Shown here in pieces: positions 1 through 64,000 of a DNA stretch of 64,000 bases. How positions within the stretch are numbered: position 1 is the first letter of the stretch; the number at the start of each line of letters is the position of its first letter. The stretch is from Hyphomicrobiales bacterium. Its GTDB lineage: Bacteria > Pseudomonadota > Alphaproteobacteria > Rhizobiales > Rhizobiaceae. The notes under the pieces were generated by a model. The model was not told where the DNA came from and did no database searches. It worked only from the letters and a program-made list of their open reading frames with translations. Location of the stretch: the NCBI GenBank assembly GCA_012842935.1, contig DUSC01000022.1, positions 1-64,000 on the forward strand, in the 5' to 3' direction. The position numbers and the translations under genes were made by a program.

Positions 1-1047
1 CTCGTACCCGAGCCGACGCCCCGCCGATCCGTTGCACCGGCCGCGCCGGCGATCCCCCCCACCGGGCGCGTGACGGTGGGCAGGGCCGTCGAGGCGAAGG
101 CCGCGGACGCTGCGCCGGCGGCGGAGCCACGCCGATCGTGGCTGCAGCGCCTCCGCGGCGGGCTGGCGCGGTCGTCACGCGAGCTGACCGGCTCGATCGC
201 CGGAGTCTTCACGAAGCGGAAACTCGACGAGGAAACCCTCGAGGAACTCGAGGATGTGCTTCTCCGCGCCGATCTCGGCATGGAGACGGCGATCCGCATC
301 ACCCAGGCGCTGGCGCAGGGACGTCACGGCCGCAACGTCTCCGACGAGGAAGTCCGGACGATCATGGCGCAGGAGATCGAGAAGGTATTGGCGCCCGTCG
401 CCGGACCGCTCGAACTCGATCTCTCGCACAAGCCTCACGTCATCCTCGTCGTCGGCGTGAACGGCACCGGCAAGACGACGACGATCGGCAAGCTCGCCGC
501 CAAGCTCGTCGCCGGGGGGCTGAAGGTGACGCTCGCCGCCGGCGACACGTTCCGCGCCGCGGCCATCGAGCAGCTGAAAATCTGGGGCGAACGCACCGGC
601 TCGCCGGTCGTCGCTTCGAAGCTCGGGGCCGATGCGGCCGGCCTCGCGCACGACGCCTACACGACGGCGCGCGCCGCGGGATCCGACGTGCTGATCATCG
701 ATACCGCCGGGCGACTGCAGAACAAGACCGAACTCATGGCGGAACTGGAGAAGATCGTCCGCGTGCTCGCCAAGCTCGATCCCGAGGCGCCGCACACCGT
801 CCTGCAGACCGTCGATGCCACGACGGGGCAGAACGCGCTGAACCAGGTCGAGATCTTCCGCAATGTCGCCGGTGTCAACGGGCTTGTCATGACCAAGCTC
901 GACGGCACGGCACGCGGTGGCATCCTCGTCGCCATCGCCGCCAAGCACCGGCTTCCGGTCTTTTTCATCGGCGTCGGCGAGCAGATCGACGACCTCGAAC
1001 CGTTCTCGGCGCGCGACTTCGCCCGGGCGATTGCTGGAGTGGCCTGA
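1..1047 (+). CDS. ftsY: Signal recognition particle receptor FtsY (5' end truncated by window)
   Basis: SRP GTPase motifs GVNGTGKTTTIGKLA, DTFRAAAIEQL, DTAGRLQN, TKLDGTARGG; the frame is open upstream of the first listed ATG to base 1. Confidence 0.96.
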   Translation, partial: LVPEPTPRRSVAPAAPAIPPTGRVTVGRAVEAKAADAAPAAEPRRSWLQRLRGGLARSSRELTGSIAGVFTKRKLDEETLEELEDVLLRADLGMETAIRITQALAQGRHGRNVSDEEVRTIMAQEIEKVLAPVAGPLELDLSHKPHVILVVGVNGTGKTTTIGKLAAKLVAGGLKVTLAAGDTFRAAAIEQLKIWGERTGSPVVASKLGADAAGLAHDAYTTARAAGSDVLIIDTAGRLQNKTELMAELEKIVRVLAKLDPEAPHTVLQTVDATTGQNALNQVEIFRNVAGVNGLVMTKLDGTARGGILVAIAAKHRLPVFFIGVGEQIDDLEPFSARDFARAIAGVA

Positions 1048-1050
1048 AAG

Positions 1051-1698
1051 ATGGGCGAACCGATCTTCGAACGCGACCCGTCCGATCCGAAGCGCAAGGA
1101 CATCAACCCCTTGCTCAAGCTCGCCCTCGAACTCGGGCCTCTGCTGGTCTTCTTCTTCGCCAATGCGCGCGGCGAGTGGCTGGTCGAGACGCTGCCCGCA
1201 CTCGGCATGTTCGGCGGGCCGATCTTCGTCGCCACTGCGCTCTTCATGCTGGCGACGGCCTTCGCACTGGCGGTATCCTGGATTCTCACCCGAACGCTGC
1301 CGATCATGCCGCTGGTGTCCGGCATCGTCGTCTTCGTCTTCGGTGCGCTGACGCTCTATCTTCATGACGACGTGTTCATCAAGATGAAGCCGACCATCGT
1401 CAACACGCTGTTCGGAGCGGTCCTGCTCGTCGGCCTGGCCTTCGGAAAGGCGTTGCTCGGCTATGTCTTCGACAGCGCCTTCCACCTCGATCCGCGAGGA
1501 TGGCGCGCGCTGACATTGCGCTGGGGCCTTTTCTTCCTGTTCCTCGCCGTGCTCAACGAACTGGTGTGGCGCAATTTTTCCACCGATACCTGGGTCGCCT
1601 TCAAGGTGTGGGGGATCATGCCGATAACCCTCGTCTTCACCGTCAGCCAGATGCCGCTGATCATGCGGCACTCGCTGGAGGACAACCGGCAGAAGTAG
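1051..1698 (+). CDS. yciB: Inner membrane-spanning protein YciB / septation protein A (IspZ family)
   Basis: Polytopic membrane protein with [18 protein letters not shown] and [23 protein letters not shown] motifs; adjacent to ftsY as in many Rhizobiales. Confidence 0.93.
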
Positions 1699-2114
1699 GC
1701 GCGCCTGCCGTCGCGACCGGGCGAACGCGCATGAGGCCCCGCGGCAGACCGAAACGACGGCTTGCCCCGCGATGAAGCGCCGGACCGTTTCGGCATGCCG
1801 GCGACGCGTCATCCGGCAGCCTCGCAACCGTCGGCGCCCCATGCGCCGGGAGCCGTACGGCGTCGCGGCATGATGTGCCCGATTCAGTGTCCGACCGGCG
1901 ATCCTCGTGAACGGAGCAACAGACGCCCCGAGGATCGCAGGCCCGGTTCCTCGATCGTCGGCCGCGTACCCGCGGGCTTCGCCGGGCCGGCGCCCGCGGC
2001 TGTCTCCGTCGCGCGACCGGATGCTTTCCGGATCGAGATACGCGCGAGACGGGCATGATCCGCCGCGAGGGAACGCGGGCGCCCTCTGCCGTCGGATCGG
2101 TGCACGAGTCGAGT

Positions 2115-3017
2115 TCAGGCGGCGACAGGAGCGGACGGCGAACCGCCACGCTTGATCACGTACACGACCGCCGCCGCCGTCACATAGGCGACAAGCCCAT
2201 AGATCGCGGGCGGAATCGCCATTTCGGGATTGTTGAGCAACGTCGGGCTCATGGCGATGGCGATGACCAGCGTCGAGTTGTGGATGCCGACTTCCATGCA
2301 GATCGCGATGGCTTGCCGCCGATCGAGCCGCATCAGACGTGGAACGCCGTAACCGATCGCCAGGCTGATCAGGTTGAACGCGAGCGCCGCGACTCCGATC
2401 ACCGGCCCCCAGGTCAACAACGTGTTCCATTCCTGGATCAGTGCGGCGACGACGATGCCGGCGAGGAACAGCGAGGACATGATCTTGACCGGTCGGTCGA
2501 GCGTGATCGCCAGCGCCGCATAGCTGTTGCGTACGATCATGCCGATCGTCACGGGGATCAGCACGAGAGCGAAGACCTGGAGTACCTTGTCGATCTGCAG
2601 CGGGATGACCTTGCCCTCGCCGTAGAAGAACAGCAGCGAGAGGTTGACGATTATCGGCAGCGTCGCGAGGGCCAGCACCGTATTGATGGTGGTCAGCGTT
2701 ATATTGAGCGCGACATCGCCCCCGGCGAGATGGCTGTAGAGATTGGCCGAGGATCCGCCCGGGCTTGCCGCCAGCAGCATCATTCCCACGGCGATCGCCG
2801 CCGGCAGGGCCGACACGTAGACGATCCCGAAGCAGATGACGGGAAGGATCAGGGCCTGGCAGACCAGCGCGACGACAATCGGTTTCGGTCGCGAAACGAC
2901 CCTGCGGAAATCGCCGACGGTCAGGGACAGCCCAAGACCCAGCATGATGACGACGAGCGCCATTGGCAACAGGATGCTGAATACCGCGCTCGACTGCATC
3001 CCGAAAACGCCCCTCAA
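2115..3017 (-). CDS. Bile acid:sodium symporter (BASS) family transporter
   Basis: 300 aa polytopic protein, MLLAASPGGSSANLYSHLAGGDVALNITLTTINT and GVPRLMRLDRRQAIAICMEVGIHNSTLVIAIA motifs. Confidence 0.9.
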   Translation of the reverse strand: MRGVFGMQSSAVFSILLPMALVVIMLGLGLSLTVGDFRRVVSRPKPIVVALVCQALILPVICFGIVYVSALPAAIAVGMMLLAASPGGSSANLYSHLAGGDVALNITLTTINTVLALATLPIIVNLSLLFFYGEGKVIPLQIDKVLQVFALVLIPVTIGMIVRNSYAALAITLDRPVKIMSSLFLAGIVVAALIQEWNTLLTWGPVIGVAALAFNLISLAIGYGVPRLMRLDRRQAIAICMEVGIHNSTLVIAIAMSPTLLNNPEMAIPPAIYGLVAYVTAAAVVYVIKRGGSPSAPVAA

Positions 3018-3117
3018 CCGAACAGGTCCCGCCCCCAGAATTTAGCCGATGGTGCGACGTTTACGAAGCGCCTTCGGAATGACGATGTTCTGGATCAGTA
3101 TGAATTGGAGCCCTGGT

Positions 3118-3702
3118 CTAATCCGCTGTGTCCGCGGCGAGCGCTCGTTCCACTTCCGGCATCAACAGGGTGCGCACCGATCCTTCGGTCAGGGGCCCGA
3201 CATGCTTGAACCGGATCGTGCCGTCCTTGCCGATGACGAAGGTCTCTGGCACGCCGTAGACGCCCCATTCGATCGCCGTGCGGCCCGCCGGATCGACGCC
3301 GACCGCACCGAACGGATTGCCGAGCTCACCGAGGAACCGCCGGGCATCGTCGGGTTCGTCCTTGTAGTTCAGGCCGGACAACGCGAACCGTTTGTCCTTG
3401 GCGAGCGCCAGCAGGACGGGGTGTTCCTCCCGGCACGGCGCGCACCAGGACGCGAAAATATTGAGCACGGTGACCTTGCCTGCGAATGCGGACGAATCGA
3501 GACCTGGCACCCCCAGCCCGGCGAGGGCGTCGAGAGCGGTCTTGGGCGCCGGCTGGCCGATCAGGGCCGACGGAACCACCGATCCGTCGCGCCCGGACAG
3601 CAACTGCAGCAGGAAAACGCCCGCCAGAAAGGCAAACACGGCGAGGGGCAGCAGACCGGCCAGCCGCCGAGTCCGCCGCGCCGTTTCGGTATTTTCGCTC
3701 AT
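3118..3702 (-). CDS. ccmG: Cytochrome c biogenesis thiol:disulfide interchange protein CcmG/DsbE
   Basis: TlpA-like fold with NIFASWCAPCREEHP active site and GVYGVPETFVIGKDGTI; start chosen at MSENTE (listed ORF extends upstream). Confidence 0.93.
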   Translation of the reverse strand: MSENTETARRTRRLAGLLPLAVFAFLAGVFLLQLLSGRDGSVVPSALIGQPAPKTALDALAGLGVPGLDSSAFAGKVTVLNIFASWCAPCREEHPVLLALAKDKRFALSGLNYKDEPDDARRFLGELGNPFGAVGVDPAGRTAIEWGVYGVPETFVIGKDGTIRFKHVGPLTEGSVRTLLMPEVERALAADTAD

Positions 3703-3872
3703 GCCGCCGTACCGGCGCGCTGGTCTGAACGACGGCGGATACCCTCCGCTTCCAGCTCCGCCAGCTCGCGTTTGCGCGCCGCCTGGTCGATGAGGATCCA
3801 GGCGACCAGGGCGCCGATAACCGCAACGGTGACGAGGTAGGCTGCCGCGACAAAGAAGGCGTGCTCGCTCAC
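3699..3872 (-). CDS. ccmD: Heme exporter protein CcmD
   Basis: 57 aa single-TM protein VSEHAFFVAAAYLVTVAVIGALVAWILIDQAARKRELAELEAEGIRRRSDQ, GTG start, 4-nt overlaps with both ccmC and ccmG. Confidence 0.85.
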   Translation of the reverse strand: MSEHAFFVAAAYLVTVAVIGALVAWILIDQAARKRELAELEAEGIRRRSDQRAGTAA

Positions 3873-4633
3873 CGGACACCTCCTTCGACCCGCCGTGCGG
3901 CGACGCGTCGCATCGCCGCGACTCGGCGGCGCCAGATCTCCGTTCGCATCGCGTCGAGATGCAGCGCGAAGAACAGGATCGTGAAGCCGAGCGCCATGAC
4001 CAGCAGGGGCCACAGGAGGCTCGGATGGATCGTCGGGCCGTCGAGCCGGAAGACCGAGGCGGGTTGGTGCAGGGTTGCCCACCAGTCGACCGAAAACTTG
4101 ATCACCGGAATGTTGAGAAAGCCGATCAGCACGATCACCGCCGCGGCGCGGGCCGAGCGCGCCGGATCGTCGAGTGCCCGCGTCAGCGCGATGATGCCGA
4201 GATAGAGAAGGAAGAGCACGAAAACCGAGGTCAGCCGACCGTCCCAGACCCACCAGGTGCCCCACATCGGCTTGCCCCAGATGGAGCCGGTAAGCAGCGC
4301 AAGCGCGGTGAAGGTGGCGCCGATCGGCGCGGCCGCCTTCACCGACACATCGGCCAGGGGGTGGCGCCAGACCAGCGTGCCGAGCGCCGAGACGGCCATC
4401 AGCGTATAGCACATCATCGACAGCCAGGCGAACGGCACATGGATGTACATGATCCGCACCGTGATGCCCTGCTGGTAGTCCTCGGGCGCGGCAAATGAAA
4501 GGTAGAGGCCGGTGGCGAGCACGATGATCGCCGTACCGTAGAGCCACGGCAGCACCCGGCCCGCCAGCGCGAGGAAGCGGGTCGGATTGGCGATATCGGT
4601 CCATCGCCCCGGCTGAAGGGTTGCGTCGCTCAT
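3869..4633 (-). CDS. ccmC: Heme ABC transporter permease CcmC
   Basis: CcmC motifs RIMYIHVPFAWLSMM and WGKPMWGTWWVWDGRLTS. Confidence 0.96.
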   Translation of the reverse strand: MSDATLQPGRWTDIANPTRFLALAGRVLPWLYGTAIIVLATGLYLSFAAPEDYQQGITVRIMYIHVPFAWLSMMCYTLMAVSALGTLVWRHPLADVSVKAAAPIGATFTALALLTGSIWGKPMWGTWWVWDGRLTSVFVLFLLYLGIIALTRALDDPARSARAAAVIVLIGFLNIPVIKFSVDWWATLHQPASVFRLDGPTIHPSLLWPLLVMALGFTILFFALHLDAMRTEIWRRRVAAMRRVAARRVEGGVR

Positions 4634-4696
4634 CGCTCTTCCATAGTCCGGCGGCCTGCCGTCCGCAATTGATGCCGATCAAACCGGCGTGAACGT

Positions 4697-5362
4697 TCAG
4701 TCGGCCGCATAGCGCAGCGCGACCGCCGCCGCGAGCGGTCCGATCACCGCCATGAACAACGTCAGCGCGGCGAGAATGAGGAAGGGCGGCAGGAACGGGT
4801 CCGGCTCGTTGACCGCGGCATAACTCGCCGATACGCCGAAGATGAGCACCGGAATGGCGATCGGCAGGACGAGCACCGACACGAGCAGTCCGCCGCGCGG
4901 CAGTGCCACGGTTACCGAAGCGCCGGCCGCGCCGACGAAGGCGAGCGCCGGCGTACCGACGAGCAGCGTCAGCGTCGCCGCGCCGATGGCGACTGCATCC
5001 ATGTTCATGAGGAGACCGAACACCGGCGCTGCCACGACCAGCGGCAGCAACGCGACGAGCCAGTGGGCGACGCACTTGACGAACACTGTCGCCACCAGCA
5101 GGTGCGTATCGCGCGCGACGATCATCAGGTCGAGGGAACCGTCCTCGCGGTCGGCCTGGAACAGCCTGTCGAGACCGAGCAGACCGGCGAGCAGCGCACC
5201 GATCCACAACACGGCCGGCCCGAGCCGGGCGAGCAGGCTGATGTCTGGACCGACCGCGAACGGTATCGCCGATACCACGGCGAGGAAGAACAGGACGCCC
5301 GTCAAGGCCCCCCCGCCAGCGCGGATGCCGAGGCGGATCTCGCGGACAAGCAGGGCGAGCAT
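4697..5362 (-). CDS. ccmB: Heme exporter protein CcmB
   Basis: Six-TM protein [39 protein letters not shown]; position in ccm operon. Confidence 0.94.
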   Translation of the reverse strand: MLALLVREIRLGIRAGGGALTGVLFFLAVVSAIPFAVGPDISLLARLGPAVLWIGALLAGLLGLDRLFQADREDGSLDLMIVARDTHLLVATVFVKCVAHWLVALLPLVVAAPVFGLLMNMDAVAIGAATLTLLVGTPALAFVGAAGASVTVALPRGGLLVSVLVLPIAIPVLIFGVSASYAAVNEPDPFLPPFLILAALTLFMAVIGPLAAAVALRYAAD

Positions 5363-6027
5363 CAGAGCCCTCCGGGGGCCGTCGCGGCGCCGTCGAGAAC
5401 TTCAGCGTGTCCGCCATGCGTACGGCGGCCGCCCATTTCCAGCGTCTTCGCCCCGGAAAGTCCGAGCGGCAGATGCGTGGCGGCAACGATCATGCCGCCC
5501 GAGGCAAGGTGCTCATCCATCATTTCGGCGAATTGCGCTTCCGAGGCGCGGTCGAGGCCCGCCGTCGGCTCGTCGAGCAGCCAGAGCGGGCGCCGGCTGA
5601 CGAGCAGCCTCGCGATCGAAACCCGCCGTTTCTGGCCGGTGGAAAGATAGCCGAACGGCAGGTGTCCTGTTCCGGAAAGCCCGACTCTGTCCAGGGCCTC
5701 GATGACCGACGCACGATGGGATCCGTGGAAGGCGCGCCAGAAAGCGAGGTTCTCCGCAACCGTCAACGCCGGCTTCATCGCATTCAAATGGCCGAGATAG
5801 TGCGCCGAGCCGGCGAGCGTCGGCCAGTCCTCGCCGCCGCCTTCCCAGGCGATTCTGCCGCCCGCAGACGGCAGCAAGCCGGCCAGCACGCGCAGCAACG
5901 TCGACTTTCCCGCACCGTTGGGGCCGGTGATGACGAGGCTGCCGTGCGGGACGAGCAGGAACGAGATGCCGGAAAAGACCGGCTCGCCTCCCCGTTCGCC
6001 CGCCAGATCGACTACGGCCAGTTGCAT
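5362..6027 (-). CDS. ccmA: Heme ABC exporter ATP-binding protein CcmA
   Basis: Walker [20 protein letters not shown], signature [15 protein letters not shown]; start chosen at MQLAVVDL (ORF extends to 6075). Confidence 0.94.
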
Positions 6028-6298
6028 TGCGCCCCACATCGAAAGTCTGATCGCCGCCTCTTCGCAGCGCAGCATTTATGCCAATTCACCGGCTAGAACT
6101 ATTCTAGGAATTTCTCTATATGCCACACAACCGTGCCAGCGGTCGGTACGGGAACGAACTTGCGCCGGACCAGCGCACCCCTTCGCCAGATGGTGGTGCC
6201 GCTCGGGAGCGGAAAGCGGAAATGGCCGTACCCGCACCTTTGCGCGTGATTCGAGCATGCCACAGGAGTCCGTTCCCGCTCAGGCTGAACAGACCAGG

Positions 6299-9001
6299 AT
6301 GGGATCGCTCGTGTCAAAATCAATCGACAGCTTCAATGCACGCCGGACGCTCAGGGTCGGCGATGCCGAATACGTCTACTTCGACCTGAAGGAAGCCGAG
6401 AAGAACGGCCTCGACGGCATCTCGCGCCTCCCCTACTCGATGAAGGTCCTGCTCGAGAATCTGCTGCGCAACGAGGACGGCCGCTCGGTTACCAGGGAAT
6501 CGATCACAGCGGTCGCCGAATGGCTCACCGACAAGGGCACCGCCGGCTGCGAGATCGCCTATCGGCCGGCCCGCGTGCTGATGCAGGACTTCACCGGGGT
6601 CCCCGCCGTGGTCGACCTCGCCGCCATGCGCGACGGCATCAAGGCCTTGGGCGGCGATCCGGAGAAGATCAACCCGCTGGTCCCGGTCGACCTCGTGATC
6701 GACCACTCGGTCATCGTCGACGAGTTCGGCTCGCCAATGGCCTTCGCCCGCAATGTCGAGCTCGAATACGAGCGCAACGAGGAACGCTACAAGTTCCTGA
6801 AGTGGGGCCAGCAGGCGTTCCGCAACTTCCGCGTGGTTCCGCCCGGCACCGGCATCTGCCACCAGGTCAACCTCGAGTATCTCGGCCAGGTCGTATGGAC
6901 CAACGACGAAGACGGCGAGACGGTGGCCTACCCGGACACCTGCGTCGGTACCGACTCCCATACCACGATGATCAACGGACTCGGCGTGCTCGGCTGGGGC
7001 GTCGGCGGCATCGAGGCGGAGGCCGCGATGCTCGGCCAGCCGGTGTCGATGCTCCTGCCCGAGGTGATCGGCTTCCGGCTCACCGGCCAGCTCAAGGAAG
7101 GCGTCACCGCGACCGACCTCGTGCTCACCGTCACCCAGATGCTGCGCAAGAAGGGCGTCGTCGGCAAGTTCGTCGAGTTCTTCGGTCCGGGCCTGTCCAA
7201 CATGACGCTCGCCGACCGTGCCACGATCGGCAACATGGCGCCGGAATACGGCGCGACCTGCGGATTCTTCCCGGTGGATGCCGAGACCATCCGCTATCTG
7301 ACCATGTCGGGGCGCTCCGAGAGCCGCATCGCGCTGGTCGAAGCCTACAGCAAGGCGCAGGGCATGTGGCGGGACGCCTCGTCCGCCGATCCGGTGTTCA
7401 CCGATACGCTCGAGCTCGACCTCGGCTCGGTCGTCCCCTCGATGGCCGGACCGAAGCGCCCCGAGGGTCGCGTACCCCTGGAAGGCATCGCCGCAGGCTT
7501 CGCCCGGGCGATGGAAACCGAGTACAAGAAAGCCGCCGAGATTTCGAAGCGTTATGCCGTCGAGGGAGCCGACCACGACCTCGGCCACGGCGACGTGGTG
7601 ATCGCGGCGATCACGTCGTGCACCAACACGTCCAACCCGTCGGTCTTGATCGGCGCCGGGCTGCTCGCACGCAACGCCAACCGGCTGGGCCTGAAGCAGA
7701 AGCCCTGGGTGAAGACCTCGCTCGCCCCCGGCAGCCAGGTGGTTGCCGAATATCTGGAAAAGTCCGGGCTGCAGAAGGAGCTCGACCGGATCGGCTTCAA
7801 TCTCGTCGGCTTCGGCTGCACGACCTGTATCGGCAACTCCGGCCCGCTGCCGGCGCCGATCTCCAGGACCATCAACGACAAGGGCCTGATCGCCGCCGCC
7901 GTGCTCTCCGGCAACCGCAACTTCGAGGGTCGCGTCTCGCCCGACGTGCAGGCAAACTACCTCGCCTCGCCGCCGCTGGTCGTCGCCTATGCGCTGGCCG
8001 GCACGGTGACCAGGGATCTAACGGCGGAACCGATCGGCGAGGACCGGGACGGCAAGCCTGTCTACCTGCGCGACATCTGGCCGACCAACCACGAGATCGA
8101 GCAGTTCATCGCCGAGAATGTCACCCGCGAACTTTTCGCCCGCAAGTATGCCGACGTGTTCAAGGGCGACGCGAACTGGCAGAAGGTCAAGGCACCGGCC
8201 GGCCAGACCTACGCCTGGGACGACAAGTCGACCTACGTGCAGAACCCGCCCTACTTCGTCGGCATGGGCCGCAAGCCCGCCGCAGTCGGCGACATAAAGG
8301 GCGCGCGCATCCTCGGCCTGTTCGGCGACAAGATCACGACCGACCACATCTCTCCGGCCGGCTCGATCAAGGCCGCGTCGCCGGCGGGCAAGTATCTCAT
8401 GGACCGTGGCGTCGGCGTCGCCGACTTCAACCAGTACGGCACGCGGCGCGGCAACCACGAGGTGATGATGCGCGGCACTTTCGCCAACATCCGCATCCGC
8501 AACCACATGCTGGGCGAGAACGGTCGCGAGGGCGGCTACACGATCCATTATCCGTCTAAGGAGGAAATGCCGATCTACGACGCGGCGATGAAGTATCGCG
8601 GCGAAGGCGTCCCGTTGGTCATCTTCGCCGGCGTCGAATACGGCAACGGCTCATCCCGCGACTGGGCAGCGAAGGGTACCAACCTCCTCGGTGTCCGCGC
8701 CGTCATCGCCCAGTCCTTCGAGCGCATCCATCGCTCGAACCTGGTGGGCATGGGCGTCATTCCCTTCGTCTTCGACGAGGGCACGTCGTGGGCATCCCTC
8801 GGCCTCAAGGGTGACGAAACTGTCACCATCGAAGGACTGGACTCGATTAAGCCGCGGCAGCGGATGACCGCCCGCATCACCTCTGCGGACGGATCGGTGA
8901 AGGAGGTCCCGATCCTCTGCCGGATCGATACGCTGGACGAACTCGACTACTTCAGGAACGGTGGCATCCTGCAGTACGTGCTGCGCGATCTGGCCGCCTG
9001 A
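6299..9001 (+). CDS. acnA: Aconitate hydratase AcnA
   Basis: ~900 aa, [94 protein letters not shown]; start at 6299 (ATG) or 6311 (GTG). Confidence 0.97.
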
Positions 9002-9019
9002 GGGAGGGTCGACGGCATC

Positions 9020-9048
9020 GCCTCGCCGCCTCCGGGCGGCGAGGCTTT
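9020..9048 (+). terminator. Probable intrinsic terminator of acnA
   Basis: GCCTCGCCGCC-TCCG-GGCGGCGAGGC followed by TTT; 11-bp perfect stem, 19 nt after the acnA stop. Confidence 0.75.
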
Positions 9049-9181
9049 CCGTCGCCGGAAGGCCCCGGCTCTTTGCCGGAGGATTCAATCTAACGTGACT
9101 TCCCCTTGATGGCCGCTTCTGCCATTTTCCGCTCCAACCGATAAGATTCCGGCCCATCCGTGGCCGCCGACTGGAAAGACA

Positions 9182-9934
9182 ATGGAGAGCGGTTTTCGCA
9201 CCGGGCTGGCGGCGGCAGCGCTGGCCCTTTTGATGTTTTCCGGCACGTCCTTTGCGGGAGAGGGAACCTCCCCGCTCGGAGTGGTCGAGCTTTTCACCAG
9301 CCAGGGCTGCAGTTCCTGTCCGCCGGCGGACAAGCTGTTCGGAGAGTTGGCCGCGCGCGGCGATATCGTCGCGCTCGCCTATCACGTCGACTACTGGGAT
9401 TATCTCGGATGGCACGACACGCTCGCCAGCGAGGAAAACTCCGCGCGGCAGTACGGCTATATGCAAGCTTTCGACAACCGCTCGGTGTACACGCCGCAAG
9501 CGATAATCAACGGGCGGGCCGATGCGCGTGCGGCCAACCCGGGCGAGATCGAAAGGACTCTCCTCGACCTGAAGGCAGGCGGGAAGGGACTGAACGTGCC
9601 CATCTCGGTCCGCCGCGCCGGGGATACCGTCGTGATCGAGGCGGGCGAAGGCAGCCCCGACGCCCGCGCGGCGATCGTCCTGGTTTCCTTCGCGCCGCCG
9701 ACCCCGATCGCCATCCGCAAGGGTGAGAACAAGGGCAAGAACATCACCTACTGGAATGCCGTGCTCAGGGTCCAGACCGTCGGAATGTGGCGCGGCGCCT
9801 TCGCAAGGATCGAAATGCCGGCCACCGAGGTCGAGCGCAAGGGCGCGGGCGGCTGTGCGGTGCTCCTCCAGTCGGTCTCGGCGGACGGTCGACCGGGCCC
9901 GATACTCGGTGCCGCCATCGTCCGCAAGCAATAG
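9182..9934 (+). CDS. DUF1223 domain-containing secreted thioredoxin-like protein
   Basis: Signal peptide, VVELFTSQGCSSCPPADKLFGELA and ALAYHVDYWDYLGWHDTLAS...YTPQAIINGR motifs. Confidence 0.9.
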   Translation: MESGFRTGLAAAALALLMFSGTSFAGEGTSPLGVVELFTSQGCSSCPPADKLFGELAARGDIVALAYHVDYWDYLGWHDTLASEENSARQYGYMQAFDNRSVYTPQAIINGRADARAANPGEIERTLLDLKAGGKGLNVPISVRRAGDTVVIEAGEGSPDARAAIVLVSFAPPTPIAIRKGENKGKNITYWNAVLRVQTVGMWRGAFARIEMPATEVERKGAGGCAVLLQSVSADGRPGPILGAAIVRKQ

Positions 9935-10362
9935 GGCACACGGCGCCGCGAACCGCCGCTGCCGACCGGTATTCCGCGCGTCATGCGAAACCACAAAACG
10001 AAACCGACGCCAGCGGGCACTGGCGCCGGTCTCTTGGCTTTGGGATCGTCGCCCCCGGTTCCTTGCTAAAACCGAGGTTGGTTCGATCCGACGCGGACCC
10101 GTGGGCGGGGGGCTTGGGGTTACGAGCCAGTGCCGGACCGAACCGTCTCAGGCAACGATCGGATCGTCGCCGGACTTTGGGGCGTGAGCTGGGATAAAAT
10201 ACGGCGGATTTGCGGCATGCCATCACCAATTCTAACATCCGGGAGTCCTTCGTGACCCTCGCGGAATTCGGACGGCCGATGTTCCGGATCGTTGTCCGGG
10301 CTTGAAAAAGGCGAAGGAAACGGCCACCTTCGTCACACAACTGTCATGACGAGGCACGTTGC

Positions 10363-10749
10363 ATGGAAAAATACGGAGCAGGATCGGAGGATGGGGACGA
10401 ATCCGCAATACTCATCCCGCTCCAAACCGCACGGTCGCAACGAGCCGCGTTTCCGGTGACGTTCGACCGGAGGGAACTCGACGCCATCCTGCGCGTCTAC
10501 GGCCGGATGGTCGCAGCCAACGAATGGCGGGACTACGCGATCGATTACCTGCAGGACCGTGCGGTATTTTCGGTCTTTCGGCGGAGCAGCGAGACACCGC
10601 TCTTTCAGATCGTCAAGGACCCCAGACTCACCCGCCGGCAGGGCGCCTACGCGGTCGTCGCCGCGCAGGGCACCATCCTCAAGCGCGGACACGAACTGGC
10701 GCGCGTGCTGGGCGTATTCGACAGCAAGCTGCGACTCGTCCAGACCTGA
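10363..10749 (+). CDS. DUF2794 domain-containing protein
   Basis: FDRRELDAILRVYGRMVAANEWRDYAIDYLQDRAVFSVFRRSSETPLFQIVKDPRL. Confidence 0.85.
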   Translation: MEKYGAGSEDGDESAILIPLQTARSQRAAFPVTFDRRELDAILRVYGRMVAANEWRDYAIDYLQDRAVFSVFRRSSETPLFQIVKDPRLTRRQGAYAVVAAQGTILKRGHELARVLGVFDSKLRLVQT

Positions 10750-10752
10750 GGA

Positions 10753-11328
10753 TTACCGCGCCACGAATTTCCTCTCCGGCAGCGAGGACCCGTCCGGCGG
10801 CGTGGTATTGCCGCCGTTGATCGGCAGTTGCATGATCACCGTGTCCAGCCAGCGGCCGTGCTTGTAGCCGGAGCCTTCCAGCGTTCCGGCGTGGCGGAAG
10901 CCCAGCGCCGCATGCAGCCTGACCGAAGCGCTTTCGGGCGACCCGTCGCCGATGACGGCGAGGATCTGGCGGAAGCCGAGATCCTTGCAGGCCGCGATGA
11001 GCGCGGCGAGCAGGAGCCGGCCGAGCCCGCGGCCCTGCCGGTCCGGCGCGACGTAGATGGAATCCTCGACGATGAAGCGGTAGGCCGGCCGCGGCCGGAA
11101 CGGCCCGGCATAGGCGTAGCCGGCGACCCGGCCGCCGGCCTCCTCGGCGACGATGTAGGGAAAGCCGGCGTCGCTCAGGGCGGCGAAGCGGACCGCCATG
11201 TCGTCGCGCGAGGGCGGCTCGAGTTCGTAGCTCGCCGTCCCGTGGCGGACGGCGTGGGAATAGATGGCCGTGATCGATCCGAGGTCGGCGGCGATCGCAG
11301 GGCGTAGCGAGATGGCGGGTCGGCTCAT
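10753..11328 (-). CDS. GNAT family N-acetyltransferase (phosphinothricin acetyltransferase-like)
   Basis: IYSHAVRHGTASYELEPPS, SIYVAPDRQGRGLGRLLLAALI, LHAALGFRHAGTLEGSGYKHGRWLDTVIMQ; start chosen at MSRPAIS. Confidence 0.9.
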   Translation of the reverse strand: MSRPAISLRPAIAADLGSITAIYSHAVRHGTASYELEPPSRDDMAVRFAALSDAGFPYIVAEEAGGRVAGYAYAGPFRPRPAYRFIVEDSIYVAPDRQGRGLGRLLLAALIAACKDLGFRQILAVIGDGSPESASVRLHAALGFRHAGTLEGSGYKHGRWLDTVIMQLPINGGNTTPPDGSSLPERKFVAR

Positions 11329-11363
11329 GCGATCCTTCTCGCCGAAGGCGGAGCAAAAGAAAA

Positions 11364-11384
11364 GGGCGGCCGCGCGAGCCGCCC
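11364..11384 (-). terminator. Probable intrinsic terminator downstream of the Bax inhibitor-1 family gene
   Basis: Minus-strand stem GGGCGGC...GCCGCCC followed by TTTTCTTTTG. Confidence 0.65.
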
Positions 11385-11411
11385 TTTCCGTCTTGGACCG
11401 TCGGTTCCCGG

Positions 11412-12191
11412 CTACTCGCGGTTGCCGAGGAACTGGAGCAGGAACATGAACAGGTTCAGGAAATCGAGGTAGAGCCTGAGCGCGCCCATGATCGCCTTTC
11501 GGCCGGCGACAAGCGTCTCGTCGCCTTCCCAGTACATCTCCTTGATCTGCTGCGTGTCGTAGGCGGTGAGTCCGGCGAAGACCAGCACGCCGATCGCCGA
11601 GATGGCGAACTCGAGCGCGGACGACTGCAGGAAGAGATTCACCAGCATGGCGATGATCAGGCCGAATACGCCCATGATCAGGAACGACCCCATCGCCGAA
11701 AGATCGCGGCGCGTCGTGTAGCCGTAGAGCGACAGGGCGCCGAACGCGGCCGCGGTGACGAAGAAGGTCTGCGTGATGCTCTGTGCCGTGTAGACCAGGA
11801 AGATCGACGACAGCGACAGGCCGACGAGGCCGGCATAGACCCAGAATGCCGTCTGCGCGGCGGAAACGCTCAGCGTATGGATCCTGAAGGACAGGAAGAA
11901 GACGGCGCCGAGCGGCGCGAGCATGACAACCCAACGCAGCGGTGAGCCGTAGAGGGCAGCCCCGAGCGAGGTGAGCATCTTGCCGTTGCCGAGCGTGGCG
12001 ACGGCGGCCGCCGGGTCATTGGTCGTGGCGAGCATCACCGTGCCGAGGGCGGCAAAGCCGGTGATGGCGAGCCCCAGCGCCATGAGGTTGTAAACCTTGA
12101 GCATGTAGGCGCGAAGGCCCTCGTCGATGGCGGCATCGGCGCGGCTTCCGGCAGCCGCGGCGCGAGCCTGGTAGTTGCGAAGGTCAGCCAT
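11412..12191 (-). CDS. Bax inhibitor-1/YccA family membrane protein
   Basis: GLRAYMLKVYNLMALGLAITGFAALG, FVTAAAFGALSLYGYTTRRDLSAMGSFL, AYDTQQIKEMYWEGDE motifs; start chosen at MADLRNYQ. Confidence 0.95.
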   Translation of the reverse strand: MADLRNYQARAAAAGSRADAAIDEGLRAYMLKVYNLMALGLAITGFAALGTVMLATTNDPAAAVATLGNGKMLTSLGAALYGSPLRWVVMLAPLGAVFFLSFRIHTLSVSAAQTAFWVYAGLVGLSLSSIFLVYTAQSITQTFFVTAAAFGALSLYGYTTRRDLSAMGSFLIMGVFGLIIAMLVNLFLQSSALEFAISAIGVLVFAGLTAYDTQQIKEMYWEGDETLVAGRKAIMGALRLYLDFLNLFMFLLQFLGNRE

Positions 12192-12411
12192 GGAAATCCT
12201 CTGTTGCTTTTGTCCCGTCGGGTGTCGGCCGTTCTGTCCGGCCAGGCGCCGCTGGCGGGAACCCCAGCATGCCTGCGGCAGAATATGATGTCTCGCGAGG
12301 CGATCGACAAGGCCCCGACGAGGTCGCAGCGTACACTTGTATGTCAACCGCATACATCGTCCCTGTCCGGGCGTATTTCGGCACGAGGCAGGAAACCGTG
12401 AGCGCTCGCCG

Positions 12412-14961
12412 CTATTCGGTGCGCAGGACAGGCGCCGCCTTCTGGCCGAGGACACGCCAAGTGCCGAGGAGGCCGATGCCGATGGTCAACGCGAGGGCGA
12501 GCACAATGGTCGCCGCCGCGACGCCCGGCAGGAAGGTGGACGGCAGCGTCATGATCCGCGCCACGACGAACCATGCCGCCAGTCCCCCTGCGGCGAGCGC
12601 AAAAAGTGCCGTTGCCAGGCCGATCAGGGCGTATTCGAGCGAGAACGCCGTGATCAGCGTGCGCCGCGTCGCGCCGAGCGTCTTCAGCACGACCGCGTCA
12701 TGGATCCGCGCCCGGTTCCCGGCGGCGAGTGCGCCCGCAAGAACCAGGATCGACGAGAGCAGGGCCACGCCCGCGGCGACGCGTATCGCCGTGGCCAGCT
12801 GCTCGACCAGCCGGTTGACGACATCGAGCGCGTCCTTCACCCGCACCGTCGTTACCGCCGGGAAGGTACGTGTCACGACGTTGAGGACGCGCGAATCCCG
12901 AGCCTGGTCGTCATCCTCCGAGGTCAGGGTCGCCATCCACGAATGCGGTGCCCCGGCAAAGGTGTTGGGCGAGAAGATCATGACGAAGTTGATGCCCATC
13001 GATTCCCATTCGACCTGGCGGAAGGAGGCGATGCGCGCGGTGATGTTGCGGCCGAGGACATTGACGGTGACCGTGTCGCCGAGCTTCAGCCCGATCGCAG
13101 CCGCCTCTTCCGCCGAAAACGAAACCAGCGGCTCGCCGGAATAGTCCGCCGGCCACCAGCGTCCCTCGGTCAAGGTGGCGTTCTCCGGCGGCGCCGTCTC
13201 GTAGGTCAGACCGCGGTCCCCGCGCAGCACCCAGGCACCCTCCGGCGGCACGTCGAGCGTCTGTACGTCGACGCCGTTTATGGCCATGACCCGTCCGCGC
13301 AGCATCGGGACGCGCACCAGCTTGCTTCCGGGCGCCTCGTCCTCGAGAAGGCGGACGAAGGCCTCCACATCGGAACTCTGGATGTCGACGAAAAAGAAGT
13401 CGGGGGCACGCTCCGGCAGGCTTCCCGAAATCTGACGCCTCAGGTTTCCGTCGATCAGGGCCAGCGTGACCAGAAGCGTCAGCCCGAGCCCCAGCGACAG
13501 AACGACCGATGGCGTCAGCGCTCCCGGCCGGTGAATGTTTCCGATCGCGAGCCGCAGGGCGGTCGAACGCACGCGCGGGCTGCGCCGCGCGATCATCTGG
13601 ACGAGGGAGGCGACGCCGCGCAGGACGGCGAAGGCGAACGCCATGGCGCCGATGAAGATCGTCGCGATGCGCTGGTCGCTCGCCGTCAGGATCGCGATAG
13701 CGGCGAGCGCTGCGGCAATTCCGGTCGCTGCCGCCATGTAGCGAACGCGCGGAAGGCCCTTGCCGTCGAAACCCAACTCGCGGAAGAGCGCCGTCGCCGG
13801 TACGTCGCGGCTGCGCCCGAGCGGTACCAGCGCGAAGGCGAGCGTGACCATGACGCCGAACAGGGCGGCCATCGCCAGCGCGCCGGGGAAGAGCCCGGCC
13901 TCGGCCGGGATCGGCAGCAAGGACGACAGTACCGAACTTGCGGCAAAGGGCATCAGCGCCCCGACGGCAAGCCCGGCCACGATGCCGATCGCCGCGATGA
14001 TGAGGATCTGCACGAGATAGACAGCGAAGACGAAGCCGCCCGACGCCCCGAGGCTCTTGAACGTGGCGATGACGCCGCGCTTGCCGTCGAGATAGGCCCT
14101 GACTGCATTGGCCACGCCGACGCCGCCGACGACCAGCGACGTCAGGCCGACGAGCAGGAGGAACTGCGAGAAGCGCTCGATGTTGGAGGAGAGCGCTGGT
14201 GCGGCGTTGGAGCGGGTGCGCACGCTCCAGCCCGCTTCCGGGAAGCTGGCGTTGGCCCGGTCGCGAATCTCCGCAACCGCCTCGTCGCCCGTCCCCGCCG
14301 GTAGCCGCACCTTGTAGGCGAATTCGACGAGGCTGCCCGGCTGCACCAGCCCGGACGCCCGCAATCCGTCAAGAGAGACGAGCAGGCGCGGCGCGAAACC
14401 GAAACCGTCGGAGGCCGCATCGGGTTCGCTGACGATCTTCCCACGCAATTCGTAGGACGCCCCGCCGAGCCTGATGCGGTCGCCGAGCGACAGCCCGAGC
14501 CGCTCGAAGAGGAGGGCGGGCGCGGCGGCGCCGAAGGCGCCGTTGCGCTCGCCGAGGAGATCGTCGAGCGGCATGGAAGGCGCGACGTCCAGCGAGCCGA
14601 AGAGCGGATAGGCCCCATCGACGGCCTTCACCTCGACTAGGGCCTGGTCTGCGCCGTTCTCCAGCCGCGCCATCGAGCGCATGGACGCGCTTACCGCCAC
14701 GGGTCCGAGCCCCTCGAGGAAGGCGCGTTCGGCGGCGTTCGCCTCGCGCTGGTTCAACTCGAATCGGATGTCGCCGCCGAGCAGAGACTGTCCCTGGCTG
14801 GATACGCCCGCGTTTATCGCCCGTGCCACGGAGGTCACGCCGCCGATGGCGGCGACGCCGAGCGCGATGCAGACCAGGAAAATGGAAAACCCGGAAAGCC
14901 CCCCGCGCATCTCGCGCAGCGAGAAGCGGACGGCGAGCCTGAGCGTGCGGAGAGCGGACAT
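12412..14961 (-). CDS. ABC transporter permease, FtsX-like (YbbP-type)
   Basis: 849 aa with two FtsX-like TM blocks; adjacent to an MJ0796-type ATPase. Confidence 0.92.
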   Translation of the reverse strand: MSALRTLRLAVRFSLREMRGGLSGFSIFLVCIALGVAAIGGVTSVARAINAGVSSQGQSLLGGDIRFELNQREANAAERAFLEGLGPVAVSASMRSMARLENGADQALVEVKAVDGAYPLFGSLDVAPSMPLDDLLGERNGAFGAAAPALLFERLGLSLGDRIRLGGASYELRGKIVSEPDAASDGFGFAPRLLVSLDGLRASGLVQPGSLVEFAYKVRLPAGTGDEAVAEIRDRANASFPEAGWSVRTRSNAAPALSSNIERFSQFLLLVGLTSLVVGGVGVANAVRAYLDGKRGVIATFKSLGASGGFVFAVYLVQILIIAAIGIVAGLAVGALMPFAASSVLSSLLPIPAEAGLFPGALAMAALFGVMVTLAFALVPLGRSRDVPATALFRELGFDGKGLPRVRYMAAATGIAAALAAIAILTASDQRIATIFIGAMAFAFAVLRGVASLVQMIARRSPRVRSTALRLAIGNIHRPGALTPSVVLSLGLGLTLLVTLALIDGNLRRQISGSLPERAPDFFFVDIQSSDVEAFVRLLEDEAPGSKLVRVPMLRGRVMAINGVDVQTLDVPPEGAWVLRGDRGLTYETAPPENATLTEGRWWPADYSGEPLVSFSAEEAAAIGLKLGDTVTVNVLGRNITARIASFRQVEWESMGINFVMIFSPNTFAGAPHSWMATLTSEDDDQARDSRVLNVVTRTFPAVTTVRVKDALDVVNRLVEQLATAIRVAAGVALLSSILVLAGALAAGNRARIHDAVVLKTLGATRRTLITAFSLEYALIGLATALFALAAGGLAAWFVVARIMTLPSTFLPGVAAATIVLALALTIGIGLLGTWRVLGQKAAPVLRTE

Positions 14962-14973
14962 TCCGGTCCGGTC

Positions 14974-15678
14974 CTAGCGGCTGCCGGCGGAGGCCACCGG
15001 TTCGAGCGCCGGCTCGATCCGTCCCGAGCGCATGGCGATCTGCCGCCCGCAGCGCGCCGCCAGCGCCGGATCGTGTGTGACCAGAACGAGCGTCATGCCA
15101 CGCTCCGATGCCTTGGCGAACAGGAGATCGGCGATCTGCCGGCCGGTCGCCTGGTCGAGATTTCCCGTCGGCTCGTCGGCGATCAGGATTCGCGGATCGG
15201 GCGCCAACGCACGGGCGATGGCGACGCGTTGCTGCTCGCCGCCGGACAGCTCGCCCGGATAGTGTGTGACGCGATCGCTCAGACCCACGGCTGCGAGTTC
15301 GCGCGATGCGACGGCGAACGGGTCGCGATGGCCGGCCAGTTCGAGCGGCACGGCGACGTTCTCCAGCGCCGTCATGTTCGGGATCAGGTGGAACGACTGG
15401 AAGACGATGCCGATGTTGCGGCCGCGGAACGCCGCAACCTGGTCCTCGGTCTTGCCGTTGAGCGTTTCGCCGGCGATGCGCACGACGCCCGCATCCACCC
15501 TTTCCAGCCCCGCGATCACCATGAGCAGCGTCGACTTGCCCGATCCCGACGGTCCGACGATACCCGTTGCCTCGCCCCGGTTCACCGAGAGGCTTACATT
15601 CTTCAGGACGTTGACCGACGAAGGCCCCTGGCCCAGCGTCAGCGACACGTTCTGCAGCTCGATGACGGCTTCTGTCAC
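14974..15678 (-). CDS. ABC transporter ATP-binding protein (YbbA-type)
   Basis: Walker A GIVGPSGSGKSTLL, signature LSGGEQQRVAIARAL, Walker B RILIADEPTGNLD. Confidence 0.94.
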   Translation of the reverse strand: MTEAVIELQNVSLTLGQGPSSVNVLKNVSLSVNRGEATGIVGPSGSGKSTLLMVIAGLERVDAGVVRIAGETLNGKTEDQVAAFRGRNIGIVFQSFHLIPNMTALENVAVPLELAGHRDPFAVASRELAAVGLSDRVTHYPGELSGGEQQRVAIARALAPDPRILIADEPTGNLDQATGRQIADLLFAKASERGMTLVLVTHDPALAARCGRQIAMRSGRIEPALEPVASAGSR

Positions 15679-15741
15679 GTCGAAACGATCCTATATGGGA
15701 GGCGAAGGCGGTGGGTGCCTTCGTCATATGGGTGCGCGTAC

Positions 15742-16383
15742 ATGGCTTTCAAACGGTTCCTGCAGGCGGCGGCCGTGGCGGTCGCTCTCCTTGCGGTGGC
15801 GACGCCGGCAAGCGCCGACCCGGTACGTATCGTCGGACTCGGCGACAGCCTGATGGCCGGCTACGGCCTCGGCCCGGGCGAAGCATTTCCCGACAGATTG
15901 CAGGCGGCGCTTCGCGACAGGGGTCACGATGTCGTGATCGAGAATGCCGGTGTCTCCGGCGATACCTCGAGCGGCGGCCTGTCACGGCTCGACTGGTCGG
16001 TCCCCGACGGCACGGCTGCGGTCATCCTCGAGCTCGGCGCCAACGACATGTTGCGCGGCATCGAGCCGGCGATCACGGAGAAGAACCTCGATGCGATGGT
16101 GGCCCGGCTGAAAGGACGCGGTATCGCCGTCCTGCTGGTCGGCATGCGCGCCGCGCCCAATCTGGGGCCGGAATTCGCCACGCAGTTCGATCCGATCTAC
16201 GAGCGGATCGCCGGAACGCACGGGGTGGTGCTGATGCCGTTTTTCCTCGACGGCGTCGCCGCGGACCCGAAATACCTGCTCGCCGACGGCATGCACCCCA
16301 ACGCCGCGGGCGTCGACGTGATGGTCTCGAGAGCCTTGCCTTACGTCGAAAGGCTGCTCGGCGAAGCCGGAAAGGCGTCCTGA
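15742..16383 (+). CDS. Arylesterase / SGNH-family esterase (TesA-like)
   Basis: Signal peptide, GLGDSLMAGYGL, NAGVSGDTSSGGLSRLDW, ELGANDMLRG, DGMHPNAAGVDVM. Confidence 0.93.
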   Translation: MAFKRFLQAAAVAVALLAVATPASADPVRIVGLGDSLMAGYGLGPGEAFPDRLQAALRDRGHDVVIENAGVSGDTSSGGLSRLDWSVPDGTAAVILELGANDMLRGIEPAITEKNLDAMVARLKGRGIAVLLVGMRAAPNLGPEFATQFDPIYERIAGTHGVVLMPFFLDGVAADPKYLLADGMHPNAAGVDVMVSRALPYVERLLGEAGKAS

Positions 16384-16499
16384 CGGCGTTGCGTCGGGTG
16401 AGCGCCGCAGTTCGGCCGCAGCGCACAAAGCGCTTGCCGGCCGCGGCAAACGATGATTCGGTGCGATTGCGAGTACGAATCGAGGAAGGGAGCCAGGCC

Positions 16500-17096
16500 A
16501 TGCCGCGACTTTTCACCGCCCTCGAAATTCCTCGCGAAGCGGCCTTGTCGCTGTCCCTCCTGCGCGGCGGTCTGCCTGGCGCGCGCTGGATCGACGTCGA
16601 GAACTACCACCTGACGCTACGCTTCATCGGCGATGTCGAAGGCCACGTCGCCGACGAGATCGCCAATGCACTCGACAGGGTTCACCGACCCGCCTTCCAC
16701 CTGACTCTCTCGGGCGTCGGCGCCTTCGGCCAGAAGAAGCCGCATTCCGTCTGGGCCGGGGTCGCCCCTTCGCCGGAGCTGTTCGCCCTCCAGGCCGAGA
16801 TCGACCGCATCTGCCAGCGCCTCGGCGCGCCTGCCGACCCGCGGAAGTTCGTTCCGCACGTCACGCTGGCCCGGCTGCGCAACTCCGCGCCGAGCGACGT
16901 TGCACACTATCTCTCGGCGCGCGGCAACTTCTCGTCCCTGCCGTTCCGGGTTGGTCGCTTCGTATTGATGTCGTCTCGCGACTCGGTCGGGGGCGGACCC
17001 TACATCGTCGAGGAGGCCTGGCCGCTTGCCGGCGCCGACCTCCGTTCCCCTATGCGATCGAGCAGCGATTCGCTTGCTTCGCGGATCATGCGGTAG
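16500..17096 (+). CDS. thpR: RNA 2',3'-cyclic phosphodiesterase
   Basis: Two HxTL motifs ([18 protein letters not shown]), [12 protein letters not shown]-terminus. Confidence 0.92.
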
Positions 17097-17518
17097 ACGT
17101 CGGTGAAGCCGTCGGGACCGCCGAAATAGGGATCGGGAACGTCGCGCGGGCCCAGTCCCGCATAGTCGAGGAAAAGATGCACGCGGCGGCGTGCTTCCGG
17201 AGGCGCCATACGCCGAAGGTCCTCGACGTTCGTGCGGTCCATCCCGAGCACCAGGTCGAAAGTCTGGAAATCCTCGGGGGTCACCTTGCGCGCGCACTGG
17301 CCCGTGATGTCGACGCCGTGCCTGGCAGCGATTGCGACGGAACGCGGGTCGGGCGCCGAGCCGATGTGCCAGCCGCCGGTTCCCGCGGAGTCCAGCCTGA
17401 ACTGGTCGGAAAGCCCGCGTGCAGCAGCCGCGGCGCGGAAGATGCCTTCGGCAAGCGGCGAACGACAGATGTTGCCGTGGCAGACGAAAAGGATCGAAAG
17501 GGCGGGCTGTGCGGTCAT
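17000..17518 (-). CDS. Low molecular weight protein-tyrosine-phosphatase
   Basis: [21 protein letters not shown]-loop, [19 protein letters not shown]; start chosen at MTAQPALS. Confidence 0.94.
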
Positions 17519-17566
17519 CCGGCCGTCGCTATGATTGACCAACCCGCATTATCACGGAGGTTAGCC

Positions 17567-17866
17567 ATGACAAGAGAGCCGCTCGATCCGAATGCCGTCC
17601 GCGACGCCATGACCGGCCTTCCTGGCTGGACGCTGGCCGACGACGGGAGGTCGATCAGCCGCACGTTCCGCTTCCGCGATTTCGGCGAGGCGTTCGGCTT
17701 CATGACTCGGGTAGCACTGGCGGCCGAGAAGTTGGATCATCATCCCGACTGGTCGAACGTCTACAACAGGGTTGATATGCGCCTGAACACGCACGACGCC
17801 GACGGGCTGACCGAACTCGACCTCAGGCTCGCACGCAAGATCGACCGTATCGCCGGCCAGGCCTGA
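17567..17866 (+). CDS. phhB: 4a-hydroxytetrahydrobiopterin dehydratase
   Basis: [72 protein letters not shown]. Confidence 0.95.
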
Positions 17867-17944
17867 GGTTCGGCTTGCAGGCGAAGGCGGCACTCACCAT
17901 TTCATGCGGTGGGCAGGAAAACCGGCAGAAGGAGACGGTCGGTC

Positions 17945-18283
17945 ATGGAACGGCACGGAACGGGCGACGGCGCCGACGCGGGCCGCGTGCGCGCCGAATT
18001 CTGGCGGACGGCGCGGCGTGCGGCGCGGCAGATCCCGTTCATGGAGGACGTGGTCGCCGCCTATTTCTGTGCCTTCGACAAGAGCACGCCGTTGCGCGCC
18101 AAGGGTATCCTGCTCGCCGCGCTCGGCTATTTCGTGCTGCCGGCCGATGCCATTCCCGACGTCCTCGCGGGGCTGGGCTTCACCGACGACCTGACGGTGC
18201 TGACGGCGGCGATCGCTGCCGTACGTACCCACCTTAGGCCGGGGCACAGGCTCGCTGCGCGGGAAGCGCTCGAGCGGGACTGA
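17945..18283 (+). CDS. YkvA/DUF1232 family membrane protein
   Basis: PLRAKGILLAALGYFVLPADAIPDVLAGLGFTDDLTVLTAAI. Confidence 0.9.
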   Translation: MERHGTGDGADAGRVRAEFWRTARRAARQIPFMEDVVAAYFCAFDKSTPLRAKGILLAALGYFVLPADAIPDVLAGLGFTDDLTVLTAAIAAVRTHLRPGHRLAAREALERD

Positions 18284-18551
18284 AGGCCGCCATCGCGCCT
18301 TTCCCCGCTTCGAGTCAGTCAAACTCTCGCCGCTTTCGTTGGTTTCAAATGCGCCAAGGGACGCACGCAACCGGGCGCGGCAGGGTGGACGGTGATCCTA
18401 TCGTCGACAGAAACGGTCGAAATGACGGGCTTTTGCTCGCGCGTTCACCGTTTGGTAAGGCAGATTAAATCAAAATGAAGCCTACCGGGCCCGCCCGATT
18501 CGGCCGGTCCATTCCTGCTTTACGCGACAGACAGGGAAATACAGAAGAACA

Positions 18552-19055
18552 ATGCGCGGACTGAAACTCCTATTCGCCGGACTGGCAGTCGTCGCTGCGA
18601 CCCTGCCGGCAGCCGCCCAGTCGGCCACGAAGATCGGGCAGCACAATGCATGGGGCACCTATTCCTACCAGGCCAACAACGGCAAGGTCTGCTACGTCCT
18701 GACCGTTCCCACCGACAAGCAGCCGGCGTCGCTCGATCACGGTGACATCTTCTTCTTCGTCAGCCAGAAACCGGGGCAGAACGTCTCCTTCGAACCGCAG
18801 TTCATCGCTTCTTACAATCTCCAGGAAAATTCCAAGGTCATCGTCACGGTCGGTGACAAGAGCTTCACCATGTTCACACGCGGCAAGTCCGCGTGGATGG
18901 AGAACGCCGCCGAGGAACCGACCCTGATCGCCGCCATGAAGGGCGGTGCCGAGATGAAGGTGGCGGCGAAGTCCGGACGCGGCAACGCCACCAGCTACGT
19001 GTTCTCGCTGAAAGGCATTACGGCCGCCCTGAACTCGATCTCGAGCTGCAAGTGA
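18552..19055 (+). CDS. Invasion associated locus B (IalB) family protein
   Basis: Signal peptide; WGTYSYQANNGKVCYVLTVPTDKQP... FFFVSQKPGQNVSFEPQFIASYNL ... WMENAAEEPTLIAAMKGGAEMKVAAKSGRG. Confidence 0.85.
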   Translation: MRGLKLLFAGLAVVAATLPAAAQSATKIGQHNAWGTYSYQANNGKVCYVLTVPTDKQPASLDHGDIFFFVSQKPGQNVSFEPQFIASYNLQENSKVIVTVGDKSFTMFTRGKSAWMENAAEEPTLIAAMKGGAEMKVAAKSGRGNATSYVFSLKGITAALNSISSCK

Positions 19056-19067
19056 CCCGCTGAGCGG

Positions 19068-19110
19068 GCGCCCGAACGGCCTTGCGGAAGCCGCGGTCGG
19101 GCGCTTCTTT
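19068..19110 (+). terminator. Probable terminator after the IalB family gene
   Basis: GCGCCCGA ... TCGGGCGC stem (with inner GGC/GCC pairing) followed by TTCTTTC. Confidence 0.5.
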
Positions 19111-19236
19111 CGACGCAGTCGCGAATCCGGTCCCACGGGCGCCGCAATACGTCTTCGGCGGCGGTGACGGCGGCCGCGTCGCGTGGTATGGCGCGCCGTT
19201 CGACAAAGCTTGAGACGACACCCATATTGCCACGTT

Positions 19237-20472
19237 ATGACGATCTCCCTGGACCTGACCACGCCGGCCGCTCGTGATGCACTCGTCACGCGGTCTGCCG
19301 TCGCGCAGAAGCAACCGCTGATCGGCCTTTCGCGTTCCGAGATGGCCGAGGCGCTTGTTGGCGCGGGCATCGTTCCCGAGCGTCAGGTGAAGATGCGCGT
19401 TCAGCAACTCTGGCACTGGCTCTATGTGCGCGGGGTCTCCGACTTCGCCCACATGTTCAACATCTCGAAGGACCTTCGCGCCGAGCTCGACCGCCGCTTC
19501 ACCATCGCCCGCCCGGAGATCGTCGAGGAGCAGGTGTCGAACGACGGAACGCGCAAGTGGCTGTTCCGCTTCCCGCCGCGCGGCGCCGGTCGACCCGTAG
19601 AGATCGAGACGGTCTACATTCCCGAGGAGGGTCGCGGCACGCTCTGTATCTCCAGCCAGGTCGGCTGCACCCTGACCTGCTCGTTCTGCCACACCGGCAC
19701 GCAGAAGCTGGTGCGCAATCTCACCGCCGAGGAAATCTTGGCCCAGTTGATGACGGCGCGCGACCGCCTCGGCGATTTCCCCGACCGCGACACGCCCGAC
19801 GGCGCCATCGTGCCCGCCGAAGGGCGCAAGATCACCAACATCGTCATGATGGGAATGGGAGAGCCGCTCTATAACTTCGAGGAAGTCAAGAAAGCGCTGC
19901 TGATCGCCTCCGACGGCGACGGCCTGTCTCTGTCGAAGCGCCGTATCACCCTGTCGACGTCCGGCGTGGTGCCCGAGATCGCGCGCACCGGCGCCGAGAT
20001 CGGCGTGATGCTGGCGATTTCGCTGCACGCCGTGCGCGACGACCTGCGCGATATGCTGGTGCCGATCAACAGGAAATACCCGCTGAAGGAGCTGATGGCG
20101 GCTTGCAGGGCCTATCCCGGTCTCTCCAACGCGAAACGCATCACCTTCGAGTACGTCATGCTGAAGGACGTCAACGACAGCCTGGAAGACGCCAGGCTTC
20201 TCGTGCAGCTCCTGAAGGGCATCCCGGCCAAGATCAACCTGATTCCGTTCAATCCCTGGCCGGGCACCAACTACCAGTGTTCCGACTGGGAGACGATCGA
20301 GCGTTTCGCCGACTTCATCAACGAGGCCGGTTACGCCTCGCCGATCCGCACGCCGCGCGGCCGCGACATCCTCGCCGCCTGCGGCCAGCTGAAGTCGGAA
20401 TCGGAGCGAATGCGCAAGGTCGACCGGCTGGCGCTTGAGGCGATGATGATCGCCGGGCACGGCGAAGCTTGA
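19237..20472 (+). CDS. rlmN: 23S rRNA (adenine(2503)-C(2))-methyltransferase RlmN
   Basis: Radical SAM CxxxCxxC ([15 protein letters not shown]), [35 protein letters not shown]. Confidence 0.97.
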
Positions 20473-20954
20473 GCCGCGTCCTCGTCTATCTCGGCCGCTT
20501 CGCGCTGATCATCGCCGGCTACGCCGTCGCCTCCTTCACCGCCGGCGCCTTCCTCACCGTCCTGCTCCACGGATCGATCGGGCTGGCGCGGGACGATTCG
20601 GCCGGCGTGCTGGCCGGCCCTGTCGTCTACACCATCCCGGTCCTCGCCGTCTTCGTCGCCTACTTCGCCTTCTTCCCCTCGATCGCCGTCATTATCGCCG
20701 CGGAAGTGCTCGGTCGCCGCGACTGGCTCTATTACACGCTTGCCGGCGCGGCGGTGTCTCTGATCATGATCGTCATCCTGTTCGGCGCCGACCCCGGCCG
20801 GAACGGTTCCGCGGTTTTCGCCGGGCCCGCGGCAACCATCGTCGGCGCCGGCATCGTCGCCGGTGCCGCTTACTGGCTGGTCGCCGGGCGACTGGCGGGC
20901 GACTGGATGGAAAGCATCGAGCCGCCTACTTGGCCTGGGCCGTCAGGATCCTGA
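20469..20954 (+). CDS. Small polytopic membrane protein of unknown function
   Basis: 161 aa with about four hydrophobic TM segments; TTG start overlapping the rlmN stop (TTGA); no family recognised. Confidence 0.7.
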
Positions 20955-21567
20955 GGGCGAAGGCCGAGAACACGCCGGCGAACAGCCAGTCGACGACGCG
21001 CGTGATGCGCGGATTGCGCTTCATCAATGCGGCGAAGCTGTCGGCAGCCAGCACCATCGGCGCCGTCACCGGGATCGACACGACGATGAACATCAGGCCG
21101 AGGAACACCAGCTTGCCCGGCGCGTGCGGGTCGCCTGCCGAGACGAACTGCGGCAGGAAGGTCATGTAGAAAAGGATGACCTTCGGGTTGGCGAGATTGA
21201 CGCCGAATCCCGTCGCCCAGTTGCGCAGCAGCGAGCGCTCGACGCCCCGCACCGTCGCCGGCGTGAAGGTCGAGCCGTAGCGGATGGCCTGCCAGGCCAG
21301 GAAGACGAGATAGCCGGCGCCGAACAGCTTCAGGACCAGGAAGGCGCCCGGCGAGGCGACGATCAGCGCCGAGATCCCGACGACGACCAGCAGCGTGTGC
21401 ACGACGATGCCGCAGAACGAGCCGAGCATCGAGGCGAAGCCGGCCGCCCGACCCTGGCTCAGTGCCCGGCTGACGAACAGCGTCATGTCTGGTCCCGGCG
21501 TGATCGCGAGCACCAGTGTGGCGACGGCGAATTGCAGGACGGTTGCGGTATCGGGGATGAAATCCAT
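20926..21567 (-). CDS. LysE/RhtB family translocator
   Basis: LVLAITPGPDMTLFVSRALSQGRAAGFASMLGSFCGI ... GFGVNLANPKVILFYMTFLPQFV. Confidence 0.95.
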   Translation of the reverse strand: MDFIPDTATVLQFAVATLVLAITPGPDMTLFVSRALSQGRAAGFASMLGSFCGIVVHTLLVVVGISALIVASPGAFLVLKLFGAGYLVFLAWQAIRYGSTFTPATVRGVERSLLRNWATGFGVNLANPKVILFYMTFLPQFVSAGDPHAPGKLVFLGLMFIVVSIPVTAPMVLAADSFAALMKRNPRITRVVDWLFAGVFSAFALRILTAQAK

Positions 21568-21576
21568 GTGACTTCC

Positions 21577-23118
21577 TCAATCGGCCCGGTAGACCGAGAC
21601 CACCCATCCCAGACGCTTGGCCATGTGCACCGAGGTCGGGACGAGCGCGACGCGCACCGACCGTAGCAGGACCTCGTCCGGTGGCGGGCCGTCGCCGATC
21701 TCGACCAGCAGAACGGGTCCCGGGTCGTTCGCCATCCAGGGGCGCGTCAGTTCGAAATGGTCGCGCGGGTGCTGGGGATCGGGTCGCCAGGCCTTCACGG
21801 TCAGCCCGCTGTCGCGCAGCTCGTAGACCATCGAGGCGGTCAGGCCCCGCTGGGTGAAAACGACCGTGTCGATGTCCTGCTCGTCCGCGATCCGCCGCAC
21901 CTTCGCTGCGAGGTCGCCCCAGCCGCGCATCTTGCCGAGTTCGCTGCCGAGCGGTCCCCAGGTCACGACGCCGGCCAGCATGCCCGAAAAGGCTGCGCCG
22001 ACGAGCACGACCGCGGCGATGTCGATGGTCGCGCGGATACCCCGCCTCCAGTCGAGCGCAAACATCGCGGCGGTTCCCAGGATTGCCGCGGCGGGAAAGG
22101 CCGTGGCCGCCCAGTTGCCATTGGCCCGTGCAACGAATGCCTGCAACGAGATCAGCGCGAAGACGGGCAGCGAATGATATGTCAGCAGCCGTCGCGCTCG
22201 TTCGTCGACGCCGCCGGCCTTCACCGCGAGCGCCAATCCGTAGGCCGCGAACGCCACCGGACCAAGGATCACCGCCTGTGTGGCAACGAATTCGAGCAGG
22301 CCGAGGAAATTCGGGAATCGCGACACCCCCGCCGCATTGTCCCGTGTGTGCGCGAAGGTGGCGAAGGCATGATCCGCGTTCCACACTATGTTCGGCGCGA
22401 TCAGCGCAGCCGCGAGCGCAAGACCGGCGACCGTTCCCGGACTGAGCAACGCACGGCGCGCCTCCCTATCGGCGATCCCGTAGAGCACGAAGCACAGCGG
22501 CAGGTAGATCATCGCATACTTGGCATTGAGGCCGAGGCCCACGGCGAGGCCGAGCAGCAGTCCATCGGCCAGGGACGGCCGCTCGACGTGGCGCACGATG
22601 GCGAGGAGGCCGAGTGTCCAGAAGAAGAGCAGGGGCACGTCCGTCGACATCAGCGTCGCCGACACCGACACGCCCGGCATGGTGCCGTAGATGATCGCCG
22701 ACCAGAAGGCGATGCGCCGGTCGAACAAGCGCAACGCCACGGCGTAGACCAGCAGCGACGTAGCGAAATGGAGGATCGGCGCCGGATAGCGCACGCAGAA
22801 GGGCTGATCGCCGCAGACCGACGTGCCGGCCGCAATGAGCCAGGCTATCAGCGGCGGCTTCGTGAAGTAGCCGAAGGCCGGCTCCCGGGACCAGACCCAG
22901 TACTGTGCCTCGTCGAAGTAGAGTTCGGCGTTCGATAGGGCAAGACCGACGAGGCGGATGGCGAGCACGGCGCCCAGGACCGCCAGCAGCGTGAGGAACC
23001 GCGGTTCGATCCGCAGCATCCGGTTCGCTCTTCTGGTCAGCACGTCTTCCGGCAATGGCGCACCTGCTCCGCTTGAAGGCCCGCGCGGTCGATTATCCGA
23101 TTGGGCCGTCATCGCCAA
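21577..23118 (-). CDS. Glycosyltransferase family 39 (ArnT/PMT-like) membrane protein
   Basis: LYFDEAQYWVWSREPAFGYFTKPPLIAWLI; multiple TMs; 513 aa. Confidence 0.88.
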   Translation of the reverse strand: MAMTAQSDNRPRGPSSGAGAPLPEDVLTRRANRMLRIEPRFLTLLAVLGAVLAIRLVGLALSNAELYFDEAQYWVWSREPAFGYFTKPPLIAWLIAAGTSVCGDQPFCVRYPAPILHFATSLLVYAVALRLFDRRIAFWSAIIYGTMPGVSVSATLMSTDVPLLFFWTLGLLAIVRHVERPSLADGLLLGLAVGLGLNAKYAMIYLPLCFVLYGIADREARRALLSPGTVAGLALAAALIAPNIVWNADHAFATFAHTRDNAAGVSRFPNFLGLLEFVATQAVILGPVAFAAYGLALAVKAGGVDERARRLLTYHSLPVFALISLQAFVARANGNWAATAFPAAAILGTAAMFALDWRRGIRATIDIAAVVLVGAAFSGMLAGVVTWGPLGSELGKMRGWGDLAAKVRRIADEQDIDTVVFTQRGLTASMVYELRDSGLTVKAWRPDPQHPRDHFELTRPWMANDPGPVLLVEIGDGPPPDEVLLRSVRVALVPTSVHMAKRLGWVVSVYRAD

Positions 23119-23140
23119 TGCCGGGCGAACCCCCGTCGCC

Positions 23141-24061
23141 CTATTGTGATGTGTCGCCCTCTTCCTCGGGCGCCATGTCCTGCTCGGCCATGACCTCTTC
23201 GCGAAGCTCGTAGGCCTCGCCGGTCCACACCCAATGACTCGGCGTGGTACTGCCGACCATCGGCAGGGAGACGACGTTCGGGAAACCGCCGTTCGTCACG
23301 CCGCGGTCGAGATGGATGAGGGATCCCTCGGTGTTGTAGACGAGCTTCCATTCCGTGCCGGCACCGGTTCGCGCGAAGCCCGCGACGGTACAGCCCGAAA
23401 GCCCGTAATAGCTCGTCGAGCCGCACAGCGACGCGAAGAGCAGCGCCTTGCCTTCGCCAAGGTCGACGCTCGCGGCCGCCAGTTCCGGGCTGGTGCCCGA
23501 CCAGGCGCGGAACAGGTCCGCCTCTTCGGCAAGCAGGGCAGAGGCAACCGGTACGGAGGGATCGGCCGGACTCAGCGTGAGGCGCTCGAAGGCCGACATG
23601 TCGACCTGGCTGCAGCGCGGGGCGATCGCGTCGATCGTGTCGCGCGAACCTCTCAGCGAGAAGGTCGCTTCGTGCCTGTTGCCGCCTTCGCCGACGACGA
23701 CGCCCATGCGCGCCGCCTCGCGCAGCGGCTGCAGGATCCCGAACGGCACCTCGACATCCAGCGCCCCGTCGAGCCGCACCGCCTCGACGGCGAATGGCTC
23801 GCCGCCGACGGTCAGGACGCCTGCCGCCCGCTCCGGCGCTTCGGCCGATGTGCCATCCAGCCTGAACAGGAAGCTCCAGCGCTGTTCGATGCAGTAAAGG
23901 GTGGCTCCGGCGATTCCCCTGGACGATTGCGGCTGGGGCAGCAGCGCGACGGCGCCCGAACCGGCCTCCTGCCACCGGTCGGCCGCCGGTGCCGCGGCGG
24001 CGGCGCCGGCGGACGAAAGGCCTGCGAGGCACGCTGCTACGATTGGTCCGAACGGTTTCAA
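23141..24061 (-). CDS. Hypothetical secreted protein
   Basis: 306 aa ORF with signal peptide [25 protein letters not shown] and acidic C-terminus; no family recognised. Confidence 0.7.
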
Positions 24062-24220
24062 GCGGTCGTCCCTCCGGGTCGCGGCTCGATCTGCACGAAT
24101 CAGGGGAGTCTATCGGCGCCCGGTGCGGCGGCAAGCCCATTCTGCCGCGGCGGACGGGCTTGCCTGTCCGCGAAGGGCCGTGATAGCTGGCGCAAAACCA
24201 TCTCCGGACGGAAGCGCAAG

Positions 24221-25447
24221 ATGTCGAAGTGGAAAGGTGTCAGGAAGGTCGTGCTCGCCTATTCGGGAGGTCTCGACACATCCATCATCCTCAAGTGGCT
24301 GCAAATCGAACTCGGCGCCGAAGTCGTCACCTTCACCGCCGACCTCGGCCAGGGCGACAGCGACCTCGAGCCGGCCCGCCGCAAGGCCGAGATGATGGGG
24401 GTCAGGGAGATCTTCATCGAGGATGTGCGCGAGGAGTTCGTCCGCGATTTCGTCTTCCCGATGTTCCGCGCCAACGCGGTCTATGAAGGAACCTATCTTC
24501 TCGGCACCTCGATCGCCCGGCCGCTGATTTCCAAGCACCTCGTCGACATCGCGCGTCAGACCGGTGCAGACGCCGTCGCTCACGGCGCCACGGGCAAGGG
24601 CAATGATCAGGTTCGCTTCGAGCTTTCCGCCTACGCCCTCAATCCCGACATCAAAGTGATCGCGCCGTGGCGCGACTGGTCGTTCAAGTCGCGCACCGAC
24701 CTGATCGACTTTGCCGAGAAGCACCAGATCCCCATCGCCAAGGACAAGCGGGGCGAAGCGCCCTTCTCGGTCGACGCCAACCTCCTGCACTCCTCTTCCG
24801 AAGGCAAGGTGCTGGAGGATCCGTGGCAGGAGCCGCCGGAATATGTGCACCAGCGCACGATCTCGCCGATGGAGGCGCCCGATCGCGTGACCGAGATCGT
24901 CATCGGCTTCGAGAGGGGCGACCCGGTATCGATCGACGGCAAGGAGATGTCGCCGGCTGCCCTGCTCTCCGCCCTCAACGACCTCGGCCGCGACAACGGC
25001 ATCGGCCGGCTCGACCTCGTCGAGAACCGCTTCGTCGGCATGAAGTCGCGCGGCGTCTACGAGACGCCCGGGGGCACGATCCTTCTCGCGGCACATCGCG
25101 CCATCGAGTCGATCACGCTCGACCGCGGAGCCGCGCATCTGAAGGACGACATCATGCCGCGCTATGCGGAGCTGATCTACAACGGCTTCTGGTTCTCGCC
25201 GGAGCGCGAGATGCTGCAGGCGTTGATCGACAAGAGCCAGGAAGACGTCGAGGGCGAGGTCCGGCTGAAGCTCTACAAGGGCAATGTCATCGTCTCCGGC
25301 CGCCGCTCGCCCAAGTCGCTCTACCGCAACGACCTCGTCACCTTCGAGGATGATCGCGGCGCCTACGACCAGAAGGACGCCGAAGGCTTCATCCGCCTGA
25401 ATGGCCTCAGGCTGCGGACGCTGGCGGCGCGCAACCGCCGGCGCTGA
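24221..25447 (+). CDS. argG: Argininosuccinate synthase
   Basis: [53 protein letters not shown]; start at MSKWKGV. Confidence 0.97.
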
Positions 25448-25497
25448 CACGGACTTGTTTCCTGTTGCGTCGGGCGATTCCCTTGTGGATCGGACGA

Positions 25498-25533
25498 GGG
25501 GCGGCGCAGCCGTGTGCAGGCCGCCCCTGATTC
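25498..25533 (+). terminator. Possible terminator after argG
   Basis: GGGGCGGC ... GCCGCCCC perfect 8-bp arms 51 nt after the stop; weak T-tract. Confidence 0.4.
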
Positions 25534-25576
25534 CGCCCGTCCATGCCCCCACCTCCCGTCGCCGTGGGGATCGGAC

Positions 25577-26368
25577 TCACTCCCCGTCGATGGCGTCCGC
25601 CATGATGGCGATGGCCTGCTGGTAGACCGAGGCCGAGTTCCAGCCGGCGATCGCTTCGAGGTTGGCGCTCGCCCGGCCGCCGCGATATCCATGCGCGCGC
25701 AGGAAGTTGGCCGTCGACGCGAGCGCGGTCGCCTTGTCTTTCAGGTTCATGTTGCCGACGCCGTAGGCGAGGATGTTGCCCGGCAGGAACTGGGTATGGC
25801 CGAATTCCCCATGCGCCGCGCCAACCGTGCTGGGGCTCAGCACCCCGCGGTCGACGAGCTTGAGGGCGGCAATGGCGTGTGGCGTGAAGAATTCCGGACG
25901 ACGGCAGTCATAGGCGAGCGTGACGATCGCCGAAATCGTGTTCTGGTTGCCCATGGCCGCGCCGAAACCGGTCTCCATACCCCAGATGGCGATCAGCGGA
26001 CCGGCGGGCACGCCGTAGCGGCGCTCGATGTCCGCAAACAGTTCCGCGTTCGTCTTCTTGAGGGTCCGGCCTTTCGAGATGATGGCCGCGCCGCCGCGCC
26101 GCTTCATGAAGGACTCGACATCGCCGCTGAAGGCCTTCTTCACCGCCCGGTCGACCTTGATGGTGGCAGTGGCGTATTGCGCGCCGGCGAGCGCCTGAAG
26201 CCCCTTGTTCTTGACGCCGGCGGCCTTGGCCACCTGCGCGAATTCCTGCTTCCAGGCCTCGAAGCCGCTGGCGTCCTTGCCGCAACTCGCCGCTTGCGCC
26301 GCACCGGCCGAAATCGCGATCGCCATTGCGGCCGCCGCCAGCATCTTCACCTTGGCAATTAGCCCCAT
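25577..26368 (-). CDS. Lytic murein transglycosylase (MltB/Slt35-like)
   Basis: GVPAGPLIAIWGMETGFGAAMGNQNTISAIVTLAYDCRRPEFFTPHAIAALKLVDRG ... GEFGHTQFLPGNILAYGVG; start chosen at MGLIAKVK. Confidence 0.92.
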   Translation of the reverse strand: MGLIAKVKMLAAAAMAIAISAGAAQAASCGKDASGFEAWKQEFAQVAKAAGVKNKGLQALAGAQYATATIKVDRAVKKAFSGDVESFMKRRGGAAIISKGRTLKKTNAELFADIERRYGVPAGPLIAIWGMETGFGAAMGNQNTISAIVTLAYDCRRPEFFTPHAIAALKLVDRGVLSPSTVGAAHGEFGHTQFLPGNILAYGVGNMNLKDKATALASTANFLRAHGYRGGRASANLEAIAGWNSASVYQQAIAIMADAIDGE

Positions 26369-26533
26369 TCCGATCTCCTTGTTGCCCGAGCGGTCCCTGA
26401 CACCGCCACCATCGAGATTAGCTGCCCATGACACGGTTAAGAACAGGTTTGCGGCAGAACGAAGTCACACTGGTGTGAACGGCAATACTGCACTAGGATC
26501 AATATGTTGGTCCCGCTTCACCGGAGGTTCGGA

Positions 26534-27781
26534 ATGAACGACGTCGATGTTGTGGTCGTCGGCGCAGGATCGGCCGGACTTGCAGCCGCCAAGACGCTTC
26601 GAGCTGCGGGGCTTTCGTTCGTCGTCCTCGAAGCCATGAATCGCATCGGCGGCCGGGCGTGGACCACGACCGAGCATTTCGGCGTGCCGTTCGACATCGG
26701 CTGCGCCTGGCTGCATGCCGCGGACCGCAACCCCTATTTCGACGATGCCAGGGCGGCCGGTTGGACGCTCTATCACCACGACATGAACGTGGATCACCTC
26801 TATTTCGGCAAGCGGCAGGCGACGGAAGACGAGGAGGCTGCGATGAGGATCGCGGACTTGCATCTGTCCGACCTCGTCGAAAGGCATACCGGCACCGACG
26901 ACAGGGTTTCGTCGCTGCTCGCCAGCGGGCACCTGGCACGGGCAGCGGCGACCTTCGCCGGCCCCATGGATTTCGGCAAGGACTATGACGAGATTTCCGT
27001 CGCCGATTTCAAGTCCGCTGCCGATCTCGACCCCAACTACATCACGAAGGAGGGTTTCGGCGCACTCGTCGCCCGTTTCGGCGCCGACGTGCCGGTCGAA
27101 TTGTCGACACCGGTGCGACGAATCCGCTGGGATGCGCCCGGCGTCGCCTGCGAGACCGATCGCGGCTCGGTTCGCGCCAGAGCGGTGATCGTCACCGCAT
27201 CGCCGGCGGTGCTGGCTTTCGAGGAGATCGATTTCACGCCGGACCTCCCCGACTCCCACGTCAAGGCATTCTTTGATCTGCCGATGGGCATGCTGACCAA
27301 GCTGCCCGTCGAGGTCCGCGGCACGCGCCTCGGCCTGGAACCGTTCGACGACCTGCTCGTCGAACGGCGCGCCCAGCACGACATCTACTTCCTTTGCTTC
27401 CCCTTCGACCTCGACCTGATGGTGGGTTTCGTCGGAGGCGATTTCGCTTGGGAGATGTCGGCGGCGGGTGTCGAGGCCGGTATCGACTTCGTTTCCGATC
27501 GCCTTTGCGACATCTTCGGCAATGATCTCCGCAAACGGATCGGCCGGGCGACGATGACGAACTGGGCCGGCGAACGCTGGGTACGCGGTGCCTACGCCGC
27601 GGCGCGACCCGGCCAGGCGGGAGCGCGGGCCGTCCTCTCCGAACCGGTGGCGAATCGTATCTTCTTCGCTGGGGAACACCTTGCCGGGCCGCTCATCCAG
27701 ACCTGCGCCGGGGCGCGGCTATCCGGCGAGGCGGTCGCGCGGCAGGTGATTTCTGCCCTGTCGCCCGACCATTCCTTGTAG
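26534..27781 (+). CDS. FAD-dependent flavin amine oxidase family protein
   Basis: VVVVGAGSAGLAAAKTLRAAG dinucleotide fold, MNRIGGRAWTT, FFAGEHLAGPLIQTCAGARLSGEAVA. Confidence 0.92.
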   Translation: MNDVDVVVVGAGSAGLAAAKTLRAAGLSFVVLEAMNRIGGRAWTTTEHFGVPFDIGCAWLHAADRNPYFDDARAAGWTLYHHDMNVDHLYFGKRQATEDEEAAMRIADLHLSDLVERHTGTDDRVSSLLASGHLARAAATFAGPMDFGKDYDEISVADFKSAADLDPNYITKEGFGALVARFGADVPVELSTPVRRIRWDAPGVACETDRGSVRARAVIVTASPAVLAFEEIDFTPDLPDSHVKAFFDLPMGMLTKLPVEVRGTRLGLEPFDDLLVERRAQHDIYFLCFPFDLDLMVGFVGGDFAWEMSAAGVEAGIDFVSDRLCDIFGNDLRKRIGRATMTNWAGERWVRGAYAAARPGQAGARAVLSEPVANRIFFAGEHLAGPLIQTCAGARLSGEAVARQVISALSPDHSL

Positions 27782-27843
27782 TTGGCCCTGCGGCCGGAAC
27801 TCGGCCGACCTTGGTCCCCCATCCCCGTTTCCGAAGGACATCA

Positions 27844-28788
27844 ATGCATATCGCCGTTGTCCTCGACCAGAAGGTGCCCTGCGTTGGCTATGGCGGAACC
27901 GAGCGGCAGGTCGACTGGCTGATCACGGAGCTCGTCCGGCGGCGTCACCGCGTCACCCTGATTGCCAGACCGGGCTCGGCCCACGCTTGCTGCGACGTCC
28001 GCCATGCCACGAGCCTGACAGACGTCGCGCGCGCCTTGCCGGCCGACGCCGATGTCGTTCACAGCCATGGCTGGCACGACGCAGATCCGTCGCGGCCGTC
28101 CGTGAAGACCTTCCACGGGAACCTCAAGGAGGGTGAGGTTATCACTGGGAACTGCAGCTTCGTCAGCGCGCGGCACGCCGAAATCCACGGCCGCCGGACG
28201 TTCGTCTACAACGGGTTTCCCGTCGACTCCTATCGTCTCGCCGCCCGAAAGACACCGAGTCTGCTGTTTCTCGCCGGCATCGCGCGGCCCGGCAAGGGCC
28301 TCCACGACGCCGTGCGGCTTGCCCGGAAGTTCGATTTCCGCCTCGACATCGCCGGCGGATCGCGCTGGAAGCTTCTCGGCCGCAGCCGTGCCCGGCGCGA
28401 ACTCCTGTTCCTACGCACGCTGTCTTCGCGATTCACCTTCCACGGCATAGTCGATGGCGAGGAGAAGCTGTCCCTGCTGGGCCAGGCGCGGGCCTTTCTC
28501 AATCCGGTCCGCTGGGAGGAACCGTTCGGCATGGCGCCGGTGGAAGCCATGCTTTGCGGCACGCCCGTCCTGGCGACGCCGCGCGGTGCCATGCCCGAAG
28601 TGGTTCAGGGAGACGGCGGCCGCCTGTTCGAGAGTGACGCCGAATTCGCCGCCGCGCTCGGCGCGGTCGGGGAAATACCCCCTGCCCGCTGCCGCGACTA
28701 CGCCGCCGACCGTTTCCCGATCGCCCGGACGGCTGAGCGCTACCTCGAGCTTTACCGGCGCGTGCTCGACGGCGAAACCCTGCCCTGA
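27844..28788 (+). CDS. Group 1 family glycosyltransferase
   Basis: GYGGTERQVDWLITELVRRRHRVTLIA, NPVRWEEPFGMAPVEAMLCGTPVLATPRGAMPEVV. Confidence 0.93.
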   Translation: MHIAVVLDQKVPCVGYGGTERQVDWLITELVRRRHRVTLIARPGSAHACCDVRHATSLTDVARALPADADVVHSHGWHDADPSRPSVKTFHGNLKEGEVITGNCSFVSARHAEIHGRRTFVYNGFPVDSYRLAARKTPSLLFLAGIARPGKGLHDAVRLARKFDFRLDIAGGSRWKLLGRSRARRELLFLRTLSSRFTFHGIVDGEEKLSLLGQARAFLNPVRWEEPFGMAPVEAMLCGTPVLATPRGAMPEVVQGDGGRLFESDAEFAAALGAVGEIPPARCRDYAADRFPIARTAERYLELYRRVLDGETLP

Positions 28789-28964
28789 CGCGGTTTCGGC
28801 TGTTTCCTTGACACTCCGGCATGCGTGGAGTATGGAGCCGCCGGCAATCCGGCGTGGGGCCTCCCTGCGCCGGTTGTTCTTTGGACCCGGAAAAGACTGA
28901 CAAAAAGACGGCCGGACCGTTTCGGACGATCCAGTAAGGCCGACCGAACAGCGAAAGGCAAGAA

Positions 28965-29567
28965 ATGTTCGCAGTCATCAAGACCGGTGGCAAGCAGTAT
29001 CGCGTTGCCGCCAACGACCTCCTGAAGGTCGAGAAGCTCGCCGGAAACGCCGGCGACATCATCGAATTTGCGCAGGTTCTCGCCGTTGGCGAGGGCGACA
29101 ATGCCGAGATCGGCAGCCCGTTCGTCGCCGGTGCAGTGGTCACTGCGGAAGTGGTCGAGCAGGGGAAGGCGAAGACCGTCATCGCCTTCAAGAAGCGCCG
29201 CCGGCAGAACTCGCGCCGCACCCGCGGCCACCGTCAGCTGCTCACGACCGTGCGCATCGCCGAGATCCTGACGGGTGGCGCCAAGCCGGCCGGGAAGGCC
29301 GCCGCGAAGAAGGAAGCGAAGGCCGAGGCGCCCGCCGCGGCTGCAGCGCCGCTGTTCACCGCGCCGGCGGGCGAGGGCGACGACCTCGTCGTCATCAAGG
29401 GTATCGGCCCGGTCGCAGCGGGTCAGCTGAAGGAGCAGGGCATCACCACCTTCGCCCAGCTGGCGGCGCTTTCCGACGCCGACATCGAGAAGATCGACGC
29501 CAACATGCCGTTCAGCTCCGATCAGATCCGGGACTGGCGCGAGCAGGCGAAGGAACTGTCGAAGTAA
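28965..29567 (+). CDS. rplU: 50S ribosomal protein L21 with C-terminal helix-hairpin-helix-like extension
   Basis: [26 protein letters not shown]21 domain, then Ala/Lys linker, then [36 protein letters not shown]. Confidence 0.96.
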
Positions 29568-29641
29568 CGACGGGCTTGAATCGGGGGCCGAACGCCCTCA
29601 TAAGGGATTGAAGCGCCCGCGAGGCGCAAAGGAGCACAAAG

Positions 29642-29911
29642 ATGGCACACAAGAAAGCTGGCGGTTCGTCGCGCAACGGTCGCGATTCCGAGTCCAAGCG
29701 CCTTGGCGTGAAGAAGTTCGGCGGCGAGCAGGTCGTGGCCGGCAACATCATCATTCGTCAGCGCGGCACCAGGTGGCACGCCGGCTCGAACGTCGGCATG
29801 GGCAAGGACCATACCCTGTTCGCGCTCGAGGCCGGTGCCGTCGCATTCGCCAAGAAAGCCAATGGCCGAACCTACGTGTCGGTAAACCCGACCGCAGAAG
29901 CCGCGGAGTAG
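29642..29911 (+). CDS. rpmA: 50S ribosomal protein L27
   Basis: [43 protein letters not shown]. Confidence 0.98.
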
Positions 29912-29980
29912 CCGGTTCCGCACCACGACACCGGCGCCCATCTCGGGGACCGGTGTCCGGAGGAATCCGGAAAAGGGATC

Positions 29981-30010
29981 AGGGGAGATGGGTCGCCATC
30001 TCCCCTTTTT
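29981..30010 (+). terminator. Intrinsic terminator of the rplU-rpmA operon
   Basis: AGGGGAGATGG-GTCG-CCATCTCCCCT followed by TTTT; 11-bp perfect stem, tetraloop, T-tract. Confidence 0.9.
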
Positions 30011-30028
30011 CTTTGTCCGGAGGAAATC

Positions 30029-30574
30029 ATGCACGTCCTCGTCACGACCCGCCTCACGCTACGCCCGCCGGCTTATCCGGACGCGGAGGATATCGCGCTC
30101 TGGCTGTCCGATCCGGCCGTGGCACGCATGCTCGGTCCGGTCCCGCACCCCTATGCGACGGCCGATGCCCGGCAGTGGATCGACCAGGTTCGGAACCGGC
30201 CGCGGGATCTCGTCCACACCATCCACCGGGAAAGGCTGATCGGCGTCGTCTCGATCGAAGGCGTCGGCGAAGCACCGCGACTCGGCTACTGGCTCGCCGC
30301 GCCCTGGCACGGCCGCGGCTTCATGACGGAAGCCGTAAGGCGGCTGCTCGTCCATGCCTTTGCCGACCACGGTCTGCCGTTCGTCCGCTCGTCGGTCTTC
30401 GCCGACAATCCGGCATCCCTCCGCGTGCAGACGAAGCTCGGCTTCGCCGTGACAGGACGTGGCGAAACCTGGTGCCGCTCGCGCGGAGAGACCGTCCCCA
30501 CATGGACGACGGAGCTTGCCGCGGAAGCCTTCGCCGCGGCGGAACTGGAGCGGCGCGGCAAGGCGGCGGCCTGA
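30029..30574 (+). CDS. GNAT family N-acetyltransferase (RimJ/RimL type)
   Basis: TTRLTLRPPAYPDAEDIALWLSDP ... GYWLAAPWHGRGFMTEAVRRLL ... NPASLRVQTKLGF. Confidence 0.93.
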   Translation: MHVLVTTRLTLRPPAYPDAEDIALWLSDPAVARMLGPVPHPYATADARQWIDQVRNRPRDLVHTIHRERLIGVVSIEGVGEAPRLGYWLAAPWHGRGFMTEAVRRLLVHAFADHGLPFVRSSVFADNPASLRVQTKLGFAVTGRGETWCRSRGETVPTWTTELAAEAFAAAELERRGKAAA

Positions 30575-30601
30575 CCGGCGGGACATCTGGAGGACAGCGA
30601 A

Positions 30602-31192
30602 ATGGTTGCCGAGAAGGAAGACCTCGAAGACGAAAGTCCGTCGATCGACTGCCCGGTGCTGATCACCGAGCGTCTGGTCATGCGTCCACCCCACGAGGAC
30701 GACGTGGCCGACCTCGTCAGGCTCGCCAACAACAGGCGCATCGCCGAGATGCTGGCGCGCATGCCGCATCCCTACGGCGAGGCCGAGGCCCGCGCCTTCG
30801 TCGCCATGGCGCGGCAGAAGGGCCGTCCCGGCGCCACCTACGCGGTGACGCTCGCGGAGACGGGATCCTTCCTCGGCTGCGCCGGGCTGAACGCCACGGA
30901 CCGAGGCCTGGAGATGGGCTACTGGATCGGCGAACCCCACTGGAAGAAGGGCTACGCCACCGAGGCCGCGCATGCGCTGGTCGACCTCGCCTTCCGCGTC
31001 ACGGGCATCGAGGCGCTCCACGTGTCATGCCGGGTCGTCAATACGGCGTCGCGGCGGGTGATCCACAAGTGCGGCTTCCAGTACGCCGGCCAGGGCATGC
31101 TCAACTCGATCGTCGCCGGCCAGGTGCCGGTCGAGCGCTACCGTCTCGACCGCAAGACGTGGATCAGCCTCAGGAGCTGGGGCCGTTCGTGA
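30602..31192 (+). CDS. GNAT family N-acetyltransferase (RimJ/RimL type)
   Basis: ITERLVMRPPHEDDVADLVRLANN ... GYWIGEPHWKKGYATEAAHALVDLAF ... NTASRRVIHKCGF. Confidence 0.93.
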   Translation: MVAEKEDLEDESPSIDCPVLITERLVMRPPHEDDVADLVRLANNRRIAEMLARMPHPYGEAEARAFVAMARQKGRPGATYAVTLAETGSFLGCAGLNATDRGLEMGYWIGEPHWKKGYATEAAHALVDLAFRVTGIEALHVSCRVVNTASRRVIHKCGFQYAGQGMLNSIVAGQVPVERYRLDRKTWISLRSWGRS

Positions 31193-31212
31193 AACGGCGG
31201 CGCCGTCGGATG

Positions 31213-32073
31213 TCAGCCGAAGGTCGTCCAAACCGGGCGGTGGTCGGAACCGACGGCGCCGGTGTCGACCGTGCACGACTTCACCCGCGGGGCAAGCCCG
31301 GCATGGACGAAGCAGTAGTCGAGGCAGCGCCGGCGCCTCGGATCGTCGGGCCGCTTCGGGTCGATCCAGGTGATCCGCTCGGCCTCGGCGGCCTGCGACG
31401 CATCGACCGGAAACGAAGCGCGGCGGGCAATGCCGAACTCGACATCGCGCAGGCCGGTCATGGCGACGTATTCGGGCGAGCCCGGCTGCAGGTTGAAGTC
31501 GCCCATCAGCACGAATTCCTCGGGATGCGGCGGCTCGGGAAAACCCATCTGCGTGGTTCCGCTGATGGCGCCGCCCTCGACCGCATAGGCGAGCACCTTG
31601 TCGACCAGCCAGCGGATCTGGGCGATGCGCTCGCTCGGGCTCGTATGGTCGAGATGCACCGAATAGAAGCGCACCGGGCCGAACGGCGTGCCGATCATCG
31701 CCTCCAGGGCGCCGCGCTGCAGGTTCAGCCGGTCGAAGGTGCGCATGCGCGGCAGGAGCAGGTTGCGCGAGGCGAGGATAGGCGTCTTCGACAGGACCAT
31801 GTTGCCGAATTCGAAGTGGCGGGTGACGGCCCGGCCGGCCTCGACCGACGAACCCATCTCGACGCTGCAGGGCGCGCCGTAGGCGCAGAAGTACTCGGGA
31901 AGCTGCTCCCGGAGCTCGGCGACCATGTCGCGGCCGCCATTGTTCGGATTGTTGCGCGAGACCTCCTGCAGCGCGATCACGTCCGCCCCGCGAACGGCAT
32001 CGGCAATGCGTGCGATGTCGTAGCGGCCGTCGAGACCGATACCGTACTGGACGTTGTAGGTGACGCATTTCAT
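31213..32073 (-). CDS. Endonuclease/exonuclease/phosphatase family protein
   Basis: MKCVTYNVQYG, DVIALQEVSRN, VLMGDFNLQPGS, VGSDHRPVWTTFG. Confidence 0.93.
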   Translation of the reverse strand: MKCVTYNVQYGIGLDGRYDIARIADAVRGADVIALQEVSRNNPNNGGRDMVAELREQLPEYFCAYGAPCSVEMGSSVEAGRAVTRHFEFGNMVLSKTPILASRNLLLPRMRTFDRLNLQRGALEAMIGTPFGPVRFYSVHLDHTSPSERIAQIRWLVDKVLAYAVEGGAISGTTQMGFPEPPHPEEFVLMGDFNLQPGSPEYVAMTGLRDVEFGIARRASFPVDASQAAEAERITWIDPKRPDDPRRRRCLDYCFVHAGLAPRVKSCTVDTGAVGSDHRPVWTTFG

Positions 32074-32143
32074 GGCGTTTCGGTCTCCCTCGATAGGCAC
32101 AGGCGACGAATCCGCTCTCGCGCGGACGCCTCGCATGCGTTAG

Positions 32144-34404
<2,261 letters not shown>

Positions 34405-34409
34405 CGACG

Positions 34410-35696
34410 ATGCTCGAAAGGAACGGAAGCGCGGGCGAGGACACCATCGCCCTGATGGCCGGCATCGGCCGCAGGGCGCGTGCCGCGGCGCGGCCGCTGG
34501 CGGTCGCCTCGACGGAAGCCAAGAACGGCGCGCTCGCCGCGATGGCCGACGCCATCGTCGCGCGCGAGGTGGCAATCCTCGAGGCCAACGCGATCGACAT
34601 GGCGAACGGCGCCGAAGCCGGCCTCTCCAGGGCCTCGCTCGACCGCCTGAAGCTGACGCCGGCGCGCATCCGCGACATGGCCGACGGAATCCGCGCCATC
34701 GCCGCGCTGAAGGACCCGGTCGGCGAGGTCATCGCCGCCTGGGACCGGCCGAACGGTCTTCATATCGAGCGCGTGCGCACCCCGCTCGGCGTCATCGGCG
34801 TCATCTACGAGAGCCGCCCCAACGTGACGGCCGACGCCGGTGCGCTGTGCCTCAAGGCAGGCAACCCGGTGATCCTGCGCGGCGGCTCCGATTCGATCAA
34901 CTCCTCGTCGGCCATCCTTGCCTGTCTTGTCCATGGCCTCGAGACCGCCCGCCTGCCGCGGGATGCGATCCAGCTGGTGCCGACGACCGATCGCGCGGCC
35001 GTCGGCGAGATGCTGAAGGGCCTCGACGGCAACCTCGATGTCATTGTGCCGCGCGGCGGCAAGAGCCTCGTCGCGCGAGTCCAGTCGGAGGCGCGCGTGC
35101 CGGTCTTCGCCCACCTCGAAGGCATCTGCCATGTCTATGTCGACCGCTCCGCCGACCTGGACATGGCGGTTCGCATCGTCGTCAACGCCAAGATGCGGCG
35201 CACCGGGATCTGCGGTGCGGCGGAAACGCTCCTCGTCGATCGGGCCGCCGCCGGCACCCACCTCGTGCCGATCCTCGCTGCGCTCGCGGATGCGGGCTGC
35301 GAAATCCGCGCGACAGACGAGGTCCGCGCCGCCTTCCCTGCGGCAAGGCCTGCCGCCGAGTCCGACTGGACTACCGAATATCTCGACGCCATCATCTCGG
35401 TGAGGCTGGTCGACGGCGTCGGCGAGGCGATCGAGCATATCGAGACCCATTCCTCGCACCACACCGAAGCGATCGTCGCCGAGGACGCGGCGGCGGTGGC
35501 CCGCTTCTTCGCCGAGGTCGATTCGGCAATCCTCCTGCACAACGCCTCGACGCAGTTCGCCGACGGCGGCGAATTCGGCATGGGCGCGGAAATCGGCATC
35601 GCCACCGGCAAGATGCATGCGCGCGGTCCCGTCGGCGTCGAGCAGCTGACCTCGTTCAAGTACCGCGTGCGCGGCAACGGCCAGGTCAGGCCGTGA
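34410..35696 (+). CDS. proA: Glutamate-5-semialdehyde dehydrogenase
   Basis: [44 protein letters not shown]. Confidence 0.97.
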
Positions 35697-35746
35697 CCGT
35701 CGACCGTCGGATATAGAGCGCGACGCCTGGCCGGAGGGGGTCATCA

Positions 35747-36427
35747 GTGGTGCCTTCGCCCGGTTTAGAGGACGTATCGCCGCGCTACCTGCGCATGCCG
35801 CATGTCGAGAAGGGCATGGCTGTCGGATTGTTCGGCGGATCGTTCAATCCGCCTCATGCCGGCCACGCGCTCGTCGCCGAGATCGCGCTGAGGCGCTTGC
35901 GGCTCGACCAGCTCTGGTGGATCGTCACGCCGGGCAATCCTTTGAAGAACTCGGCAGAACTCGCGCCGCTCGGCGAACGGCTGCGGCTCTCTGAAGGGGT
36001 TTCCGGCGACCCGCGCGTTCGTGTCACGGCGTTCGAGGCGCGGTATTCGGTGCGTTTCACGGCCGACACGCTGGCGCTGGTCAAGGCGCGCAATCCCGGA
36101 GTCGATTTCGTCTGGATCATGGGCGCCGACAACCTGCGCGATTTCCACCGCTGGCAGCGCTGGCGGCAGATCGCCATGACCGTACCGATCGCCGTCGTCG
36201 ACCGGCCGGGCTCGACATTGTCGTTCCTGTCTTCCGTGATGGCAAAGACATTCGACTTCGCCCGGCGGGACGAGACGGACGCACCGCGGCTGGCGCGCAT
36301 GAAGGCGCCGGCCTGGACGTTCGTCCACGGTCCCCGCTCGCGCCTCTCCTCGACTTCGATCAGGAATGCGGAACGATCGCGAACGATCGCCTGCGCACCG
36401 GAACCGGCGCTGCGGGGGGACGCCTGA
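35747..36427 (+). CDS. nadD: Nicotinate-nucleotide adenylyltransferase
   Basis: GLFGGSFNPPHAGHALVAEIALRRLRLDQLWWIVTPGNPLK, IMGADNLRDFHRWQRW, SSTSIR; start could be 35795. Confidence 0.96.
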   Translation: MVPSPGLEDVSPRYLRMPHVEKGMAVGLFGGSFNPPHAGHALVAEIALRRLRLDQLWWIVTPGNPLKNSAELAPLGERLRLSEGVSGDPRVRVTAFEARYSVRFTADTLALVKARNPGVDFVWIMGADNLRDFHRWQRWRQIAMTVPIAVVDRPGSTLSFLSSVMAKTFDFARRDETDAPRLARMKAPAWTFVHGPRSRLSSTSIRNAERSRTIACAPEPALRGDA

Positions 36428-36849
36428 TGGCCGGGGAGACCGAGCTCGGCCGCCTGCTCGCCGGCATGCGGCCGGTCCTGGCACCGGCGACATACGTTTT
36501 CGTCACGGTCGCCGCCGGCGAGCGGCTGCCGGACGATATCGATCCCGTCATGACTTTCCGTGAATCGGAGGGTCTGACCCTCGTCGTATCCGAGGCAAAG
36601 GCGGCCGCGGCCCGGCTTCGCGGCGCGTTTCCTTGCCGGCTAATTACCTTGCAGATCCACTCGTCCCTGGATGCGGTCGGCTTCCTCGCTGCGGTGACGG
36701 CGCACCTCGCCGCACGCGGGATCGGCGTCAATCCGGTCGCCGCCTTCCATCACGATCACCTCTTCGTGCCCGCCGGTCGGGCGGACGAAGCGCTCGCAGC
36801 GCTCAAGACGCTGGCGGACGAATCGTCGCGCGTCCTTGCGATGGGATGA
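36427..36849 (+). CDS. ACT domain-containing protein
   Basis: LAPATYVFVTV... MTFRESEGLTLVVSEAKAAA... ITLQIHSSLDAVGFLAAVTAHLAARGIGVNPVAAFHHDHLFVP. Confidence 0.85.
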   Translation: MAGETELGRLLAGMRPVLAPATYVFVTVAAGERLPDDIDPVMTFRESEGLTLVVSEAKAAAARLRGAFPCRLITLQIHSSLDAVGFLAAVTAHLAARGIGVNPVAAFHHDHLFVPAGRADEALAALKTLADESSRVLAMG

Positions 36850-36882
36850 CGGCGCCGGCTGCGCCGGCGCGGGTTGCGGGGA

Positions 36883-37917
36883 TCAGGCCGCCTTCCGCTT
36901 CGGCTGGATCAGACCGCGCTCGATCAGGAGTTCGGCGATCTGTACCGCGTTGAGAGCCGCGCCCTTGCGCAGGTTGTCTGAGACGATCCACATGTTTAGG
37001 CCGTTCTCGACCGTAGGATCCTCGCGGATGCGGCTGATGTAGGTTGCGTCCTCGCCGGCGCTTTCGATCGGCGTGACGTAGCCGCCGTTCTCGCGCTTGT
37101 CGACGACCAGGCAACCCGGCGCCTCGCGCAGGATTTCTCGCGCTTCGTCGGCCGTGATAGGCTTCTCGAACTCGATGTTGACCGCTTCGGAATGACCGAT
37201 GAAGACCGGCACGCGCACGCAGGTCGCGGTCAGCTTGATCTTCGGATCGAGCATCTTCTTGGTCTCGGCGACCATCTTCCACTCTTCCTTGGTCGAGCCG
37301 TCTTCCATGAACACGTCGATGTGCGGGATCACGTTGAAGGCGATCCGCTTGGTGAACTTCTTCGCCTCGACCGGATCGGCGACGAACACCGCGCGGGTCT
37401 GGGTGAACAGCTCGTCCATGCCTTCCTTGCCGGCGCCGGAAACCGACTGGTACGTCGCCACCACGATCCGCCTGATCGTGGCCGCATCGTGCAGCGGCTT
37501 CAGCGCGACGAGCAGTTGGGCGGTCGAGCAGTTTGGATTGGCGATGATGTTGCGCTTGGAGAACTGCGTGATCGCGTCGGGATTGACCTCGGGGACGATC
37601 AGCGGGATGTCCGCTTCGTAGCGCCAGGCCGACGAGTTGTCGATGACGACGCAACCCTGCCGGCCAATCTTCGGCGACCATTCCTTCGATACCGCTCCGC
37701 CCGCCGACATCAGGCAGATGTCGGTGTCGGAAAAGTCGTACGTGTCCAGCGCGCGGACCTTCAGCGTGCGATCTCCGTACGACACCTCGGTGCCGACCGA
37801 GCGGCGCGACGCCAGCGCGACCACCTCATCGGCGGGAAAGCCGCGCTCCTCGAGGATGTTGAGCATCTCGCGCCCGACATTGCCGGTGGCCCCGGCGACT
37901 GCAACCTTGAAACCCAT
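36883..37917 (-). CDS. asd: Aspartate-semialdehyde dehydrogenase
   Basis: MGFKVAVAGATGNVGREMLNILEERGFPADEVVALASRRSVG, IIANPNCSTAQLLVALKPL. Confidence 0.97.
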   Translation of the reverse strand: MGFKVAVAGATGNVGREMLNILEERGFPADEVVALASRRSVGTEVSYGDRTLKVRALDTYDFSDTDICLMSAGGAVSKEWSPKIGRQGCVVIDNSSAWRYEADIPLIVPEVNPDAITQFSKRNIIANPNCSTAQLLVALKPLHDAATIRRIVVATYQSVSGAGKEGMDELFTQTRAVFVADPVEAKKFTKRIAFNVIPHIDVFMEDGSTKEEWKMVAETKKMLDPKIKLTATCVRVPVFIGHSEAVNIEFEKPITADEAREILREAPGCLVVDKRENGGYVTPIESAGEDATYISRIREDPTVENGLNMWIVSDNLRKGAALNAVQIAELLIERGLIQPKRKAA

Positions 37918-38034
37918 GATCGTCTCCTGTCCCTCTCCGCTCCGGTGTTCGGAAGAACCCGCCGGCCTGTGCGGGCTCCGCTCCCCTCGGGCCGGACCCG
38001 GGGAGAGGGCGAGCAGGCCAAGGGAAATCAGACC

Positions 38035-38070
38035 GTTTTGGTCGTGGTTTTGGCCGTGGTTTTGGTCAGA
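38035..38070. repeat. Short tandem repeat, 3 x 12 bp (GTTTTGGTCGTG / GTTTTGGCCGTG / GTTTTGGTCAGA)
   Basis: Read directly in the sequence in the asd-holA gap. Confidence 0.8.
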
Positions 38071-38340
38071 CGGAGACGCGCGTCCGCTCCCCCGACCCAG
38101 TCGGGGCAGTCGCCGATGTTCAGTTGCGCCGGCATCCGGCTGCGCATGGTGAGCTCCGTGTCCGCCGCGCCTTTTACGCCGATCCGTCTCAGAGTCAATT
38201 CTCCCCTCTCGTCGGCCTTTGCGGCGGCTGTCGAGCCGCGCCGATATGTGGCCCGGCATCGCCGCTGCTCGTCCCGACGGTCCCCAGCGGCGGGAGGACC
38301 GCCGTTGTTCGACGGAAGACCGGTCTTTGGCACCCAGGGC

Positions 38341-38515
38341 CCCTGTCCATCCCCGAAGCTCATGGAAATCCCGGCTTTTTCGACGCAAAGGCAGTGGTTG
38401 GGACCGGACACCCCCAACTATGCCCGAAACCCGCGGAAATCCGGGCTTTCCGGCAAAAGGGCAGTGGTTGCCGTCCAGCATCCCTCGCAGGTGCGGGAAA
38501 GCGGTGGTTGGGAAG
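38341..38515. repeat. Degenerate ~70-bp direct repeats (two near full-length copies plus one shortened copy)
   Basis: GGAAATCCCGGCTTTTTCGACGCAAAGGCAGTGGTTG (38364-38400) versus GGAAATCCGGGCTTTCCGGCAAAAGGGCAGTGGTTG (38435-38470), then GCGGGAAAGCGGTGGTTG (38493-38510). Confidence 0.75.
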
Positions 38516-38651
38516 AAATGGGCTTGCCGCCCCGAGCTCACCTGAATGCCGGCCGGGCAGCCCCAGGGCAACCCCCACGCCCCCAGGCACCCTCGCGGGC
38601 CCGCCACGGATAGTTGCTGCACGACCGCGCGCCGCATGCTAGCTGTCGGCC

Positions 38652-39701
38652 ATGGCGCAGAAAAAGGCACATGAGGTCGACGGCTGGCTGCGGCGGCCGG
38701 ATCCCGCGGTCCGCATCGTCCTCTTCTACGGACCCGACCGCGGCCTGGTCTCCGAGCGCGCCCGCGCCTTCGCCGGTTCGACCGGCCTGCCGCTCGACGA
38801 TCCCTTTTCCGTCATCAAGCTCGACGCGTCCGACCTCGACCAGCAGCCGGGCAGGCTCGTCGACGAGGCGCGCACCGTGCCGATGTTCGCCGAACGCCGG
38901 CTGATCTGGGTGCGCAATGCCGGGGCGCAGAAGGGGCTCGTCGACGAAATCCGCCTGCTGATCGCAGAACCGTCGCGCGACGCCGTCGTTCTCGTCGAGG
39001 CCGGCGATTTGAAGAAGGGCGCGGCTCTCCGCGCTTCCGTCGAAGGTGGCGAGGCCGCCATGGCGCTGCCCTGCTATGCCGACGAAACGCGCTCGCTCGA
39101 CGCGCTGATCGACGAGGAGATGCGCAAGGCCGGACTGACGATCACGCTCGAGGCGCGGCAACTGCTGAAACGCAGTCTCGGCGGCGACCGCATGGCGTCC
39201 CGCGGCGAGATCGAGAAGCTCGCGCTCTATGCGTTTGGACAGACGTCGATCGGTATGGAAGATGTCGTCGCCTCAACTGGCGACGCGGCTGCCCTGTCCG
39301 TGGACGAGCTTGTCGATGCGGTACTCGAAGGCCGCACCGACGATCTGGATTCGATCTACTCGCGCATCGCCTTGGCAGGCAATCAGGTCTTTGCCGTCCT
39401 GTCGGCCATGATCCGCCAGTTCCAGCTCCTCCACCTCCTGCGTTCGGGCATGGCCGAAGGCGGCCAGAGCGCGGCAGCGGCGGTCGCCGGGGCCAGGCCT
39501 CCGGTCTTCTTTGCGCGGCGTCGATCTGTCGAGTCGGCACTGAAGCGATGGGATGCGAACGCACTTGTCCACATCCTAGCGCGGCTTCAGTCCGCTGTCC
39601 TGCTGACGCGCCGGCAGCCGGACCTCGCAGTGTCGTCAACGCGGCAGATGCTTCTCGGCATTGCGCTCGACGGGGGACTGCCGCGCCGGCGATCCGAGTG
39701 A
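38652..39701 (+). CDS. holA: DNA polymerase III subunit delta
   Basis: VRIVLFYGPDRGLVSERARAFA, RLIWVRNAG, SRGEIEKLALYAFGQ; next to parB as in Rhizobiales. Confidence 0.92.
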   Translation: MAQKKAHEVDGWLRRPDPAVRIVLFYGPDRGLVSERARAFAGSTGLPLDDPFSVIKLDASDLDQQPGRLVDEARTVPMFAERRLIWVRNAGAQKGLVDEIRLLIAEPSRDAVVLVEAGDLKKGAALRASVEGGEAAMALPCYADETRSLDALIDEEMRKAGLTITLEARQLLKRSLGGDRMASRGEIEKLALYAFGQTSIGMEDVVASTGDAAALSVDELVDAVLEGRTDDLDSIYSRIALAGNQVFAVLSAMIRQFQLLHLLRSGMAEGGQSAAAAVAGARPPVFFARRRSVESALKRWDANALVHILARLQSAVLLTRRQPDLAVSSTRQMLLGIALDGGLPRRRSE

Positions 39702-39743
39702 TTCCGGCAGACATGCTCCGCCGAAGACACCCCGGCAGACGGC

Positions 39744-40610
39744 TCAGTCGCGAAGGCGACGGCACAAATCGTCGAGCTGTTCGAGTGTCCGATAGGCGAT
39801 CTTCAACTCGCCGCCCTTTTCGCGGTGGCTGATCGTCACCCGCAGTCCGGTGACGTCGCTCAGCAATTTTTCGAGCGCCAGCGTATCGGCGTCCTTCACC
39901 TGAGCCTCGTTTTTCGCCTTCGCCCGAGACTGCGGGCTTTGGGCGAGGGTCTCCGCCTGCCGGACCGACAGCCCTTCTTCGACGATCCTCCGCGCGAGGC
40001 CGATCGGGTCTTCCGCAGTCACGAGCGTCCGCGCGTGGCCCGCCGAAAGTGAGCCCTCGACCAGCATGTCGCGGACGTCGCCCGGCAGCTTCAGCAACCG
40101 CAACGTATTGGCGACGTGGCTGCGGCTCTTTCCGATCACCTCCCCGAGGTCGGCCTGCGTATAGTTGTGATCGTCGATAAGCCGTTGATATCCCATCGCT
40201 TCTTCGATCGGGTTGAGATCGGCACGTTGCACGTTCTCGACAATCGCGATCTCCAGCGCAACGCGATCGTCGACGTTGCGCACGATGATCGGGATCTCCG
40301 CCAGACCGGCCCGCTGCGCCGCCCGCCAGCGCCGTTCACCCGCGATGATCTCATAACGCCCCGGCTGACCGGGCGCCGGCCTCACGACGACGGGCTGGAC
40401 CAACCCGTGCTCGCGGAGCGATTGTGCAAGGTCGGCGAGTTCGTCCTCGGGAAACGAGCGCCGCGGGTTGCGCGGATTTGGCGCGATCAGGTCGATCGCC
40501 GCCCGTGCATCCGCCTCGACCGTCTTCGCCGGCGTTTCTGCCCGATCGATTTCTCCGATCAGCGCCGCAAGGCCGCGGCCGAGCCGTTTGCGCGAAGTGT
40601 CTTCCGTCAT
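39744..40610 (-). CDS. parB: Chromosome partitioning protein ParB
   Basis: RKRLGRGLAALIGE, NPRNPRRSFPEDELADLAQSLREHGLVQPVVVRP, YEIIAGERRWRAAQRAGL, IGKSRSHVANTLRLLKLP. Confidence 0.98.
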   Translation of the reverse strand: MTEDTSRKRLGRGLAALIGEIDRAETPAKTVEADARAAIDLIAPNPRNPRRSFPEDELADLAQSLREHGLVQPVVVRPAPGQPGRYEIIAGERRWRAAQRAGLAEIPIIVRNVDDRVALEIAIVENVQRADLNPIEEAMGYQRLIDDHNYTQADLGEVIGKSRSHVANTLRLLKLPGDVRDMLVEGSLSAGHARTLVTAEDPIGLARRIVEEGLSVRQAETLAQSPQSRAKAKNEAQVKDADTLALEKLLSDVTGLRVTISHREKGGELKIAYRTLEQLDDLCRRLRD

Positions 40611-40644
40611 GAGCAGAGTCCGAATGTTACGCTGACGAATCGAA

Positions 40645-41433
40645 TTATGCCGCGCGAAGGCGCCGCTCCCGGCGGATGACTTCGGACGCGAGCTGGAGGT
40701 AGGCCTGGCTGCCGCTGCATTTCAGATCGTAGAGGATTGCCGGCTTGCCGTAGGACGGCGCTTCCGACACGCGCACGTTTCGTGGAATGATCGTGTCGTA
40801 GACCTTGTCCCCCATATAGGCACGGACGTCCTCGACGACCTGGTTGGCGAGGTTGTTGCGGCCGTCGAACATGGTCAGGACGATGCCTTGGATGATCAGC
40901 TCGGCGTTGATCGTGCGACGTACCTGTTCGACGGTCTCCAGCAACTGGCTCAATCCCTCGAGAGCGAAGAATTCGCATTGCAGCGGGACGAGGACGGAAT
41001 CGGCGGCCGCCATGGCATTGATTGTCAGGAGGTTGAGCGAGGGGGGACAATCGATCAGCACGTAGGAGAACGGTATCCCTTCGGATCGTCGGAGCGCCTT
41101 GCGCAACCGGAGCGCTCGGTCGGGGGCTCCGGCGATCTCCATTTCGACGCCAAGCAGGTCGAGGGTCGACGGAACGATCGACAGGCCAGGAACGGCCGTC
41201 ACCATGGCCGCCTCCTCGACACCCGCCGCCTCGACGAGCACGTCATATGATGACACGGTGCGGACATGACGGTCGATTCCGAGGCCGGTACTCGCATTTC
41301 CCTGTGGGTCGAGGTCGACGATCAATACCCTCTCGCCAATCGCGGCGAGCGCCGTTGCGAGGTTGATGGCGGTCGTCGTCTTGCCGACGCCGCCTTTCTG
41401 GTTCGCGATAGTGATGATTCTCTCGCCGCTCAT
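40645..41433 (-). CDS. parA: Chromosome partitioning ATPase ParA
   Basis: ITIANQKGGVGKTTTAINLATALA, IVDLDPQGNASTGLG. Confidence 0.98.
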   Translation of the reverse strand: MSGERIITIANQKGGVGKTTTAINLATALAAIGERVLIVDLDPQGNASTGLGIDRHVRTVSSYDVLVEAAGVEEAAMVTAVPGLSIVPSTLDLLGVEMEIAGAPDRALRLRKALRRSEGIPFSYVLIDCPPSLNLLTINAMAAADSVLVPLQCEFFALEGLSQLLETVEQVRRTINAELIIQGIVLTMFDGRNNLANQVVEDVRAYMGDKVYDTIIPRNVRVSEAPSYGKPAILYDLKCSGSQAYLQLASEVIRRERRLRAA

Positions 41434-41454
41434 GCCCGTTGCCGTGCCCGTATC

Positions 41455-42102
41455 TCACCCTCCGGCGGCGCGCCGGGAAGGCTCCAGATTTCGAATGTCG
41501 AGGATCACCCCTTCCGGCTCGATCCTGCTTCGGTGTTCTACCAGATCGAACCGCCAGTGATCAGCGCTTTCTTCGAGCTCGCTTCGGTAATCCCGACCTT
41601 TGTGAAATAGGCCGCGGGCGCCCGCAGTAAGCCATGGCGACGCCAGGTCCAGCAATTTCGGTAGCGCCGCGAGGGCACGCGCCGTCACGACCTGCGGCGC
41701 CGCTATTACGCCCGGCAGGTCTTCGATCCGCCGCGCGTGGACGCTTGCGACACCGGTTCCGCCGACCGCGGACTGCAGGAACGCCGCCTTCTTCCGGTTG
41801 CTTTCGACCAGGTCGATCCTCGCCCCGGGACGTTCACGCAACAGGATCGCCAGGACGACTCCCGGAAAGCCGCCCCCCGAACCGAGGTCGAGCCATCGCA
41901 GTTCGTTCGGCGCCAGACGCGCCAACTGCGCGCTGTCGAGGACGTGCCGCGACCACAGATCGTCGATGGTCGAAGAGGCAACGAGATTGATTCGCGCGTT
42001 CCATTTCACGAACGCCAGCACGAATTCCTGCAGCCGTTCGTATGTTTCACGTGAAACAGGACCGACGACATCCCGCAAGCGATCGAGATCCACCGGGCTC
42101 AC
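41455..42102 (-). CDS. rsmG: 16S rRNA (guanine(527)-N(7))-methyltransferase RsmG
   Basis: [63 protein letters not shown]. Confidence 0.97.
42043..42058. promoter_or_regulatory. parS centromere site (exact 16-mer)
   Basis: TGTTTCACGTGAAACA, inside the 5' part of rsmG (encodes the VSRET segment). Confidence 0.95.
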
Positions 42103-43976
42103 CGATCCCCCCTGCGCAGCCGCGCTTCCACGGCGCGGACATGCGAGAGGACCAGCGCGACCGCGGACGGCGTCATGCCGTCGATCTTCTGCAGATCCGC
42201 GATCGAACGCGGCGCCCGCCGCGCGATCTTCTGCCGGACCTCGTTCGACAGGCCGGGCACATCGTCGAAACGCATCTGCTCCGGAATCGTGCGTGATTCT
42301 TCCCGGCGCACCGCCTCGATGTCCGCAGCCTGGCGGTCGAGATAGACCGCATACCGAGCCTCCGTCTCGATCCGTTCCGCCGTGTCCGCGTCTATCTCAC
42401 CAAGTTCCGGCCAGATCGCCGCAAGCCGCGAAAGATCGATGCCCGGATAGGCAAGCAACTGCATTGCATTGCGCCGCACGCCGTCCTGGCTGACCTCTAT
42501 TCCGTGTCTCTGCGCTTCAGCCGGGGATAGGACGCGTCCTTCGATCATGCTCCGGGCACGTTCCAGGCGGACCATCAGCGCTCCAAAGGCACGCCGCCGC
42601 TCAGGCGACGCAATCCCCTGGGCAAGCGCGAGCGGAGTCAGCCGCTCATCCGCGTTGTCCGCCCGCAGCGACAGCCGGAACTCCGCGCGGGAGGTAAACA
42701 TGCGATAGGGCTCGCTGACACCCGTCGACGTCAGATCGTCGATCATGACGCCGATATAGGCATCCGCCCGGCTGAGCGTGATGCATTCGCCACCCGACGC
42801 CCGGCGCGCCGCATTGAGCCCTGCGACGACCCCTTGCGCCGCGGCCTCTTCATACCCCGTCGTTCCGTTGATCTGTCCGGCGAGGAACAACCCCCTGACC
42901 CGCCGCGTCTCGAGCGACTGGAACAATTCCCGAGGATCGACATGATCGTATTCGATCGCGTATCCGGGTTGCAGGATTCGCGCCTTCTCGAGGCCCGGGA
43001 TGCTGCGGACCACGGCTTCCTGCGCATCTTCCGGCAAGGACGTCGAGATTCCGTTGGGATAGATGGTATCGTCGTCGAGACCTTCCGGCTCCAGGAATAC
43101 CTGGTGACCTTCCCGGTCACCGAATTTCACGATCTTGTCCTCGACCGATGGACAATACCGCGGCCCGACCCCTTCGATACGTCCGGAGTACAACGCGGAC
43201 CGGTGCAGATTGGTGCGGATGATCTCGTGCGTCGCCGGCGTTGTCCGCGTGATCGCGCAAGCCACCTGTGGCGTCTCGATCCTTGCCGTCAGCAACGAGA
43301 ATGGAACCGGATCCTCGTCCGCATGCTGCAGCTCGAGCGATTCCCAGTCGATGCTACGGCGGTCCAGCCGGGGCGGCGTGCCGGTCTTCAACCGACTCAC
43401 CGCAAACCCGGCACGGGCCATGGTGTCGGCGAGCGGCACCGACGCGCTTTCTGACAATCGTCCCGCGGGAAAGCTGCGTTCTCCGATATGGATCACGCCA
43501 CGAAGGAACGTCCCGGTCGTCAGTACGACGGATCCGCAGGCAATTCGCGCGCCCCCGCTCGTCACGACCGCCTCGACCCGCCCTTCGAAAATCTCCAGGT
43601 CGACGATTTCCGCTTCCACCACGATTAGGTTCGGATGCGAATCGATCGCCGCTTGCATCGCTTCCCGGTACAGTTTTCTGTCGGCCTGGGTTCGCGGTCC
43701 ACGGACCGCCGGGCCCTTGCGGCGATTCAGGAGGCGGAACTGAATCCCCGCCAAATCGGCTACGCGACCCATAAGTCCATCGAGGGCATCGATCTCGCGG
43801 ACGAGATGGCCCTTGCCAAGGCCGCCGATGGCCGGATTGCAGGACATGACGCCGATCGCGTCGCGTCGCATGGTAATCAAAGCGGTCCGCGCGCCGGCGC
43901 GAGCCGCGGCCGCGGCGGCTTCGCACCCGGCATGTCCGCCGCCGATCACCACGACGTCGAAGCTTTTCTTCTTCAT
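42099..43976 (-). CDS. mnmG: tRNA uridine-5-carboxymethylaminomethyl modification enzyme MnmG
   Basis: [68 protein letters not shown]. Confidence 0.98.
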
Positions 43977-44013
43977 GGGCTCCCCCTAGCCGAACGACGC
44001 CGTCCCGCCAAGA

Positions 44014-44029
44014 TGTTTCACGTGAAACG
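44014..44029. promoter_or_regulatory. parS site (one mismatch)
   Basis: TGTTTCACGTGAAACG in the mnmE-mnmG intergenic region. Confidence 0.85.
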
Positions 44030-44051
44030 TCATTCGCGCCACAGGCCGCCA

Positions 44052-44067
44052 CGTTTCACGTGAATCA
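44052..44067. promoter_or_regulatory. Degenerate parS-like site (two mismatches)
   Basis: CGTTTCACGTGAATCA overlapping the 3' end of mnmE, 38 bp from the previous site. Confidence 0.6.
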
Positions 44068-45396
44068 CTTGCCGATGCAGAACGCCTTGAAGACCTCGCC
44101 AAGGATATCTTCCACCTCGATCCTCCCCGTTACGCGACCGAGTTCCGTCGCCGCGCTACGCAGGTCCTCCGCTATCAGTTCCAGGTCCAGACCGGGCGAT
44201 TCGGCGCGGGAAAGCGCTTTCGCGCAACGCTGCAGCGCCAATCTGTGTCTCAACCTCTGCGGCCCGACATCCCAACCATTCCCCACGGCGGACTCCGCCC
44301 GCTCACGGATCATTTCCACCAGGCGGTCGAGGCCCTCGCCGGTTACCGTCGAGACCGCCAGTCCATCACCGCATTCCGCCGCCCTGCAGCTCAGGTCGGA
44401 CTTCGACCGGACGATGACCGCGTCGCGCCAGCGCTGCGGTTGCCCGCCATCCTCGGCATCTGCGGGCCGCAGTTCAACGACGAGATCGGCCGCTTCCGCC
44501 CGTGCCATTGCCCTTTCGATCCCCATCTGCTCTACCCGCCCGGCTCCTTCGCGCAGACCCGCCGTGTCCGTGACGACGACCTTGAGCCCGCCAAGGTCGA
44601 GCTGAACCTCGATGAGATCCCTCGTCGTGCCGGGTTCATCCGTCACTATAGCGACATCGCGTCCTGCCAACGCATTCAGAAGACTCGACTTCCCCGAGTT
44701 CGGCGGCCCAACGAGAACCACCTGATATCCTTCCCGGATCATCTCGGCCTTGCGATGGGCCGCGAGATGGCGTTCCAGTTCAATACGAACTTCAGCGATG
44801 TCTCCGCCCACTCGTTCCGCTACCGAATCGGGCACGTCTCCCTCGTCGCCGAAGTCGATATCGGCCGCGATCGCCGCCTGGACCGCGAGAATCCGCGCCC
44901 GCCATCCTTCGTAGAGCCGGCTGATATGCCCGTTGGCTGTACGGATCGCCATGCGCCGCTGCGTTTCCGTTTCGGCCTCGATCAGGTCACCGAGCGCTTC
45001 CGCCTGGACGAGGTCCATCTTGCCGTTGAGAAACGCACGATGCGTGAATTCTCCGGCCTCCGCCGCGCGAACGCCGTCTATTTCTCCTAGTGCTCCGAAC
45101 AAAGCCGAGACGACGGCCCGCCCGCCATGGACATGAAACTCCGCGCAGTCCTCTCCGGTAAAGCTTCGCGGCGCCTGGAAATATCCGACAAGTCCGGTGT
45201 CGATGATTTCGCCGTCCGACCCTCTCCGCAGGGTTCGCACCGCCAACCGGTACGGTTCCGGCGCGCTGCCGGCAATCGTTTCGATCGCCAGTCGCGCAGC
45301 CGGACCCGATATCCGCACAACCGCGACGCCCGCCGGCAGCCGACCGCTCGACATTGCGAAGATGGTATCGCCCATTTTCATTTGACCCAAGACCAC
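44065..45396 (-). CDS. mnmE: tRNA modification GTPase MnmE
   Basis: DTIFAMSSGRLPAGVAVVRISG, GPPNSGKSSLLNALAGRDVAIVTDEPGTTRD, C-terminal FCIGK. Confidence 0.97.
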   Translation of the reverse strand: MVLGQMKMGDTIFAMSSGRLPAGVAVVRISGPAARLAIETIAGSAPEPYRLAVRTLRRGSDGEIIDTGLVGYFQAPRSFTGEDCAEFHVHGGRAVVSALFGALGEIDGVRAAEAGEFTHRAFLNGKMDLVQAEALGDLIEAETETQRRMAIRTANGHISRLYEGWRARILAVQAAIAADIDFGDEGDVPDSVAERVGGDIAEVRIELERHLAAHRKAEMIREGYQVVLVGPPNSGKSSLLNALAGRDVAIVTDEPGTTRDLIEVQLDLGGLKVVVTDTAGLREGAGRVEQMGIERAMARAEAADLVVELRPADAEDGGQPQRWRDAVIVRSKSDLSCRAAECGDGLAVSTVTGEGLDRLVEMIRERAESAVGNGWDVGPQRLRHRLALQRCAKALSRAESPGLDLELIAEDLRSAATELGRVTGRIEVEDILGEVFKAFCIGK

Positions 45397-45426
45397 GGAA
45401 CCCTAATTTAGGCCGAGGAGTCCCCG

Positions 45427-47451
<2,025 letters not shown>

Positions 47452-47468
47452 CCGCGGTTTGCACCCGA

Positions 47469-48734
47469 TCAGGTGTTCATCGAATCGAAGAAATCGGAAT
47501 TCGTCTTCGTCTGCTTGAGCTTGTCGATGAGGAATTCGATTGCGTCCGTCGTCCCCATGGGCGCCAGGATCCGGCGCAGGACGAAAACCTTCTGCAGGTC
47601 GCTGCGCGGCACCAGAAGGTCCTCCTTCCGAGTTCCCGATTTGAGAATGTCCATGGCCGGGAAAATGCGCTTGTCCGCAACCTTGCGGTCGAGCACGATT
47701 TCCGAGTTGCCCGTCCCCTTGAACTCTTCGAAAATGACCTCGTCCATGCGGCTGCCCGTGTCGATCAGCGCCGTCGCGATGATCGTCAGCGAACCGCCCT
47801 CCTCGATGTTGCGTGCCGCACCGAAGAACCGCTTCGGCCGCTGCAGCGCGTTCGCGTCGACACCGCCGGTCAGGACCTTGCCAGACGACGGAACGACAGT
47901 GTTGTAGGCTCGACCGAGGCGCGTGATCGAGTCGAGCAGGATGACGACGTCGCGACCGTGCTCTACGAGACGTTTCGCCTTTTCGATGACCATCTCGGCA
48001 ACCTGGACGTGGCGAACTGCCGGCTCGTCGAACGTCGACGAAACCACCTCTCCCTTCACCGACCGCTGCATGTCCGTGACCTCTTCGGGTCGTTCGTCGA
48101 TCAGCAGGACAATGAGATAGCACTCGGGGTGGTTCGACGTCACCGAATGCGCGATGTTTTGCAGGAGAACTGTCTTGCCCGTTCTCGGCGGCGCCACGAT
48201 CAGCCCGCGCTGACCCTTGCCCAAAGGCGCCACGAGGTCGATTACGCGCGGCGAGATGTCCTTCGACGTCGACCCCTCCACCTCCATCTTCAGCCGCTCG
48301 TTGGGATACAGCGGCGTCAGATTGTCGAAATGGATCTTGTGACGGATCTTCTCCGGATCGTCGAAGTTGATCGTGTTGACCTTGAGCAGCGCGAAATACC
48401 GCTCGCCTTCCTTCGGACTGCGAATCGGTCCCTCGACCGTATCGCCCGTCTTCAGCGAAAACCGCCGGATCTGCGACGGCGAGATGTAGATATCGTCAGG
48501 ACCAGGCAGATAATTGGCGTTCGCCGAGCGCAGGAATCCGAAGCCGTCCTGAAGAACCTCGACGACACCGTCGCCGATGATCTCGACGTCCTGCGATGCG
48601 AGCTTCTTCAGGATCGCAAACATCAGCTCCTGCTTGCGCATCACGCTGGCGTTCTCGACCTCGAGCGATTCGGCGAACGCGATCAGGTCGGTCGGCTTCT
48701 TGTTCTTGAAATCCTGTAGCTTCATTTCCTGCAT
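47469..48734 (-). CDS. rho: Transcription termination factor Rho
   Basis: [68 protein letters not shown]. Confidence 0.98.
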
Positions 48735-48885
48735 GGCGGACTCTGAAAAACGGAGAAAAATTCGGTCGGCGGGATACGACGCGGCCGGATGCGCCGAAAT
48801 TGGTGCTCGAGGCAAGGCGCATCGGGAGGAGGGAAGGCCATCCTTCTACGCGCCCCAGACCGAAAGCGCAAGATGCCGTCAAACC

Positions 48886-49434
48886 TCAGAACGGCTTTAC
48901 GATCACGAGGATGACGATGACGATCATCAACAGAGTCGGCACCTCGTTTACGATGCGCCAGTGTCTCGGCAGCCGGGCGTTCCTGTCTTCGGCAAACAGC
49001 CGCACAGCCCGAGAGAGATAGCCGTGAACGCCCGAAAGCAGCAGCACCAACAGGATCTTAGCGTGCAGCCAACCACCCGTCAGGCCGAATCCCGTCCACG
49101 CAAGCCATAGACCGAGAACCCAGCTCACCACCATCGCGGGATTGATGATCGCCCGCAGCAATCGCCGCTCCATGACCTTGAAGGTCTCTGACTGCGGCGA
49201 TCCGACCGGCACTTCCGCGTGGTAGACGAAGAGCCGCGGCAGATACAACATGCCTGCCATCCACGCGATCACCGCGATGACATGGAGCGCCTTGATCCAG
49301 AGATAGAGATCGCGCGGAGCTAGCCAGAACAGCAACGCCGCAAGCCCGACGAAGATGACGACCGCCACCGCTGCCCGACGCGCTGCCCCCGTTCCGCCAT
49401 GCGTCGTTTGTCCGGCCGGCCCGTTCATCGCCAC
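48886..49434 (-). CDS. hemJ: Protoporphyrinogen oxidase HemJ (CopD-like membrane protein)
   Basis: [46 protein letters not shown]; adjacent to hemE. Confidence 0.93.
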
Positions 49435-50456
49435 GCTCCCCTGACGCGCTTCAGCATCCGCTCGACGTTCTCGACGGGCGTCTCCGGCGTGATGCCGTGA
49501 CCGAGATTGAACACCAGCGGACCCTCGCCGAGCGCCTCCAGGATCGAATCGACGCCCGAATCGAGTGCCGACCCGCCCGCCACCAGGCGCATCGGATCGA
49601 GGTTTCCCTGCACCGGCCCTCCTTCCTGAAGCCGTCGCGCCTGCGAAAGCGGCACGGTCCAGTCCAGTCCCAGCACCGATACGCCGGTCTTTTCCCGGTA
49701 GTCGTCAAAACGGCTGCCCCCACCCTTCGGAAACCCGATAACCGGGACTCCGGGATGCACCGACTTGACCTTTCGCACGATCGCTGCGACCGGCGCTACG
49801 CAATAGGCATCGAATGACGCCTCATCGAGCACCCCCGACCACGAATCGAAAATCTGTACCGCATCCGCTCCGCTGTCTATCTGCCGGATCAAATACTCCG
49901 CCGAACATTCGGCAATCGTTTCGAGCAGCCCCTTCATCGCCTCCGGATCGCGGTATCCGAACAGCCGCGCCGGCGCCTGGTCTGTCGTGCCGTGTCCCGC
50001 AATCATGTAGGTCGCAACTGTCCAAGGCGCGCCGCAGAAGCCGATAAGCGTCGTCTCTGCCGGCAGTTTCTGCCGCAGTTCCCGCACCGTTTCATAGACC
50101 GGCGAGAGATTCACGTGAAACCTTTCCCGGTCGAGCCGACCGACGTCAGCCGGGGATATCGGCGACATGATCGGACCGCGCCCCTCCTCGAAGCGCAGGT
50201 CGCGACCCATCGCATGCGGAACCACAAGGATGTCGGAGAACAGGATAGCAGCGTCGAATGCGAACCGCCGGATCGGCTGTAGCGTCACCTCGACCGCGAG
50301 TTCGGGATTGTAGCAGAGATCGAGAAAACTGCCGGCTCGCTTGCGTGTCTCCCGATACTCCGGGAGGTAGCGGCCAGCCTGGCGCATCAACCAGATCGGT
50401 GGCGGGAACCGCGTCTCCCCCTTGAAAACCTGCAGGACCTTCCGTTCGTCGTTCAT
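49425..50456 (-). CDS. hemE: Uroporphyrinogen decarboxylase
   Basis: [64 protein letters not shown]; start at MNDERKV. Confidence 0.97.
50107..50122. promoter_or_regulatory. Degenerate parS-like site in hemE
   Basis: AGATTCACGTGAAACC, retains the TTCACGTGAAAC core; three mismatches or more to the 16-mer. Confidence 0.35.
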
Positions 50457-50852
50457 GCTCCACCTTTCCGGAAGATTCCGAAATAGAACCGAATCCATAA
50501 GAGTCTTCTGATTCTAAGACTCTGTCGGAATCGGGAACCAGCGGTTTCCCACATTTTGCCTCGGCCGAAAACCGCAGCGACGCTGCCGAGGTCGATGCAC
50601 GAAGCCCTGTGAATAATCCGGACAATGACGAAAACGGACGCAACTCCAATCGCTTGGAGAAATGTCCGGAGCAGTCTTCGATGACAGCCGAAAAGGCCGA
50701 TCTTTCGCTCGCACACTATTCACAACATCGCCGAGGCCCGTCTGCAAGTCGCCGTGATTGTGGACAAACCCACACCCGCATACATTCGGGCGAGCCGCAG
50801 CGCGCCAGCACCGCCCTTTATCCACACCGACGCACAGCATCCGACGAAACCT
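50457..50852. other. oriC: Candidate chromosomal replication origin (oriC)
   Basis: hemE/ppsR(DUF299) divergent intergenic region; DnaA-box-like 9-mers at 50545 TTTCCCACA, 50608 (-)TTATTCACA, 50716 CTATTCACA, 50759 (-)TTGTCCACA, 50818 TTATCCACA, 50852 (-)TTGTTCACA; six GANTC sites in 50474-50532. Confidence 0.85.
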
Positions 50853-51674
50853 GTGAACAAGACCCAGAGCTTCTTCCATCTCCACCTCATCTCTGACGCC
50901 ACCGGCGAAACCCTCCTTGCAGCCGGCCGCGCCGCTTCGGCGCAATACAAGGATGCCCGCGCCATCGAACATATCTATCCGCTGGTACGGACCGAAAAGC
51001 AGCTTCAGAAGGTTTTCGAGGAGATAGACAGCGAGCCCGGCATCATCCTCTACACCATCGTCGACCAGAATCTTGCGCGGCTCATAGACGAGCGCGCCGG
51101 CACGATGGGCTTGCCCTGTGTGTCCGTGCTCGAACCGGTCCTGTCGGTGTTCCAGTCCTATCTCGGCACGCCGGCCGGCCGGCGTGTCGGCGCCCAGCAT
51201 GTCCTCGACGCCGATTACTTCCGGCGCATCGATGCGCTCAACTTCACGATGGAACACGACGACGGACAGATGCCGGGCGACATCGACGACGCCGACATCG
51301 TCATCATCGGCATATCGCGAACGTCCAAGACGCCGACCAGCATCTATCTCGCCAATCGCGGCATCAAGACGGCCAATATCCCGATCGTACTCGGTGTCCC
51401 CATGCCCGACGAGTTGATCAGGGCGAAACGGCCTTTGATCGTCGGCCTGATCGCGACGGCAGAAAGGATCTCCCACATACGCCAGAACCGGCTGCTCGGG
51501 ACCGCCGGGGCATACTCGTCGGCCGATTACGTCGATCGTGCCACGATTGCCCAGGAACTGGCCTATGCGCGACAGATCTGCACCCGCCACAACTGGCCGA
51601 TGATAGACGTCACACGGCGCTCGATCGAAGAAACGGCGGCGGCCATCGTTGCGTTGCGCGGCAAGACGCGTTAG
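50853..51674 (+). CDS. Pyruvate, water dikinase / PEP synthase regulatory protein family (DUF299 kinase-pyrophosphorylase)
   Basis: [69 protein letters not shown] start inferred. Confidence 0.95.
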
Positions 51675-51696
51675 GCGCTTGCCGACACGGTGACCC

Positions 51697-52296
51697 ATGA
51701 CCGCCAAGATCATCCTCGCTTCGACCAGTCCGTTCCGCCGCGCCCTCCTCGCCAATGCCGGCGTTGACTTCTCGGTCGACCGGCCACGGATCGACGAACG
51801 CGCGGTTGAGCAGACGACGCATGGCAGCGGCGTAACGCCGGACGAAGTCGGCCTGATCCTCGCCCGCGCGAAAGCGGAAGAGGTCAGCGGACGGCATCCG
51901 GAAAGCCTTGTCATCGGGTCGGACCAGACGCTCGCCTTCGAGGACGAACTCCTGCACAAGCCCAACGATATGGAAGCAGCGCGGCGTCGGCTCCTCGCTT
52001 TCTCGGGGCGTACGCATTTCCTGCACAGCGCCGTCGCGATCGCCCGCAACGGACAAACGGTATGGTCGCATGTCGGCGGGGCGGCAATGACCATGAGGCC
52101 GCTAAGCCCCGCCTTCATCGGGCGCCATCTCGCCAGGGTCGGCGAAAAGGCGTTGAGCAGCGTAGGCGCCTACCAGATCGAAGGTGAAGGCATTCAGCTC
52201 TTCGAACGGATAGAAGGAGATCATTTTACCATCGTCGGGTTGCCGCTTCTGCCTTTGCTTGAAGCCCTGCGCAGACTTGGCGCGATCGATGGTTGA
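51697..52296 (+). CDS. Maf-like nucleotide pyrophosphatase
   Basis: [76 protein letters not shown]. Confidence 0.95.
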
Positions 52297-53128
52297 GGCT
52301 GTGAACAAGGCCTTCGTTTGCGGTCACCCGATCGCCCACTCGCGATCGCCGAAAATTCACGGCTACTGGCTTAAGACCTACGGCATCGACGGTTCCTATG
52401 TGGCGATCGACGTGCCGCCCCAGGCACTTCGCGGCTTCATCGAAGACCTGCGCAGCGGCGCATTTGCGGGAGGCAATGTCACCTTGCCCAACAAGGAGGC
52501 CGCGTTTCTCCTTGCCGACAGGCACGACGCCGCAGCCGATGCGATCGGAGCGGCCAACACGCTATGGGTGGCTGACGGTCTCGTCCATGCCTCGAACACC
52601 GATTCCTACGGATTCGCCGCCAACCTCGACGAGAACGCACCTGGGTGGCACCGCGGACGAATCGCCGTCGTACTGGGAGCCGGAGGCGCCGCGCGAGCCG
52701 TCGTCCACGCATTGAAGGAACGCGGCTTCGCCGAGATCCGTATCGTCAACCGCACCGTCGTCCGCGCAGAGGAACTCGCCGACCGCTTCGGGGCGCGGGT
52801 GTCGGCGCATCGGTTCGACGCCTGCCGTGAGCTCTGCGCCGATGCCGATTTGCTCGTCAACACGACATCCGTCGGCATGTCGGACGACCGCGGTATTCCG
52901 GCCGACCCGGCCTGGCTGCCGGATCGGGCGCTCGTAACCGACATCGTCTATGTCCCACTCGAGACGCCCCTGCTTGCCGCCGCCGGGGGCCGCGGCCTGA
53001 AGACCGTCGACGGTTTGGGCATGCTTCTCCATCAGGCTGTTCCGGGATTCCAGCGCTGGTTCGGCAGGCGCCCGGCCGTGACGAAGGAACTTCGCGACTT
53101 GATTGTCAGGGACATCCAGCAACGATGA
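52289..53128 (+). CDS. aroE: Shikimate dehydrogenase
   Basis: [71 protein letters not shown]; start chosen at MVEAVNK. Confidence 0.96.
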
Positions 53129-53742
53129 TCGTCCTTGGCCTCACCGGATCGATCGGCATGGGCAAATCGACGACAGCGGCGATGTTCCGCGAGTTGGGCG
53201 TGCCGGTTCACGATTCCGACGAGGCCGTGCATCGCCTCTATGCCGGCGTGGCCGCACCGCTCGTAGAAGCTGCGTTTCCCGGCACGGTGATCAACGGCGT
53301 CGTCGACCGCAACCGCCTTGCGACGAGGGTGCTAGGGGATCGTGAGGCGATCCGACATCTGGAGGCAATCATTCACCCCTTGGTCCGCGCCGATGCGGAC
53401 GCGTTTCTTGACCGTTGCCGCTCGGCCGGTGCGCCGCTTGCGGTTCTGGACATCCCGTTGCTTTTCGAGACGAATGGGCGCGACCGCGTGGACAAGGTGG
53501 TCGTGGTCACGGCGCCGGCGGAAGTCCAGCGCGAGCGGGTTCTGGCGCGACCTGGCATGACGCCGGAGAAGCTCGAGGCAATCCTCCTGAAGCAGGTTCC
53601 AGACGCCGAAAAACGGGCCCGGGCGGACTTCGTCATCGATACCGGCAACGGGTTGGATCATGCGCGAGCGCAGGTCGCGGCCATCGTTGCGGCCTTGGCC
53701 GGGGAGAAGAAGGTTCAGGCAACCGGCGAGCCCTTGTGCTGA
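53125..53742 (+). CDS. coaE: Dephospho-CoA kinase
   Basis: [39 protein letters not shown]. Confidence 0.96.
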
Positions 53743-53780
53743 GTGGGCGACCGAGGCCAATCTGATCGGGGAGTGATTCG

Positions 53781-54497
53781 ATGCGCGAAATCGTCTTCGA
53801 CACCGAAACCACCGGCCTCGATTCGCGGCTCGATCGCATCATCGAGATCGGCGGCGTCGAGCTTGTGAACCGTTTCCCGACGGGGCGCGTCTTTCATCAC
53901 TATGTCGAGCCGCAAGGGCGTGCGATTCATCCGGATGCGGCGGCCGTGCACGGAATCACGAGCGCCGCCCTCGTGGGCAAGCCCACCTTCCAGGAGATCG
54001 CCGACGAATTCGTCTCATTCATCGATGGCGCCAGGCTGGTGGCGCACAACGCCAGTTTCGATATCGGCTTCATCAACGCCGAATTCGCGCGTCTCGGCCT
54101 GGCGCCGATCGGATCGGAAAGGGTCGTCGACACGCTGGCACTGGCACGCCGCAAGCATCCGATGGGTCCCAACTCGCTCGATGCCCTGTGCCGGCGCTAC
54201 GGTATCGACAACAGCCATCGCAGCAAGCACGGGGCGCTCCTCGATTCCGAACTGCTGGCCGAAGTCTACATCGAAATGATCGGCGGGCGTCAGGCCGCTC
54301 TCGGGCTCGAGGTGGTGGAGCAGACGTCCCGCATCGGCTCGAGCGACGCCGGGATCACCGTCGAGATCGCCAGGCGGGAGCGTTCGCTTCGCCCGCGCCT
54401 TTCCGATGAGGAAAGGGCAGCACATGCCGAGATGGTTCGGCGGTTGGGTACAGCCGCGCTCTGGGCGGTCGTGGGGGAAGAGACGACCCGATCCTGA
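53781..54497 (+). CDS. dnaQ: DNA polymerase III subunit epsilon
   Basis: MREIVFDTETTGLDSRLDRIIEIGGVELVNR ... LVAHNASFDIGFINAEF ... RSKHGALLDSELLAEVYIEM. Confidence 0.97.
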   Translation: MREIVFDTETTGLDSRLDRIIEIGGVELVNRFPTGRVFHHYVEPQGRAIHPDAAAVHGITSAALVGKPTFQEIADEFVSFIDGARLVAHNASFDIGFINAEFARLGLAPIGSERVVDTLALARRKHPMGPNSLDALCRRYGIDNSHRSKHGALLDSELLAEVYIEMIGGRQAALGLEVVEQTSRIGSSDAGITVEIARRERSLRPRLSDEERAAHAEMVRRLGTAALWAVVGEETTRS

Positions 54498-54516
54498 CCT
54501 GCCGGACAGGATATCT

Positions 54517-55017
54517 CTAGCTGTTCATCTGAACCTTGGCCTTCGCCTGTTCCTCGGCGATTTTCTGCTGGAACATCTGGGCGAAGTCGATCGGATCGAG
54601 CATCAGCGGCGGAAAGCCGCCGTTACGCGTGGCGTCGGCAATGATCTGCCGCGCAAAGGGGAACAGCAGCCGGGGGCACTCGATGAACAGGAGCGGGAGC
54701 ATGTGCTCCTGCGGGAAGCCTTCGATACGGAAGACGCCGCCATACACGAGTTCCACGTTGAACAGCACGTCCTTGTCGAAACCGGCGCGCGCATTCAGCG
54801 AAAGGTTGACGTCGAATTCCTTCTCCGAAAGCGGATTGGCATTCACGTTGACGTTGATGTTGATGCCTGGTGCCTGGTCCCGCCCGCGCAGCGAATTCGG
54901 CGCGCCGGGGCTTTCGAAGGAAAGATCCTTCACATACTGCGCGAGCACGTTCAGGGTGGGCTGGGCGCCGTTACCGGACATAGCGCGGGCCGACTGGTTG
55001 TTCTCGTTCGTGGCCAT
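54517..55017 (-). CDS. secB: Protein-export chaperone SecB
   Basis: [62 protein letters not shown]. Confidence 0.97.
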
Positions 55018-55122
55018 GGGCTACATATCTCCTGAGGGCCGCCGAACGGAGCCCGTGCAAAATCCGCGCGTTCGCTATCACGGCGGGATTGACGTGACAA
55101 GCTTGCCGCTCAGGCAGACGTG

Positions 55123-55617
55123 TCATTCGAGTTCCGGACGACGCCACGGCGAGCTGCCGCGGCTCTTCGGTGCACTATGCGAGAATTCATCCTCGCCAAG
55201 GTCGATGGTTCGGCCGTTCTGCTTTTGCGTGGCGCCGAATTCGGCGAATCTGAACTCGGTCAGGACTGTCGCCCTCGTTCGCAGGAAACGCCATGCGAGT
55301 TCGCGCACCGGCGGAAGAAACAACAGGAGACCGAGCAAGCCGGTCAGAAAGCCGGGGATGAGCAGCAGGGCGCCTGCCAGGAGGACCATTGCGCCGTGCG
55401 CCAGTTCGCGACCCGGCGACCCGCCCGTTTGCATCTCCCGCTGCAGCCGGCCGATGATGCCGAGACCCTGCCAGCGCATCAGCACTGCGCCGGCGACGCT
55501 CATGACGATCGTGAGCGCGACGGTGGCCAGTACTCCGATCCTGCTTCCGACGATCACGAAAGTCGCGATCTCGGCGAGAGGAAGCGCAATGAAAATCGCG
55601 GTTACGGCTAGGGGCAC
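55123..55617 (-). CDS. FxsA family membrane protein
   Basis: ALPLAEIATFVIVGSRIGVLATVALTIVMSVAGAVLMRWQGL ... LLLIPGFLTGLLGLLLFLPPVR. Confidence 0.92.
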   Translation of the reverse strand: MPLAVTAIFIALPLAEIATFVIVGSRIGVLATVALTIVMSVAGAVLMRWQGLGIIGRLQREMQTGGSPGRELAHGAMVLLAGALLLIPGFLTGLLGLLLFLPPVRELAWRFLRTRATVLTEFRFAEFGATQKQNGRTIDLGEDEFSHSAPKSRGSSPWRRPELE

Positions 55618-55805
55618 GGTCCTTGTCCTGTCGGATCGGTAGGGCCGCGGTCGGCGGCCGTTGACGCACTACATAGTATCGGATCCGCTGCATTTGAATG
55701 ATGCGTGCGGGCGTTCTATATGGTGAAGAACGTATTGGACGTGGATTGCAGGCGGCGCCGCGTCGGGAAAACGAGCGACGCAGCGGGCATCGGTTGGCGG
55801 CAGAC

Positions 55806-56519
55806 ATGGAATTTTTCGATTTCGGCACCCTGTTCTTTCTGATCGCGGCTGTCGTGATCTTCTTCCAGTTGCGCAACGTCCTCGGCCGGCGTACCGGCAA
55901 CGAGCGCCCGCCGTTCGATCCATATACCGCGGCGCGCAAGCGTGGCACTCAGAAGGAGCCGGCGAAGGCTCCCGACAATATCGTGGCGCTGCCGCGCCGG
56001 CGGGGCTCCGCCGAGGTTACCGAGGAAGCCTACAAGGCGATCGATGCGTTCGCTCCCGTTGGCTCCGATCTCAACAAAGGCCTTCGGGCGATCAAGGACA
56101 ACGATCCGTCCTTCGAGCCGAAGGTTTTCCTCGACGGTGCCAAGATGGCTTATGAGATGATCGTGATGGCCTTTGCCGATGGCGACCGCAAGACGTTGAA
56201 GAACCTACTTTCGCGCGAGGTCTATGACGGTTTCGTCGCCGCCATCGCCGATCGCGAGTCGCGCTCCGAGAAGATCCAGTCGTCGTTCGTCGGCATAGAC
56301 AAGGTGGACATCGTTGGCGCGGAGATGAAGGGCAGCGAGGCCCATATCACGCTGCGCATCGTCAGCGAGCTGATCTCGGCGACGCGCGACAGCGCCGGCA
56401 AGGTCATCGACGGCGACCCGGAGACGGTAGCCGAAGTGAAGGATGTGTGGACTTTCGCGCGCGATACGCGGTCGCGCGATCCGAACTGGCGGCTCGTCGC
56501 TACGGAGGAAGAGGACTGA
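55806..56519 (+). CDS. Tim44/TimA family putative adaptor protein
   Basis: MEFFDFGTLFFLIAAVVIFFQLRNVLGRRTGNERPPFDPY, C-terminal Tim44-like domain. Confidence 0.93.
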   Translation: MEFFDFGTLFFLIAAVVIFFQLRNVLGRRTGNERPPFDPYTAARKRGTQKEPAKAPDNIVALPRRRGSAEVTEEAYKAIDAFAPVGSDLNKGLRAIKDNDPSFEPKVFLDGAKMAYEMIVMAFADGDRKTLKNLLSREVYDGFVAAIADRESRSEKIQSSFVGIDKVDIVGAEMKGSEAHITLRIVSELISATRDSAGKVIDGDPETVAEVKDVWTFARDTRSRDPNWRLVATEEED

Positions 56520-56535
56520 TTCCCGGCGGCGGGAG

Positions 56536-57657
56536 GTGCGCGCCGTGCCGCTTTCTTGCCTGTTCAGACCGGTCGATTTTGGCGGCGTCCCCGGCTGGCG
56601 GACGGACCGCCTCGATCTCGCATTCGCCGCCTTCAGGCTCTGCGCGATCCGCGCGGCCGAAAGGCCTTACCGCTCCGGATCGCTCGGCATTGCCGCAGAA
56701 TCCTTCGCCCCGTCCTATGAGGAAGCGCGCGCGCTCGGTGCGATCGATGTGCGCGATGCACGGCTTTTCTTCGAACGCCATTTCGTTCCGATGGCCATCG
56801 CGTTGGAAGACGGCGGCAGCGGCTTCGTTACGGGATTCTACGAACCGGTCGTCGTAGCCTCGCCGGTGCGCACGGAGCGTTTCAGCGTTCCCCTGCTCTC
56901 CCGACCTGATGACCTCGTCGCGATCGACGACGCGAACCGGCCTTCCGAAATGGATCCGTACCTGGCATTCGGCCGGGCGACGGATGATGGCATCGTCGAG
57001 TACTACGACCGCCGGGCGATCGATTCGGGCGCGCTGGAAGGACGCGGCCTGGAGATGGCATGGCTGGAGGACAAGGTCGACGCCTATTTCGTCCACGTCC
57101 AGGGTGCAGCTCGCCTCTCGATGACCGACGGCACGACGCGCCGCGTCACCTACGACGCGAAGTCCGGGCAGCGCTTCACCGGGGCTGGCCGGGTGCTTGT
57201 CGATCTCGGCGAGATCCCGCCTGCCGAAGTTACGATGCAGTCGATCCGGCGCTGGCTCGGCGAGCACCCCGAGAGGGTGGACGAGATCCTCTGGCAGAAC
57301 CGCTCCTACATCTTCTTCCGCGAGGCACCGGTCGACGATCCGTCTCTGGGACCGATCGCGGCAGCGAAGGTCCCGCTCACGGCGGGACGTTCGATCGCGG
57401 TCGATAGGCTGCTTCACACGTTCGGCACCCCGTTCTTCGTTTCGGCACCCGCGCTGACCGCGTTCGGGGGCGACGGCTTCCGAAGGCTCATGATTGCCCA
57501 GGATACCGGATCAGCAATCGTCGGACCGGCACGCGGCGACCTCTTCGCCGGATCGGGCGGCGCCGCCGGCGACATCGCGGGCACCATTCGTTCGACGGCT
57601 GACTTCTATGTTCTCGTGCCGCGCGGCCTCGCCGAAGCGGAAGGCCGGGTCCGATGA
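56536..57657 (+). CDS. mltA: MltA domain-containing murein transglycosylase
   Basis: FVTGFYEPVVVASPVRTERFSVPLLSRP, AYFVHVQGAARLSMTDG, MIAQDTGSAIVGPARGDLFAGSG; GTG start at 56536 or 56545. Confidence 0.93.
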   Translation: MRAVPLSCLFRPVDFGGVPGWRTDRLDLAFAAFRLCAIRAAERPYRSGSLGIAAESFAPSYEEARALGAIDVRDARLFFERHFVPMAIALEDGGSGFVTGFYEPVVVASPVRTERFSVPLLSRPDDLVAIDDANRPSEMDPYLAFGRATDDGIVEYYDRRAIDSGALEGRGLEMAWLEDKVDAYFVHVQGAARLSMTDGTTRRVTYDAKSGQRFTGAGRVLVDLGEIPPAEVTMQSIRRWLGEHPERVDEILWQNRSYIFFREAPVDDPSLGPIAAAKVPLTAGRSIAVDRLLHTFGTPFFVSAPALTAFGGDGFRRLMIAQDTGSAIVGPARGDLFAGSGGAAGDIAGTIRSTADFYVLVPRGLAEAEGRVR

Positions 57658-58184
57658 CCGGAGTCTTGAGCGAGGAAGATCGCGTCCTCTGGAACCTGGT
57701 GGCGAAGACCGCAAAGCCGCTGCGCAAGGTGCCAGCGCGCCCGGCGCCGCCGGAAGTACCGGAGCCGGCGCCGGCGCCCAAGGCTGCCGCGCCGGCTCAG
57801 CCGGCAGCGCTCCTGCCGCAGCCCTCGCCACGAAAGGAGCATGTCGCCCACAAGTTCGACGTCCAGACGCGCGACAAGATCTCGAAGGGGCGGTTGCCGC
57901 TGGAGGGTCGCGTCGATCTCCACGGAATGACTCAGGAGGAAGCTTACTCCTTGCTCCTGTCGTTTCTCGGGCGGGCGCACGAGAGGGGGATCCGCTACGT
58001 TCTCGTCATCACCGGCAAGGGGTCGTCGTCGCGTAGCGGCGGCGTCCTGCGCAGGTCGTTGCCGTCCTGGCTGAAGACGCAGCCGTTCCGCCACCTCGTC
58101 AGCGGCATCGACGAGGCGGCGCGCCATCACGGCGGCGGCGGTGCCTTCTACGTGCGGCTGAGACGGCGGGACGCCGGCAGATGA
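57654..58184 (+). CDS. Smr/MutS family protein
   Basis: RVDLHGMTQEEAYSLLLSFL ... VLVITGKGSSSRSGGVLRRSLPSWL ... GGGGAFYVRLRR. Confidence 0.93.
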   Translation: MTGVLSEEDRVLWNLVAKTAKPLRKVPARPAPPEVPEPAPAPKAAAPAQPAALLPQPSPRKEHVAHKFDVQTRDKISKGRLPLEGRVDLHGMTQEEAYSLLLSFLGRAHERGIRYVLVITGKGSSSRSGGVLRRSLPSWLKTQPFRHLVSGIDEAARHHGGGGAFYVRLRRRDAGR

Positions 58185-58543
58185 CCCCGTTCGGCGCGCG
58201 CTTGCGCCGCCTCCGGCGCGACAAGGGCGTGACGCAGAAGGAGATGGCGGCGGCGCTCGGCGTCAGCGCCGCCTACCTGTCGGCCCTGGAGCACGGCCGT
58301 AGAGGCGTTCCCTCCTGGCCGCTGGTGCAGAAGATCATCGGCTACTTCAACGTCATCTGGGACGATGCGGAGGAACTGCAGCGCCTGGCCGCCGCCTCGG
58401 ATCCGCGAGTTGTCGTCGACACGGCGGGCCTGTCGCCGGAAGCCACCCGCTTCGCCAACCGAATTGCCGCGGAGATCGGCCGACTGGACCAGGGCACCAT
58501 CGCCCGGCTCGAGGCGATTATCGATGAGGACAGGCGGCGCTAG
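58181..58543 (+). CDS. XRE family helix-turn-helix transcriptional regulator
   Basis: FGARLRRLRRDKGVTQKEMAAALGVSAAYLSALEHGRRG. Confidence 0.93.
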   Translation: MTPFGARLRRLRRDKGVTQKEMAAALGVSAAYLSALEHGRRGVPSWPLVQKIIGYFNVIWDDAEELQRLAAASDPRVVVDTAGLSPEATRFANRIAAEIGRLDQGTIARLEAIIDEDRRR

Positions 58544-58578
58544 AGGTCGCGCCGGCGTCGCTCCGCATCGGCCGACGG

Positions 58579-59529
58579 TCAAAAGAGGCTTCGCAGCTCG
58601 GCGATTTTATCGTTCACCAGCCAGCCATAATAGTTCTCTTCGGGAAGCCGGGGTTCGAGGCCCCTTGCGATGCGGTCGTCGTTCTCGCGCTTCAGCGCCC
58701 GTGCGCGGCCCTCCGGATCGCCGACATTGTAGAGCGTAGCGGTGATTCCGGGGTTCCGGGAGATGTCGAAGCCGGCGATGCTGTCGTAGGCGTCGATCGA
58801 CTTCTTCAGCGTCGCGGCGACGTAGGGCAGCGTCAGATCCGGGTCCATGATCGTCTGATAGACCTCCTGCGGTTTGCGATGGCTGAGTTTCGGCAGGCCG
58901 GAGACCTGGTTGACGAGGTCGCTCATCTGCAGCGCGGTGAGTGGGTTGAGCTGCCCGATGCCGAAGGTCTGCCCGGCATAGAACGGCTGGAAGAAAGTCT
59001 GGCTGAAGCGCTTGTTGGGGAACGTGGTGCCGCCGACATTCTTGCCGCGGAACTTTGTGTTCCAAACATTCTCGCGACAGGTCCACGCCGCGTAGCTCCC
59101 GGAATTGTCGTCGCACTGGGCGAATTCGGGACGCCGGATGAAGGTGTCGATGTCTTCGCCGTCGTAGGCAAAAGAAAACCCGCTGGACAGATAGGACACC
59201 GCCTTGAGGTAGTAGGTCTGTAGGCGGTCGTAGGCGTCGACGTTGTAGGTGTGCTCGCCGACGATCGCACCGGCGACGTGAATCGGGTCGATGCCGTATT
59301 GCCGAGACACCGCAACGATCTTGGCGCGGAGATCGGGATCGCTGGCTAGGAGCTTGTAGACTTTGCGGTATTTCGCCTCGTATGTGGTCTTCAGAGCCTG
59401 CGTGCGCGTCGCCGATGCGCCGGGGATGGCCGGCTGCTCCTCGTGGCGGTTTCCCGGCGGTACGAGCGTCGCGGCTTCCGCAGTCGCGACGGTGAGGAGC
59501 AGGAGCGTTAGGAACAGACGAAGCGTCAT
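58579..59529 (-). CDS. DUF1402 family secreted protein
   Basis: Signal peptide; SRQYGIDPIHVAGAIVGEHTYNVDAYDRLQTYYLKAVSYLSSGFSFAYDGEDIDTFIRRPEFAQCDD. Confidence 0.85.
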   Translation of the reverse strand: MTLRLFLTLLLLTVATAEAATLVPPGNRHEEQPAIPGASATRTQALKTTYEAKYRKVYKLLASDPDLRAKIVAVSRQYGIDPIHVAGAIVGEHTYNVDAYDRLQTYYLKAVSYLSSGFSFAYDGEDIDTFIRRPEFAQCDDNSGSYAAWTCRENVWNTKFRGKNVGGTTFPNKRFSQTFFQPFYAGQTFGIGQLNPLTALQMSDLVNQVSGLPKLSHRKPQEVYQTIMDPDLTLPYVAATLKKSIDAYDSIAGFDISRNPGITATLYNVGDPEGRARALKRENDDRIARGLEPRLPEENYYGWLVNDKIAELRSLF

Positions 59530-59661
59530 CCGGGACTACCTAGGGGGCCAGGGGCCGATCGCGCAGGATAGGGCACGCGATGCGGGCAGTCGAGGACCTG
59601 GCGGCATCGCCAGCCCCCGCCCGACGTCGCCCATGGCCCGGTTTCCCGGGACAGACCCTTC

Positions 59662-60972
59662 CTAAAGAATGAATCGCGACAAATCTGTGTTCTTGGCGAG
59701 ATCGCCGACGTGGCGGCGCACGTAGTCGGAATCGATCGTCACCGTCGTTCCGCTGCGGTCCGGCGCCTCGAAGGAAATCTCGTCGAGCACGCGTTCCATC
59801 ACCGTCTGCAGACGCCGCGCGCCGATGTTTTCAACCGTCGCGTTGAGGTCGACCGCAATTCCGGCCAGCGAATCGATGGCGTCGTCGGTGAATTCCAGCG
59901 TGATGCCCTCGGTGTCGAGCAGCGCGATGTATTGCTTGATGAGACTCGCCTCCGTCTCCGTCAGGATGCGTCGAAAGTCTTCCTTCTCCAGCGGGCGGAG
60001 TTCGACGCGGATCGGAAGACGACCCTGCAGTTCGGGCAGCAGGTCCGACGGCTTGGCCACGTGAAACGCGCCCGACGCGATGAACAAGATGTGATCGGTC
60101 TTGACCGGGCCGTATTTCGTCGCGACCGTGGTGCCCTCGACCAGCGGCAGGAGGTCGCGTTGCACCCCCTCACGGCTCACGCCGGCGCCGATGCCGCCCT
60201 CGCGCGAGGCGATCTTGTCGATCTCGTCGAGGAAGACGATGCCGTCGTTCTCGGTCGACTCGAGCGCGCGGCGGACCACTTCCTCCTGGTCCAGGAGCTT
60301 GTCGGACTCGTCGTTGATCAGGATCGGATAGGACTCCCTGACCGTCGTCTTTCGGGTCTTCGTGCGCTTGCCGCCCATTGCCTTCGACAGCATGTCGTTG
60401 ATGTTGAGAACGCCGATGTTGCCGCCCGGAATGCCGGGAATCTCGAAACCCGGCATACCCGTGCCGGTATCGGCGACCTCGATCTCGATCTCCTTGTCGT
60501 CGAGTTCGCCGTCGCGCAGTTTGCGGCGGAAGGATTCCCGCGTCGCCGGGCTTGCGGTCTTACCGACGAGCCCGTCGAGGACCCGCTCTTCGGCGTTGAT
60601 GTGGGCGCGCGCCTTGACGTCCTCGCGCATCTTCTCGCGCACGAGGCCGATGGCGACCTCGACGAGATCGCGCACGATCTGCTCGACGTCGCGTCCGACA
60701 TAGCCTACCTCGGTGAACTTCGTCGCTTCGACCTTGATGAACGGGGCGCCGGCGAGCTTGGCGAGCCGGCGGGAAATTTCCGTCTTGCCGACGCCGGTCG
60801 GGCCGATCATGAGGATGTTCTTCGGCATCACCTCCTCGCGCATCTGCCCTTCGAGCTGCTGGCGGCGCCAGCGGTTACGCAAGGCGACGGCGACGGCGCG
60901 CTTGGCGTCCTTCTGGCCGATGATGTAGCGATCGAGCTCGGACACGATCTCGCGGGGGGAAAAGGTCGTCAT
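59662..60972 (-). CDS. hslU: ATP-dependent protease ATPase subunit HslU
   Basis: [80 protein letters not shown]. Confidence 0.98.
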
Positions 60973-61505
60973 TGTTCTTCGTTCTCTGGATCGAATTGCA
61001 TGATGAGAATGTCGCCGGTGCGGCCGAGGAGATTCGGGATTGGGCGGAAGCCTACCTTGGAAAAGGCGCGCACGGCCCTTTCATTGCGGATCAGCGGGTC
61101 GATGATGATGGTCTTATGGCCTTCTTCGCGCAGCCGGCGCACGAAGGCGGCGAGCGCGGCCGATCCGATGCCTTTCGAAAGCCGCTCGGGATCGCCGATC
61201 GCGATGTCGACGCCGACGGCATCGGACGGCAATCCGGCGAGCCACGGATGATCGGCGATCCACCTCTCGTTCTGATGATCGCCGACGAACCAGCACTGGA
61301 TGTAGCCCGCCGGCGTGCCGTCGATCGCGATCAGGAAGGGACGCGTCGTGTCGCGGCCTTCGACCATGTTACGGACGAAACCGAGTTCGTCCTCGGTGTT
61401 GCCCCACCACTCTCGCATGTGCGGCAGGTCCAGCCACGCGCGCAGCAACGGATAGTGGTTGGTGCCGACCGGGACGAAGCCGATCGGCTGCGGCTCACTC
61501 GGCAT
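60969..61505 (-). CDS. GNAT family N-acetyltransferase (AAC(6')-like)
   Basis: [17 protein letters not shown] ... [26 protein letters not shown] ... [22 protein letters not shown]; start chosen at MPSEPQ. Confidence 0.92.
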
Positions 61506-62043
61506 CGATCGATTCCACGATGACGTTATGGTTGGTGTAGACGCAGATATCGGCGGCAATCTGCATGGCGCGCCGGGCGATGTCTTCGGCGTCCTTGTCG
61601 GAATCGATCAGGGCACGCGCCGCGGCCAGCGCATAGTTGCCGCCGGAGCCGATCGCCATGACGCCCAGCTCGGGCTCCAGCACGTCGCCGGTGCCTGTCA
61701 GCGCAAGCGAGACGTTGCGGTCGGCGACCAGCATCATCGCTTCCAGTCGGCGCAGGTAGCGGTCGGTGCGCCAGTCCTTTGCAAGTTCGACGCAGGCGCG
61801 GGTCAGCTGGTCCGGATACTGCTCGAGCTTGGTTTCCAGGCGTTCGAGAAGGGTGAAGGCGTCGGCGGTAGCGCCGGCGAATCCGGCAATCACGTTGCCC
61901 TTGCCGATGCGGCGGACCTTGCGGGCGTTGCCCTTCATGATGGTCTGGCCGAGACTGACCTGTCCGTCGCCGGCAATCACGACCTTGCCGCCCTTGCGCA
62001 CGGTGACGATCGTCGTGCCGTGCATGTTGATATCGTTCGACAT
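61495..62043 (-). CDS. hslV: ATP-dependent protease peptidase subunit HslV
   Basis: [64 protein letters not shown]. Confidence 0.98.
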
Positions 62044-62226
62044 CGAGTTCTCCGGTCAGCGCGATCCCTACGGCAATCGGCGCGGTACGAGTTGTTCGCG
62101 ATCCTATGTATGCACGCGGCAGCCGAATGCAAATTGCCGCGGCCGCCGCCCCGGTCGGCGAACTGGCAATCCCGCGCCCATGCTGTTAGAAGGCGGCGAC
62201 CTCGCGCAACCCATCGGAGAACGGAC

Positions 62227-62832
62227 ATGGCGTCGTCCAGTCGCGTTGCGGCGGTGAGCCGCAGTACCAGGGAGACGGAGATTTCCGTCACCGTCGATCT
62301 TGACGGGACGGGGCGCTACGACGTCGCCACGGGCGTCGGCTTCTTCGATCACATGCTCGAACAACTGTCCCGCCATTCGCTGATCGACATCGTCGCCAGG
62401 GCGAAGGGCGACCTGCACATCGACGACCACCATACGGTGGAGGACACCGGCATTGCGCTCGGTCAGGCCATCTCCAGGGCACTCGGCGACAGGCGCGGCA
62501 TCTGCCGCTATGCCTCGATCGATCTCGCCATGGACGAGACGCTGACCTCGGCGGCCGTCGACGTCTCCGGCCGGCCCTTCCTCGTCTGGAACGTGACGTT
62601 CTCGGCTGCGAAAATCGGCACCTTCGATACTGAGCTCGTTCGCGAGTTCTTCCAGGCGCTGGCGCAGAACGCCGGGATCACGCTACACGTCCGCAACCAA
62701 TACGGCGCCAACAACCACCACATCGCGGAAACCTGCTTCAAGGCGGTCGCGCGCGCCCTGCGCGTGGCAATCGAGGCGGATCCGCGGCAGGCGGGCGCGA
62801 TCCCGTCGACCAAGGGCACGCTGGGAGGCTGA
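62227..62832 (+). CDS. hisB: Imidazoleglycerol-phosphate dehydratase
   Basis: [66 protein letters not shown]. Confidence 0.98.
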
Positions 62833-62833
62833 G

Positions 62834-63295
62834 ATGGCAGCCTACGTCGTCATGGAACGACCGGACGAAGGACACGAAAAGGCGGTCTTCGTCCGCGACG
62901 GCTTCACCATGGTCGGATTCCTCCTGCCCGTCGTCTGGCTGCTGTGGCAGCGGCTGTGGATCGAGGGCGCGCTGGCGATCGGCGCAGCCCTGCTTCTCGC
63001 GGCAGCGGAAGGGTCAGGCGGGTCCTTCGCCTTGGCGCCGCCGCTGGTCTCGATCCTGCTCTCGATCTATGTCGGCCTTGAGGGACCGGCGTTGCGAATC
63101 GCTGCGTTGCGCAGGCGCGGATACGCCGATCGCGGCGTGGTGGAGGCGGACTCGCTCGACGAGGCCGAAATACGCTATTACGCCGGCGTGGACCCCGCCG
63201 GACGTGACGCAATCGTGACGATGGCGGCGTCGCCATCCCGGCCCGCAGTCGCCGGGCCGGCACTCGGCCTGCTCGCCTATCCGGGGGCGCGCTGA
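62834..63295 (+). CDS. DUF2628 domain-containing protein
   Basis: [33 protein letters not shown]; located between hisB and hisH. Confidence 0.88.
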
Positions 63296-63296
63296 C

Positions 63297-63947
63297 ATGC
63301 GGGTCGCCATCATCGACTACGGTTCGGGCAATCTGCGCTCGGCGACGAAGGCCTTCGAGCGTGCCGCGCGCGAAGCCGGAATCGCCGCAGAGATCGACCT
63401 GACGGCCGATTCGCGACGGGTACGCACGGCCGACCGCATTGTCCTTCCCGGCGTCGGCGCCTATGCCGATTGCGCCGCCGGCCTGCACGCCGTCGAGGGC
63501 ATGTGGGACGCGATCGACGAAGTCGCCAGACAGAAGGGCCGGCCTTTTCTGGGTATCTGCGTCGGCATGCAGCTGATGTCGGAGAGGGGACTGGAGAAAA
63601 CGGTCACGCGGGGCTTCGGCTGGATCGCCGGCGACGTGACGGAGATAGAACCGTCGGACCCGGCATTGAAGATCCCGCAGATCGGCTGGAATACGATCGA
63701 GCTGAGGCGCGACCATCCGCTGTTCGCCGGCATCGCCACCGGAGAAGGCGGCCTGCACGCCTACTTTGTCCATTCCTATCATCTGGTCGCGACGAATCCG
63801 GAGGATGTGGTGGCCGTGACGGACTATGGCGGTCCGGTAACGGCCGCGGTGGCGCGCGGCAACGTCGCCGGCACGCAGTTCCATCCCGAGAAGAGCCAGG
63901 CGCTGGGCCTGGCCCTGATCGCCAACTTTCTGAGGTGGAAGCCGTGA
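63297..63947 (+). CDS. hisH: Imidazole glycerol phosphate synthase subunit HisH
   Basis: [77 protein letters not shown]. Confidence 0.98.
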
Positions 63948-64000
63948 TCCTGTTCCCTGCCATCGACCTGAAGGACGGTCAGTGCGTCCGCCTCAAGCTC
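63944..64000 (+). CDS. hisA: HisA (phosphoribosylformimino-5-aminoimidazole carboxamide ribotide isomerase), 3' truncated by window
   Basis: GTG start overlapping the hisH stop; [19 protein letters not shown]. Confidence 0.93.

Follow-up and report, generated by a model that had tools for sequence, protein, structure and literature searches.

We analysed a 64-kb stretch of DNA (the window) from a host that, judged from its named relatives, belongs to the Rhizobiaceae, close to Mesorhizobium. NCBIfam profiles identified hemE on the minus strand and ppsR on the plus strand, and this confirms the flanks of the non-coding gap of about 400 bp that an earlier sequence-only reading had proposed as an origin of replication (Table 1). 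That reading had also placed all genes from parB to hemE, except yyaL, on the minus strand and those from ppsR to dnaQ on the plus strand. The gene strands agree with this: parB, parA, rsmG, mnmG, mnmE, rho, hemJ, and hemE are on the minus strand with yyaL on the plus strand, and ppsR, maf, aroE, coaE, and dnaQ are on the plus strand, followed after dnaQ by secB on the minus strand. Part of these neighbouring gene names came from reading the translations and the remainder from NCBIfam profile matches.

The order parS/parAB/rsmG/mnmG/mnmE/rho to the left of the origin is the standard alphaproteobacterial arrangement. The parS sites form a centromere cluster adjoining parAB, 6.5–8.5 kb left of oriC. 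There was no Rfam match to an RNA gene in the origin region, and no plasmid relatives of this region were found in PLSDB.

Table 1. Features of the hemE–ppsR locus. Coordinates are those of the window; identities of DnaA boxes are means over an alignment of 19 relatives.
Feature	Coordinates	Strand	Basis or remark
hemE, uroporphyrinogen decarboxylase	49425-50456	-	NCBIfam TIGR01464, 412.9 bits; ATG at about 50456
oriC, hemE–ppsR intergenic region	50457-50852		NCBIfam flanking genes, conservation, skew, strand-motif switch
ppsR, PpsR/DUF299 (RP001, COG1806) regulator gene	50853-51674	+	NCBIfam NF003742, 342.5 bits; GTG at 50853
Candidate DNA-unwinding element (DUE)	50472-50531		Lowest 50-mer stability between hemE and ppsR
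Six GANTC sites in 59 bp	50474-50532		Starts at 50474, 50491, 50501, 50510, 50518, 50528
Inverted repeat AGAGTCTT-ctgattct-AAGACTCT in the element	50500-50523		Not kept as a palindrome in relatives
Near-invariant element TTCTGATTCTAAGACTCTGT (family form TTHTDWTTMTWWGASTCKGT)	50506-50525	+	Conservation, single copy, fixed spacing to ppsR
One-mismatch DnaA box TTTCCCACA, adjoining the element	50545-50553	+	Weakly conserved, 0.68
Exact DnaA box TTATTCACA	50608-50616	-	Not conserved, mean identity 0.51
One-mismatch DnaA box CTATTCACA	50716-50724	+	Weakly conserved, 0.62
One-mismatch DnaA box TTGTCCACA	50759-50767	-	Conserved, mean identity 0.88
Exact DnaA box TTATCCACA	50818-50826	+	Conserved, mean identity 0.80
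One-mismatch DnaA box TTGTTCACA, overlapping the ppsR start codon	50852-50860	-	Conserved, 0.86, partly coding-constrained
Perfect parS TGTTTCACGTGAAACA	42043-42058		Within the rsmG start region
Two near-perfect parS-like sites	44014-44029, 44052-44067		Between mnmG and mnmE

Strand asymmetry, DnaA boxes, and identity of the region

The host genome is a MAG of 4.03 Mb in 310 contigs and its GC skew was computed over the 64-kb window. The cumulative minimum was at 52,984, which is 2.3 kb from oriC. As a comparison, we examined two complete Mesorhizobium chromosomes where hemE–ppsR is at 814–821 kb (L029) and 949–956 kb (L016). The skew in both is noisy and agrees only roughly, with local minima at 867 kb and 829 kb, respectively. 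Within about 100 kb of hemE–ppsR in these two chromosomes, the motif GGGCAGGGC switches from mostly the minus strand to mostly the plus strand. A second motif, GGGNAGGG, had four matches in the window and was uninformative.

All six DnaA boxes listed in the sequence-only reading, two exact and four with one mismatch, were found where it had put them. The two exact matches to TTWTNCACA in the origin region are the only ones in the whole window; shuffled windows contained a mean of 0.38, and 6 of 100 shuffles reached two anywhere. With up to one mismatch allowed, 6 of the window's 15 matches are within the 0.4 kb of the origin, where about 0.1 is expected from the shuffle mean of 17.4 such matches per 64 kb. 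The sequence TTATNCACA occurs eight times in the 4.03-Mb MAG and the origin is the only place with two copies within 220 bp. Both exact boxes are thus present as claimed, but the one at 50608 is not conserved. Across 110 loci that were compared, the length and content of the region are conserved. The intergenic length is about 390–410 bp in most Rhizobiaceae and the box array is kept as well.

The experimentally mapped origin of Caulobacter crescentus, Cori, also lies between hemE and a COG1806/DUF299 gene (PMC1914354), and it resembles the region studied here in its flanking genes, its length of about 400 bp, its DnaA boxes, and its AT-rich stretch. For Cori, PMC1914354 reports five DnaA boxes along with five CtrA sites and a single IHF site. 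Unlike in Cori, searches of the origin region at up to one mismatch gave no match to the CtrA patterns TTAA-N7-TTAA or TTAACCAT and none to the IHF pattern WATCARNNNNTTR, so that control as in Caulobacter should not be taken for granted here.

Because the gene neighbourhood, skew, strand-motif switch, conserved length and boxes, and a unique element in the least stable DNA all agree, the intergenic region between hemE and ppsR is the chromosomal oriC, as had been proposed, and we have hardly any doubt on this point. Its place and its neighbouring genes make it an ordinary addition to the hemE-type alphaproteobacterial origins. The origin itself was therefore expected; what is new is a near-invariant putative DUE that is rich in methylase sites.

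A single-copy element in the least stable DNA

The most conserved 20-mer of the region, above any DnaA box, is TTCTGATTCTAAGACTCTGT, with 13 of its 20 columns invariant in 19 sequences. A degenerate pattern for it, TTHTDWTTMTWWGASTCKGT, matched once and only once in 195 of the 299 family genomes sampled, and the reversed control pattern had no matches in the same 299. For the 104 genomes where the pattern is absent, candidate causes are divergence, missing contigs, and reductive genomes. A stricter pattern was found once in each of 9 of 41 relatives spread over genera. In a set with one locus per genus and hemE starts estimated by alignment, the element is 339–368 bp from ppsR (sd 4 bp) and 28–120 bp upstream of hemE (sd 48 bp). 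It is about 230 bp away from the conserved DnaA boxes, and the box-like sequence adjoining it (TGTCGGAAT) is a poor DnaA box.

In a 50-mer stability model, the stretch around the element ranks second in instability among the loci of the 64-kb window, behind only a 50-mer outside the origin (6073–6122, CATTTATGCCAATTCACC...TCTATATG). When loci from relatives were compared, the least stable 50-mer was centred about 10–20 bp from the conserved element in 94 of 95. From this instability, together with the conservation, the box-side spacing, and the single copy, we infer that the AT-rich stretch with TTCTGATTCTAAGACTCTGT at its core is a candidate DUE. The earlier reading was correct about the boxes and oriC, but it had omitted the GANTC cluster near hemE, which is the putative unwinding side. 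We did not find the element or its coincidence with the least stable DNA in the open literature searched; subscription papers, such as Shaheen 2009, were outside this search. One exact match to the element in IMG/VR (L193:718-737), on an AT-rich, phage-like contig that carries neither hemE nor ppsR, was judged to be due to chance.

We compared this element with known unwinding sequences. The basal unwinding system, which consists of a DnaA box, a spacer, and DnaA-trios (PMC8287927), is resembled by other alphaproteobacterial orders. Runs of at least three T[AGT]G near hemE, a definition other than the published permissive rule of (.A.){3,}, occurred in 17 of 35 genera of other orders versus 0.9 in shuffled sequence and were often followed by TGTGGATAACGGGGAT. 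In the first 200 nt from hemE, such runs occurred in none of 16 Rhizobiaceae genera and in 1 of 11 other families of the order, and a strict DnaA-trio reading of the element was rejected on the Rhizobiaceae result. Triplet runs of [CT]T[AT] in the opposite reading were found in 6 of the 16 Rhizobiaceae genera versus 1.1 expected. In the Rhizobiaceae, the T-rich GANTC element occupies the place of the trio runs. Many loci from other orders (L153–L192) have an AT-rich stretch, GANTC, T[AGT]G runs, and TGTGGATAACGGGGAT in the first 120 bp or so from hemE. In several of them (L155, L158, and L182), GANTC lies right next to the first DnaA box (GANTC-C-TGTGGAT, read as GANTCCTGTGGAT).

The DUE-R1 part of Escherichia coli oriC is similar in having a T-rich melting strand and repeats with sites for a cell-cycle adenine methylase, and in both cases a TGTGGATAA-type box flanks these repeats on the same side. 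We confirmed the E. coli DUE-R1 segment with GATC beside box R1 in 4,813 genomes. By contrast, the E. coli methylase (Dam) is unrelated and the repeat is another one, and here only a poor box adjoins the element. The likeness appears to be one of layout and not of common descent, and we do not claim homology. Within the same family, repABC ori2 and pTi origins also have GANTC-rich replication regions (PMC6090056, PMC11514494). However, these are RepC-dependent origins of secondary replicons, whereas the origin region here had no match in PLSDB.

GANTC sites at the candidate DUE

Over the window, GANTC, the site methylated by the cell-cycle enzyme CcrM, is depleted two-fold (186 observed versus 383 expected). 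The MAG encodes a CcrM-type methylase (384 aa, with a RAMA domain) and GcrA, and the depletion is consistent with an active CcrM/GcrA system. To compare relatives, we took the 100 bp of lowest stability in each region and set its GANTC count against that of dinucleotide shuffles. There were 37 sites versus 9.3 ± 2.6 in 16 Rhizobiaceae genera, 18 versus 5.1 ± 2.1 in 11 other families of the order, and 31 versus 14.2 ± 3.3 in 35 genera of other orders; the sampled genera are related, so these counts are not independent events. None of seven other palindromic 5-mers used as controls was enriched in the other families or the other orders. In the Rhizobiaceae group only AGNCT among them clearly exceeded its shuffles, as a fixed sequence would lead one to expect. 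For Caulobacter origins, several GANTC motifs are reported in PMC3973325, which cites Shaheen 2009.

The individual sites behave differently. A GANTC adjoins the element upstream in 34 of 49 distinct elements. At this site N varies (G in 13, A in 11, T in 8, and C in 2) and GA and TC are fixed, as selection on the methylase site itself would predict. The downstream site is GA[C/G]TC in all 49 elements and never GA[A/T]TC, so something besides CcrM constrains it. Both the upstream and the middle sites are lost in some genera. A RAMA-domain match was present in 50 of 52 sampled genomes, and of the remaining two one (G350, L156) retains GANTC in the region, these negatives being too few to weigh. 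In a genome of another order (G320, L192), three tandem GANTC (GAATCTTAGATTCTAAGATTCTG) that closely resemble the element occur upstream of a ppsR that has no adjacent hemE.

How the origin may open and what the element may do

These data support a joint reading, to which we give a probability of roughly 0.85, in which the region is a DnaA-dependent Rhizobiaceae oriC that opens at the hemE-proximal, GANTC-bearing stretch with TTCTGATTCTAAGACTCTGT as its core. DnaA-ATP would assemble mainly on the three conserved boxes near ppsR, and melting would start about 230–350 bp away, in the AT-rich stretch at 50472–50531. Passage of the fork would then leave the six CcrM sites hemimethylated, and they would stay so until the late activity of CcrM, so that recent firing would be recorded in the melting region. 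Sites near the origin are described as remaining hemimethylated longest, with CcrM acting late (PMC3973325, PMC11514494).

There are several ways to read the GANTC sites in such an origin. One that we take seriously, although we give it somewhat less than an even chance, is that GANTC is incidental and that what is selected is an AT-rich sequence recognised by DnaA or a different initiator factor. The limitation of N to C or G at the GASTC site fits this idea, as do the many family elements of the TTCTATTTCTTAGAGTC type that retain few GANTC. However, N varies at the upstream site, and the enrichment over dinucleotide shuffles extends to other orders where the sequence differs.

It is also conceivable, although we consider it unlikely, that CcrM methylation of the DUE gates initiation once per cycle. 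The hemimethylated element would resist melting or DnaA loading, or bind a sequestering protein, and full methylation by CcrM would lift the block, comparable to the Dam sites in the E. coli 13-mers. That methylation alters melting or DnaA loading is speculative. It would account for the composition-controlled enrichment of GANTC at the DUE in three nested groups and for the upstream site, where GA and TC are conserved and N is not; in E. coli, GATC is likewise within the melting repeats of the DUE-R1 segment. Work cited in PMC3973325 found extra chromosomes in Caulobacter on CcrM overexpression. On the other hand, the downstream site is always GA[C/G]TC so that CcrM is not its sole reader, and the upstream and middle sites are missing in some genera. 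The published data from Agrobacterium and Caulobacter argue against strong gating. In Agrobacterium, itself one of the Rhizobiaceae, depletion or overexpression of CcrM leaves the timing and number of ori1 essentially unchanged and affects ori2 instead (PMC11514494), and Caulobacter without ccrM has normal DNA content after rifampicin (PMC3973325). It is equally doubtful whether a T-rich element with CcrM sites, present in single copy, has taken over from the canonical DnaA-trio in the Rhizobiaceae, with its hemi- versus full methylation tuning opening or DnaA loading.

A slightly less probable idea than the gate is that the region is oriC but that the GANTC element is a promoter or operator of hemE under the control of GcrA and CcrM. 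In Caulobacter, promoters are located inside Cori. In the one-per-genus set, 28–120 bp separate the element from hemE downstream of it, the MAG has a gene for GcrA, and it is known that GcrA binds DNA in a manner dependent on adenine methylation (PMC3667746). However, there is one copy of the element per genome and no regulon, and its distance is fixed relative to ppsR and variable relative to hemE. No sigma-70-like promoter was predicted in 50300–51000, in a model that alphaproteobacterial promoters match poorly, and other orders are enriched in GANTC at the same spot despite a different surrounding sequence. Least probable by a wide distance is that the region is no chromosomal origin at all and that its boxes and conservation exist because DnaA regulates the transcription of hemE and ppsR; DnaA boxes can serve as operators and one overlaps the ppsR start, but the skew, the switch of the strand-biased motif, gene order, DUE-like instability, and the known location of Cori converge against this.

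Under the joint reading of a DnaA-dependent oriC that opens near hemE, an element that two thirds of the genomes sampled from a large family carry in single copy is a precise candidate for the site where rhizobial chromosomes open. In practical terms, TTHTDWTTMTWWGASTCKGT can be used as a sequence tag for oriC in fragmented Rhizobiaceae genomes. If the element does tune opening through its methylation, it would be an independently evolved alphaproteobacterial counterpart of the E. coli 13-mers with their Dam marks, and the dependence would be relaxed in some genera, Agrobacterium among them. Two old questions, what makes CcrM essential in many alphaproteobacteria and whether GANTC methylation has any bearing on initiation, could be reduced to 20–60 bp.
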